NCBI GenBank assembly: GCA_002792535.1
Contig: PFOM01000004.1
Location: 1-64,000 of the forward strand
DNA length: 64,000 bases
Direction: 5' to 3'
Source: Candidatus Peregrinibacteria bacterium CG_4_10_14_0_2_um_filter_38_24
GTDB lineage: Bacteria; Patescibacteriota; Gracilibacteria; UBA1369; LOWO2-01-FULL-3
Made by a program: the position numbers and the translations under genes. Of this stretch, positions 1 to 64,000 are shown in pieces. Under the pieces are notes generated by a model. The model saw only the letters and a list, made by a program, of their open reading frames with translations, did no database searches and was not told where the DNA came from. Each line of letters begins with the position of its first letter. The first letter of the stretch is position 1.

Positions 1-79
1 ATGATCTGTACCCTAAAAAGTAGACACGGGTATAGTTTTCTTTTGTTAGAATGAGTTAGTAATCAATTAACAAAAGAAT

Positions 80-526
80 ATGAGAACAATATTTTCAAGC
101 GAGCAAATCGCTAAGTTAGAACAAAACCCATGTGTTTTTAGATGTAGTCAAAGATTTATACATTACACCTATGAATTCAAAAAACGAGCTTTGGATTTGT
201 ATTTCCAGGGAATCAATCCGGACGAGATTTGGAAACAAGCCGGTTTTGATATTGGCATGTGGAAAAAAGGCTATTGCAGGTATACGCTCAAAGACTGGAG
301 GAGAATGGTCAAAAAAGGAGGTCTGGAAAGCTTGACCAAACCACCAGGAGTTCAGGCAGATGGCGGATACAAAAGAGCCAGATCACCCGAAACTGATAGA
401 GTTAGGCGGCTTGAGCTTCAGGTTAAATATCTTGAAAAAGAAAATGGTTTTTTAGCCAAACTCCGGGCCAAAAGAGCGGAGTCAAACTCAGGTCGCGGGA
501 CAAATACAGGCTTATCAGAGAGTTAA
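80..526 (+). CDS. IS3-family transposase OrfA (helix-turn-helix, C-terminal coiled coil)
   Basis: 148-aa ORF ending in a leucine-zipper-like RRLELQVKYLEKENGFLAKL, located before orfB. Confidence 0.85.
   Translation: MRTIFSSEQIAKLEQNPCVFRCSQRFIHYTYEFKKRALDLYFQGINPDEIWKQAGFDIGMWKKGYCRYTLKDWRRMVKKGGLESLTKPPGVQADGGYKRARSPETDRVRRLELQVKYLEKENGFLAKLRAKRAESNSGRGTNTGLSES
448..454 (+). promoter_or_regulatory. Candidate -1 programmed frameshift heptamer T TTT TTA
   Basis: orfA frame reads GGT TTT TTA at 446-454; slipping back one base enters the open orfB frame. Confidence 0.75.
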
Positions 527-1341
527 AAGATGATGTCAATATCCTTTGTGGACTGGCGGGTGCTTCCAGAGCCGGATACTACAAATGGCTGAAGTTTGCA
601 GACAAACCGGACAAAGATCATTCTGATTACCTCGCAGTCAAGAAAGTTTTTGATAGAGGAAAAGGCAAATACGGCTGGAGAAACATTAAAATGAGGCTGC
701 CGGATATGAATCACAAGAAGATACAGAGGATAATGAGAAAATATGAATTGATCACCATGGTGAGAAAAAAGAATCCATACAAACAGATGATGAAGAAGAG
801 CTTGGAGCACAGGATATTCCCCAACAAGCTACAAAGAGAATTCCATCAGATTTTGCCGCACAAGGTTTTCTGCACTGACATCACATACATTCCGTTTCTG
901 AGCCGCTTTGCCTATCTTTCCGTTATCAAAGATATTGCGAGTGGTGAAGTTGTGGCATGGAATCTCTCCCTATCTTTGGGGGTCGCTTTGGTTACAGAGA
1001 CTGTGAAAAACATACAGTTGGATTCGTATGAAAACGTCATGATTCACCCTGACCAAGGATTTCATTACACCAATCCAGCTTATATTGAGATCATCAAGAA
1101 ATTGAAGATGACCCAATCAATGTTCCGTAAGGCGAACTGTATAGATAATGCACCCATTGAATCCTTCTTCGGCCACATGAAAGACGAGCTTGATTACAAG
1201 TCCTGCCAATCTTTCAAACAATTGAGCTTGGCAATCGACGAATATATGAGATACTACAATCATGAAAGAAAACAGTGGATCAGAAACAAGATGACACCTG
1301 TTGTATACAGAGATCATCTTCTGGCCAAGGCCGAGGGTTAG
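451..1341 (+). CDS. IS3-family transposase OrfB (DDE integrase core), probably made by -1 frameshift from orfA
   Basis: Frame is open from 436 and reads ...LIRELKDDVNILCGLAGASRAGYYKWLK...YGWRNIKMRLPDMNHKK upstream of the tracked ATG at 691; DDE motifs present. Confidence 0.88.
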   Translation, partial: FSQTPGQKSGVKLRSRDKYRLIRELKDDVNILCGLAGASRAGYYKWLKFADKPDKDHSDYLAVKKVFDRGKGKYGWRNIKMRLPDMNHKKIQRIMRKYELITMVRKKNPYKQMMKKSLEHRIFPNKLQREFHQILPHKVFCTDITYIPFLSRFAYLSVIKDIASGEVVAWNLSLSLGVALVTETVKNIQLDSYENVMIHPDQGFHYTNPAYIEIIKKLKMTQSMFRKANCIDNAPIESFFGHMKDELDYKSCQSFKQLSLAIDEYMRYYNHERKQWIRNKMTPVVYRDHLLAKAEG

Positions 1342-1378
1342 GGGGTTCTAAAGTGTCTACTGAAAGGGGTACGGATCA

Positions 1379-1759
1379 GATATAATTAAAGTTTGGGCTG
1401 GACGAACTAATGCTAAAAGATTTAGAGATAGTGCGTATAAATGTAAGAGATGGGTTGCTGTAGAAAAAGATAGAATTATTGGATTTGTGGAGCATGGTGA
1501 TGATGATGAATTGTGGGGTTTGTATGTGCATAAAAATTATGTTGGTAAGGGAATTGGAAGTCGTTTGCTTAACATCGCTGAAAAATCTCTTAAATCTCAA
1601 GGAGTTAAGGTTATTAAAATAAAATCAACCCTTACGGCTAGGAGGTTTTACGAGAAACATGGCTATAAAGTGGTAAAAAAAGTTTTGCATCCGGTTGAGG
1701 ATAAAAAGCTTAGGATTTATATAATGGCAAAGTTTACAAAGGGGATTGGACCCGAGTAG
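1379..1759 (+). pseudogene. GNAT-family N-acetyltransferase, 5' end truncated by the IS element
   Basis: Frame open from the IS right end: DIIKVWAGRTNAKRFRDSAYKCKRWVAVEKDRIIGFVEHGDDDELWGLYVHKNYVGKGIGSRLLNIAEKSL; GNAT motif A (V.k.y.GkGIGsrLL) present. Confidence 0.8.
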
Positions 1760-1830
1760 TCAGCTAATGCCTTGGTAAGAATTTCTTTAAAGGAGTATAT
1801 TAGGTATGTTAATTTGTTAATTTTATATAT

Positions 1831-2076
1831 ATGAATAAATTTGCAGGATTTCTTGGAGGAGAAGCGGCTGGATTTTTCCGTTTCTTTTTTCCGATGATGA
1901 TTCTTTTAGTTGTATGGAGTTTATTGTGGAAGGGATTGGCGCTTTGGCATGCTGGAAGAAAAGGACAACCATGGTGGTTTGTGATTTTGTTGGTAGTAAA
2001 TACTATGGGTATTCTTGAAATTATTTATCTTTTTGCTGTGCTTAAGATGAAGTTTTCAAAATTGTTTAAAAAATAA
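1831..2076 (+). CDS. Small membrane protein, DUF5652-like
   Basis: 81 aa; WSLLWKGLALWHAGRKGQPWWFVILLVVNTMGILEIIYLF pattern. Confidence 0.75.
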   Translation: MNKFAGFLGGEAAGFFRFFFPMMILLVVWSLLWKGLALWHAGRKGQPWWFVILLVVNTMGILEIIYLFAVLKMKFSKLFKK

Positions 2077-2103
2077 TTTGTTAATTTATTTACCTATTTT
2101 CAT

Positions 2104-2904
2104 ATGAAAAAAATAAATGAAGTATTAGATCTTTCAGCTAAAACTGCTGTTGTGACTGGTGGATCAAGAGGCATTGGTTTCGGGATTGCTTCTAGGCTTG
2201 CTGAGGCTGGGGCAAACGTTGTGATTGCGTCGATAAATGAAGAGGAAGTCATAAAAGCTGTGAAGACTATTACTGATAATGGATGGAGTGCAAAAGGATT
2301 GGTCGCAGATGTTTCAAAGGAAGAAGATGTTTTGAATATGCGAAAATTTGCTGTTGAAAATTTTGGTGGTGTTGATATTTTGGTTAACAATGCGGGAATA
2401 TTTCCTTCTATTCCGATTGCTAATATGACGATTGATGATTTTAAAAAAGTTATTTCTGTGAACTTGGAAGGTGTTTTTCTTTGTACAAAATATTTCAGTG
2501 AAGAAATGATCAAGAAGGGGAATGGAGGAAAAATTATTAATGTGACTTCTATTGATGCGCTTCATCCATCGTCTATCGGATTAGCTCATTATGATGCGTC
2601 AAAACATGGTGTTTGGGGGTTCACAAAAAATAGTGCACTTGAATTAGCGCCTCATAAAATTTGGGTTAATGCCGTCGCTCCCGGTGGAATCGCGACTCCT
2701 GGAGTTGCAGAGATGCAAGGAGGTGGTGCTGATACAACCGTCGATATGTCGAAATTTTTGGAAGTTTTCTTGAATAAAATTCCGATGCATCGGATGGGGG
2801 AACCGGATGATATTGCGAAAGTTGCTCTTTTCCTTGCGTCAGATATGTCGTCTTATATGACCGGTTCACAAATCGTTGTTGATGGAGGATTTTTGTTGAG
2901 TTGA
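2104..2904 (+). CDS. SDR-family oxidoreductase
   Basis: TGGSRGIGFGIA cofactor motif, NNAG, YDASKHG catalytic motif. Confidence 0.93.
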   Translation: MKKINEVLDLSAKTAVVTGGSRGIGFGIASRLAEAGANVVIASINEEEVIKAVKTITDNGWSAKGLVADVSKEEDVLNMRKFAVENFGGVDILVNNAGIFPSIPIANMTIDDFKKVISVNLEGVFLCTKYFSEEMIKKGNGGKIINVTSIDALHPSSIGLAHYDASKHGVWGFTKNSALELAPHKIWVNAVAPGGIATPGVAEMQGGGADTTVDMSKFLEVFLNKIPMHRMGEPDDIAKVALFLASDMSSYMTGSQIVVDGGFLLS

Positions 2905-3062
2905 TAAAATCGTACTTATGGGTTTAACATTGGGGCGGTCTTTTCTGATTTCAAAGGAAATTATTGTTGATGAGAATATTCGATAAATCAGAGGAAAGAA
3001 CATTGCTGGATTGAAATAACTTTTTGATGTAGAATGGGTTTAAATTAAAAATTAATAGATAG

Positions 3063-4337
3063 ATGAAAATCGTTGTTATTATAATATTAACTCTGTTTAA
3101 CGGGTTTTTTTCGTTGGCTGAGATTGCGATTTTGTCTGTGAAGAGGCACAGGATGGAGCAAATGGCGGTGAAGGGAAATAAAAGGGCGCAGATGGTTTTG
3201 GAGTTATTGAAATATCCTGAAAGTTTTTTGTCTTCTGTTCAGGTGGGAATAACTTTGGTTGGAATAATCGCTGGTGCTTATGGTGGAGCGACTTTGACTC
3301 ATGATCTTGTTCCTTATGTCGAAAAGATTGAGCTTTTTGCTCCGTATGCGTATGGTGTATCTTTTGCGATAATTGTCACATTGATAACATATTTTTCGAT
3401 TGTTTTTGGGGAATTGATTCCCAAGACTATTGCGTTGAATTATTCGGAACAAATTGCGCTTTTGATGGCACCGTTTGTGAAATCTTTTTCAAGTTTGAGT
3501 TATCCTTTCGTGAAAGTTCTTTCATTCTCAACTACATTGATTTTAAAAGTTCTAAGCATTAGAAATAAAAAATTGGATGATCTTACGGAGGAGGAGCTTA
3601 AATATTTGCTTAAGACTGCGGGGAAACAAGGTGTCTTGGAAAAAGATGAAACGCAGATGCATCAAAATATATTTTTCTTTTCGGATCAAAAAGCAAAAAA
3701 TTTGCAAACAAATGCGAGTGATATTGAGTGGATTGATGTGAATGAAAAGATTGAAAATATTGAGAAAAAAATTAAGGATAGTCCTTATTCCAAATTCCCG
3801 GTATGTGATGGGGATTTGGATAAAATAAAAGGAATAATCACCTCCGAAGATTTTTTTGAAAGGAGAAATCAGAAGAGGTTTTCTCTAAAAAGAATTTTGA
3901 GTGAGCCGATTTTTGTGCCTGAAAATATGAATGCTTTTGATATTTTGAAGTTGTTTAAAAAACACAAACAATATATTGGGATTGTTATGGATGAATTTGG
4001 GGAGGTGGAGGGGATTATTACTCTTCATGATTTGACTGAGGCTATTGTAGGAGAGCTTCCCGAGGTTCAAAATGAGATTGATCCGGATATTGTTATGAGG
4101 GATGATTATTCGTTTTTTGTGGATGGAGGAATACAAATTCATCATCTTAATAAATCTCTTGGGGCTCAAGTTATTAATGAAAAGTCTCGTGATTATTTAA
4201 CTTTGGCTGGATTTATTTTGCATCATTTAAAAAGAGTTCCGAAAGAGGGTGAGAAGTTTGTTAACAATGGATTTGAGCTGGAAATTATTGATTTGGATGG
4301 AAGGAGGATTGATAAAGTCTTGGTGAAAAAGATTTGA
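3063..4337 (+). CDS. Hemolysin/CorC-family protein (DUF21 + CBS + CorC_HlyC)
   Basis: N-terminal TM DUF21-like region, CBS pair, C-terminal transporter-associated domain. Confidence 0.9.
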   Translation: MKIVVIIILTLFNGFFSLAEIAILSVKRHRMEQMAVKGNKRAQMVLELLKYPESFLSSVQVGITLVGIIAGAYGGATLTHDLVPYVEKIELFAPYAYGVSFAIIVTLITYFSIVFGELIPKTIALNYSEQIALLMAPFVKSFSSLSYPFVKVLSFSTTLILKVLSIRNKKLDDLTEEELKYLLKTAGKQGVLEKDETQMHQNIFFFSDQKAKNLQTNASDIEWIDVNEKIENIEKKIKDSPYSKFPVCDGDLDKIKGIITSEDFFERRNQKRFSLKRILSEPIFVPENMNAFDILKLFKKHKQYIGIVMDEFGEVEGIITLHDLTEAIVGELPEVQNEIDPDIVMRDDYSFFVDGGIQIHHLNKSLGAQVINEKSRDYLTLAGFILHHLKRVPKEGEKFVNNGFELEIIDLDGRRIDKVLVKKI

Positions 4338-4378
4338 ATGGAAGGAGGATTGATAAAGTCTTGGTGAAAAAGATTTGA
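4297..4378 (+). repeat. Perfect 41-bp tandem duplication across the stop codon
   Basis: atggaaggaggattgataaagtcttggtgaaaaagatttga occurs at 4297-4337 and 4338-4378. Confidence 0.97.
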
Positions 4379-4418
4379 AGGATGTATAATTGCGGTGGTA
4401 AAAAATAAAAATTTAGAA

Positions 4419-5834
4419 ATGACCAAATTTGAAAAACCAAAAGTGGTTGAAGTGGATAAAAAGCTAGGTCCTTCTAAGGTAAAAGGGTCTGAAGAGGAGA
4501 AATTTGATATTGAGCAGGGGGTAAGGGGAGTGTTAAAAGGGCTTGAGGCTGGGCTTGGGAATAAGTTGATTACCGGTTTGGATACTGAGGAATATAACCG
4601 AGTTTTTTTTGGTGATTTGGTGGATTTTCAAGCGGATCCAAAGCGTTTTGCGAAAATGTCTTCGCGTTTTGTTGAGCATCTTGCTCGGGCTATGAAAGAG
4701 GCAAAAGAAGTGAAATCTCCTGTCAGTTATGAAGCTGAGTTTGTTAACATGGAGTTGAAGAATAGTGCAGGTCTTTTTGCTAGAATTACTCTTAAAAAGT
4801 TTTCTTCTGATGATGAAGAGTTTAAGGCTTTTGAAGAAGAAATTCAGAAAATATCCGTAGGTTATATTTTATTGAGTTCAAAGGCTCAGCTTGATATTGC
4901 AATTAAATTAAAGGAGAAATGGAACTTTAGTGGTGATGCGGAGCTTTTGCGAAAAATGATAATTATTAATATAAAAAGGTCCGGTGATCTTAAGTATATG
5001 CAAATGGCGGTGAAAGATCCGAAATTTATGGCGGAATATCAGAAACTTATTGAAAGTGGTGTGGATCCCGAAGAGGCTTTTGAAAAAGCTATGAAAAAAA
5101 GTTCGCTAAAATTACAGAAAAGTTTCAAAAAATATTCTAAACAATGGCAAAATTCTAGTGTTTCTGATGTTTTTTCTGAGAATACGGGAACAGTCGCCGG
5201 GGTAAAAGTTGAAGTGCCCTCCGGTGATGAGGTGAAGGCGGCTGTTGTGGCATATCAGCAAGAAGGTGTCCATATAGATATTCCATCTGGTGGTAATGTT
5301 GGCGTTGTGCATATCGGAAATGAAATTGAGAGAGATGCCGCAATATATTATGTTGATGGTTCTCCGAAACTTTTTGTTTATGATCGTAATGCTGATGAAG
5401 GAATTCGTGGGCCAATTGATTCGTCAAAAGCGAAGGAAGCGTTTTTTGAGATGAGTATTGATGATTATTTTAGTAAAAAATTTCGTGAATTTGCTACTTT
5501 TGATTCTGAAAAAGATCCGACAAAAGTGGCGGATAATAAATTGTTGAAGGTCGCTCATGCGTTTTTCCCCGATTCAGCATTGAATAAAATTGCGCTTGAT
5601 GTTGGGACTAAACAGCTTTTGGATAATTTTGCTTATCTTTGTGTTACTGTTGACGAGAAGTATTTGTCGATGAGTAAAAAAATTGATTTTTTTGATCGTA
5701 TCTCGAATGATCCATTGGCTTCGTATGCCGCTAAAAAGATTTTGTCGGAAAGGGATTTTGTAAAAGAACGAGGGAATTTGAGTGTTTTTGAGGGAGAATT
5801 GAAAGTAAAGAGGCCTCAGTTCTTTGAGGAGTGA
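4419..5834 (+). CDS. Hypothetical protein, no recognised domain
   Basis: Long ORF (tracked from 4395; ATG at 4419 gives MTKFEKPKV). Confidence 0.75.
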   Translation: MTKFEKPKVVEVDKKLGPSKVKGSEEEKFDIEQGVRGVLKGLEAGLGNKLITGLDTEEYNRVFFGDLVDFQADPKRFAKMSSRFVEHLARAMKEAKEVKSPVSYEAEFVNMELKNSAGLFARITLKKFSSDDEEFKAFEEEIQKISVGYILLSSKAQLDIAIKLKEKWNFSGDAELLRKMIIINIKRSGDLKYMQMAVKDPKFMAEYQKLIESGVDPEEAFEKAMKKSSLKLQKSFKKYSKQWQNSSVSDVFSENTGTVAGVKVEVPSGDEVKAAVVAYQQEGVHIDIPSGGNVGVVHIGNEIERDAAIYYVDGSPKLFVYDRNADEGIRGPIDSSKAKEAFFEMSIDDYFSKKFREFATFDSEKDPTKVADNKLLKVAHAFFPDSALNKIALDVGTKQLLDNFAYLCVTVDEKYLSMSKKIDFFDRISNDPLASYAAKKILSERDFVKERGNLSVFEGELKVKRPQFFEE

Positions 5835-5966
5835 TGGTTTTATGATCAATGAGCCTTGTCATTATCATAAGTCTGGATGGAGAATGTTACATCATGTGTC
5901 TTTTTGCCGATTTATGGGCTGTAAGAATTTTAAGAGAATGCTTGAAAAATATAATGAAGATAAAAA

Positions 5967-6458
5967 ATGTTAGATATTTATAAGTTTCTTGAAGATAATA
6001 AAATTGCATATCAGAGGTTTGATCATTCGGCTGTTTTTACTTGTGAGGAAGCTGATTTATTGGATATTGAAATTCCTGGAGTTAGTACGAAAAATCTTTT
6101 TTTGCGGGATAAAAATGGTAAGCGTCATTTTCTTGTTACGGTGGATAAAGATAAACAAGTGGATTTTGGAAAATTGAAAGAAATCCTTGAGGTCTCGAAG
6201 TTGAGTTTTGGTTCGCCTGAGCGTTTACAGAAGTATCTTGGTTTAACTCCCGGATCTGTTACTTTACTTGGAGTTATCAATGATTCTGATGGGGTTGTTG
6301 AAGTAATTATTGATGAAGAAATTTGGGGGCAAACTTTGCAATGTCATCCTTTGATAAATACTGCTTCACTTGCTATTGAGCATGAAGAAATAAAGAGGTT
6401 TTTGGATGCGGCACGACATTCTCCGAGGATTATTTCTATTTCTGCTAAAATTGTTTAA
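5967..6458 (+). CDS. YbaK/ProX-type aminoacyl-tRNA deacylase (prolyl-tRNA editing)
   Basis: KNLFLRDKNGKRHFLVTV, GSVTLLGVIND, CHPLINTASLAI motifs. Confidence 0.88.
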   Translation: MLDIYKFLEDNKIAYQRFDHSAVFTCEEADLLDIEIPGVSTKNLFLRDKNGKRHFLVTVDKDKQVDFGKLKEILEVSKLSFGSPERLQKYLGLTPGSVTLLGVINDSDGVVEVIIDEEIWGQTLQCHPLINTASLAIEHEEIKRFLDAARHSPRIISISAKIV

Positions 6459-8827
6459 TCTTCTTTTTCCTGTAAATAAAATGGTAAGAGCCATGGTGGT
6501 TTTAATTCGGGGATTTTTTTGATGAGATATAAATCATTTAAATTTATTTTTCCGTGATATAAATCTCGTAAATCTCCACCTTTTTCTATGAAAGCTAGAA
6601 TCATTTTATTTCCTTTGAAGTAGACAAGTTCGCGAGTGAATCCTCCTGGTTTTGAGGTGTCTATAAGTCCACGTTTTGTTTTTAGTGCGACACGTTGAGC
6701 TCTGGCTCTGTTAAAACCAAGGCTTATTAATGCGTTGACGGTTTCGACGAAACTTCCTTTCAGGGCTTTATCAACGCCTATTGTTGATGAGGCTGGCCAA
6801 TAAGTTTTTGGGATTGGATGTGACTGAACATTGTTTTGGTTGTATATGGCGAGGCCTTCTTCTGTAAATAAATAATCGGCTAAACCTCTTTGGAAAATTT
6901 TATAAGGTTGAGTTTTTCCGTTTACAGAGGTCAAAACGTGAGTTTCAATTTCATGAGCTATTGTGCCCTTGAGTCTTTGGGATGAAAAAGTTGCATCTTC
7001 GCGAATTGATATGTTTTTTTCTTTTCCTGCAATTACGTCGGAGATTAATTCTTTTTGAATAGAAACACTCCATTGTTTTAGGCCATATTTAGCGAGGATT
7101 TCTTCAAATTTGGCTTTTGCCTGAAGTGCATTTATCATAGGGCCTTCTTCCGGAAAAGTAGTCGGCATTGTTTTTACAAATGCTTCGGCTTCTTCTACCA
7201 ATAGTGGATCAGGGGCTCCATAAAGTTCTATGGATTTTTCAACAAATTGATCTGTTCCTCTGGCTTGTAATAAATTTATTTTGCGTATGATTTCGTCGGC
7301 TTTCTTTTTCCAAAGTATTCCGATAATTGAATCGGGGAATGCCATGTTTTGGATTGTAGTGATGAATTCTTCTGCATTAAAATTTAATGGTTTGTAAATA
7401 AATTGAGGATTGTAATTCGTGTCGGCAAGAATTTGTTTTTCCTCCTCTTCTAAATTTATTGGCTTCAAATAATGTAATAAATGTATTTGTTTGTCGATAT
7501 CCATCAGGCTTGATTCAAGTGCAAGGCTTTTGGTGTTTTTGGATGGTTTTTCGGTGAAGATAGAAGGCCATGAAATTTTTGGAATTTTGACGGCATTGCG
7601 GAGTATGGTTTTTTTATTCGGATCAATTAATATGTCTTTTAAATCACGCATGCCAAGTTGGACGGGAGTGTCTTCTCCCAAGTCTCCGATATCGACGACT
7701 GTGACAATTCTTTGGGTTTTGATGTTAAGTTTGCATTTTGTGTCGGGTTCTATCCCTAATAATCGCGCTAAATGTTGATCTACCATTGTTTTTTCTTTCG
7801 AGAAGTCTACACGTGCATTTACCTTTTGTTTCCCTTTTTCTCCAATGATTTCAATAGTGTCGTTTACTCCGATAATTGGTTTTTCTTTTTGTTCGGTAGG
7901 TCTTTCGGCGCGTTGTCCGAAAAGATCGAGGGCGATTCGTACGCCTTTTTCTGGCGTTTGGACTTTGATTCCTTCAATACGTTCGAGTCGGCGATGTAGA
8001 GGGGCCATGTTTGCGATTTGTACTGAAAGTCCGGCGCGTGCGTTGATTTCGAGAAGGACTGGCCCTGATGTTTTATCTAAACTTATGTCTATTGCGGCAA
8101 AACCAAGATTACTTATTTGTTGAACGCGAGAGGCGATTAATAGGATTTTTTCCCAATGAGGAATTTTTAAACCTGTGATGTCTCCGTATCCCGGAACTTC
8201 CGAAATTCTTTTGCCGTATTGTGTTGTGTATGTAATTTCTCCTTTGGAAATGTCGATTCCTGCGGCAATTCCTCCTAAATGCACGTTGGCTTTTCCGTCG
8301 GATTTTTCTGTTGGTAGTCGCAACATTGCCATTACCGGGATGAGGTTGTGAACGATTACACGGATGTCTGGAAGACCTTTGTAGGCGATTGAAGCAAATG
8401 GTTCCGGTGCTATAAGTATTTGCTCGAAGAGTGCAATGTCTGAAATTTCATTCATGGAATAACGGCTGTCCAGTATGTCTTCAATATGATCTTTTAAAGT
8501 TTCTTGGGAAATACTTTCGTCGTTTGATTTGATGAATTTTTTCCCTTTTCTATCTTTTATAATTATTATTCCTTCTCCGCCGTATCCGGAATCTGGTTTC
8601 ACTACAAATGATTGAGGAAGTGCGTTCCAATTAAAATTTTTTAATTCTTTTTTTTCGGAAATAGATGCATATAATTTTGCTGTTGGAATGCCGCGGGCCG
8701 CGAGAAAGTGTTTTGTTTTTAGCTTACTGTCTGCCATCAATACGGCCTTTTTTTGATTGTAGGCTTTTATGTAAAGTAGATTTCTAGCGTTGATGCCGAG
8801 AAGGCCTGGATTGTGAAAAAACCACAT
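6455..8827 (-). CDS. Fusion: RimK-like ATP-grasp alpha-L-glutamate ligase-like domain + retropepsin-like (RimB/zinc-protease-type) domain + DUF1704 metallopeptidase domain
   Basis: ATP-grasp FVVKPDSGYGGEGI and VLLEINARAGL; IIGVNDTIEI..VNARVD...PVQLGMRDLKDILIDPNK; HEIETH...EEGLA of the DUF1704 family. Confidence 0.88.
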   Translation of the reverse strand: MWFFHNPGLLGINARNLLYIKAYNQKKAVLMADSKLKTKHFLAARGIPTAKLYASISEKKELKNFNWNALPQSFVVKPDSGYGGEGIIIIKDRKGKKFIKSNDESISQETLKDHIEDILDSRYSMNEISDIALFEQILIAPEPFASIAYKGLPDIRVIVHNLIPVMAMLRLPTEKSDGKANVHLGGIAAGIDISKGEITYTTQYGKRISEVPGYGDITGLKIPHWEKILLIASRVQQISNLGFAAIDISLDKTSGPVLLEINARAGLSVQIANMAPLHRRLERIEGIKVQTPEKGVRIALDLFGQRAERPTEQKEKPIIGVNDTIEIIGEKGKQKVNARVDFSKEKTMVDQHLARLLGIEPDTKCKLNIKTQRIVTVVDIGDLGEDTPVQLGMRDLKDILIDPNKKTILRNAVKIPKISWPSIFTEKPSKNTKSLALESSLMDIDKQIHLLHYLKPINLEEEEKQILADTNYNPQFIYKPLNFNAEEFITTIQNMAFPDSIIGILWKKKADEIIRKINLLQARGTDQFVEKSIELYGAPDPLLVEEAEAFVKTMPTTFPEEGPMINALQAKAKFEEILAKYGLKQWSVSIQKELISDVIAGKEKNISIREDATFSSQRLKGTIAHEIETHVLTSVNGKTQPYKIFQRGLADYLFTEEGLAIYNQNNVQSHPIPKTYWPASSTIGVDKALKGSFVETVNALISLGFNRARAQRVALKTKRGLIDTSKPGGFTRELVYFKGNKMILAFIEKGGDLRDLYHGKINLNDLYLIKKIPELKPPWLLPFYLQEKED

Positions 8828-8845
8828 GATGTAAGAGTTAGTTTA

Positions 8846-10393
8846 TTATTCTTCTTCAGCATGTTTCATGACTTCTCGGAAACGGAATATTTCTGTTAGT
8901 CTTAGGCCAGTCCAACGGCTGAGGAGGACATTGATGAGAAGTAAAAGGAGGATTAGTTCGGGATAGGCCAACATTAGTGTTTGCATGTATTCCCATTCGA
9001 CCAATTCATAACATAATATTGAGACTGCCATTGTTTCTGTCATGAGAAATATTGTTGCTTTGTATCCACGACCACTCAATGCGTTCGCGAATTTTTCGGC
9101 CATTGTTGTCATAACTAAGATTGGGAAAACTGCAATTGATGCGATTTGACTAACATTTAGCCACGCTCCAAAAGCCAGTAAGCCTAAAATTACTAAAGTG
9201 GAAGAACATAAAATAATTGCTAGACGTGGATGATGTAATAGATGGAAGCGATCAAGAACTTTTCTAAATAGTGCTCCAGTGATGATGATTACCGCTAGGA
9301 TAGCCAAACCTGCATTTATGCCTAAGGCAAGGAAAGATAAGGTTATGATTGATGTGGAATAAAGTCCAAATGTTCCGAATCCGATGACTTGTTTGATGAA
9401 TGTAATTAGCGTGACAATGAGTGGTAACATAAGAAGTAGGACGATTGTATTTGAGGGGATTCCTTTTGTAATCATGTAATTTACCAAAGAAGAAATTGCG
9501 TTCCATAAGCCTATATGACTTGATTCTGCATTGATGATGCTATATTGAGCTCCGCCTTTTGATAAAGATATTATGAAGTCTTTTGTCGAGGCTGAGGCGA
9601 TTAGATTTCTTAATTGATGTTGTCTTGTTAGAATGATTTGCTGAGGTTCAATAATGTTGAAATTGCTCTGCATGATTCTTCCGAGCGTTGTGAGGTTTTT
9701 TTCACTAATTACGATGAGGCTTTTCCCTTTTAAAATTTCTTTGATTTCAGGGCGTTCTTGGACAAGTCTTGTGAGGGAGTTGATTCCGCTACCACGGCTG
9801 GTCCATAGGATGATATTTTCTGCACTACCAAGAATGTTTTTTTCTTCGACTGTTTTTTTTGCTAAGGCTTCTTCGGAAATGAAAGCGGTAGTGCTGTCAT
9901 AACTATCTATAACTTTAATGAAAATGCCGTTGTCTTTTGCTTCTTCAACTAGGCTTTGAATGGTTTCCTTTTGATCCGAAATATCTGTCAAAAGAGCCAT
10001 TAATTTGCTGTAAACGAAAACGTTATGAATTACTATTGTATCCTTATCTCTTTGTTTCATTGTTAATGTGACTTGGTAGGAGCCTGTGTCCTTAAAACTG
10101 TGAACAACTTCTTCGCCTTTTTCGAAAGGTGATTTATCTCCAAAGTCCCAAGAATATGTTACCGGTTCGTCTGGATAGAGAAGTTGTGGAGAGGATATGT
10201 CAAAAATAATATTTTTGCCTGCCTCTACTATGTCGTTTGCGGCTATAGTTACGCTAAATTGTGGATCGGATAAACTTACTCCTTGTGCAAGTTGTGCCGT
10301 CATTACTATGGATAAAATAAATCCAATTAGTAGTATTTTAATTATTTGCTTAATCATGTTTGAAATTGTATCATTTTTCGTTTGTGGTATCAA
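8846..10393 (-). CDS. PKD-domain protein with C-terminal 7TM region of the transglutaminase-associated 7TM family
   Basis: Signal segment, PKD (YSWDFGDKSPFEKGEEVVHSFKDTGSYQVTL), seven hydrophobic segments with VIGFGTFGLYSTS, HHPRLAIIL, IAVFPILVMTTMAEKFAN, RWTGLRLTEIFRFRE. Confidence 0.82.
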   Translation of the reverse strand: MIPQTKNDTISNMIKQIIKILLIGFILSIVMTAQLAQGVSLSDPQFSVTIAANDIVEAGKNIIFDISSPQLLYPDEPVTYSWDFGDKSPFEKGEEVVHSFKDTGSYQVTLTMKQRDKDTIVIHNVFVYSKLMALLTDISDQKETIQSLVEEAKDNGIFIKVIDSYDSTTAFISEEALAKKTVEEKNILGSAENIILWTSRGSGINSLTRLVQERPEIKEILKGKSLIVISEKNLTTLGRIMQSNFNIIEPQQIILTRQHQLRNLIASASTKDFIISLSKGGAQYSIINAESSHIGLWNAISSLVNYMITKGIPSNTIVLLLMLPLIVTLITFIKQVIGFGTFGLYSTSIITLSFLALGINAGLAILAVIIITGALFRKVLDRFHLLHHPRLAIILCSSTLVILGLLAFGAWLNVSQIASIAVFPILVMTTMAEKFANALSGRGYKATIFLMTETMAVSILCYELVEWEYMQTLMLAYPELILLLLLINVLLSRWTGLRLTEIFRFREVMKHAEEE

Positions 10394-10606
10394 GAATGAT
10401 GTTGCTTTTGGTTTGAGGGGTGTGGCTGTTGAACAAGAATTTTGAGATAGGTCAATTAGAAATTTGAAATAATTTTTTCAAAAAAGCTGTAATGGTTTAG
10501 ATAAAGCCGGATTGTCTAATTCACCAGAAATTTGACCGATTATCAATAAATTGATAGAATTTATGAGTTGTACAAATTCTTTTTTTATTTTTTAAATACT
10601 TTTTAT

Positions 10607-10795
10607 ATGTCAGATGACAATACACAGGCAGGTGAAATGCCAGTTGCTCCAGAGGCACCAGTTGCTCCAGAAGCACCAGTTGCTCCAGAAGCACCAGTTG
10701 TTCCAGAAGCACCAGTTGCTCCAGAAGCACCAGTTGCTCCAGAAGCACCAGTTGCTCCAGAAGCACCAGTTGCTCCAGAAGCACCAGTAATGTAA
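10607..10795 (+). CDS. Small (PVAPEA)n repeat protein
   Basis: ATG at 10607: [11 protein letters not shown] then eight PVxPEA units; terminator follows. Confidence 0.6.
10640..10783 (+). repeat. 18-bp x 8 coding tandem repeat (ccagttgctccagaagca)
   Basis: Direct reading; one unit carries gtt in place of gct. Confidence 0.95.
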
Positions 10796-10806
10796 TTTGC
10801 AAAATC

Positions 10807-10831
10807 AAAGCCTGCGAAAGCAGGCTTTTTT
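10807..10831 (+). terminator. Rho-independent terminator
   Basis: AAAGCCTGC-GAAA-GCAGGCTTT followed by T-tract. Confidence 0.9.
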
Positions 10832-10880
10832 GTTGTGTTTATGGTATCATGGTTCGGCTTTATCATTAAATCAAAGTAAT

Positions 10881-11420
10881 ATGACTCATCCGTGGCATGG
10901 AGTAGAAGTAGGGGACGAGGTTCCTGAGGTGGTAAATTGTATTATTGAAATCCCGAAAGGGTCTCGGTTAAAGTATGAACTTGATAAAAAAAGTGGGCTT
11001 TTGAGGCTTGATCGTGTGCTTTTTTCTGCGGTTTTTTATCCTGAGAATTATGGATTTATTCCACAAACATATTGTGATGATAATGATCCTCTCGATATTG
11101 TTTTGATTTCTGAGGCGCCTATTCAGCCTTTGACTATTGTTGAGGCGAAGGTGATTGGGGTTATGCAGATGCTTGATTCAGGGGAAGCTGATGATAAAAT
11201 CATTGCGGTTGCGTTGAATGATATGAGTGTGAATTATATCAATAATATTGATCAACTTCCTCCTCATTTTATTGTTGAATTGAAAAACTTTTTTGAGGAA
11301 TATAAAAAACTTGAGAAAAATAAAGAAGTGAAAGTTCAAGAATTCCAGAATAAAAAAGTGGCATATGAAATTATTCGGAAAAGTGTTGAGGCGTATAAGA
11401 AGAAGGGGTTTAAGGTTTAG
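10881..11420 (+). CDS. ppa: Soluble inorganic pyrophosphatase
   Basis: [36 protein letters not shown] at 10881 fits better than the tracked 10797. Confidence 0.95.
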
Positions 11421-11423
11421 TCC

Positions 11424-12914
11424 CTATCTTAATTCTTCTAAATTCAACAATTCATTTAAAGTTATTTGTTCTACGAATTCCGGCATATGGGAAACTAGAA
11501 TTATTGCACCTTCGTAGTCGTCGATTGCTTTTGCAATGATTGGTAAGTGGCGAAAATTGATGTGATTTGTTGGCTCATCTAAAATCAGTAAACCAGGTTT
11601 TTGCAAAACGAAACGAGCATAGCAGAGTAGGCCTTTTTGTCCTTCTGAAAGTGATCCTATTTTGTTTTTCATTAATTCTGAAGTGAGTAAAAAGTGTGCG
11701 CCTGTTGCGTAAATTTTTTCGTTTGATGGATCGTCTGCGATTTCCATTAGTGAATCGTAAACTGTTTTTTCAAAATCTAAACCTGCAAAATCTTGCTGAT
11801 AGTAGCCAACTTTTACTTCTTCAGTTATTTTAGTGCCTGCTGATTTTCCTTCCGCTAATTCTCTAAGCAGTGTACTTTTTCCGATACCGTTTGGTCCGAC
11901 AATTCGAAGTTTACTGCGATTGAAAAGTTTCATCTCTACTTTTTTTGGAATTTTTTTGTTGTTTTTTATTACTCCGACTGAAGAAATTCTTACTATAACA
12001 TCAGACCATTTTTGTGAGGGAATTATGAAGTTTCTGATTGTTTTATCGTCGCGTTTTACGTCGACCATATTCTCTTCGTCTTCAGCTACTTCATCTCGTA
12101 GTTTGCTCGCCAGTTTGCGCATTTTTCCTCCTTTGTGTGAGAAGAAATTTACCTTATCTTTTCTATCTTGAATGTTTTTTTCCAGTTGTGCATTTTTTCT
12201 TTGTTCGCGTTCAATTTGGCCTGCGATCTGTTCTATTACGTCAAAATAATCCCCGACATATTGTTCAACTTTTTTTGTGTAAACATCCAAATTTAAAACT
12301 CCGTCCGTGAAACAATTTAAGAAACCTGCATCATGCGAAATTACGATAACTGTCTTTTCATATCCAATCAAAAATCCTGTGAGGTGATTTATGCCTTCTG
12401 TATCAAGATTATTAGTTGGCTCGTCGAGAAGTAAAATGTCCGGTTTTTGGATAATTGCGTATGCGAGTAAAAGTCTTGCGAGTTGTCCTCCCGAAAAATC
12501 TTTGATTTTTTTATCAAGTGGTGTTGAAAATTGGACTACTTCTAAAACATCTTTTATTAATTTTTCGATATTGTATGTTTTTTCTGAGAATGCTGTTTCG
12601 AAATATTCCAAAACAGTGTGTTCGAAAAATCTTTTTGGCATTACTTGAAGTCCGATACCGACAGAGGCTTTATTTAGTATGTGTACTTTTCCTGATACTG
12701 GTTTAAGAGTCATGTCGGCCGTGATGTCTTCTTTTACTCCTGCGGCGCCTAAAATGAGTTTAAAAATTGTGCTTTTCCCCGCACCATTTTGCCCCATGAT
12801 TGTAATTTTTGCATTTTCACGGACAGAAAAACTTGCCTCATTTAGTATGGGTTTATTTTGGTCGTAGTGAAAACATACGTTATCAAATCTTAATACAACA
12901 TTTCCTTGATTCAT
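11424..12914 (-). CDS. ABC-F family ATPase
   Basis: Two Walker A (GQNGAGKST, GPNGIGKST), signature FSGGQLARL, LLLDEPTNNLD and LILDEPTNHIN. Confidence 0.93.
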   Translation of the reverse strand: MNQGNVVLRFDNVCFHYDQNKPILNEASFSVRENAKITIMGQNGAGKSTIFKLILGAAGVKEDITADMTLKPVSGKVHILNKASVGIGLQVMPKRFFEHTVLEYFETAFSEKTYNIEKLIKDVLEVVQFSTPLDKKIKDFSGGQLARLLLAYAIIQKPDILLLDEPTNNLDTEGINHLTGFLIGYEKTVIVISHDAGFLNCFTDGVLNLDVYTKKVEQYVGDYFDVIEQIAGQIEREQRKNAQLEKNIQDRKDKVNFFSHKGGKMRKLASKLRDEVAEDEENMVDVKRDDKTIRNFIIPSQKWSDVIVRISSVGVIKNNKKIPKKVEMKLFNRSKLRIVGPNGIGKSTLLRELAEGKSAGTKITEEVKVGYYQQDFAGLDFEKTVYDSLMEIADDPSNEKIYATGAHFLLTSELMKNKIGSLSEGQKGLLCYARFVLQKPGLLILDEPTNHINFRHLPIIAKAIDDYEGAIILVSHMPEFVEQITLNELLNLEELR

Positions 12915-12977
12915 TTTTTTTGCAACTTTAAATATTTAGTGCTTAAACTAGAGGTTTTTTGGAGAAAATACAAGGGT

Positions 12978-13394
12978 TTAATATGTCACGTCTACGTGTC
13001 CTTCGTTTGTGTTGCCGAGGTAGAAATGGAAATTCATAGTCAATCCTATTTTTGTGGCTGTGAAATCTCCGTTATCGTTTTTGTCGAGATTGTAGCCAAT
13101 ATTCTTCAATGCAGTTTCTATTTTTGCGATGTCATTTTTAGTTACGAGTCTGCTAAATCGATATGAAACCCATCCACTAATATCGTTGTCCCATAATTTT
13201 ACATCTTTAAATACGTCTTTCAGTATAGGCATTATTTCATCGTCGACTATTTTCCCTTTTGTTGTTGTGGCTTCTATAGATATTGTTTCGTCGTACTCCA
13301 TTTGGGCTCGTGTTTTTGTGGTTGGTGTTGTGCCATTTGTTGTTGTGAAACCGCTTGGTATCTGTTCACTACAGATCTGGGCTTTGTATGTCAT
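12978..13394 (-). CDS. Hypothetical protein
   Basis: 138-aa ORF; no family recognised. Confidence 0.45.
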   Translation of the reverse strand: MTYKAQICSEQIPSGFTTTNGTTPTTKTRAQMEYDETISIEATTTKGKIVDDEIMPILKDVFKDVKLWDNDISGWVSYRFSRLVTKNDIAKIETALKNIGYNLDKNDNGDFTATKIGLTMNFHFYLGNTNEGHVDVTY

Positions 13395-13491
13395 TGTTTC
13401 TAAAGTTGTTGTATTCGCTTGAGAATGGGGCTTCTGTGCCTTTTCTTATGATTATATTTTCTTCCTTTGGTGTGAGTTTATTCAATTCCAT
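13369..13491 (-). pseudogene. Possible remnant of an MsrB (methionine-R-sulfoxide reductase) N-terminus
   Basis: MELNKLTPKEENIIIRKGTEAPFSSEYNNF... then TAG; resembles MsrB LTPeey.v.rekGTE.PFsgeY. Confidence 0.4.
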
Positions 13492-14146
13492 GTTTTTTTC
13501 TTTTTAATGAAAAGTCTTTTGATACGGCTTTGCCGATAGTTGTTCCTATGAGTGCTCCTGCAAAAAAATCTGAAAACCAATGAATGTTTGTTGAGACTCC
13601 GATGCCAATGTAGAAGGCGTAAAGCATGGCTAGGTATTTAATTCTATTTTTTGGATATAGTTTCCAGATTGTGACTCCGAAGGCAAATGCGGCTGCTGTG
13701 TGGCCTGATGGCCAGCCTTGGAAGACTCCTCCTCTCATAAATCCAAAATTGAAAAGATGGCTTATGTCTGTGCGTAGACTTGCGTCTGTCATGTGAGGTG
13801 GATGAGCTCTGCCTGTTAAAGCTTTGTAAATCGTTATGATTATTATCGAGATTAAAATGGCTTGGATTAGGGCAAATGTTGTGTTTAGCAGTTTTTTATT
13901 TTTTGTGATGATTGCTGTTAATAGAAGGATTATTAGTATTGAAAATGTTCCTATGCTTCCGATTATCACTGTTGAAAATGTGAATAATTGCAATTCTGGC
14001 GATTGTGTCGCGTTGAAGTAGAACCAGTCAAATCCTGATTGTACTGCGATATATGTTATGATCGCGCCTACGACGTGGTAGAAAAAATTATAGCCGGTGA
14101 AGCATCTTATTATTCTGACAAAAAAATCACGGATTGAGGAATGCAT
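13478..14146 (-). CDS. PAP2-superfamily membrane phosphatase
   Basis: KALTGRAHPP, WPSGHTAAAF, HWFSDFFAG. Confidence 0.9.
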   Translation of the reverse strand: MHSSIRDFFVRIIRCFTGYNFFYHVVGAIITYIAVQSGFDWFYFNATQSPELQLFTFSTVIIGSIGTFSILIILLLTAIITKNKKLLNTTFALIQAILISIIIITIYKALTGRAHPPHMTDASLRTDISHLFNFGFMRGGVFQGWPSGHTAAAFAFGVTIWKLYPKNRIKYLAMLYAFYIGIGVSTNIHWFSDFFAGALIGTTIGKAVSKDFSLKRKKHGIE

Positions 14147-14615
14147 TTTTATTTTTGAATGTTATTGTGAAAATTCCGATTAATATTAATACAAATCCGA
14201 TGATTTGGAAAATGGTTGGGATTTCTTTTAATAGAATTATTGAAAAAATTATACTCAAAATTGGACTTGCTCCAAGGCTTATTGAGGTTGCTTTTGTGAC
14301 ATCGATGCGTTTTATTCCTTCGTACCACATTAATTTCGAGAAGTGATAAATTATGATTCCGGATAACAGAATTAGTGGTAAATTTGTTTTTATTGATTGA
14401 ATTGGTCCTGTGTTTTTTTCGAATAAAAGGCTTATTGCAATCAAAATCAGGCCTCCAAAAATATTTCGTATGAAAAGGATTATTGATGCTCCTGCAAATA
14501 AAATTGGCGGCATTATTTTTGTTGTGTGTGCGATGACGACCGGAAATATCGAATAAGTGAGTGTCTCTCCGACTATCATGAGTTCGCCGATACGTTCTTG
14601 GCTGAGGTTTTTCAT
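14127..14615 (-). CDS. EamA/DMT-like small transporter
   Basis: Multiple hydrophobic helices; ASPILSIIFSIILLKEIPTIFQIIGFVLILIGI. Confidence 0.72.
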   Translation of the reverse strand: MKNLSQERIGELMIVGETLTYSIFPVVIAHTTKIMPPILFAGASIILFIRNIFGGLILIAISLLFEKNTGPIQSIKTNLPLILLSGIIIYHFSKLMWYEGIKRIDVTKATSISLGASPILSIIFSIILLKEIPTIFQIIGFVLILIGIFTITFKNKNAFLNP

Positions 14616-14619
14616 GGTT

Positions 14620-15885
14620 TTATAAATTGTAAACAGGGGGTACTTCTTTGATGAAGTTTTGGGCGAATGTGTATGTGTATGCGCCTTGGAATGGCATTAC
14701 GATGATGTCTCCTTCTTTTGGTGTGTTCTTTGTGTAAAGGTAATATCCCCAAATGTCGTCTGGTGTGCAGAGTGAGCCATAAGTTACGAATGGAATTTCA
14801 TTTTTTTGATCGAATTGTGAAAGGTTGAATAGGGGAACATAGTGAAAAAATTGATATCTTTCCCATCCGATCATGTTGTTGCTGCCGTCTGTTATGCCAA
14901 GTCTTGGATTTTTGATGTCGATGATTTTGAAAATCATGTGCATTGCGCTGTGACAAATATATCGACCAGGTTCGGCATAAAGTGAAATATTTGGAAGAAG
15001 TGGAAGAATTTCTTTTTTATAAATCTTAACAATTTCTTCCGCGAATTTTTCTATTGGATCGACTTTTATTGGGATGTATCTTTTGTTTGGTTTTGTTTCA
15101 AGGATGTCTTTTTCGTCTGGTGTGTCCATACTGTTTTCGTCTGGATTCCATGGGTGGATTCCCTCAAATGGTTGCGGATAAAAGCCTCCTCCCATGTCGA
15201 TGTATTCAAATTGTTTTCGTTCGTTTTCTGTAAAATTTTCTTTGAGATATTCAGCTAGTGTCTTGAATGTTTTTATATATTTTTCTGGAGTCTTGTTGTA
15301 GCTAATGTGAAAATGAATTCCGCAAAAATTTATTGATTTATATTTTTTTGCAGTGTCAAAAAATGTTTTTAAATTTTCTAGTGATGTGCCGAATTTTGTC
15401 CATCCAGTTTGCGCTTTTGTATATATTCTTAGGCCACATTGCACTTTTACTTTTTTCTTTTCTGCCATTTTCGCTAGTAATATAAGTTCGCGAATACTTT
15501 CTAAATTTACTGTGATTTTATTGTGATATTTTAAAATTAATTCGAAATCTTTTTCTGTTTTTCCAGGGCCTGTGTAAATTATTTTTTTTGCGCCGGCTTT
15601 TATCGCGAGTTTGAGTTCGCGCTGACTAGAGACGTCTAAGCCTTCTTTCTCTTGTACGACAGTCTTTAAAAGTCCTGGATAATAATTACTTTTTGTCGCG
15701 AAAAATATGTTTATATTTAGGCCTTCTTTCTTGAATGCGTTTTTGAAAGTTTGTATGTTTTTACGAGTTTCTTCTTTGTCGTAAATATAAAGTGGAGTCC
15801 CGATTTTGTTGGCGATATCTAAAAATCGTGGTCGTAAGGTTTTAACTTTTTGAAATTTTTGTTTGAAATTTGATGATTTTTCCAA
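14620..15885 (-). CDS. Fold-III PLP-dependent decarboxylase (LysA/diaminopimelate decarboxylase-like)
   Basis: IFFATKSNYYPG (PLP lysine), GGGFYPQPF, AEPGRYI, GSLCTPDDIW. Confidence 0.88.
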   Translation of the reverse strand: MEKSSNFKQKFQKVKTLRPRFLDIANKIGTPLYIYDKEETRKNIQTFKNAFKKEGLNINIFFATKSNYYPGLLKTVVQEKEGLDVSSQRELKLAIKAGAKKIIYTGPGKTEKDFELILKYHNKITVNLESIRELILLAKMAEKKKVKVQCGLRIYTKAQTGWTKFGTSLENLKTFFDTAKKYKSINFCGIHFHISYNKTPEKYIKTFKTLAEYLKENFTENERKQFEYIDMGGGFYPQPFEGIHPWNPDENSMDTPDEKDILETKPNKRYIPIKVDPIEKFAEEIVKIYKKEILPLLPNISLYAEPGRYICHSAMHMIFKIIDIKNPRLGITDGSNNMIGWERYQFFHYVPLFNLSQFDQKNEIPFVTYGSLCTPDDIWGYYLYTKNTPKEGDIIVMPFQGAYTYTFAQNFIKEVPPVYNL

Positions 15886-15922
15886 TTTTTTGTTTCTATT
15901 ATTTATATGAGTATTATAATGA

Positions 15923-16867
15923 ATGAGCCTTTATATTAAAAGATTATTTGAATTTATGAATGTAAAATTTGTTGAAGAGAGAGGGGAGTGTAAAAAATTA
16001 TGGGAAGAATTTTCTCCGCATTTGTCTATCTTTGATGAATGGGATTTTCGTTTTTCGTTTTTGAATTTTTTCGAGTATAAGCTTCATTTTGTTCTTCTAG
16101 AAGATGATAATCAGAATGTTGGTCTTCTCCCTCTTTGGTATATTTCTGAGCAAAATAAATATTTTTGGTTTGGAGATATTGGTGATGGTTTTAATTGGCA
16201 GGAGGAAAATTCTTTTTGGGTTAAGGATAAAAAATATTTAAAATTTTTGATGGAGTCTTGTCCTAAATCTACTGTTTTAAATAGTTTGAAAGAAAATGCT
16301 TGTGATTTTTTGATTGGTGATGAAAGACTTTCGAGGTCTAATCCTAAGCAACTTTTGATTATGGATGAAATTCATTCTGTTGATGATTTTTTGATGACTG
16401 TAGATAAAAAACTTCGACAAAATTTGAGAAGGGATAAGAAAAGAGTTGAGGATTTAAATCCGGAAATTGTGTTTGATCATTTTGAAGATTTTGAGGCTCT
16501 TATGAAATTTAATTCTGATAAGTTTTTAGATTCGCCATTTAAGGATAATCGCATGGTGAAGACCTTTAACCATGTTATCGAAAATGGAAAAAGTGGTGCA
16601 AAATATAAAAGTAGAATGATTTCTGTGAAAGTTAACGGTGAAATTGTCGGAGTTGATTTGAACTTTATTTGTGGGGACATCTATTACACTATGCTTTGTG
16701 GCAATGATACGGAGAAATGTCCAGGAATTGGGCATTTTCTTACAATGCTTGATATGCAGGATGCGCTTTCGATGGGGGTAAAGTTAATAGATTTCGCTGA
16801 GAGTGACGAAGGTTCGTATAAAGAAAAATTGTTTAAAACCCTCCCTCAATTTGTTATTACTATTTAG
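15923..16867 (+). CDS. FemAB/BioF2-like GNAT-superfamily protein
   Basis: LRQNLRRDKKRVE, GEIVGVDLNFICGDIYYTMLCGND, GIGHFLTMLDMQDALSMGVKLIDFAESDEGSYKEKL. Confidence 0.75.
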   Translation: MSLYIKRLFEFMNVKFVEERGECKKLWEEFSPHLSIFDEWDFRFSFLNFFEYKLHFVLLEDDNQNVGLLPLWYISEQNKYFWFGDIGDGFNWQEENSFWVKDKKYLKFLMESCPKSTVLNSLKENACDFLIGDERLSRSNPKQLLIMDEIHSVDDFLMTVDKKLRQNLRRDKKRVEDLNPEIVFDHFEDFEALMKFNSDKFLDSPFKDNRMVKTFNHVIENGKSGAKYKSRMISVKVNGEIVGVDLNFICGDIYYTMLCGNDTEKCPGIGHFLTMLDMQDALSMGVKLIDFAESDEGSYKEKLFKTLPQFVITI

Positions 16868-18158
16868 TGTTCCCAAGTAGTAATTTTTCTATTCCTGATA
16901 GGATTTTATTTTTGTCTTTTATCAAAAAAGTTTCGTGTTCTATTTTTACAATCGGTTGATGAGTGATTGCCATGCCATAGTCATCTTTTTGGCTTAAAAC
17001 CTTGTTTTTTTCAAGTTTGTGATCTATGAAAACAACGTTTTTTTTCTCAAAATCTTTCATCTTGTTCGACAAATATTTCAGAGTTTCATTTTTTATTTCG
17101 TACATTCCGACTTTGTGAACTCTTTCAGTCTTTTTTCCGCTCAATTGATTTTCGAAAAAATCTAAATCCAATGTGCATCCTTCGTAAGTTGTGTTTGGAA
17201 TAAATGGTTTATTTGCTGAAAGTTTTTTCCTGAAAAGGCCTTTTATGAATTCTTCATTAAAGTCATATCCATGTATTAGCTCTTTTCTCTGCGATATTTG
17301 GATGCTCGACAGTGAAAGTCTTGGATTACATTCAATAACGAAAACATCATTGTCTCTTATGATTACATCGATGCTGGCTGTTCCGTAAAATTTTAATTTC
17401 TGTAAAACTTTACCTATTGATGCAAGAGTTTTATTCAGATTTTTTATTCCTTCTTTTTTGAATTCTGAAGTTTTCATCCATTGAATTCCGAGATATTTGT
17501 TTGTATTTTTGCTGTCTAGCATTATTGCTTGTCCTCTTATGCTAGAGAAAATCATCTCTTTTTTGCTCAATACCAATGTTACTCCGATTGGAATTCCTTT
17601 TATGAATTCACGATATAAAAATGGAAATTTTATTTTTTTATCTTTGAGTAGTTCTAGTATTCCTTTTTTATTTTTTACTAAAAATGTTCCTTGAGATCCA
17701 TGACTGTATGGGACTTGAACTACTCCCGGAAATTTTGTGATTTTATCTATGTCTTTTTCTTTTTTTGGAATTACGCTATTTGGAGCTGAAATTTTATTTT
17801 TTTTCAAAAGTTTGTCGAAAAATATTTTATTTTCGAGTTTTTTTTGAAGGTTCCAAGTAGGGGATAATAATTTTATTTTATTTTTCTTTGCCCATGAGTC
17901 TAAATGGCTTGAGGAAATGCTGTTTAGGTAGTATGCGTTTATCTTTTTTTCTCTTAATTTTTTTAGGAAATCTGGTCTTTTTATTAATTCATTTTCAGAA
18001 AGTGAACTTTCTTTTGAATCTATGTCTATAATTTTATTTTTCGGAAGATTTGTGACGAAAAAATCTCGTCCCGGATTGTTTTTTAGCGTGATGAAATAAT
18101 ACTTATCTCTGTTTTGAGAGAATAAGATTTCATAGCTTTGGGTCGAAACTATATTCAT
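16860..18158 (-). CDS. ATP-grasp ligase
   Basis: FPGVVQVPYSHGSQGTFLVKN, YREFIKGIPIGVTL, GTASIDVIIRDNDVFVIECNPRLSLS. Confidence 0.82.
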   Translation of the reverse strand: MNIVSTQSYEILFSQNRDKYYFITLKNNPGRDFFVTNLPKNKIIDIDSKESSLSENELIKRPDFLKKLREKKINAYYLNSISSSHLDSWAKKNKIKLLSPTWNLQKKLENKIFFDKLLKKNKISAPNSVIPKKEKDIDKITKFPGVVQVPYSHGSQGTFLVKNKKGILELLKDKKIKFPFLYREFIKGIPIGVTLVLSKKEMIFSSIRGQAIMLDSKNTNKYLGIQWMKTSEFKKEGIKNLNKTLASIGKVLQKLKFYGTASIDVIIRDNDVFVIECNPRLSLSSIQISQRKELIHGYDFNEEFIKGLFRKKLSANKPFIPNTTYEGCTLDLDFFENQLSGKKTERVHKVGMYEIKNETLKYLSNKMKDFEKKNVVFIDHKLEKNKVLSQKDDYGMAITHQPIVKIEHETFLIKDKNKILSGIEKLLLGNTK

Positions 18159-18160
18159 TT

Positions 18161-19450
18161 TTATTCGATTATGATTTCTATTTTTTTTAAGGCTTCATCG
18201 GTGTTTTTTTCTGCTTCTTCTGGGGTTTCTCCGCTTCCGGAAATATATCCTACGTAGTCAAATTTTTCTGGAGGGAGCGCTACTTTATCTCCAACATCCA
18301 ACAAAATTTCGATATTGAAATTGTTAGGATCATGCTGTAATTCATCAGGAATGTATAGCTTTTTGATAGTTCCTTTGTTTTTTGGGATGATATATTTCAA
18401 GACTTTGTGTCCTTTATTTTTAACCTCATAAATCCTTTTTTTTCCTAGAGCAATCATTATTGATTCGAACATTAAATTGTATCCTGTGAGATTTAGCATG
18501 TCGTCGTGAAGATTATCGCCGCCAATACGGCACCCTATTTCTACTATTTTTGGACCTTGTGATGTGAATATTATCTCAGTGTGTGTTGCTGAATTTTTTA
18601 TTTTCATTGCTTTAATTGTAAGCTCTATTAATTTTTTAATTTTGGCTTGTTCTTCATCTGAACAGACATATGGTAGACGTGCGGCCAATTGTACAAAATA
18701 TGGCGGATCCATTCTTACTTGATCTTCTGTTCCAAGGATGTGAGATTCTCCATTTTGGACTAGTGCATCTACGCTTATTTCATGTCCATCCATAAACTCT
18801 TCGACCAAATAATCTGTAACCATATCTACGTGCCCGTCTACTCCGATTAGGTCCATTTCCTCTTCATTAAAGGCAAAAACGTCACTGTCGATTGCTTTTT
18901 CTTTTAGGAATTTTATAGAGTTTTCGTAATTTTCTTTTAGAGTTTTTATGTCTTCTTCGTCTTTAATCATGAATGTTCCATAGCTTGCATTTCCTCCGAC
19001 AGGTTTTGCAACACATGGAGTTTTTATCTCCCTTATGCCATTAATCAATTCTTCATAATTTTTACAAAGTTTGAATTTTGGGATTGGAACATTCCCTTTT
19101 TCAAGACATTTTCGCATGTGATATTTGCTTCTACAGTTGAATGCGACGATTGGTTCATTGCCGATACATCCGTATTGTTTTGCCAAAAGTGCGACTAGTG
19201 GAGTAAGCCATTCTGAAGTTTTTATTGTTATTGCGTCAAATTTTTCAGGCTTATTTTTCATGTATTCAAGTGTCTCTTTTGTTTTCCTAAGGTCATATCG
19301 GAAATGTTTTTCAAAAACTTCAGGTTTTGGTTCAAAAGATCCATCACTTAAGAGATATAATTTGTGTCCGAGTTTTTTTGTGTCATAAAAGGCTTGATAT
19401 ACGGCATCTGAGTATTCTGAGCCCGTGACTATCAAAATATTTTTAGCCAT
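18161..19450 (-). CDS. ATP-grasp carboxylate-amine ligase
   Basis: TPCVAKPVGGNASYGTF, EEFMDGHEISVDALV, ATHTEIIFTSQGPKIVEIGCRIGGD; start MAKNILIVTG at 19450 overlaps the upstream stop (TAATG). Confidence 0.88.
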   Translation of the reverse strand: MAKNILIVTGSEYSDAVYQAFYDTKKLGHKLYLLSDGSFEPKPEVFEKHFRYDLRKTKETLEYMKNKPEKFDAITIKTSEWLTPLVALLAKQYGCIGNEPIVAFNCRSKYHMRKCLEKGNVPIPKFKLCKNYEELINGIREIKTPCVAKPVGGNASYGTFMIKDEEDIKTLKENYENSIKFLKEKAIDSDVFAFNEEEMDLIGVDGHVDMVTDYLVEEFMDGHEISVDALVQNGESHILGTEDQVRMDPPYFVQLAARLPYVCSDEEQAKIKKLIELTIKAMKIKNSATHTEIIFTSQGPKIVEIGCRIGGDNLHDDMLNLTGYNLMFESIMIALGKKRIYEVKNKGHKVLKYIIPKNKGTIKKLYIPDELQHDPNNFNIEILLDVGDKVALPPEKFDYVGYISGSGETPEEAEKNTDEALKKIEIIIE

Positions 19451-21852
19451 TAGAATTGTAGGTGATAGAACGGTGGTTTGTCTTTGTACCTTTGTATTGC
19501 CATCCAAAGTATTTTTTCTATCAAATCTTCATAGCTGTATCCTGCGAGTTTTGCGGAGATGGCTATGAAATTATCTGTTTCAAGTGGTGGATTTGGATTT
19601 AATTCAATCACATATGGGTTTCCTTCTTTGTCGACTCTAAATTCTATTTTGCCATAATCGTGACAATCAAAAATATTATAAACATCGAGAGCCATTTCGC
19701 TTATTAATGTTTCGAGTTTTTTGTTTATTTTTGCAGGTTTTTCAACTTTGATTGTATCTAATATGTATTTGTTTTTTCCATCCCAAAGATCTGATGAATA
19801 GATGTGCCAGTGATTTTTTTGTACTTTATCAAAAGTAGAGCGAATCAATGGAAGAACTTCGACATCTTCTTCATTTCCGATGAGGGATACGTCAATTTCT
19901 GTTCCTTCGATGTATTCTTCTATAAGTGCCGGTCTCTTGAAATCTTCAATGATGATTCGTAATTGTTTTTTTAATTCTTTTTCATTTGTAACGACAGATT
20001 GATTGTCGATTCCGAAGAAATTATCAGAATTTGCAGGTTTTACTATCAATGGATATTCGAGTTCATCGCTTATTTTATCGTCCATGCTTTCTACATAATC
20101 CCAATCTGGAGTTGGAATATCGTGATATTCAAGAATTTTTTTGACTTTTATCTTGTCCAAAGAAAGAGATAATGTTCCTGGATTTGAGCCTGTGTAAGGC
20201 AATTGTAGCATGTCGAATAATGCGGCTGAGTGCGATTTTAATAGTGGAGAATTGTAGATCGCCTCACATAAATTCATTACGAAATCCAGATTTGCTCGTT
20301 GAATTTTTTCGATAGGTAATGCCGATTCTCCTACGTCGAATAGGCTTACGTTATAGCCTTTTACTTGAAGTATATTTTTTATGTTTTCTCCTGTGAAAAA
20401 CTTTTTTGCGTTTTCGCTGTAGATTGTAATTGTTGAATTTGCGACGATTCCAATATGTAATTTTTTTATTTTGTTTTTATCTACGATTCTAAGTTTTTCT
20501 ATTTTTGAGGCCTTGATGATTTGTTCACGAAGAATTGAAGCGGAGGATAGGGAAGACTGTCTTGTTGTTTTTCCGAGTGATGAATCTTTATGGAAGCGTG
20601 TTACGTTTATTTCTATTTTACTAATGACTCTGTTCATTAAAGTTTCCGCTTCTTGATATGTGCGTCCTTTTACAACTGCCCATCCTGCGTTCTCAAATCC
20701 TTCTGGTGGAACTAAGATCGCATCTCCTACATTTTTTGTTATTATTAATTGAAGAACGTTTTTTATTTGTTGTGCTTCCTTTATTCCTTCAATATTTGTG
20801 ATAATTCCTGAATGATTCGGGATGAAATAGCGGCAAATTACGCATCCTTTTGCCTGAGTGTTTTTGTAATTTGTGGTTACGCCGCATGCGATTCTTATTC
20901 CTATTTCAACCATATCCGTGTCCCAAACATTTTTAACGTTTGTGTAAATGTCATCTCCTCCCATTCTGGATCCGACCTCGACTATTTTTGTGCCTGTGGA
21001 GGTCATTTTTATTTCTATGTGAGCAAGACTGTTTTGTACACCCAGTGCAATTAACGCTGATTCTGCTAGTTTTATTGCTTCAGCTTCTATTGAGTCTTCT
21101 AGTCTTGCCGGAGCGATATCTCCGTATTCTATGAAGTATGGTGGTTTTATAGGTTGTTTTTCATTTATTCCTATGACGTGTGGAATTCCGTATTGAGAAA
21201 AACATTCTAAACTGATTTCCATTCCATCCATGTATTCTTCATACAAAAAAGTTCCGTTGTTGTATTTAAAAATTGGATTGAATTTTTCGTTACAGTTCTT
21301 TTGTAAATAATCTAAAGTGCTTTTTGCTTCTTCTTCGTTGTTTACTAATATTACGAATTCACTATCTGCTCCCCATGCAGGTTTCATTACTGCAGGGAAA
21401 CCTATTTCTTCCATTCCCTTTTTTAAATCGTTTTTGGTTTTTATCATTTGAAAAAGTGGACTGCCGAGATTTGTTTCGGCAAGTCTTTTTCTCATTTCGT
21501 GTTTGTTTCTTGTTCTGATTGCAGTTTCGTAGCTATTTCCGGGGAGTTTAAATTCTTCGCATACCTTAGCCAAAAGAGGAACGTCGTCTTCCCAAAAAGT
21601 TATTGCTCCGTCGAATTTTATTTCAGGATTGTTTTTTTGAAAAAGTTTTAATTTTTCGATTACTTCTTTGTGGTTGTAGGTGTCAGCTTCTATGAAATAT
21701 GTAATTATTTTTTTGTTTGTATCTAATTTTTGATTAACCAAAATGATGTTTAGGCCTAAGCTTTTTGCTTTTTCAAGTGTGAATTTTTTTTTCTTACCAC
21801 CTGAATTTATGAAGATTATATTTTTGCCTAGCAAGTCTTTGTTTGGGGGCAT
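19450..21852 (-). CDS. Tandem ATP-grasp protein (N-terminal carboxylate-amine ligase + C-terminal D-Ala-D-Ala-ligase-like domain)
   Basis: FPAVMKPAWGADSEFVI...EEYMDGMEISLEC...IVEVGSRMGGD; then YPLIVKPANSDNFFGI...EEYIEGTEIDVSL...YVIELNPNPPLE. Confidence 0.88.
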   Translation of the reverse strand: MPPNKDLLGKNIIFINSGGKKKKFTLEKAKSLGLNIILVNQKLDTNKKIITYFIEADTYNHKEVIEKLKLFQKNNPEIKFDGAITFWEDDVPLLAKVCEEFKLPGNSYETAIRTRNKHEMRKRLAETNLGSPLFQMIKTKNDLKKGMEEIGFPAVMKPAWGADSEFVILVNNEEEAKSTLDYLQKNCNEKFNPIFKYNNGTFLYEEYMDGMEISLECFSQYGIPHVIGINEKQPIKPPYFIEYGDIAPARLEDSIEAEAIKLAESALIALGVQNSLAHIEIKMTSTGTKIVEVGSRMGGDDIYTNVKNVWDTDMVEIGIRIACGVTTNYKNTQAKGCVICRYFIPNHSGIITNIEGIKEAQQIKNVLQLIITKNVGDAILVPPEGFENAGWAVVKGRTYQEAETLMNRVISKIEINVTRFHKDSSLGKTTRQSSLSSASILREQIIKASKIEKLRIVDKNKIKKLHIGIVANSTITIYSENAKKFFTGENIKNILQVKGYNVSLFDVGESALPIEKIQRANLDFVMNLCEAIYNSPLLKSHSAALFDMLQLPYTGSNPGTLSLSLDKIKVKKILEYHDIPTPDWDYVESMDDKISDELEYPLIVKPANSDNFFGIDNQSVVTNEKELKKQLRIIIEDFKRPALIEEYIEGTEIDVSLIGNEEDVEVLPLIRSTFDKVQKNHWHIYSSDLWDGKNKYILDTIKVEKPAKINKKLETLISEMALDVYNIFDCHDYGKIEFRVDKEGNPYVIELNPNPPLETDNFIAISAKLAGYSYEDLIEKILWMAIQRYKDKPPFYHLQF

Positions 21853-22017
21853 TTGTGGTTTTTATATATATGTAAAAACCATAATCTTATTTGGAAAAAA
21901 CACAATAGTTTTTTCGTTAAAAAATGTGTAATTTCTACTTAAGTTTTGTTTGTGAAAATTTCCCTTTTCGTTTAGAGTTGATATTGTCTTTTCTATCACT
22001 ATAAATAATTTATTTTC

Positions 22018-22810
22018 ATGTCTGCTCAGAATTATTTATGGATTTTTTTGCCACTATAATGGTGGGATTTTTGGTCGTGGATCTTGGCTATTTTAATAGG
22101 AATCCGCATAAGATAGGGCCTAAATCTGTGCTTATATAAACAATCTTTTGGATTTCTATTTCTCTTGGATTTGGAGCTTTGATCTTTGTTTTCTTGGGAA
22201 AGGAATTGTTTGCGCAATTTTTGAGTGCTTACCTGACAGAAGAAATGTTATCGATGGATAATCTTTTCGTTATTATGCTTATTTTTAGCTTCTTTAATCT
22301 TGAAGAAAAATATCATCATAAAGTTTTATTTTGGGGAATTTTGGGAGCTGTTGTTTTTAGAGGAATTTTTATAACTGCCGGTGCTGTGGTAATACATCAA
22401 TTTTACTGGGTGTTATATATCTTTGGAGTTTTGCTTATTTATACTGGAATCAAACTTTTTTCTGATAAAAAAGAAGAATATGCTAATTTTGAAAATAGTA
22501 AAATTGTTCGTCTTGCAAGAAAATTCTTGAGATTTACTCCGAATCCTCATAATGGACAATTTATTTCAAAAGAAAATGGAAAGTGGCATTTTACTCTTCT
22601 TTTTATGATTATGCTTCTTGTTGAGATGACTGATGTGATTTTTGCAGTCGATTCTATCCCTGCGACTTTTTCTATATCTCAAAATCCTTTTATAGTTTTT
22701 ACTTCAAACATTTTTGCAGTAATGGGGCTTAGGGCAATGTTTTTCTTGATTGAGAATATTTTGTATAAATTTCATCATTTGTAGAAGGGTTTATCTTTTA
22801 TTCTTGTTTT
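22018..22810 (+). pseudogene. TerC-family membrane protein with several disabling lesions
   Basis: MSAQNYLWIFL (frame 1) then ATIMVGFLVVDLGYFNRNPHKIGPKSVLI*TIFWISISLGFGALIFVFLG...EEMLSMDNLFVIMLIF...MTDVIFAVDSIPA...FHHL*KGLSFILVF (frame 3): frameshift near a T-run, TAA at 22137, TAG at 22782. Confidence 0.82.
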
Positions 22811-23059
22811 TACTGGAACGTTTGATTCTGTACATCGTGGTCATCTTGAGGCATTAAAGAGAGGTTTTCACCATAATCGTGATGTAAAATCTGCATTTGT
22901 TGTTGCCCTATACTGGAGGTCAAGGGGTTTCTGTAAAGGAGCCCTATTAGTTCTTTTTCGGTTAGGCAGTCTGTTGGGGGTGGATCTATTGATGATATTC
23001 GGCATTTGCTTGTTTCTAAAGTTGCTAGTGAAATCGAAGAGGGGAATCATTATCGATAA
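22800..23059 (+). pseudogene. Remnant of a NadD-like nucleotidyltransferase (internal deletion plus frameshift)
   Basis: TGTFDSVHRGHLEALKR at the 5' end; in another frame PISSFSVRQSVGGGSIDDIRHLLVSKVASEIEEGNHYR*, matching NadD N- and C-terminal signatures. Confidence 0.65.
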
Positions 23060-23134
23060 AAATCTTCGGGATTTGTTTATAATTGTGTGATGTACTATAA
23101 TGGCATGAGTTTTTTATAATTTAATGATAACAAT

Positions 23135-23536
23135 ATGAAAGGATATAAAGGAGCAATAGAACAGCTTACTGTTGAGAATGATAATTTTCGAAAAGTTCTT
23201 TATACTGGAAAACATAGCCAACTTGTGGCGATGAGTCTTAAGCCAAATGAAGATATTGGAATGGAGGTTCATGAGGAAAATGATCAGTTTTTTCGTTTTG
23301 AAAAGGGGATTGGAAAGGTGATTATTGACGGAAATGAATATGAAGTTGCGGATGGAGATGCAGTGATTGTTCCGTCTGGAGCTCAGCATAATGTGATTAA
23401 TACGTCTGGTTCAGATGCGTTGAAGCTTTATACTCTATATTCTCCGGCTCATCATCGTGATGGTATTGTGCATGCGACCAAAGAGGAGGCTGAAAAAGAT
23501 GATGAACATTTTGAGGGTGTGACCACGGAGCAGTAG
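23135..23536 (+). CDS. Cupin-domain protein
   Basis: GMEVHEENDQFFRFEKGIGKVIIDGNEYEVADGDAVIVPSGAQHNVIN. Confidence 0.92.
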   Translation: MKGYKGAIEQLTVENDNFRKVLYTGKHSQLVAMSLKPNEDIGMEVHEENDQFFRFEKGIGKVIIDGNEYEVADGDAVIVPSGAQHNVINTSGSDALKLYTLYSPAHHRDGIVHATKEEAEKDDEHFEGVTTEQ

Positions 23537-23646
23537 TTTGTTGTGACACGCATCTGTTGGCTTAAAAATCGGCAGTTTGTCAAACTGCTATTGACTTTTG
23601 GTTGTGTTGCGAGCAAACTGCACCTTGTTATTTTTTAATCACCGTT

Positions 23647-23982
23647 ATGGGAAAGAAATTGTACGTAGGGAACCTACCTTACACAGCAACAGAAGAATCT
23701 CTTCGCACTGCATTTGCAGACGCGGGAACTGTTGAATCAGCAGCTGTAATAGCTGATAAATTTTCCGGCAGATCCAAAGGTTTTGGATTTGTGGAAATGT
23801 CCACAGAAGAAGAAGCTCAAAAAGCTATCGAAATGTGGAATGGCAACGAGATGGAAGGAAGAAAGCTCGTTGTTAACGAAGCTCGTCCAATGGAAGACCG
23901 ACCTCCAAGAAGAACTGGTGGTGGTGGATTTGGAGGAGGAGGTTTTAGAAGGAGAGACTCAGGGGACAACAATAGTTTCTAA
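23647..23982 (+). CDS. RRM-type RNA-binding protein with Gly/Arg tail
   Basis: RNP2 KLYVGNLPY and RNP1 RSKGFGFVEM; ATG at 23647. Confidence 0.93.
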   Translation: MGKKLYVGNLPYTATEESLRTAFADAGTVESAAVIADKFSGRSKGFGFVEMSTEEEAQKAIEMWNGNEMEGRKLVVNEARPMEDRPPRRTGGGGFGGGGFRRRDSGDNNSF

Positions 23983-24010
23983 AGTTTTCGATTTTTAAGA
24001 ATCATATGAA

Positions 24011-24049
24011 TGGAGCCTGCAATAAAATGCGGGCTCCATTTAGTTTTTT
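24011..24049 (+). terminator. Rho-independent terminator-like hairpin
   Basis: TGGAGCCTGC...GCGGGCTCCA then T-rich segment. Confidence 0.7.
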
Positions 24050-24111
24050 GCTTGTTTTGTTATTGTTGAGGCCTTATCCTTATTTAAGTTTAAATCCTTA
24101 AATTTTTTCCT

Positions 24112-26664
24112 ATGGGACTTACTGAGGCACAAGTACAAAAATTGATCGGATTGACGGCTGAAGATGTTGCACAAAATTTGAAGAAACATGGCTTTAATGA
24201 GCTTCCTTCTTCTAAAAAAAGAAGTGTTTTTGCGATTATTCTTGAAATAATGAAGGAGCCAATGCTTTCTTTGCTTTTAGTTTGTGGAGGTATTTATCTC
24301 ATTCTGGGAGATATGGAGGAGGCTATCTTTTTGTCTTTTAGTATTTTGGTTGTTATTGGAATTACGATTTATCAGGAGAATAAAATGGAAAAGGCGCTTA
24401 CTGCACTTAAAGATCTTTCCAGTCCGCGTGCGTTGGTGATTCGTGATGGCGAAAGAATGCGTATTGCCGGTCGGGAAGTGGTTAGTGGTGATATTATTAT
24501 TTTAAATGAAGGTGATCGTGTCCCTGCGGATGCCGTAATTTTGTGGGAAAGAAATCTTTCTGCGGATGAATCTCTTTTGACCGGGGAGTCTGTTCCGGTA
24601 ACTAAATTGCCTACTGATTCAGAAGATGTTGAGTCTGTTCGTCCCGGAGGACAAGATAATTCTTTTGTTTTTTCTGGGAGTTTGATTGTTGCTGGACAAG
24701 GAGTTGCTCGAGTTTTTGCGACGGGGATCAATACGGAAATGGGAAAAATAGGGAAAGCACTTCAATCCATTGAGCCTGAAAAAACTGTTTTGCAAAAAGA
24801 AACTTCTAGGCTTGTTAGATTGTTTTTTATTATCGCTGTTGTGATTTTTGTCGTAATTATTGCTGCTTTTATTTTATGGAGGGGTGAGATTTTGAATGGA
24901 TTTTTGTATGGGATTACTGTTGCTATTTCTCTTTTGCCTGAGGAGTTTGCAGTTGTTCTTACTGTATTTTTGGCGCTTGGTGCTTGGAGAATCTCGAAAA
25001 AGCATGTGCTTACTAGAAAGATTGGTGCTGTGGAAATTTTGGGTGCCGCTACTGTTCTTTGTGTGGATAAAACAGGAACTCTTACTCAGAATGTAATGTC
25101 GATTCAGGAGATTTTTGTAAAAGGAAAAACTCATGATGTTTTAAAAAATAAGAAAAAATCTTTGCCTGAGTATTTTCATGAAATTATTGAATATGCAATT
25201 TTGGCGAGTAAAAAAGATCCTTTTGATCCAATGGAAAAGGCTTTTCTTGAGATTGGCGAAATTACATTGAAGGATACAGAGCATTTGCATGCAGAGTGGA
25301 GTTTGCTTAAGGAATATCCTTTATCTAGAGATTTACTTGCGCTTTCTCATGTGTATAAATCTGATAAAAATGGCAGATTTCATGTTGTTGCTGCGAAAGG
25401 AGCGCCTGAGGCTATTTTTGATCTTTGTCATTTGTTTAAAGAAAAACAGAAAGCTTTGGGAAAGAATATAGAGGCGATGGCTGCGAAAGGACTTCGTGTT
25501 TTGGGAGTCGCAAAAGCTATTTATCGTGGTGATGATTTGCCAACTTCTCAGCATGAATTTGATTTTGAATTTTTGGGTCTTGTTGGACTTGCGGATCCTA
25601 TTAGAGAAACTGTTCCTCATGCTATAGCTGAATGTTATAAAGCGGGAATTCGTGTGATTATGATTACTGGAGATTACCCAATAACTGCGAGAAACATAGG
25701 AGAGCAAATCGGGCTTATGGATCATGGGAATATAATTACTGGGGCTGAACTTGAGAAAATATCTATTAATGAGCTTGCACAGAAAATTAAAAATGTGAAT
25801 GTATTTGCCCGTGTTGTTCCTGAGCAGAAATTGATTATAGTGCAGGCATTGAAGAAAGATGGAGAAATCGTTGCGATGACCGGAGATGGAGTGAATGATG
25901 CTCCCGCCCTTAAGGCTGCGCATATCGGAGTTGCGATGGGGGAGAGAGGAACTGATGTTGCCAGAGAGTCTTCTGCTTTGGTGCTGTTGAAGGATGATTT
26001 TAATTCTATTGTGGCCGCGGTAAAAGTGGGGCGTAGAATTTTTGATAATATTAAAAAGGCGATGGCTTATATCGTAAGCGTGCATGTGCCTATTGCCGGT
26101 CTTGCTCTTTTTCCTGTTTTGTTTAATTGGCCAATAGTTTTTTATCCGGTACATGTTGTTTTTTTGGAATTGATTATTGATCCGGTTTGTTCTGTTGTTT
26201 TTGAAGCGGAAAAAGGAGAATTAAATATTATGTCTCGTGCTCCAAGAAATCCTGCGGATCCGCTTTTTAGTAAAAAATTACTTGTCAGGAGTTTTTTGCA
26301 AGGAGCTGTTTCTTTTTTGATTATTTCTGTTGTTTTTAATGGAACTTTATATTATGGAGTTTCTGATGCTTATGCCAGAACTGTAGCTTTTATTGTTCTG
26401 GTTTCTTCGAATATAGGGCTTGTTTTTGTAAATAGATTTTACGAAGCTTCAGTCTGGAAATCTTTGACGGCTAAGAATCCTGCGCTTTTGTATGTCATTT
26501 TTGGCGCGTTTTCTTTGTTGATTTTATCTGTTTATGTTCCATTTATGAGAGATATTTTCAAATTTGAGGAAATTTCTATTTTGTATTTTTTGTTAGTTAC
26601 TATTATTGGTTTTACTGGAGGAATGTCTTGGAAAATTGTGGAATTTTTTAAATTAAAAAAATAA
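24112..26664 (+). CDS. Cation-translocating P-type ATPase (Ca2+-type)
   Basis: DKTGTLT phosphorylation motif, LTGES, MTGDGVNDAPALKAAHIGVAMG, LLPEEF. Confidence 0.93.
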   Translation: MGLTEAQVQKLIGLTAEDVAQNLKKHGFNELPSSKKRSVFAIILEIMKEPMLSLLLVCGGIYLILGDMEEAIFLSFSILVVIGITIYQENKMEKALTALKDLSSPRALVIRDGERMRIAGREVVSGDIIILNEGDRVPADAVILWERNLSADESLLTGESVPVTKLPTDSEDVESVRPGGQDNSFVFSGSLIVAGQGVARVFATGINTEMGKIGKALQSIEPEKTVLQKETSRLVRLFFIIAVVIFVVIIAAFILWRGEILNGFLYGITVAISLLPEEFAVVLTVFLALGAWRISKKHVLTRKIGAVEILGAATVLCVDKTGTLTQNVMSIQEIFVKGKTHDVLKNKKKSLPEYFHEIIEYAILASKKDPFDPMEKAFLEIGEITLKDTEHLHAEWSLLKEYPLSRDLLALSHVYKSDKNGRFHVVAAKGAPEAIFDLCHLFKEKQKALGKNIEAMAAKGLRVLGVAKAIYRGDDLPTSQHEFDFEFLGLVGLADPIRETVPHAIAECYKAGIRVIMITGDYPITARNIGEQIGLMDHGNIITGAELEKISINELAQKIKNVNVFARVVPEQKLIIVQALKKDGEIVAMTGDGVNDAPALKAAHIGVAMGERGTDVARESSALVLLKDDFNSIVAAVKVGRRIFDNIKKAMAYIVSVHVPIAGLALFPVLFNWPIVFYPVHVVFLELIIDPVCSVVFEAEKGELNIMSRAPRNPADPLFSKKLLVRSFLQGAVSFLIISVVFNGTLYYGVSDAYARTVAFIVLVSSNIGLVFVNRFYEASVWKSLTAKNPALLYVIFGAFSLLILSVYVPFMRDIFKFEEISILYFLLVTIIGFTGGMSWKIVEFFKLKK

Positions 26665-26668
26665 TTGA

Positions 26669-27109
26669 ATGATGAAGGATGTAAAAATAAAACTAGGGTG
26701 TATTTCTTGTGGTACTTGCGAAAGGATTTGTCCTAAAGTTTTTAAAGTTGATGGAGTTTGTGAAGTTATTACTCGTGAATTTGCATCTTATGGTTGGACT
26801 ATGCTTTTTTTGGTGATTTTGATTCGTCCTTTGGCTGATGTGTTTCCTGATTTTGGTGTTTTAAGGACACTTGTTTCTATGCGTAGAGAATTTGGAATTT
26901 TTTCCGGAATACTTATTTTGAATCATTTTTTTGGATTTCTTGTTCAGGCCAATATGCCGATTTTGGCTTCATTTAAGGAAAGTTGGATGTGGGATTATAA
27001 AGGTATTTATTTTTGGAGCGATTTATGTTTATCTTGTTGGATGCGGAAATTCTTTGTCTTATGCTGTGATTGTCGCTGTTTTCTGGGGGTTGTTTCTGTT
27101 GAAAATTGA
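26669..27109 (+). pseudogene. Ferredoxin N-terminus joined to a ferric-reductase-like membrane domain, 3' frameshifted
   Basis: GCISCGTCERICPKVFKVDGVCEV followed directly by FASYGWTMLFLVILIRPL...RREFGIFSGILILNHF; hydrophobic continuation lies in another frame (KVFIFGAIYVYLVGCGNSLSYAVIVAVFWGLFLLK, to 27149). Confidence 0.6.
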
Positions 27110-27157
27110 AATAAGATTGCCTGAAAAAATAATGAATTTTTTTTACTAATTAAATTT

Positions 27158-27877
27158 ATGCAACATTTTTTTATAAATCAGGAACTTAAGGAGGGGAAGA
27201 TCATGATTACAGATCCGGATCTTCTTCATCAGATGAAAACTGTGATGAGATTTGAGGCGGGGGATAAGTGTGTTTTTTTGGACGGGAAAGGTGCGAAGGC
27301 GAATGGAGTTTTCGATGTTGTGGCGAAAAAGGAGGCGGTTATTGTTTTGACAGAAGTGACTCACTCTGCTGTAGATGGCCGAAAAGTGAATCTATACATC
27401 GCTTTGTCGAAAAAACCTGCAACGCTAGAATTGATAGTGCAAAAGGTTACTGAGATTGGAGTGACGGATATTTTTCCTATTGTTACAAATAGATGTCAGG
27501 TGAAGGAAATGAGAAATGTTCCAAGATTTCTTTCTATCATGAGCGAGGCGGCCGAGCAAAGTGAGAGGTGCGTTTTGCCTGTATTGCATGAGGTTATTTC
27601 GTGGAAAGATTTTTTGAAGGATTTTCCGAAAGGTGAAGTTTTGGTTGGGGATGCGAGGCAACATGACGTGAAGTTAGGGGAATATTTAAGGGAGAGGGCC
27701 GACTTCGTCGGCGTGGTAGGCATGGTCGGTGTTGTGATTGGACCGGAAGGAGGGCTTACAGATGAGGAAATCTCTGAGGCAAAATCCAAAGGTGCAAAAA
27801 TCTTTTTGTTAGGCGAGAATGTATTAAGAATGGAAACTGCGGCAATTTCTGCTATTTCGATGGTGATGTTCGAGTAA
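27158..27877 (+). CDS. rsmE: 16S rRNA (uracil-1498-N3)-methyltransferase
   Basis: VIGPEGGLTDEEI, LGENVLRMETAAISAISM. Confidence 0.92.
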   Translation: MQHFFINQELKEGKIMITDPDLLHQMKTVMRFEAGDKCVFLDGKGAKANGVFDVVAKKEAVIVLTEVTHSAVDGRKVNLYIALSKKPATLELIVQKVTEIGVTDIFPIVTNRCQVKEMRNVPRFLSIMSEAAEQSERCVLPVLHEVISWKDFLKDFPKGEVLVGDARQHDVKLGEYLRERADFVGVVGMVGVVIGPEGGLTDEEISEAKSKGAKIFLLGENVLRMETAAISAISMVMFE

Positions 27878-28026
27878 GGAATTGTGGAATTAATATGTCC
27901 ATTCGCAATAGGTTAAAGCAATTTACCAAATCTAACATGTACGATTTAGCAAATTTGAGTCGGTCATGACCGACTCAAAAGCTTTAACAAGCTATTGCTC
28001 ACGAACATATCAATTCTACAATTCCT
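27877..28026 (+). repeat. Three-way-junction element A
   Basis: 35-nt outer arms (27877-27911/27992-28026), inner stem 27912-27919/27981-27988, hairpin 1 27922-27953 with loop TAACATGTAC, 26-bp perfect palindrome 27954-27979. Confidence 0.9.
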
Positions 28027-28046
28027 GATCAGTCAAAAAGCACGAT

Positions 28047-39212: not shown

Positions 39213-40838
39213 ATGAATAATAATAAATCTTCGTCTAGGGTTGTTGCTGTTTTTTTGGTAGGGACTTTTTTGTTTGGTTCGATTTATACGGCTATCGGGG
39301 CGACTGGAGATGTTCCTGTTTGGATGGGGGATACTGATGAAATTATTAATGCGAATAAAGATTATGTTTTCCCTACTCCTGCGGAGAGGGCTGCTCAAAA
39401 AGCTTTAGCGGATGCGGCGGTAAAGGCGGCGGCAGAAGAGGCAGTGGCGGATGCGGCGGTAAAGGCGGCGGCAGAAGAGGCAGTGGCGGATGCGGCGGCA
39501 AAGGCAGTGGCAAAGGCGGCGGCAGAAGAGGCAGTGGCGGATGCGGCGGCAAAGGCGGCGGCAAAGGCGGCAGAAGAGGCGGATGCGGCGGCAAAGGCAG
39601 TGGTAGAAGAATCGACTGGGCAACAATCTTCTGAGGATGCAGTGGTCGCAGAGGAAGCTCAAAAGTTGGTGGAAGAAGTCGCAAAAGCGGTGGGGGAAAA
39701 GGCAGCGGATGCGGCGGAAGATGCGGCGATTGAGCAGGCCATCGAAGAATCAAAGAGTGATTATACCGATGAAGAAAAAGGTGCCGTAAAAGAAGGCGTA
39801 GCAAGCGCGTTGGCTGAGGAACTTGATAAAACTGATGGGGAGTCTGTCAGGGTTTATTTAGGAAATGGTAAATGGGGAGAAGTTGATAAGGATAATCTAG
39901 ACGGATTTAATCGACTTGCCGGACTTTATTCCGGTTCAGATAAATTTGGACATGATTTAAATAATAATGGAATTGATGATTCAATTGAGGCAGAGACCGG
40001 TACCGTTTCTTTTGATGAAGACAAAAAAGCGGCGGTTGAGGATGAAATTGTTTACGGTATTACAGAAAAAGAATCCGAGAAACCTGTTCTTGTTGCGGCT
40101 CCGGCTAAAGACAAAGAGAAACCACAGGTTCTTGGAAATGAGCCTTTATTTAAATTGAAGAATCCTAAGAAAATTTCCGGACAAAAAGTTGTTATTGAAT
40201 TGAAAGATGAGGTTGGAAATGTTGTTGAATCTATAACGGTTTATACAGATGAAAATGGTGTTGCTGTTTATAAACCTTTAGCAAATTTAAAAAATGGAAA
40301 ATATTCTATGTCTGCTGTGGATGCTGTGGATGCTGATGGGAATGTTCTTGCGATCAATGATTTTGAAGTTGATTCGGGTAAAGTGCCTGCGGCTCCGAGG
40401 TTGACCTTTGGAGACGAGCTTAGTATGGATCCTGCGGAAGATGATGTTGCAAGTCTTAATTATGGACAAGCTTCTGTGCTTGGGGCGGATGTTCTTTCAA
40501 CAAATTCTTTTGATATTACCAAATATCTTATAAAAGCTTATATCTATAAATTTTTACCTTATCTTGATCCTCGTAATGAAGATATTTTTGCGGCGGCTGG
40601 GATTAATGTTATACAGGAAGAAAAACCTAAAGTTTTATATGGTTCTGCACAGCCGGGGACGAAGGTTTTTATTACATGGAAAAGTATCGTGAGGTCTTCT
40701 GTTGTAATTGCTGACGCAAATGGGAAATTCAAGGTTGAAGATCCCGTAGGTCCGGGAAATCATGAAGTTTTTGCGTTTGCGTATGATCCGAAGAATAATT
40801 TTGTAGGGAATGTTTCCTCAATATTTTTTAAGAAATAA
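39213..40838 (+). CDS. Secreted/surface protein with Ala/Glu/Lys-rich repeats and Ig-like C-terminal region
   Basis: N-terminal signal-like segment; AVADAAVKAAAEE repeats; GSAQPGTKVFITWKSIVRSSVVIADANGKF. Confidence 0.75.
   Translation: MNNNKSSSRVVAVFLVGTFLFGSIYTAIGATGDVPVWMGDTDEIINANKDYVFPTPAERAAQKALADAAVKAAAEEAVADAAVKAAAEEAVADAAAKAVAKAAAEEAVADAAAKAAAKAAEEADAAAKAVVEESTGQQSSEDAVVAEEAQKLVEEVAKAVGEKAADAAEDAAIEQAIEESKSDYTDEEKGAVKEGVASALAEELDKTDGESVRVYLGNGKWGEVDKDNLDGFNRLAGLYSGSDKFGHDLNNNGIDDSIEAETGTVSFDEDKKAAVEDEIVYGITEKESEKPVLVAAPAKDKEKPQVLGNEPLFKLKNPKKISGQKVVIELKDEVGNVVESITVYTDENGVAVYKPLANLKNGKYSMSAVDAVDADGNVLAINDFEVDSGKVPAAPRLTFGDELSMDPAEDDVASLNYGQASVLGADVLSTNSFDITKYLIKAYIYKFLPYLDPRNEDIFAAAGINVIQEEKPKVLYGSAQPGTKVFITWKSIVRSSVVIADANGKFKVEDPVGPGNHEVFAFAYDPKNNFVGNVSSIFFKK
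39411..39607 (+). repeat. Degenerate 39-bp coding tandem repeat
   Basis: gatgcggcggtaaaggcggcggcagaagaggcagtggcg repeated with length variants. Confidence 0.9.
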
Positions 40839-40916
40839 GTGTTGCATAGAGGCGTAAAAATTCTTCACTTTATAAAAGAGATGTGTTAGTCTAAATAAAG
40901 ATTAACATATCTTTTT

Positions 40917-41324
40917 ATGTATAATGACGATGATATCATTGATTTAAGGGGAAAGCGTGTGAAAAATGAAGACGCCGAGTTTCGGATAGGCCGAGGGACT
41001 ACTGTCATTGATGAACCTCAAGGGAAAGCCATTGGTGCTATGGGGGCTTCGTCGATTTCCGTTGCGGGAGAAGAGAGTCTTAAGCCTAATGATAAAGTAA
41101 AAATCAAATTTGATAAATTTGTGAATTTGATTGCGACGCATGCGTATGAGGATATTATTCGACAACATTCCGATGATGATGTGATAATTTCGACTGATCT
41201 TTTGGCGGATATTGCAAATGCTCATGATGAAGAAGAGTCTGATGCTGGGAAAAAAGTTCCGATGATTTTTATCATAGGAATTGTGCTTGGGGTAGCGCTT
41301 ACGTATATTTTAATAAAAATGTAA
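40917..41324 (+). CDS. Hypothetical protein with C-terminal TM segment
   Basis: 135-aa ORF upstream of pyrH; VPMIFIIGIVLGVALTYILIKM. Confidence 0.65.
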   Translation: MYNDDDIIDLRGKRVKNEDAEFRIGRGTTVIDEPQGKAIGAMGASSISVAGEESLKPNDKVKIKFDKFVNLIATHAYEDIIRQHSDDDVIISTDLLADIANAHDEEESDAGKKVPMIFIIGIVLGVALTYILIKM

Positions 41325-41340
41325 TTTCTAATTTATCAGA

Positions 41341-42057
41341 ATGTCAAAATTGAAATATAAAAGGATTTTGTTGAAACTTTCAGGTGAGGTTTTCAAAGGA
41401 GATCTTGCTAGCGGAATTGATGGAAAAATTTTGATGAATTTTGCAAAAGATATAAAAAAATTGCAGGACATGGGAGTGCAAGTTGGGATTGTAATTGGTG
41501 GTGGAAATATTTGGAGGTTTAGAGATTTTCAACATTTAAAACTTGATCGAGTTACATCGGATTCTATCGGAATGATGGCGACGTGTATGAATTCTTTGGC
41601 ACTTGAGGATGCGCTAAAATATGTTGGTGCAGATGTGCGAGCTGTTACGAATTTTCCATGTGAAAAGGCCATTGAAACTTATATTCCAAAACGTGCGGAA
41701 ATGCATTTGCGAAAAGGACGAATCGTGATTTTCGCAGGAGGAACCGGTCATCCGTTTTTCACGACTGATAGCGCGGCGGCGTTGATGGGGCTTGAAATGG
41801 GTTGTGACGTTTTACTAAAAGCTACAAAAGTTGACTATGTTTACGATAAAGATCCTATGAAATTTAAAAACGCGAAGAAATTTACTAAGATGACTTTTTC
41901 TCAAGTGCTTGAGCAAAAACTTGGGGTCATGGATTTGACTTGCGCGAGTATGTGTATGGATGGGAATTTACCGATGATTGTTTTTAATCCGGAAAAAGCT
42001 GGAAATATTGCAAAAGCGGTGAAAGGTGAGACAATTGGAACTCTTATTACAAATTAA
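41341..42057 (+). CDS. pyrH: UMP kinase
   Basis: RILLKLSGEVF, GIVIGGGNIWR, FAGGTGHPFFTTDSAAAL. Confidence 0.96.
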   Translation: MSKLKYKRILLKLSGEVFKGDLASGIDGKILMNFAKDIKKLQDMGVQVGIVIGGGNIWRFRDFQHLKLDRVTSDSIGMMATCMNSLALEDALKYVGADVRAVTNFPCEKAIETYIPKRAEMHLRKGRIVIFAGGTGHPFFTTDSAAALMGLEMGCDVLLKATKVDYVYDKDPMKFKNAKKFTKMTFSQVLEQKLGVMDLTCASMCMDGNLPMIVFNPEKAGNIAKAVKGETIGTLITN

Positions 42058-42081
42058 AATTAATAATTTAACAAAATTTAT

Positions 42082-42642
42082 ATGACGACAAATGAAGCTA
42101 TTTCAAATGCGGTTAAAGAATTTGAAAAAGTTATGGTGCATTTGAAGGAGGAATTTTCAAGACTTCAAATTGGACGTGCGAATGCAGGGCTTGTGGAAGG
42201 CGCGAATGTTGAAATGTATGGTGTCACTCAGCCGTTGAAAAATATTGCGAATATTTCTATTCCCGATCCGCGAACAATTATGATTCAGCCTTGGGATAAG
42301 AGTTCGATTGTGCATATTGAGAAGGCGATTGTTGGCATGGGGACGGGCTTAAATCCGATAAGTGATGGAGTTTGCGTGAGGGTGCCAATTCCACCTTTAA
42401 CAGAAGAAAGGAGAACTGATTTAACGAAACATGTTAGACGCTTGGCTGAGGATGCGAAAATTTCGATCAGGACTGCGAGGCAAGATGTACTTGGTATTTT
42501 TAAGCAATTAAAAGCCAATGATGAAATTACTGAAGATGATGTGTTTTCTTCGGAGAAAGCGTTACAAGTGAAGGTTGATGAGTTTAATGGAAAAATTGAT
42601 GAAGTTACCACAGCTAAAGAAAAAGATGTCATGACGGTTTAA
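42082..42642 (+). CDS. frr: Ribosome recycling factor
   Basis: LQIGRANAGLVEG, IPDPRTIMIQPWDKS, IPPLTEERRTDLTK. Confidence 0.96.
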   Translation: MTTNEAISNAVKEFEKVMVHLKEEFSRLQIGRANAGLVEGANVEMYGVTQPLKNIANISIPDPRTIMIQPWDKSSIVHIEKAIVGMGTGLNPISDGVCVRVPIPPLTEERRTDLTKHVRRLAEDAKISIRTARQDVLGIFKQLKANDEITEDDVFSSEKALQVKVDEFNGKIDEVTTAKEKDVMTV

Positions 42643-42758
42643 ACTTTTGTAAATCATTAATTACTTTGTCAACTTCGTCGTTCTTTTCCTCGCTGTACTG
42701 CGAGTATAGCTCGTCAATAACTCCTTGTTTCCTCGTACTGAATGATTTAGAAAAGTTT
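42640..42758 (+). repeat. Nested inverted-repeat element E downstream of frr
   Basis: Arms TAAACTTTTGTAAATCATT (42640-42658) and AATGATTTAGAAAAGTTT (42741-42758); internal hairpin CTCGC-TGTACT-GCGAG (42689-42704). Confidence 0.75.
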
Positions 42759-42782
42759 CTTGTATAAAATAACCTCGTTCCT

Positions 42783-44414
42783 ATGTCTTATGTTTTTACC
42801 GCTATTGTGTTTGTTGTGATTTTCTCGTTATTGATTTTGATTCACGAGTTAGGTCATTTTTGGGCGGCAAAAAGATCGGGAATAAAGGTTGAGGAATTTG
42901 GGCTCGGACTTCCTCCGAAAATTTGGGGAAAGAAATTTGGGGAGACGGTGTATTCTTTTAATTGGATTCCTTTCGGTGGATTCGTGAGGCTTTTTGGTGA
43001 GGATAGTTATGATCCGAGTATTTTAAAAAAGAAAAGAAGTTTTGCGGCGGCAAGTTCGAGGAATAGATTTAAAGTGGCTTTTGCCGGAGTTTTTATGAAT
43101 TTCTTTTTGGCTTGGTTTTTGCTCTCTATTGGCTTTTCTGTCGGAATGAAGCCGCTTATCGGGCCTAATGAAGTTTTTGATTATGTGGATTCCGGACATG
43201 TTCAACTTGTTGAAGGATTGAAAATTAAAGAAATAGTGGACGAAAGTTTGGCGCAATATGTTGGAATGAAAAAGGATGATCTTATTTATTTTTTGGATGG
43301 GAAAAATGTTGGTGAGGAATTTTTGATGAGAATGAATACAAATCCGGTTGGGGCTTATAAAGTGAAAAGGGGCGGGGAGATTTTGTCTTATGAAGTGACG
43401 AATGAAATGGTCGAAAAAACGGGCTTACACTCGCTTGGGGTTGTTGCTGGAGATATTGCTGCGTTTCCAAGGATTGAAGTCTTTAAAGTGGATCCGGCCG
43501 GCGTTAATTATGCATATGGACTTCGTGATGGCGATATTGTTTTAAGCGTAAACGGAAAACAGGTTTTTTATGTGGATCAGTTCGAATCTTTGATTCGAGG
43601 GGTAAGTCCGCTTGAATATGAAATTTATAGAAATGGAGAGAGGCAGAAAGTGATTGTTGAGGTTCCTCAGACAAGAAAAGTTGTTGTTTCTGATGTGTTG
43701 GCGCAGAGTCCTGCGGCTGAAGCTGGGGTCAAACCTAGAGACGTGATTTTGTCTGTGAATGGAACAAATGTGACAGATAGCCTTGAGCTTATAAAATATG
43801 TTAGTGGGCATGCTACCGAGACTATTGCATATGCTATTGATAGAGATGGGGAGAAATTGTTTTTTGCAATTACGCCTAACGAGGATAAGAAAATCGGAGT
43901 GCTTTTGTCTGAGCTTATGAATTATAAAAATTTTGAGGATATGAGTCTTTACAATGTGAATGTCGTTTCGTCGGTGAATGAGGTGAAAGATGAGAGATAT
44001 CCCGTACACATAGCTCTTTATAAGTCTTTTACAGAAATGGTGAAGGTGTCGAAACTTACTGCTGAATCTTTCGGGGCTTTTGTCGGAGGTCTTGTCACAA
44101 AAGGTCAGGTTCCTAATGATGTTGCCGGACCTGTTGGCATTGCTAGGATGACACATACTTTTGCACAACAAGGAATTATTGCTTTGTTGCGATTCGTGGC
44201 GGTGTTGTCGCTTAGCTTAGCGGTAATCAATATACTTCCTTTGCCCGGACTTGATGGTGGAAGAATTTTCTTTATCATTGGCGAAGTGATTTTAGGTAGA
44301 AGAATGAGCCGAAAAATAGAATCAAGGATTCATGTTTTGGGATATTTTCTAATATTAATTATGATCTTTGTCGTTACCTATAGCGACATAGGTCGATTGA
44401 TAAAAGGGGAGTAG
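42783..44414 (+). CDS. rseP: RIP metalloprotease (site-2 protease)
   Basis: LIHELGHFWAAK zinc motif, two PDZ-like regions, LPLPGLDGGRI. Confidence 0.94.
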   Translation: MSYVFTAIVFVVIFSLLILIHELGHFWAAKRSGIKVEEFGLGLPPKIWGKKFGETVYSFNWIPFGGFVRLFGEDSYDPSILKKKRSFAAASSRNRFKVAFAGVFMNFFLAWFLLSIGFSVGMKPLIGPNEVFDYVDSGHVQLVEGLKIKEIVDESLAQYVGMKKDDLIYFLDGKNVGEEFLMRMNTNPVGAYKVKRGGEILSYEVTNEMVEKTGLHSLGVVAGDIAAFPRIEVFKVDPAGVNYAYGLRDGDIVLSVNGKQVFYVDQFESLIRGVSPLEYEIYRNGERQKVIVEVPQTRKVVVSDVLAQSPAAEAGVKPRDVILSVNGTNVTDSLELIKYVSGHATETIAYAIDRDGEKLFFAITPNEDKKIGVLLSELMNYKNFEDMSLYNVNVVSSVNEVKDERYPVHIALYKSFTEMVKVSKLTAESFGAFVGGLVTKGQVPNDVAGPVGIARMTHTFAQQGIIALLRFVAVLSLSLAVINILPLPGLDGGRIFFIIGEVILGRRMSRKIESRIHVLGYFLILIMIFVVTYSDIGRLIKGE

Positions 44415-44826
44415 TCGGTTTTTTCTACAGTACGTGTCCTATGTTTTCTTTTGTTTATGCGGTGATGCGGGATTTGGAGTTTTTTTAGGTTGCGATGGTT
44501 GTCAAATATGTGATGTAGGATTATTGCGGTAGAGGAGATGTGTTGTCTAACTGTGTGGTTTTCCCTAAATATTGTATGTCTGGTGTAGGAAGTGCCTACT
44601 TGTAGTGTGTGGCTTATCGGTGAGGAAATCCCTTGTGAAATGGAAGGAAAATAAATACTATTTGGACTGCAAGGATTTTTAGTTGATTTAAGGGCAACGA
44701 GGCGAGCGCACGGCGCGAGCGCGAGCAAGCGAAGCGTGTGGCTATGCCACCGCTGAGCGAAGTGAGCTTAGTGGGCTAGGTGGGCATTTAAATTTTTGCG
44801 TTTACTATTCTTTAAATTTTCATATC

Positions 44827-46266
44827 ATGACAAATCGTGAGCTTTGGACAAGCGTCTTAAATAGAATCAAGCCTACAATTCAGAAGGCTCATTTTATAAC
44901 TTGGTTCCAAAATACTACGGTTTTGAAGAATGAAGGAGGGGTTGTGACGATTGGAGTACCTACGATGTTTGCAAAAGGCTGGATTTCAGCGAAATATAAC
45001 ATCAAGTTGATTCAGGCGATGCAGGAAGTGGATGCGACCGTTGAATCTGTTGTCTATGATGTTTGCGCGAGATTGTCTGAAAAAGAAAACAATGAAACTC
45101 CGGAGATAAAAACTTTTTTCAACGAAGAAGATGAGAAAAAAGTTAGAAAGGTTCGAAATATGAATGAAGTTGTCGTTAGGAAAGGAAGTGTTAATGGACA
45201 TATTTCAAGCCAGATGTTGAATAGCAGATATGATCTTTCAAACTTTGTTGTCGGACGCGAAAATATGCTTCCACATGCGGTTTGTACGGCGGTTTCCGAT
45301 AATCCGGGTGGAATGTATAATCCTCTTTATGTTTACGGAAGTGTTGGGTTGGGAAAGACTCATTTGGTTCAAGCTATTGGAAATCAGATTTTGAAAAATT
45401 TTCCCGATATGGTTGTGAAATATATTACTGCTGAGAAATTTGTGACTGAAGTTGTTGAGGCAATCGGCAAAAGATATATGGCGAGATTCAAAGATCAATA
45501 TAGAAATGTGGATGTTTTTTTGATTGATGATGTGCAATTTTTTGCGCGAAAAGATTCTTCACAGCAAGAATTTTTCTACACTTTCAATGAACTTTATGAT
45601 AGGAATAAACAGATCGTTTTGACTTCAGATAGACCACCAAGCGAGCTTGATGATTTGGATGAAAGGCTAAAAAGCCGTTTTGGAATGGGAATGGTTGTAG
45701 AACTTCTTTTCCCTGATTTCGAGACAAGACTCGCGATTTTGAATGAGAAATGTAAGGATTTTGAAGTGTTGATTGATCCGGAAGTTTTGCATTTTATTGC
45801 AAACAATGTCCACCATTCTGTTCGTGAGCTTGAGGGTGTTTTGCGTCAGGCTGTTGCGGAAAGCCAACTTAAAAATAGTGTTCCGACGATCAGATCTGTT
45901 GCGGAAATTATCAAGAGATTAAATAAAGCGCAGGAAATTATTGGTTATGATGTGAATGAAAAATCTGCAAAGACTTACGCGAAAACTTCAGAAGATGTTA
46001 TGAAAATTGTCGCTCAATATTACAATATGAGTTTTGGTGATTTGATGGGGCAGGATAGACATAAAGAATACATGTTGCCAAGACAAGTTTGCATGTATTT
46101 GATCAAACATGAACTTGGTGAATCTTACGAAAAAATCGGTGACGGGTTTGGCGGCAGAAATCATACAACTGTTATGCACGCCTGCAAAAAGACGGAAAAA
46201 CTACTTCGAAATGATGTTCGCTTAGTTCGCGATATTAATGCAATCAAGAGGGAGATGGGGATGTAG
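44827..46266 (+). CDS. dnaA: Chromosomal replication initiator DnaA
   Basis: GSVGLGKTHLVQAI, VFLIDDVQFF, GGRNHTTVMHACKK. Confidence 0.97.
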   Translation: MTNRELWTSVLNRIKPTIQKAHFITWFQNTTVLKNEGGVVTIGVPTMFAKGWISAKYNIKLIQAMQEVDATVESVVYDVCARLSEKENNETPEIKTFFNEEDEKKVRKVRNMNEVVVRKGSVNGHISSQMLNSRYDLSNFVVGRENMLPHAVCTAVSDNPGGMYNPLYVYGSVGLGKTHLVQAIGNQILKNFPDMVVKYITAEKFVTEVVEAIGKRYMARFKDQYRNVDVFLIDDVQFFARKDSSQQEFFYTFNELYDRNKQIVLTSDRPPSELDDLDERLKSRFGMGMVVELLFPDFETRLAILNEKCKDFEVLIDPEVLHFIANNVHHSVRELEGVLRQAVAESQLKNSVPTIRSVAEIIKRLNKAQEIIGYDVNEKSAKTYAKTSEDVMKIVAQYYNMSFGDLMGQDRHKEYMLPRQVCMYLIKHELGESYEKIGDGFGGRNHTTVMHACKKTEKLLRNDVRLVRDINAIKREMGM

Positions 46267-46289
46267 TAGGGATTTTTATTGCCATTCTA

Positions 46290-47690
46290 TTGGGCTTTGC
46301 GCTAATATGTACGCGTTTAAAGTCAATAAATTCTTCAAATATGTATTATTCTCCTTATCGTGCGCAGAGAAGAGCTCCTTCGAGAAAGGGTTATATTATG
46401 CCGTTTTTGGTAATTTTGTGTGTTGGAATTATCGGAGTTTTGGTTTTTAATTTATGGGGTTTTATTTTTGGAGGAAGATCTGTGAATGGGGCGTATTTGC
46501 ATATTTTGCAGGGGAGTGTTCAGATGAAAACTTGGAATACTCAGGACTTTTTTGGTGTTTCTTCCGACGCTTTGGTGCTTCAGGGAGACGAATTCAAGAC
46601 TTCTGCTGATAGCAAAATTATTGCGGAATTTTTTGATGGGACGGTGATGAGAATTGCCGGAGGTAGTGATATAGTTTTGAGCGTGATTGATGATGACGAA
46701 AATAGCCCTGCGATAAGCCTTCTTGTTGTGAATGGCAAGGTTTGGGTTAATAAGGTTTATGGACAAACTGCGGGTGAGACAATTGTTGAAATCAGAGGCG
46801 ATAGTGTTATAGCAAAATCTGACAAGCAAAGTATTTTTGATTTTGAAAATGAGACTGATGAGAATTTGAGAGTTGTTGCTGGAGATGCTGTTTCTGTCGA
46901 TATCTTGAGCGAAACTGGTGATAAAGTTGTTGATAGCGAGATCGTAGGTGTTGGACAGGAAGTTGTTTTTACGGATGATGTCATGAAGAGCTATTGGGAA
47001 TTTAGAAGTCCTAGTGTGCTTTCTATGCTTTCTGACATGTTTAAATCTGGTGAATTTTATCTTTGGAATATTGGAGAGGATAAAAATCCGACTAAGTTTA
47101 TTAAATCTACAACTGGTGACGGTCAATTCGTAAGAGTTGAACCTGAGGTTATAGCGCCGGTTGAACTGACTATCGATACTGATGGAGATGGAGTGTTTGA
47201 TGCTCCTGCACCTGACGTGGCCACTGATGCTACAAATCCGGATGGAACTAAAGTTGACGCTACTGCTACTCTTGCTGATGCTGTGAAAACTGGTGTTGAT
47301 AAAGCAAAAGAGGTGGTTGTTCCAAAAGTTTCAGGGGTGGCGCCAACTGTTGTTTCTGTTGGAGGTGGACAGCCTGATGACAAAGGTGTGTATCAAGTTA
47401 CGGCGAATCCTGCGGTGATTGCAGGAAATCCAAATGGTGCGGTTGCGATTGTCGTGAATGGTTTACAATTAAAGAAATTTAGAGTAGGGGATAAGACTTG
47501 GTCTTATTTTGCAAATATTGATTATGGTTATATGAAAGAAGGGGATAATGTTTATGAAATTTATGGACTCGATAAAGATGGCAATAAAACGCCAATGACA
47601 ACGATCAAAGTGTTTTACAAGAAACCTGTTCCGGTAGAGGCTCCTGCGCCTGTAGAGCCAAAACCTGCGGAAGAAAAATCTGTGCAATAA
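46290..47690 (+). CDS. FecR-like domain membrane-anchored protein
   Basis: N-terminal TM; LHILQGSVQMKTWNTQDFFGVSSDALVLQGDEFKTSADSKIIAEFFDGTVMRIAGGSDI. Confidence 0.78.
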   Translation: MGFALICTRLKSINSSNMYYSPYRAQRRAPSRKGYIMPFLVILCVGIIGVLVFNLWGFIFGGRSVNGAYLHILQGSVQMKTWNTQDFFGVSSDALVLQGDEFKTSADSKIIAEFFDGTVMRIAGGSDIVLSVIDDDENSPAISLLVVNGKVWVNKVYGQTAGETIVEIRGDSVIAKSDKQSIFDFENETDENLRVVAGDAVSVDILSETGDKVVDSEIVGVGQEVVFTDDVMKSYWEFRSPSVLSMLSDMFKSGEFYLWNIGEDKNPTKFIKSTTGDGQFVRVEPEVIAPVELTIDTDGDGVFDAPAPDVATDATNPDGTKVDATATLADAVKTGVDKAKEVVVPKVSGVAPTVVSVGGGQPDDKGVYQVTANPAVIAGNPNGAVAIVVNGLQLKKFRVGDKTWSYFANIDYGYMKEGDNVYEIYGLDKDGNKTPMTTIKVFYKKPVPVEAPAPVEPKPAEEKSVQ

Positions 47691-47704
47691 AAATACTTTT
47701 CCTC

Positions 47705-48730
47705 TTAAAGGTATTTTTCTTTGTTTGTGCTGTGTTCTTCGTTTGTTTTGGAATAGATTGTTGTGCCGTTTTTTGCTGAGAGGTAAAACCAGAAGTCTGT
47801 GTTTGTAGGATTTAGTGTGGCGGAGATTGCTTCAATGTCTGGATTGCAAATTGGTGTTGGGGGGAGGCCTTTGATTTTTCGTGTATTATAAGGAGAGTCT
47901 TTTTGAAGATCTTCTTGAGTGATTTTGTTGTTGTTTTTTTCATATAATAAAGTCGCGTCTGCGCCTAGCATCCAGCCACTTTCAAATCTTTTCCACAAAA
48001 TTCCGGCTACGATTTTTCTGTCATTTTTCCCGAAAACTTCTCTTTCTACTATTGAGGCCATTGTGATTATTTCCGGAATTGAATATTTTTTGAGCATTGA
48101 GCCGTTTGCGGTTATTGCTGTTTGCCATTTTTTTTCGAAATTATCTAATGCTTTATATATAAGGTCGTTTGGCTTGAAATCCGAAGGATCTAAATAATAA
48201 GTGTCCGGATAAAGGTAGCCTTCGAGCGGTAATGGAAATTTGCTTAGTGTGTTTTTGTCTAGGAATGTGTAATATTGCCATCCGTTGAAGGTTTTTATGG
48301 CGTTATTGAATTCACCGTCTTTGATTAGTTCCATTTCTACCAGTTTTTTGTCGATGTCTTTTATGGTTAATCCTTCTTGAATTGTGATGATGAATTCGGA
48401 TTTTGATGAATCTATTAATGTATTTGCGATTTCTTCAGGAGTCATTGATTTTGATAAAATAAATCTTCCGGCGATTAGTTTTGAGGCTGTGCCGTGAAGT
48501 TTTCCATAAACGCGAAAGGCCAATGAGCTTTTTATAAGGTTTTTATCTTCGAGATTGTTTGCAACTTCATGTAATGTCGAATTCCTTTTTACTGTAAATG
48601 AAATTTCTTTGGTGTCGGACTTGTCGACAGGATTTTCGATGTTATTGAAATATGCCTTTGTGAAGACGAAAATATTGATTAGCAATATAGCTAAAATCAA
48701 CATTAAGGTTTTTTTGTTTTGTTTTTTCAT
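47705..48730 (-). CDS. mltG: Endolytic transglycosylase MltG
   Basis: N-terminal TM, ITMASIVEREVFGKNDRKIVAGILWKRF, PYNTRKIKGLPPTPICNP. Confidence 0.94.
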   Translation of the reverse strand: MKKQNKKTLMLILAILLINIFVFTKAYFNNIENPVDKSDTKEISFTVKRNSTLHEVANNLEDKNLIKSSLAFRVYGKLHGTASKLIAGRFILSKSMTPEEIANTLIDSSKSEFIITIQEGLTIKDIDKKLVEMELIKDGEFNNAIKTFNGWQYYTFLDKNTLSKFPLPLEGYLYPDTYYLDPSDFKPNDLIYKALDNFEKKWQTAITANGSMLKKYSIPEIITMASIVEREVFGKNDRKIVAGILWKRFESGWMLGADATLLYEKNNNKITQEDLQKDSPYNTRKIKGLPPTPICNPDIEAISATLNPTNTDFWFYLSAKNGTTIYSKTNEEHSTNKEKYL

Positions 48731-48740
48731 TTATAAGGAA

Positions 48741-49031
48741 TTACATTCCCGGTAAGTTGAAATCAGGGCCCATTACGCTTTTCATAAGGTCTGCACCGAT
48801 TTGCTGTGATTTCTTGACTGCTTTGTTGAAGCATTTCTCAAGTTTTTTCTCCAAATCTTCCTTTTTTTCGTTTGTGAGTTCCGGAAGTGTCACTTTTACG
48901 ACGTTTTGCTCTCCGTCTATTACTACAGTTACGCCTTCGTCTTCAGCTTCGATATGCGTGTTTTTTAGTTGACCTTTTATCTCTCTGGCCTTTTTCTGGA
49001 GCCGATACATTTGTTTTGCTTTGTCGAACAT
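48741..49031 (-). CDS. YbaB/EbfC nucleoid-associated protein
   Basis: 96 aa, C-terminal MGPDFNLPGM. Confidence 0.9.
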   Translation of the reverse strand: MFDKAKQMYRLQKKAREIKGQLKNTHIEAEDEGVTVVIDGEQNVVKVTLPELTNEKKEDLEKKLEKCFNKAVKKSQQIGADLMKSVMGPDFNLPGM

Positions 49032-49158
49032 AATTGGTTTTTTTAAGCGATTTTGGCCAACTATACCACATACTTATGATTTCCTCAAAAATTCTATTGC
49101 ATGGGTAACTAAATTCGGCTAGACTGAGCCAGCAATTTATTCTTGAATGGTAAAAATT

Positions 49159-49842
49159 ATGGATGCAATAACATTAGAAGTACAAAGCAGAAATGCTGAA
49201 GAAAGAGCCAAAGATTTGTTGGCAAACAATTTGATTCCTTTGGAATTTTACGGAAATGGCGTTGAAAATATATCTTTTAAAGTTGATTATCAAACTTTTA
49301 GAAGAACTTTTGTTAAAGCCGGGGCAAATACTATTATAAGTCTCGTTGTGGATGGCAAAAAAGGACCAAATGTTCTTGTTGGTGAAGTCCAATATCATCC
49401 GGTTAATGGAACTATGATTCATGTTGATCTTAGAAATGTAAAAATGGATCAGGAAATTACGACGAGCATACCTCTTACTTTTGTTGGAACTGCGCCTGCA
49501 GTGAAAAATCTTTCTGGAATTTTCATGGCTAAACTTGATGAAGTTGAGGTTAAATGTTTGCCAAATGCACTTGTTCATGAAATTGAAGTAAGTGTTGATT
49601 CTCTTGAAGATTTCCATTGTTACGTCAGGGTGAAAGATTTGACTGTTCCTGCTGGAATTATAATTATGAATGAACCTGAAGATGTAGTCGCGGTGGTTGT
49701 TGCTCCAAGAGCGGAGGAAGAACCTACGACTGTGGAGGCTGTTCCTGCAGAAGGTGGAGCTGTTCCTGCGGAAGGTGAAGCTGCTTCTGCGGAAGGTGAA
49801 GCTGCTTCTGCGGAAGGTGGTGAGGAGCAAAAGGCAAAATAA
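49159..49842 (+). CDS. rplY: 50S ribosomal protein L25/CTC family
   Basis: LEVQSRNAEERAKDLLANNLIPLEFYGNG; C-terminal AEGEAASAEGE repeat tail. Confidence 0.9.
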   Translation: MDAITLEVQSRNAEERAKDLLANNLIPLEFYGNGVENISFKVDYQTFRRTFVKAGANTIISLVVDGKKGPNVLVGEVQYHPVNGTMIHVDLRNVKMDQEITTSIPLTFVGTAPAVKNLSGIFMAKLDEVEVKCLPNALVHEIEVSVDSLEDFHCYVRVKDLTVPAGIIIMNEPEDVVAVVVAPRAEEEPTTVEAVPAEGGAVPAEGEAASAEGEAASAEGGEEQKAK

Positions 49843-49920
49843 TTCTAATGCGTTTTTGAGGTTTTTGTTGCATTTTGATTTAAAAGTGCAATAATATTAA
49901 CTGAGTTATTTGTTGTGCTT

Positions 49921-50436
49921 ATGAAGAAAATTATTTATTCAGTTATATTGGTTGCCATTTTCGGCCTTGTTTACGCTGGGTGTTCTGTTTTTGGGGCGAA
50001 GGTTGAAGATGTTTTTTCTATTGAGTTTTATATTGATGATGGAAATATTCCGGATGATTATTTCTCTGTTTCCACTCTTAAATTGATTCCAAGTCCGGGA
50101 GATAGAACTCTTTCTTTGGATTACGGACGTACTTATCCGAAGGCTGAGGGAAGCGTTAAAGCTCAAAATCCAGATGTTAAAAACAATGGAGTTGTGGGTG
50201 GAGAATTTTATGATCGTTTTGAGGAGGCTGTAGCTTTGATTTTGGATGGAAAATTAAAAAATTCTGATTCGTATGATGCTTCTACTGGTGTCGGAAAATT
50301 TGCTGTTTCGCTTAATCTTAAAAATGGGAAAAATCAAAAATATGACTATAGTATGATACAAAATGACGTGGAATTTGATCCTGTTAGATCTTTATTCCTT
50401 GATGTTACAAATCTTTTTAGTCAGGATGTTTATTAA
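49921..50436 (+). CDS. Putative lipoprotein, unknown function
   Basis: Signal with LVYAGC lipobox. Confidence 0.7.
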   Translation: MKKIIYSVILVAIFGLVYAGCSVFGAKVEDVFSIEFYIDDGNIPDDYFSVSTLKLIPSPGDRTLSLDYGRTYPKAEGSVKAQNPDVKNNGVVGGEFYDRFEEAVALILDGKLKNSDSYDASTGVGKFAVSLNLKNGKNQKYDYSMIQNDVEFDPVRSLFLDVTNLFSQDVY

Positions 50437-50453
50437 AATTTAATCAAAACAAA

Positions 50454-51044
50454 ATGAATCTCAAAAATTATGTTATTTCTGAGGCGAAAAATGCTATTGC
50501 GATTTTGAAGTTTGATAAGGTTATGATGGCTCATGTTGCAGGGAAATCCGATGCGACCAGAAACGGTATTATTATTCTTGTTGTTCCGGCTGTTTTTAAT
50601 ATTATTTTTGGATCGCTTAGTTTTCCTTCTGGATTTTCATCGATTTTTTCAAGGTTTCTTGTTTGGCCGCTTTTGATTCCGGTGTTTGCTTTTGTTGGAA
50701 TGATTTTTGGGGTTAGCTATGTGGCTAGAAAATATTTTCATGGAGTAGGAAATGATATTGGATTTTTCAGAGTTTTATCTTATGCAGGGGTTATTTCTTG
50801 GCTCTCTATTCCCGTTGCGGTTCTTTCAATGATTGGAGTTTTTGACATTTTTAATCTGCTTAGCATTATTAATTTGGCGGTGGTGATTATGGTTTTTGCG
50901 GTTTGTTATCATTTACTTTTGGATTACCACAAAGTTCATAAAGATGATGCTGTAAAGATAATTGCGATCGGTGTTGTCGGATATTTTGTGTTTCAGTGGA
51001 TTTTGGGGAAAATTTTGGTGGGTAGCGTGTATAGATATTTTTAA
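50454..51044 (+). CDS. Yip1-like multi-TM protein
   Basis: 196 aa, five hydrophobic segments. Confidence 0.6.
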   Translation: MNLKNYVISEAKNAIAILKFDKVMMAHVAGKSDATRNGIIILVVPAVFNIIFGSLSFPSGFSSIFSRFLVWPLLIPVFAFVGMIFGVSYVARKYFHGVGNDIGFFRVLSYAGVISWLSIPVAVLSMIGVFDIFNLLSIINLAVVIMVFAVCYHLLLDYHKVHKDDAVKIIAIGVVGYFVFQWILGKILVGSVYRYF

Positions 51045-51210
51045 AGATAGAAAAGGCAAAATTAGAGTTATATCTCTTCGCAATTTGTTTGTGCAGTTTG
51101 GCATATCTAACATGTACGATATGCCAAAAATTCAGGCATCATGATGCCTGAATTGGCACAAAAATAAATTGTTCATAGACATAACTCTAATTTTGCCTTT
51201 TCTACCTTTA
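51042..51210 (+). repeat. Three-way-junction element C
   Basis: Outer arms 51042-51094/51156-51210 including 23 perfect bp; hairpin 1 51097-51128 with perfect 11-bp stem and loop TAACATGTAC; 26-bp perfect palindrome 51129-51154 centred on CATG. Confidence 0.92.
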
Positions 51211-51258
51211 AAAAAAGGCTGTTTTGTGGTATAATGTTTAGATATAAATTAGCTATAA

Positions 51259-53124
51259 ATGGATAATAAAAAAGGACAAAATGTTGGGATAAATCCGTTT
51301 GCAGATGATGCGAATGTTGCAGGTGGGGCTCAGTTTCCCGATGATGCTGTTCCAAATGAAGATAAAACTTCCAAAAAGAAGGAGAAAAAGATGAGAAAGC
51401 CTAAGGTTATTGATCAAGATTTGGAGGAGGATAAGATGGAGGTTAAGCATAAAACTAAGAAAAAAATTAAAGGTTATGAGAATGATGTTAAGCAGTATGT
51501 GAGTGAAGTTGCGTCAAAGGGACAAAGGTCTGAATTTAAAGATTCTCTTGAGGAGGAAGGCGTTATGGCCGATAGTGATATTGGCGTTAAGAAGAAACGA
51601 AAGAGGAAGAGAAGGAAGAAAAAGGTTGTTGCTGATAATATTGAGGAGGAAAATGTTCCTTCTGTTGGGGCTACTGAGGCTAGTCCTGAGGCGGATGATT
51701 TTGCCGAGGAAGCTGTCCCTGAAGTTGTTGATGAAGAGGATTCGAAAGATATGGATATTGAGTTGGATGATGAAATTGTTGAAGAACCTGTGGAAGAACA
51801 AAAATTTGAAGCTGTGATTCCTAAGGAGGAAGAAGATGTGGCCGTGAAAAAGGCTGTGGTTCCTTCGGAACCTGAGGTCGTTGAACCTGAAAAAGTTGTA
51901 GTGCCACCAGTGCCACCAGTGCCTGAAGAAGCGCCTGATATATCGGAGACTTTTAATCCTTTTGGAGACGGTGTTGTGGATGATGATGATATCTCCAAGG
52001 AATCTACTGTCGTTGAAGAAAAAAAAGATGAAGGTGCTTCTATAAATCCTTTTGCTGAAACTTCTCAGAAAGAATTGGAAGATCCGAAATGGAAGGAAGA
52101 AAAGCCTAAGGAGGAAGTTGTTGAAGAGGTCTCACAAGCGCCTGCTACTACGCCTGAAGTTGTTGAGGCGAGGATAGTGCACGAAGAGCCGAAAAATGTT
52201 GAGCCGGAGGTTAAACCTATGTCTAAAATATCACCTGAGGTTATAGCGTCTAGTGAGTTTGATGATGGGGGATTCTTTTATATGCTTGAACAAGCTGGGA
52301 TAACGAAGGGCAAAATTCTTGGGGTTTTTGTGGCGTTGGTTCTTGTAATCCTTGGAATTATCGGGATATTTTATGTGCCATTTGGAGATATTTTTGGAGG
52401 AGGTGAAAAAACTGAGACCTTAGCGGAAGATCAGCAGAAAGAGGAAAAACAAGATGTCCAAAAGCCTGTTGTGGGAACTCCTGAAGTCAAAGAGGGTACG
52501 GATGCTTTGAATATGAGTGAAATTCTTGGTAATGAATATGACTATTTGATTCTTGGTAGTAATAAAATTTTGGGTGCGTTTTTTGCATTGAAACTTGGTG
52601 GGGAATTCGTGAGTCCTGAGCATAGATTTGCTTATTACATGCGGTATTTGAATGAAATGCAAAATCTATATGCTACTGATATTTATAAATTTTTGGATCA
52701 ATCGTATGACAGGAGGGCATCTCTGACGAGTTTTTTGACTAAAATGAAGAGTGAAATAGACAATGCCAAGCAAATTCAAAATGAGGTCGCAAAGGCGGCG
52801 GCAAATATAAATGTGGCTAGTCTTTCGGCTGGGGAGCAGAGAGATCTTTTTGAGAAAGAATTTTTTGCGGATACAAAAGATTTGAGAGGACAAGATTCTT
52901 TCAATAATCTTGAAAAATTTGTAGGGTTTTCGCAAAGTGCAATAAGACTTCGTGCTTATTACAAAGCCTATAATTACATTTCTGACATGTACATAAATTC
53001 TATTAAGAAACTTGAACCAAGGTATAAAGATATTTCTGCGAATTTTGATGCATTAGTGAGGGGTATACACGTTTTTGATATACCGGACTCCGATATAAAT
53101 GCAATTATTCGTTTATCTCAATAG
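51259..53124 (+). CDS. Highly charged protein with a single internal TM segment
   Basis: Acidic/basic low-complexity N-terminus, TM ILGVFVALVLVILGIIGIFYV, C-terminal helical domain. Confidence 0.75.
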   Translation: MDNKKGQNVGINPFADDANVAGGAQFPDDAVPNEDKTSKKKEKKMRKPKVIDQDLEEDKMEVKHKTKKKIKGYENDVKQYVSEVASKGQRSEFKDSLEEEGVMADSDIGVKKKRKRKRRKKKVVADNIEEENVPSVGATEASPEADDFAEEAVPEVVDEEDSKDMDIELDDEIVEEPVEEQKFEAVIPKEEEDVAVKKAVVPSEPEVVEPEKVVVPPVPPVPEEAPDISETFNPFGDGVVDDDDISKESTVVEEKKDEGASINPFAETSQKELEDPKWKEEKPKEEVVEEVSQAPATTPEVVEARIVHEEPKNVEPEVKPMSKISPEVIASSEFDDGGFFYMLEQAGITKGKILGVFVALVLVILGIIGIFYVPFGDIFGGGEKTETLAEDQQKEEKQDVQKPVVGTPEVKEGTDALNMSEILGNEYDYLILGSNKILGAFFALKLGGEFVSPEHRFAYYMRYLNEMQNLYATDIYKFLDQSYDRRASLTSFLTKMKSEIDNAKQIQNEVAKAAANINVASLSAGEQRDLFEKEFFADTKDLRGQDSFNNLEKFVGFSQSAIRLRAYYKAYNYISDMYINSIKKLEPRYKDISANFDALVRGIHVFDIPDSDINAIIRLSQ

Positions 53125-53169
53125 GGAAAAGTAGTATACTTTGTTTGGGTATTTTTTCTTGAACATAGT

Positions 53170-55371
53170 ATGGTTCAAAAGGTTTCAAAAAAAGTGAAAT
53201 TATTTGATTCTGAGCGGTTTGAGCGTGCGCTTTCTCTTGCGAAGAATCATGACGCTTGTTGTATCTCCGCGCTGGACATCTTGGTGCCTATGAATCCAGA
53301 TGAGGATACGGTTATTGCCTTGCTTGTGAAGGATCTTTTTCTTAGAGAAATTTTGACGGAAAAAGAGATTGAGGAATCTTTTGGAAAAGTTGTATTGGAT
53401 CTTATTCTTGCTGTAACCAAGATCGAGACTTTGAGTTATAAAGAAAATGATCGGACTTCCAGACTTGAGATTTTGAGAAAAATGTTTTTGACGATGGCTA
53501 AGGATATCAGGGTTGTTTTGATGAGTTTGGCTTGTAGGCTTCATAAACTTAAAGATTTTCATGGAGTTTCGGATCATGTCGCATTTGCAAAGGAAACTCT
53601 TGATTTGTATGCGCCTATCGCGGATAGGCTTGGAATTTATAATGTGAAAACAAGTCTTGAGGATCTTTCTTTTAAGTATACGAATCCTGTTGAATATAAA
53701 AATGTCTCAGGAAAACTGAAGGAATTAAAGAAGAGTTGTGAAATCTCTATAGCTTGGATTAAGAATAGATTAACGGATTTTTTTGCGAATCGGGGAGTGA
53801 TTGCTGATGTTTCAGGTAGAATAAAAGGTGTTTACAGTATTTATAAAAAACTTAAAAAGAAAGGACTGAATTCTCCTGAGGATTTGTATGACATTTTTGC
53901 AATAAGAGTTGTTTTACCTGAGAAAAAAGACTTGTTGGGGAATTTTCAAGTTGAACATCTGTATTCTGTGTTGGGTCTTGTCCATAGCGAGTGGAGGCCT
54001 GTTACAAGAAGATTTAAGGACTACATCGCCGTTCCAAAAGCAAATGGATACAAGAGTCTGCATACTGTCGTTTTGGGGCTTGCTCCAAAGGATATGGATC
54101 AGCCTGTTGAAATACAAATTAGAGATGAAAAAATGCACATGGATAGTGAGTTTGGGATCGCTTCACATTGGGTTTATAAACAGAATGGGAATTCAAGTGT
54201 GGAGGCGCTTAAGGCTTATTCTGATTGGGTGAAGGGAATTGCTGATATTCGGGAGGGGCTTAATGATTTGGATGTTTTCAAAGATAAAATATTTGTGTTA
54301 ACTCCGCGTGGGGAGGTTCGTGATTTGATTGCTGGATCTACTCCTATTGATTTTGCGTATAGTGTTCATACCGACATTGGGAATAGATGTATTATGTCAA
54401 AAGTTGACGCTAAGATTGTGCCTCTTGATTACGAGCTGAAGAATGGAGAAGTGGTTGAAATTATTACGAGAAGTGATGCAACGCCGAAATTACAATGGCT
54501 TTCTGTTGTCAAAAGCGGGTTTGCGCGAAATAGAATAAAGGCTTATTTTAGCTCTTTAAACAGGGATAATAATATAAAACTCGGGCGTGATATTTTGAAT
54601 ACTTATTTGGAAAGAATTGGGAAACCTTTTTTGGATCAGAATTATAGTATTTTGAAAAGATATCTGGGGAAAAATTTGAATTTGGTGCAAAGAGAAACGA
54701 TTCTTGAGGAAATAGGGAAAGGTGGAAGGCCTGCACATGAAATTGTTAAGAAAATTTATCCTTACGAGGAAGCTGTTGTTCATTCCGTCGTCATGCCTGC
54801 GAAGGTCATTAAGAAGCCAAAAAAAGGTGGTCTTGAACAGAGCGTTGTTATAGAAAAACAGGTTTTGATTGGTGGAGAAGAAGGGCTTCCTATAAAATTC
54901 GCTGCATGTTGTGAGCCAAAATTTGGAGATAATATTCTTGGATATGTGACGCGCGGAAATTGTGTTACGGTTCACAAAATGGATTGTAAGATGATTGGGG
55001 CTCTTAATTATGATAGATTTGTCGCTGCTCATTTTAAAAATATTTCTGACGAAGGGCCGAAATATATTGTGGGGATCAAGGTTGTTGTTATGTCTAGAAT
55101 AGGGCTTATGAATGAGCTCACTGCGGAAATGGCCAAATTAAATATGACGATAAAAGATATTCAATTGAAGGAACTTGGGGATGCTGGGCTTCATGAGGAT
55201 TATTTTTTATTGGAAATGGATAATCTGGATAAGTTCGATATTATTATAGATAGGCTTGAAAATATAAATGGTGTGATGAAAGTTTCCAGAGCCAAAAAAG
55301 AAAATGAGAAATATGTCGCAAGCGCGCATGGAAGGCGAAAAACTTCTAGTGGTATAAAAAAGAAAGCTTAG
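53170..55371 (+). CDS. RelA/SpoT-family (p)ppGpp synthetase with degenerate HD hydrolase domain
   Basis: RFKDYIAVPKANGYKSLHT, VEIQIRDEKMHMDSEFGIASHWVYK, TGS and ACT regions; HD metal ligands absent. Confidence 0.92.
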   Translation: MVQKVSKKVKLFDSERFERALSLAKNHDACCISALDILVPMNPDEDTVIALLVKDLFLREILTEKEIEESFGKVVLDLILAVTKIETLSYKENDRTSRLEILRKMFLTMAKDIRVVLMSLACRLHKLKDFHGVSDHVAFAKETLDLYAPIADRLGIYNVKTSLEDLSFKYTNPVEYKNVSGKLKELKKSCEISIAWIKNRLTDFFANRGVIADVSGRIKGVYSIYKKLKKKGLNSPEDLYDIFAIRVVLPEKKDLLGNFQVEHLYSVLGLVHSEWRPVTRRFKDYIAVPKANGYKSLHTVVLGLAPKDMDQPVEIQIRDEKMHMDSEFGIASHWVYKQNGNSSVEALKAYSDWVKGIADIREGLNDLDVFKDKIFVLTPRGEVRDLIAGSTPIDFAYSVHTDIGNRCIMSKVDAKIVPLDYELKNGEVVEIITRSDATPKLQWLSVVKSGFARNRIKAYFSSLNRDNNIKLGRDILNTYLERIGKPFLDQNYSILKRYLGKNLNLVQRETILEEIGKGGRPAHEIVKKIYPYEEAVVHSVVMPAKVIKKPKKGGLEQSVVIEKQVLIGGEEGLPIKFAACCEPKFGDNILGYVTRGNCVTVHKMDCKMIGALNYDRFVAAHFKNISDEGPKYIVGIKVVVMSRIGLMNELTAEMAKLNMTIKDIQLKELGDAGLHEDYFLLEMDNLDKFDIIIDRLENINGVMKVSRAKKENEKYVASAHGRRKTSSGIKKKA

Positions 55372-55958
55372 AAATCCAATAATTTATTTAGATATTTTGA
55401 GATATAAGAATCTTCTTCTTTTGTTGTTTTAATTTTTTCTATTTCTGTGAAAGTTTTTGTCTTTATGAATTCGAAAAATTTGATGTATTTATCTGAAATG
55501 TGCATTGTGCTGTCTTTGAAGTTCGGAACGATTCCAAGTTTGTCCATGAGTTTTATTGCGAATGCGGTGTAGATTAAGTGTGGTTTTTTTGATGTCATTA
55601 AATGCATAATGGCTTTTCTCATGAGGCTTATCAGGTTTTTGTATTTTTGTTCTTCGAAAAGTAAGGCGTTTGCGATTTCCGCGATTTTTAATGCGCTTTG
55701 AAATGTTTCGAGTTTTTCAGCTTTTTTGAGAAGGGTTTCGTTGCTGGAAATTTCTGTTATGATTATGTTTTGTGGGCTGAAATAAAGGGAGACTTCTGCG
55801 ATGTTTAGCGTTTCGATGTGTCCCGTGAATTTGCTTAAAATTTTTCTTCCTCCTTTTGCGTATGCTTTTATTTTGCCTAATTCTTCCGAATATAAATAAA
55901 CAAGTCTATCGGATTCTCCGACATTCTTGTGGCCTAAAATTATGCATTTTGTGGTTAC
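55368..55958 (-). CDS. recO: DNA repair protein RecO-like; start codon unclear
   Basis: Frame open upstream of the tracked ATG: VTTKCIILGHKNVGESDRLVYLYSEELGKIKAYAKGGRKILSKFTGHIETLNIAEVSLYF... Confidence 0.72.
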   Translation of the reverse strand, partial: VTTKCIILGHKNVGESDRLVYLYSEELGKIKAYAKGGRKILSKFTGHIETLNIAEVSLYFSPQNIIITEISSNETLLKKAEKLETFQSALKIAEIANALLFEEQKYKNLISLMRKAIMHLMTSKKPHLIYTAFAIKLMDKLGIVPNFKDSTMHISDKYIKFFEFIKTKTFTEIEKIKTTKEEDSYISKYLNKLLDF

Positions 55959-56878
55959 TGATTTAGATATTCGTGTACTGCGATTAGAGAACTTGTTACG
56001 CTTAATGCGATTGTTGCCAGAATTTCGCCTATGATGATTTTGATGATTTCAGAATTTTGGAATGTCATTGAAATTCCATAGGATGAGATGTCGATTTTTT
56101 GTGTGATTAATGCGAACATTCCAAGGCTTAGGACGATCGCAAGAAGTCCATAAATTATGCTTTCTATGATGAATGGAAGTCTGATGAAAGAATAAGATGC
56201 GCCAACGAGTTTCATTACTTCGATTTCTTTTTTGCGATTAAAAATCGTGATTTGGATTGCGTTTAAAATGATTAGTGCGCCTCCGACTATGAAAATTGCA
56301 ATGAGCCAGAATACGATTTGGCCTGCGAAATTTGTGATTTTTACGAGATTTTGTGCGGCGCTTGTGATGAGTGATGCGTTTTCGGAACTGTTCGCTTCAA
56401 AGTTTGAAAGGTAGGTACTGTATTTTTCTTGTGATAAAAATTCTGTTACGGTTTTGTAATATTTTGGATGTATGGTTTTTATGTTTATGCTTGCAGGAAG
56501 CGGATTTCCGAGGTTGTATTTTTCAAAGGCGCCTGAAATATCCGGATGTAATTTGTTGATTTGGGTGAGAGCGTCTTCTTTTGAAAAGTATGTGGCGCTT
56601 TCTACTCCTTCAATGTTTTTTAAATCATTTGTAATTGAAATCATTTGTTCGTAGGATGTGCTTTCTTTGAGGTAGGCGACGATGTCTATTTTTTTATTTA
56701 AATCTGAAAGTGCGTCTTGCGAAATGAAATTTACAAGTAAAATTGTGTTAAAAATGAGCAAAATAACCGCTATCACAAATATTACGGCTACTGATAAAAA
56801 TTTATTTCTCCATACATTCGAAACTGCGAGCGAAAAACCGCGTTTAATCAGGTTGAGTGATGAGGGTATTTGTTTCAT
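55955..56878 (-). CDS. ftsX: FtsX-like permease
   Basis: SLAVSNVWRNKFLSVAV, KKIDIVAYLKESTSYEQM, RKKEIEVMKLVGASYSFIRLPFIIESIIYG. Confidence 0.92.
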   Translation of the reverse strand: MKQIPSSLNLIKRGFSLAVSNVWRNKFLSVAVIFVIAVILLIFNTILLVNFISQDALSDLNKKIDIVAYLKESTSYEQMISITNDLKNIEGVESATYFSKEDALTQINKLHPDISGAFEKYNLGNPLPASINIKTIHPKYYKTVTEFLSQEKYSTYLSNFEANSSENASLITSAAQNLVKITNFAGQIVFWLIAIFIVGGALIILNAIQITIFNRKKEIEVMKLVGASYSFIRLPFIIESIIYGLLAIVLSLGMFALITQKIDISSYGISMTFQNSEIIKIIIGEILATIALSVTSSLIAVHEYLNQ

Positions 56879-57323
56879 GAGGATTTGGTTTACACTGTGA
56901 AAGATTATATTTAATTATTGAAGATTTGTACATATCAGGACGATATGGCTTTAGTCTGACGATTTTTGTTTCCAGTCCAAGCTCGATTATCATTTTGTCG
57001 AGTAAATATGTGAATGCGAATTGATCGTATCCAAGCGCGATAATGTTGGGTTTGTAATTTTTTATTACTTTTGTTTTATCTTTTGTGTCGCCCAAAATGA
57101 CTTTGTCCGCCCAAGATGTTTCTTCGAGTGCTTTCATTCTTTCTTTTTCGTTGTGGTCTGGAAGAGCGCCTTTGATTGTTTTTACTGTGTTGTCGCGCGC
57201 TATTATTGCGATGATTTCGTCACCAAGCTCGCGTGCTTGTGAAAAGAGATTTTCGTGACCGGCATGCAGGTAATCAAATGTTCCGAAGACCATTACCAAT
57301 TTTTTTTCTTTTTCGTTTTGCAT
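56844..57323 (-). CDS. Cytidylyltransferase-like nucleotidyltransferase
   Basis: VFGTFDYLHAGHENLF; YRPDMYKSSIIK. Confidence 0.88.
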   Translation of the reverse strand: MQNEKEKKLVMVFGTFDYLHAGHENLFSQARELGDEIIAIIARDNTVKTIKGALPDHNEKERMKALEETSWADKVILGDTKDKTKVIKNYKPNIIALGYDQFAFTYLLDKMIIELGLETKIVRLKPYRPDMYKSSIIKYNLSQCKPNPHETNTLITQPD

Positions 57324-57345
57324 TTATTTTTTTAAAATTTTCTGC

Positions 57346-57651
57346 TTATAAAATTGTTGGAATCGCGAGATTTATGATTATTAGTGAGATCAAGGTGATT
57401 ATTATCAATGATATTAGGAAAATGTCCAGCGTTTTATGTGATTCTTCCGGATTAGTGAGGGATATTCTGAGGGAACATAGTCCATATATCATTCCTGTGA
57501 GAATGAATGGAATTTCCATGGTTTTGTTCACGATATAGCTTGTTTGTGCAAATATATTATTTGCTATAAGCATGCTGGATCCGAGATGGATGATTCCTAT
57601 CGCAATAAAGAAGATTAGGGAAACTCTTTTTATGTTGAGAAGTGTGTTCAT
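57346..57651 (-). CDS. Small multi-TM protein
   Basis: 101 aa, mostly hydrophobic. Confidence 0.55.
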   Translation of the reverse strand: MNTLLNIKRVSLIFFIAIGIIHLGSSMLIANNIFAQTSYIVNKTMEIPFILTGMIYGLCSLRISLTNPEESHKTLDIFLISLIIITLISLIIINLAIPTIL

Positions 57652-57727
57652 TTTTGTTTGTGGCTGTCAATGAAGGAATTTTAGCTTAGTTCTTGCTTTT
57701 TGGCTACTTTTTTTGTAGAGTTTCGGC

Positions 57728-58018
57728 ATGTTAACAGAAGAACAGGTAAGACATGTAGCGAAGCTTGCAAGGCTTAAACTAACCGACGAGGAGGTTAAAA
57801 AGTTTGCCGGACAATTATCCGGAGTTCTTGAATATGTGGATATTTTGAAGGAAGTTGATACGGAAGGAGTGGAAATTACGAGTCAGGTGACGGGTTTGAA
57901 GAATGTCATGAGAAAGGATGAGGTTGTTGCGAGTACGGCTACGAGAGAGGAACTTTTGGCTTGTAGTGAGCTTGAGGTTGATAGCAATCAAGTAAAAGTG
58001 ATGAATGCAATTAAATAA
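57728..58018 (+). CDS. gatC: Asp/Glu-tRNA amidotransferase subunit C
   Basis: VRHVAKLARLKLTDEEVKKFAGQLSGVLEYVDIL; overlaps gatA. Confidence 0.95.
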   Translation: MLTEEQVRHVAKLARLKLTDEEVKKFAGQLSGVLEYVDILKEVDTEGVEITSQVTGLKNVMRKDEVVASTATREELLACSELEVDSNQVKVMNAIK

Positions 58019-59450
58019 ACTTAAAATTAGTGAGGCGGCAAAAGGGCTTAGAGAAGGTAAATTCTCTTGTGAGGATTTGATGAAAGATTGTTTGGCGGAG
58101 ATTTCTCTCAAGAATAAAGATTTGAATGCGTATATTTTTGTTGATGAGAAAATGGCTTTAGCTGAGGCAAAAGAGATGGATAAGAGGTTGGAAAAAGGTG
58201 AAGATTTGGGGCATTTGATGGGAATTCCTTGTGCGATGAAAGATATTTTTAATACGAAGGGAGTGAGGACTACCTGTTGTTCTCCTATGCTAAAAGATTT
58301 TGTTCCTCCATACGATGCGGAGGTCGTGAAACGGCTTAGGAATGCGGGAATGGTGATGATTGGAAAGACGAATATGGATGAGTTCGCGTGTGGTTCAAGT
58401 ACTGAACATTCATGTTTTGGTGTAACGAAAAATCCATATGATGTTTCGTGTGTGGCAGGAGGGTCGTCTGGGGGAAGTGCGGCGGCGGTGGCTTCCGATA
58501 TGTGTATTTATGCTACAGGAACTGATACAGGTGGGTCGATTCGTCAGCCTGCTTCACTATGCGGTGTTGTGGGAATGAAAGTGACTTATGGTCGTGTTTC
58601 AAGAAGTGGCGTGACTGCATTGGCTTCTAGCTGGGATACTATTGGTCATTTTGCGAAAAGTGTTGAAGATGCTGCAATTGTTTTAAATGTAACTGCAGGA
58701 AAAGATGCAAAGGATTCTACGACTCCGGATATAGAGGTTCCGGATTATACTTCGTTTTTGGGAAAAGGTATAAAAGGGCTTAAGATAGGGATTCCTAAGG
58801 AATATTTTGGAGAGGGAATTGACAGCGAAGTTTCTGATAAAGTAATGGAAGTTGTGGTGAAGTTGGAAAAAGAAGGTGCGAAAGTGGTGGAAGTTTCTTT
58901 GCCAATGACTAAATACGCGATTGCTGCTTATTATGTTTCAATGCCGGCTGAACTTTCTGCGAATTTGGAAAGGTACGATGGAATAAGATATGGGAAAAAA
59001 CCTGTAGGTAGCGCTCCGAAGGATTTGGTTGATTATTATTTTGCGGCTCGTGGAGAGGGATTTGGAAGTGAGATTAAACGTAGAATAATGATTGGAACTT
59101 ATGTTTTGTCGGCTGGATATTATGATGCGTATTATAAGAAAGCTCAGAAAGTTCGTACGTTAATTATTCAGGATTTTAATAAAGCTTTTGAACAGGTTGA
59201 TGTTTTGATTGCTCCTGTAAGTCCTTTCCCCGCATTTAAGATAGGGGAGTTGGCTGATGATCCACTTGCGATGTATATGGCGGATTCATTGACGCTTCCT
59301 GTTAGTGCGGCTGGTGTTCCTTCGCTTGCAGTTCCGGCGGGAATGTCGAAAAGTGGCTTGCCAATAGGCTTGCAAATCATCGCGCCGCAGTTTGAGGAGG
59401 GCAGGTGTTTTACGGTTGGGGATGTGGTTGAGAAAGTTCAAGCAGAATAA
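58005..59450 (+). CDS. gatA: Asp/Glu-tRNA amidotransferase subunit A
   Basis: AGGSSGGSAAAVA, GTDTGGSIRQPASLCG amidase signature. Confidence 0.96.
   Translation: MQLNKLKISEAAKGLREGKFSCEDLMKDCLAEISLKNKDLNAYIFVDEKMALAEAKEMDKRLEKGEDLGHLMGIPCAMKDIFNTKGVRTTCCSPMLKDFVPPYDAEVVKRLRNAGMVMIGKTNMDEFACGSSTEHSCFGVTKNPYDVSCVAGGSSGGSAAAVASDMCIYATGTDTGGSIRQPASLCGVVGMKVTYGRVSRSGVTALASSWDTIGHFAKSVEDAAIVLNVTAGKDAKDSTTPDIEVPDYTSFLGKGIKGLKIGIPKEYFGEGIDSEVSDKVMEVVVKLEKEGAKVVEVSLPMTKYAIAAYYVSMPAELSANLERYDGIRYGKKPVGSAPKDLVDYYFAARGEGFGSEIKRRIMIGTYVLSAGYYDAYYKKAQKVRTLIIQDFNKAFEQVDVLIAPVSPFPAFKIGELADDPLAMYMADSLTLPVSAAGVPSLAVPAGMSKSGLPIGLQIIAPQFEEGRCFTVGDVVEKVQAE

Positions 59451-64000: not shown

Follow-up and report, generated by a model that had tools for sequence, protein, structure and literature searches.

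The gap between rsmE and hppA in Candidatus Peregrinibacteria bacterium CG_4_10_14_0_2_um_filter_38_24 raises the question of what a near-perfect three-way-junction hairpin of 150 bp is doing directly behind an ordinary gene. The hairpin, Element A, occupies 27877-28026 of the window, by which we mean the whole stretch of DNA analyzed here (64,000 nucleotides, positions 1 to 64,000 of contig PFOM01000004.1). It follows an rsmE-like gene for a 16S rRNA methyltransferase (27158-27877, plus strand; PF04452, 7e-38) and precedes hppA, which encodes a membrane pyrophosphatase (28182-30284, plus strand, with its start near 28182; PF03030, 7e-264). An earlier note on this DNA had described the structure of A, and all of the features that it listed were found where it placed them. 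The 5' outer arm begins at 27877, the final A of the rsmE stop codon TAA (27875-27877). The 8-bp stem GTTAAAGC/GCTTTAAC (P2, of which 7 bp are conserved across the family) pairs 27912-27919 with 27981-27988. Inside it lie a hairpin (P3, 27922-27953) with a loop at 27933-27942 that reads TAACATGTAC on the plus strand and GTACATGTTA on the minus strand, and a perfect 26-bp palindrome (P4, 27954-27979) with the loop CATG at 27965-27968. That description was incomplete, as it lacked a conserved 3-nt bulge (27989-27991, CTT on the minus strand), a tandem G.A loop, and a half copy that abuts A at 28027-28071. Outside P2, the stem P1b pairs GCAATAG (27905-27911) with CTATTGC (27992-27998), followed by the left and right outer arms (27877-27904 and 27999-28026), which carry the two halves of the tandem G.A loop as TC at 27903-27904 and 27999-28000. 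The sequence of the left arm is unique to A within its own genome. Counted as 38-nt segments (27877-27914 and 27989-28026), the outer arms are 82% complementary.

The fold of A is exceptionally strong. RNA folding gave z-scores of -7.9 for the plus strand and -11.2 for the minus strand, with none of 200 shuffled sequences folding as well, and single-stranded DNA folding gave -9.5 and -11.4. The minus strand is the better folder (-74.6 versus -56.0 kcal/mol for the plus strand as RNA); the A.C mismatches of the plus strand become G.T pairs on it, and the TC/TC internal loop becomes the tandem G.A. We therefore treat the minus strand as the folding strand of A. The earlier note also held that A exceeds an ordinary terminator, and this is supported by the further copies and the covariation described below. 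An intrinsic terminator has a short G+C-rich stem and then a T-run, while the outer arm of A is 38 nt long and A+T-rich, and no T-run directly follows A on either strand.

A DNA search of the genome itself (1.10 Mb in 43 contigs) recovered further copies, and the exact string TCTAACRTGTACGA alone occurs seven times. A covariance model built from four copies (R1) gave 12 strong matches in this genome (E 2e-28 to 2e-13), with the core of A (27905-27998, minus strand) scoring 85.3 bits (E 3.8e-23), and a broader model (R2) gave 16. Covariance-model matches numbered 8-14 in each of three congeners, and dozens were found across the relatives. The family, which we refer to as the Y-element, is thus represented in this genome by about sixteen copies of a small mobile element that is without earlier description. 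Two more full copies lie in the window, both with the minus strand as the folding strand: Element B (37334-37472, 58.6 bits), between groES and groEL, which has a GA/GA loop inside P4, and Element C (51038-51212 including its long arms, core 51080-51172, 97.9 bits). The remnant next to A (28027-28071, minus strand) begins within a P4, at the CATG loop, and from there comprises P4', P2', the bulge, and the P1 arm of a different type I element. Where the neighboring genes could be identified they are ordinary housekeeping genes, and no gene family is common to them.

Read on its folding strand from the outside inward, the Y-element opens with a long arm, P1, followed in many copies by a tandem G.A internal loop. 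After P1b, the 5' side carries a bulge of 3 nt, and the 7-bp P2 then leads to a three-way junction with two hairpins: P4, of about 10-11 bp and closed by a CATG loop, and P3, of 11-12 bp with GTACATGTTA as its loop. The descriptor proposed in the earlier note (11-bp stem/TAAC[AG]TGTAC/11-bp stem followed by 11-C[AG]TG-11 inside long arms) comes near to this consensus, but it was written for the strand that is not the folding one. The P3 loop is identical in 48 of 63 copies, and the bulge reads CTT, ATT, or GTT in 30 of the 44 that were aligned; the tandem G.A module sits in P1, P4, or P3 depending on the subtype. A further subtype has a four-way junction, with an extra short hairpin after P3 (L069 at about 2700-2800, minus strand; L139, L143, L152, L154, and L162). 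The covariation that the note had named as a test is massive: in the alignment of 44 sequences, 91.6% of cells are standard pairs and all 35 of 35 pairs show two-sided changes, with 597 cells changed on both sides (107-130 in slid controls) and a covariation score of 0.937 (about 0.1 in slid controls). Fitting the alignment to the model tilts it toward the structure, yet values in the slid controls are lower by an order of magnitude. The family conserves its fold and its unpaired letters, namely the GTACATGTTA loop, the CATG loop, the 3-nt bulge, and the tandem G.A, while the stem sequences are free to vary. We also considered intramolecular kissing of the two CATG loops, and rejected it, as CACG variants would fail to pair there on the folding strand and show only partial co-variation.

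RNAs typically show such covariation together with fixed loops, a bulge, and tandem G.A, and a structured non-coding RNA or 3'-UTR RNA would be one way to account for it: the minus-strand transcript would fold into the Y and act in trans, or would stabilize or terminate transcripts, and the copies would have spread by ordinary recombination. The location of copies at gene 3' ends agrees with such a role, as does the excess of G.T over A.C mismatches, about 2:1 (44:26 in the core, 105:52 in the arms, 149 versus 78 together). However, G.U makes up only about 2% of core pairs, which is low for an RNA, and there is no preferred orientation relative to the flanking transcription, since at tandem sites 10 copies are sense and 12 antisense to the genes, with A and B both antisense to their neighbors. 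Elements are also swapped at one site between sister genomes, as described below, and Rfam 15 gave no match in the window at the gathering score, while 20 element loci gave only tRNAs. At an E-value threshold, Rfam returned only weak microRNA-hairpin matches below the cut-off, and tRNAs in adjoining DNA. Overall, we consider the RNA explanation unlikely.

Two-by-two GA/GA loops are present on the folding strand in 33 of 63 copies and on the complement in none (0/63), and because they sit solely on the folding strand, one strand appears to be the recognized form. The G.T excess agrees with single-strand folding. With GC skew as a proxy for the direction of replication, C-rich and folding strand coincide at 40 of 48 independent sites (p 3e-6); among copies with a skew of at least 0.1 they do so in 33 of 36. 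The bias suggests either a DNA process linked to replication or a better survival of one of the two orientations, and in the second case it need have no bearing on mechanism. By the usual GC-skew convention, which may not fit these organisms, the C-rich strand is not the lagging-strand template, a point against the reading that we favor below. On balance, the folded form is probably DNA rather than RNA. As a separate observation, the 998-kb single contig of HGW-Peregrinibacteria-1 showed negative GC skew in 20 of 20 sampled 4-kb stretches (L189-L208), and its cumulative skew appears not to turn. Peregrinibacteria have been stated to have ordinary two-extreme skew curves (PMC7143001), and it is possible that replication in this genome is one-directional.

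Comparison of related genomes revealed filled and empty sites. Downstream of groEL, C24_metabat.bin.136 carries an element where the window is empty (near 39144-39150), with flanks that match on both sides; the insertion replaced five native bases, and this one clean filled/empty site has no target-site duplication. Between groES and groEL, Ike-200m-53 is empty, and our genome and C24_metabat.bin.136 hold related elements in opposite orientation. The rsmE-hppA gap holds A in our genome and a different subtype on the other strand in Ike-200m-53, while in MaH-04nov19-39, and apparently also in C24_metabat.bin.136 (across a contig break), it contains a small gene and no element. A further site (G000_L066) has wholly different elements in our genome and in C24_metabat.bin.136 (G002_L088) between flanks that are about 95% identical, and MaH-04nov19-39 has at this site the new element together with the right half of an element of the C24_metabat.bin.136 type (L096:5904). 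The new element recurs at a non-orthologous site of Ike-200m-53 with 91% identity over 139 nt, and the matching site in our own genome contains only the right-half remnant of another element. The 139-nt span of identity between these non-orthologous copies puts the mobile unit at about 140 nt, and the arms outside this unit are specific to their sites. We rejected the idea that the arms were derived from native target sequence at groES-groEL and downstream of groEL, as the alleles without an element lack the arms too. One arm at the 51-kb site does resemble the element-free allele of Ike-200m-53. The empty groEL and groESL alleles show at most a weak hairpin. Taken together, the Y-element is almost certainly a real, conserved, and mobile family.

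Two side observations concern these same sites. At several sites where one species has a Y-element, close relatives have a small extra gene in its place, namely at rsmE-hppA, at the 51-kb site, and at C4:32970 of Ike-200m-53 (L113, L115, L210, L247, and L249); turnover of these intergenic sites is fast. The MaH-04nov19-39 assembly breaks exactly between groES and groEL (end of C81 and start of C2; L212 and L213), where relatives carry a Y-element, and hairpins of this kind may break metagenome assemblies.

Where the elements go is clearest in HGW-Peregrinibacteria-1. Its seven Y-copies share longer flanks, and these flanks belong to a second hairpin family, Z, a branched hairpin of 132 bp with TIR-like arms that ends in CAATCTTATTCT/AGAATAAGATTG and is unrelated to the Y-element (L226, L220, L242, L231, L233, and L221, at about 1501-1632). 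Where both Z ends are intact, the Y-element replaces the apical loop of Z, which reads GAACAAAGTGAGGCGAGCAAA in the empty form. Most Z copies that are free of Y are in turn found between the two parts of a split Y-element, and there are also triple Y/Z nests, so that each family enters the other near the hairpin tip. In the genus of our own genome, elements likewise adjoin half copies or lie within them (A with 28027-28071, and L096:5904 in MaH-04nov19-39). Insertion into hairpin loops is clear only for the Y/Z nests of this one genome, and its extension to the whole family is our generalization, for and against which we see the balance as even. If it is general, it would account for the length, near-perfection, and site-specificity of the palindromic outer arms, for half copies lying directly beside full ones, and for the gathering of elements at the ends of genes, as terminator hairpins are to be expected there.

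Copies lie at gene 3' ends whatever the direction of transcription, and 19 independent sites are convergent and 5 divergent, compared to 24:42 for gaps free of elements. This convergent-gene bias could be read in favor of a passive palindrome, that is, a hairpin that serves as a strong bidirectional terminator or as an mRNA end, in which template switching during replication would keep the arms perfect and no dedicated mobility is involved. Between close copies (twelve pairs), two-sided changes outnumber one-sided ones (27 versus 18), a pattern suggestive of templated correction of one arm by the other, though selection on the fold could give the same result; the half copies, moreover, suggest palindrome deletion. 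However, a passive palindrome leaves much unexplained: the conserved loops, bulge, and G.A loops, the copies inside the groESL operon, the clean insertions, the occurrence of one unit at unrelated sites, and the Y/Z nesting. The lack of a T-run after A also speaks against it, and we regard this explanation as quite improbable.

Another alternative is a miniature inverted-repeat element (MITE) of an ordinary DNA transposon with a transposase gene that is missing or diverged. The Y-element is small, non-coding, intergenic, and patchy, with several copies per genome, and the arms of Z are TIR-like, all of which would suit a MITE. The details of the copies do not: there is no conserved terminal repeat sequence, the arms differ between most copies, five nucleotides were replaced with no duplication at the clean groEL site, and the stems vary freely while the loops are fixed. 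A conventional MITE is in our estimation very unlikely.

The reading that we favor, to which we would assign an even chance, is that A is a copy of a small, non-coding, non-autonomous mobile element that is recognized as a folded single DNA strand and placed into existing hairpins. One defined strand of the roughly 140-nt unit would fold into the Y, and a putative recombinase or nuclease would recognize this folded single strand, most likely as single-stranded DNA at the replication fork. We infer recognition of the fold because the fold and the unpaired letters are kept and the stem sequences are not. The element would then be placed into the apical part of an existing hairpin, for example one that resembles a terminator and stands at the end of a gene, or one that belongs to another copy, and the old arms would stay around the new element, leaving long, near-perfect outer arms that are mostly unlike between sites. 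It is conceivable, though we hold it somewhat doubtful, that this represents a class of bacterial mobile elements recognized only by the shape of the folded strand, which spread by replacing the tips of other hairpins, nested like Russian dolls, their sequences drifting while the Y fold and unpaired letters stay, and mobilized by an enzyme system that is not yet described.

Some of these properties are shared with known systems. The Y-element appears to work most like the attC sites of integrons, in which a folded single strand is recognized by its structure, unpaired letters mark the strand, and the folding of attC and the excision of cassettes are influenced by how the site is oriented with respect to replication (PMC5371416). 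As to a preference for one strand, the observations in the Y-element are the GA/GA loops, seen on one strand only, and the bias of the folding strand toward the C-rich strand. In contrast to attC, the Y-element is a Y with two fixed hairpin loops, found as single copies at gene ends and with no cassette arrays. The resemblance of the GTTAAAGC stem of A to an R box is not a family trait, as the R-box pair RYYYAAC/GTTRRRY is present in only 1 of 63 copies, and identity with attC was rejected. In its habit, the family resembles the mitochondrial hairpin elements of fungi (DHE) and sponges (RHE), which are small, non-coding, and patchy between close relatives, with mobility that is inferred (PMC2800124); an RNA route was suggested for the Allomyces elements from their lack of flanking duplications, and in sponge RHEs the stems are conserved and the loops vary (PMC2800124). 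The Y-element, for its part, is bacterial, has a three-way junction, fixed loops, and stems that vary with full compensation, and takes part in the reciprocal nesting of two families. We claim neither homology to the mitochondrial elements nor membership in either group.

REP, BIME, and REPIN sequences are also intergenic palindromes, and IS1397, IS621, and ISKpn1 insert specifically into REPs (PMC1525189). Here, however, the inserted sequence is itself a hairpin, and the Y-element keeps its structure rather than its sequence and occurs in about 1-16 copies per genome rather than hundreds. A REP/REPIN system with a RAYT was rejected, as the Y1 transposase (PF01797) does not co-occur with the copies, being absent from Ike-200m-53, C24_metabat.bin.136, MaH-04nov19-39, and HGW-Peregrinibacteria-1, which carry 7-14 copies each. 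Our own genome has one Y1 transposase gene, interrupted by one TGA (L169, G000:C11:53326-53685, minus strand), that was not found in the congeners. Rickettsia palindromic elements (RPEs) and other bacterial MITEs are palindromic mobile repeats of 100-150 bp in small genomes; RPEs keep sequence families and enter genes in frame, unlike Y-elements, which are intergenic and keep only their fold.

To place the family taxonomically, we scanned 85,488 species genomes with a pattern spanning both loops, which matched 49 stretches. Nearly all of the matches that fold are named Candidatus Peregrinibacteria, Peribacteria, or Gracilibacteria, and two carry general names (Patescibacteria group bacterium and bacterium casp150-mb.315). 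Matches in Paenibacillus, Macrococcoides, Methylophilales, three archaea, and Fluviicola do not fold and were dismissed as chance. A phage origin was likewise rejected, as none of three pattern matches on viral contigs folds. Across 389 genomes of the phylum, R2 gave matches solely in our genome, Ike-200m-53, C24_metabat.bin.136, and HGW-Peregrinibacteria-1, all of one family, and none elsewhere. The element is restricted to Candidatus Peregrinibacteria, with scattered copies beyond the congeners, and it is patchy within its family and order, with copies in 19 of 32 genomes examined and several near-complete relatives that have none. The full-text literature, in which subscription journals have limited coverage, yielded no description of such repeats in Peregrinibacteria.

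The Y-element adds a previously undescribed repeat family to a candidate-phyla bacterium with a genome of about 1.1 Mb. All of its stems show almost complete compensation, than which structural evidence hardly comes stronger, yet it apparently acts as DNA, which cautions that covariation alone is no proof of RNA. The natural filled/empty pairs and nested copies provide material for working out the mechanism of structure-guided insertion, and the family accounts for a part of the very long palindromes that are unique in these genomes, and for a part of their variable intergenic sites. The window also contains, at 44701-44771, a G+C-rich repeat of about 70 bp (beginning GAGGCGAGCGCACGGCGCGAGCGCGAGCAAG); the three congeners have over 15 copies of it that are 80-97% identical, some of them in tandem.

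What the first reader, a model, noticed from the sequence alone, without database searches (positions are those of the whole stretch)
51042..51210. Element C: third copy with the longest outer stem (about 53-55 nt arms)
The 5' arm begins at the stop codon of the preceding gene and includes 23 perfectly paired bases (AGAAAAGGCAAAATTAGAGTTAT). Hairpin 1 TTTGGCATATC-TAACATGTAC-GATATGCCAAA and the palindrome AATTCAGGCATCATGATGCCTGAATT follow the same template as A and B.
Basis: seen in the sequence. Interest (0 to 1): 0.83.

Follow-up and report, generated by a model that had tools for sequence, protein, structure and literature searches.

The report
Mobile palindrome with self-copied stem
The finding is a real ~170-base DNA palindrome, one of about 15 copies in a tiny uncultured bacterium (Candidatus Peregrinibacteria group), that looks like a hitch-hiking mobile DNA element whose long stem has a different sequence in every copy yet always pairs with itself, apparently because one arm is recopied from the other.

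Summary
Window 51038-51214 folds into a three-way-junction hairpin (z about -13 on either strand). It belongs to a multi-copy family: 14 exact loop matches (16 model hits) in this 1.1-Mb genome and 8-14 hits in each of three congeners. A scan of 85,488 species returned 17 matches, all in Peregrinibacteria/Peribacteria/Gracilibacteria records. No Rfam family matches.

Only the loop CTAACRTGTACG, the hairpin-2 CRTG loop and a 3' bulge are conserved. The stems differ between copies but pair almost perfectly, with strong covariation.

The evidence favours mobile DNA over RNA. G-T and A-C mismatches are equally frequent in the outer stem. Copies lie as often against as with co-directional genes and mostly avoid divergent promoters. 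Empty sites exist: G001 lacks element C. Near-identical copies occupy different loci. Element B is inverted between sister species. Two copies sit in-frame inside queG. In one relative, palindromes are nested inside each other.

Best explanation: a non-autonomous, MITE/REPIN-like palindromic element whose arms are kept complementary by template switching, sometimes picking up an inverted copy of host flank. The mobilising enzyme is unknown; REP transposase and reverse transcriptase each fail as a common cause. It is a new variant of a known kind.

The parts
51038..51214 (+). Element C, whole inverted repeat (read on the strand that carries CTAACATGTACG)
   Evidence: 56-nt arms, 86% complementary; fold z -12.7; model R1 hit 51065-51191, 110 bits
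51049..51071 (+). Outer stem, 5' arm, 23 perfect pairs; sequence private to this locus
   Evidence: sequence, fold; orthologue in G003 differs but is also paired
51080..51094 (+). Middle stem, 5' side
   Evidence: fold; covariation of helix 1 in A1
51097..51128 (+). Hairpin 1 with the invariant loop CTAACATGTACG (51107-51118)
51129..51154 (+). Hairpin 2, perfect palindrome with the conserved CRTG centre
51156..51172 (+). Middle stem, 3' side, with a bulge (AAN in most copies)
   Evidence: alignment A1
51181..51203 (+). Outer stem, 3' arm
27880..28012 (+). Element A, same family, between rsmE and the H+-pyrophosphatase gene
37334..37472 (+). Element B, same family, between groES and groEL; inverted in G002, empty in G001
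50454..51044 (+). Upstream gene, weak Yip1-domain membrane protein
   Evidence: Pfam PF04893, E 2.2e-5, below its cut-off
51259..53124 (+). Downstream gene, no family match; promoter-like site at 51207-51235

Best explanation
Element C is one copy of a non-autonomous palindromic mobile DNA element (MITE/REPIN-like) of Candidatus Peregrinibacteria. It acts as DNA: when single-stranded or extruded it folds into a T-shaped hairpin (long stem, three-way junction, two small hairpins with conserved loops). It spreads by insertion, mainly just downstream of stop codons and sometimes into the tip of an older palindrome. Its arms stay complementary while their sequence drifts because template switching recopies one arm from the other during replication. 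The same process can flip the core and can extend the stem into flanking host DNA as an inverted copy. Shown here: the family, the structure, empty sites, different-locus copies, the inverted core, nesting, and no strand bias. Inferred: template switching as the cause, and the ssDNA or cruciform intermediate. Unknown: the enzyme that moves it.
For: Copy number and clade restriction. Covariation 0.804 against 0.223 for shuffles and at most 0.170 for slid structures; 42 compensatory WC-to-WC changes against 67 one-sided changes in ten element pairs. Outer-stem mismatches G-T 25 against A-C 32, p=0.43, so no RNA-type wobble preference. Orientation to co-directional genes 17 same against 19 opposite; convergent 23 against divergent 4, p=3e-4. 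Empty sites at C, B, L066b, L078, L079 and L081. Core of B inverted in G002. Near-identical element at two loci about 3 kb apart in different species (L055 against L203/L069). Nested palindromes in G007. Inverted copies of resident flank, for example L078 CTAAAGGAAAAG of CTTTTCCTTTAG and L081 GGAATGCCAAGAA of GGAAGTGCCAAAGA. Template switching is known to homogenise inverted-repeat arms and invert spacers (PMC8604942) and to maintain hairpins (PMC8794818).
Against: No mobilising enzyme was identified: Y1 transposase is absent from G001-G003 and G007, reverse transcriptase is absent from G000, G007, G021 and G080, and tyrosine recombinases do not follow copy number. The inverted flank copy is significant at only six of ten loci and not at C itself (p=0.21). 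Hairpin 1 alone shows a slight G-T excess (31 against 17), so some single-strand selection on the core is possible. All genomes are drafts or metagenome assemblies and some copies sit at contig ends.
Confidence: 0.62

Rival explanations
1. It is a structured RNA (cis-regulatory element or small RNA) with conserved loops and freely covarying stems.
For: Strong covariation, conserved loops, slight G-T excess in hairpin 1 (31 against 17); element B lies inside the groES-groEL unit and is presumably transcribed.
Against: No wobble excess in the outer stem (25 against 32); no strand preference relative to genes (17 against 19); core inverted at the groE locus; presence/absence between close relatives; no Rfam family.
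Confidence: 0.12
2. It is mainly a bidirectional transcription terminator or mRNA 3'-end protector that genes keep at their stop codons.
For: Copies often start within about 10-30 bases of stop codons and avoid divergent promoter regions.
Against: No terminator-like site with a T tract was found at C; orthologous genes do without it; two copies lie in-frame inside queG and one inside groES-groEL; a terminator needs neither the conserved loops nor a 30-50 bp stem.
Confidence: 0.15
3. It is a recombination site (attC-like folded single strand or Xer/IMEX-type site) used by a tyrosine recombinase.
For: Folded core and long imperfect stem resemble attC in outline; 13 of 14 genomes tested encode tyrosine recombinases.
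Against: No cassette arrays seen; the element is dispersed; recombinase number does not follow element number (G012, no elements, six hits; G001, 11 elements, two hits); the outer stem has no conserved core sites.
Confidence: 0.06
4. The inverted repeats are chance AT-rich palindromes or assembly artefacts.
For: The genome is AT-rich and drafted; some copies lie at contig ends.
Against: Fold z about -13; the same element at the same locus in independently assembled species; seven copies in the single-contig G007 genome.
Confidence: 0.01

Closest known systems
REP/REPIN elements mobilised by RAYT (TnpA-REP)
   Same: Short, palindromic, mostly intergenic at gene 3' ends, non-autonomous, thought to move as folded single strands; a two-REP 'clover' fold is proposed (PMC3116915).
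   Different: REPs are defined by a conserved sequence in high copy; here stem sequences are private to each copy. The Y1 transposase is absent from three of the four congeners.
Rickettsia palindromic elements (RPE)
   Same: About 150 bp, palindromic, several families, some inserted in-frame in genes (review PMC10969869); here two copies sit in-frame in queG.
   Different: Described in a different phylum; the present family is mainly intergenic and its core is a three-way junction with conserved loops.
Correia and ERIC-type MITEs
   Same: 130-200 bp with terminal inverted repeats, intergenic, can invert (Correia inversion cited in PMC10969869).
   Different: Their inverted repeats are conserved across copies; here they are not. 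No direct target duplication was seen.
Template-switch mutation of inverted repeats (quasipalindrome correction)
   Same: Homogenises arms, creates perfect stems, inverts spacers (PMC8604942, PMC8794818).
   Different: A mutational process, not an element; in yeast the reported spacer inversions were short (2-5 bp substituted), whereas here an ~80-nt core appears to be inverted.

Membership tests
REP/REPIN-RAYT system | A RAYT (Y1 transposase, PF01797) in the genome | tested here: not met
   None in G001, G002, G003, G006, G007; one hit with an internal stop in G000
REP/REPIN-RAYT system | Conserved palindrome sequence shared by copies | tested here: not met
   Stem sequences differ between copies; only the loops are conserved
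REP/REPIN-RAYT system | Extragenic location avoiding divergent promoters | tested here: met
   23 convergent against 4 divergent; 4 of 68 inside an ORF by a crude ORF call, of which two are confirmed genes
MITE (broad sense) | Short, non-coding, terminal inverted repeats, multiple copies, presence/absence between relatives | tested here: met
MITE (broad sense) | Terminal repeats and target duplication shared with a parent transposon | tested here: not met
   Terminal repeats differ between copies; no direct target duplication seen at empty sites; no parent transposon found
Rickettsia palindromic elements | Palindromic, inserts in-frame in protein genes | tested here: inconclusive
   Met for queG in two genera, but most copies are intergenic; sequence not compared with RPE
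Integron attC | R'/R'' core sites, cassette array, IntI | tested here: inconclusive
   No arrays seen in the fetched loci; only the general tyrosine recombinase family was searched, IntI not separated
Rfam structured RNA | Match above gathering score | tested here: not met
   0 matches in the window; only chance miRNA hairpin matches far below threshold

The most novel reading that the evidence does not exclude
The element inserts by fold-back priming. The 3' end of the folded element, joined to target DNA, pairs with its own 5' arm and copies the adjacent host sequence, so every insertion rebuilds the stem and adds an inverted copy of target DNA. This would be a transposition mode that yields an inverted rather than a direct target duplication, resembling in outline the rolling-hairpin replication of T-shaped terminal palindromes.
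Probability: 0.17. Interest if true: 0.85.

Novelty: new variant of a known kind. Interest (0 to 1): 0.6.

Why it matters
It is, as far as the searched open literature goes, an undescribed palindromic mobile element family in the Candidate Phyla Radiation. Its stems are almost perfectly paired but private to each locus, with orthologous copies, empty sites, an inverted core and nested insertions all in hand. That makes the long-discussed idea that template switching creates and maintains hairpins directly testable in bacteria, and cautions against reading strong stem covariation as proof of RNA function.

Tried and rejected
Rfam at gathering threshold and relaxed: nothing meaningful. RNA reading tested by wobble asymmetry and by gene orientation: not supported. 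A first wobble count over the whole stem gave an A-C excess (176 against 107) and was set aside because it included the conserved internal loop; the outer stem alone is balanced. 'The whole outer stem is an inverted copy of the target': rejected as a general rule, because near-clean empty sites (groEL downstream, L079) contain at most the outermost ~7-12 bases. Automatic folding of full/empty pairs misplaced insertion points in divergent pairs and was not used, except L078, which was checked by eye; one search timed out. An apparent inversion of element A in G001 was rejected: the two copies are of different subfamilies, so this is replacement, unlike B. Y1 transposase, reverse transcriptase and tyrosine recombinase as mobilisers: none follows the element. 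Viral contigs: no match.

Full report
WHAT IS THERE. The window lies in a 1.10-Mb draft genome. Folding energy is far beyond chance on either strand (z -12.7 and -13.8). No Rfam family matches.

THE FAMILY. The 13-base loop CTAACRTGTACGA (one mismatch allowed) occurs 14 times in the genome against one for the reversed-pattern control. All 14 sit in the same structure. A covariance model built from them finds 16 copies in this genome, 14, 11 and 8 in the three congeners, and one to seven in 14 further genomes of the order; 72 of 90 genomes have none. Of 85,488 species scanned by pattern, all 17 matches are Peregrinibacteria, Peribacteria or Gracilibacteria records. Viral contigs gave none.

WHAT IS CONSERVED. 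Loop 1, the CRTG centre of hairpin 2 and an AAN bulge are nearly invariant. All stems vary but pair: 85% of cells are standard pairs, 24 of 26 pairs show changes on both sides, and the covariation score is 0.804 against 0.223 for shuffles. [quoted passage not shown] Outer arms match their own partner (median score 13) and not those of other copies (median 7).

DNA OR RNA. If one RNA strand were selected, G-U intermediates should far exceed A-C (general knowledge of structured RNAs). In the outer stem they are 25 and 32 (p 0.43). Between co-directional genes the element points with them 17 times and against them 19 times. It lies between convergent genes 23 times and divergent genes 4 times. 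This is the distribution of a tolerated insertion, not of a strand-specific regulator. Hairpin 1 shows a weak G-T excess (31 against 17), so a role for one folded strand of the core is not excluded.

MOBILITY. At the C locus G003 has the element, G001 has a short empty spacer and G002 a different neighbouring gene. Between groES and groEL, G000 and G002 carry it, while G001 and the other family genomes that could be read have a short spacer. Downstream of groEL, G002 is full and G000, G001 and G003 lack it. At L081 three congeners are empty and only G000 is full. A near-identical element, including about 20 bp of outer stem, sits at different loci about 3 kb apart in G001 and in G000/G003. The core of B is inverted in G002 relative to the genes, with recognisable sequence. 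At some sites a different subfamily or family occupies the same place in different species (L076, L074, g9, g11).

HOW THE STEM IS MADE. In several full/empty pairs the outermost stem is an inverted copy of host flank that is also present in the empty relative. The copy is on one side only: six of ten loci reach p<0.05 by simple shuffling, uncorrected for testing both sides, and C does not (p 0.21). The clearest by eye are L078 (11-12 bases) and L081 (13 of 14 bases with one indel). In the single-contig genome G007, most copies are embedded in another palindrome, and in one case (L188) the halves of an older copy enclose that palindrome and a younger copy. Insertion into the tip of an older hairpin would also build long stems. 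Published work shows that template switching homogenises inverted-repeat arms, inverts spacers and creates hairpins (PMC8604942, PMC8794818). This accounts for private but well-paired arms, for compensated changes and for the inversion of B. That it is the cause here is an inference.

WHAT MOVES IT. Not settled. Y1 transposase is absent from the other three congeners, reverse transcriptase from four element-bearing genomes, and tyrosine recombinases do not follow copy number.

VERDICT. A real, multi-copy, clade-restricted palindromic mobile element, best filed as a new variant of MITE/REPIN-like DNA. It works like those elements but fails the REP membership tests of conserved stem sequence and linked RAYT.

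Noticed in passing
window 59450-59556; also G000:C23:4391 and C23:39137; L238 and L239: A second palindromic family with private outer stems (28-31 bp arms or longer) and a conserved ~58-nt core GAGCTTANNCTTCTT...AATGCNCTC; three exact matches in this genome, and it occupies the L076 site in G002 and G003.
   Followed up: partly
L074:9915-10041 (G000), L163:1501-1624 (G016), L240-L242: In queG (TIGR00276) an element of this family sits in-frame just before the first iron-sulphur motif in two genera; in G001-G003 the same spot holds another palindrome family (core CAAACGTCCTCGGCCGGCCACCAAGGGAGCC...) with compensated stem changes.
   Followed up: partly
L184-L190 (G007): Seven copies in a single-contig genome, all on the same strand, most nested in a second palindromic element (GGGACGGTGTCAATTTCCC...GGCACCGGCCCGCAAAGGCTCCGATACGCCC); L188 shows three-level nesting.
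   Followed up: partly
window 51108-51117 and 51138-51145: Both loops centre on the self-complementary ACATGT/CATG; loop-loop (kissing) contact between the two hairpins or between two copies is possible. Not tested.
   Followed up: no
G000:C11:53326-53685: The only Y1 transposase hit in this genome carries an internal TGA.
   Followed up: no
window 28037-28068: Behind element A lies a second partial copy of its 3' arm (AAGCTATTACTCACGAACATAT), a likely relic of an older insertion.
   Followed up: no
window 61747-61805: Three perfect copies of a 25-base stretch in a tandem array of a 17-base unit (GTGGGTGCGAGCGTGTC).
   Followed up: no
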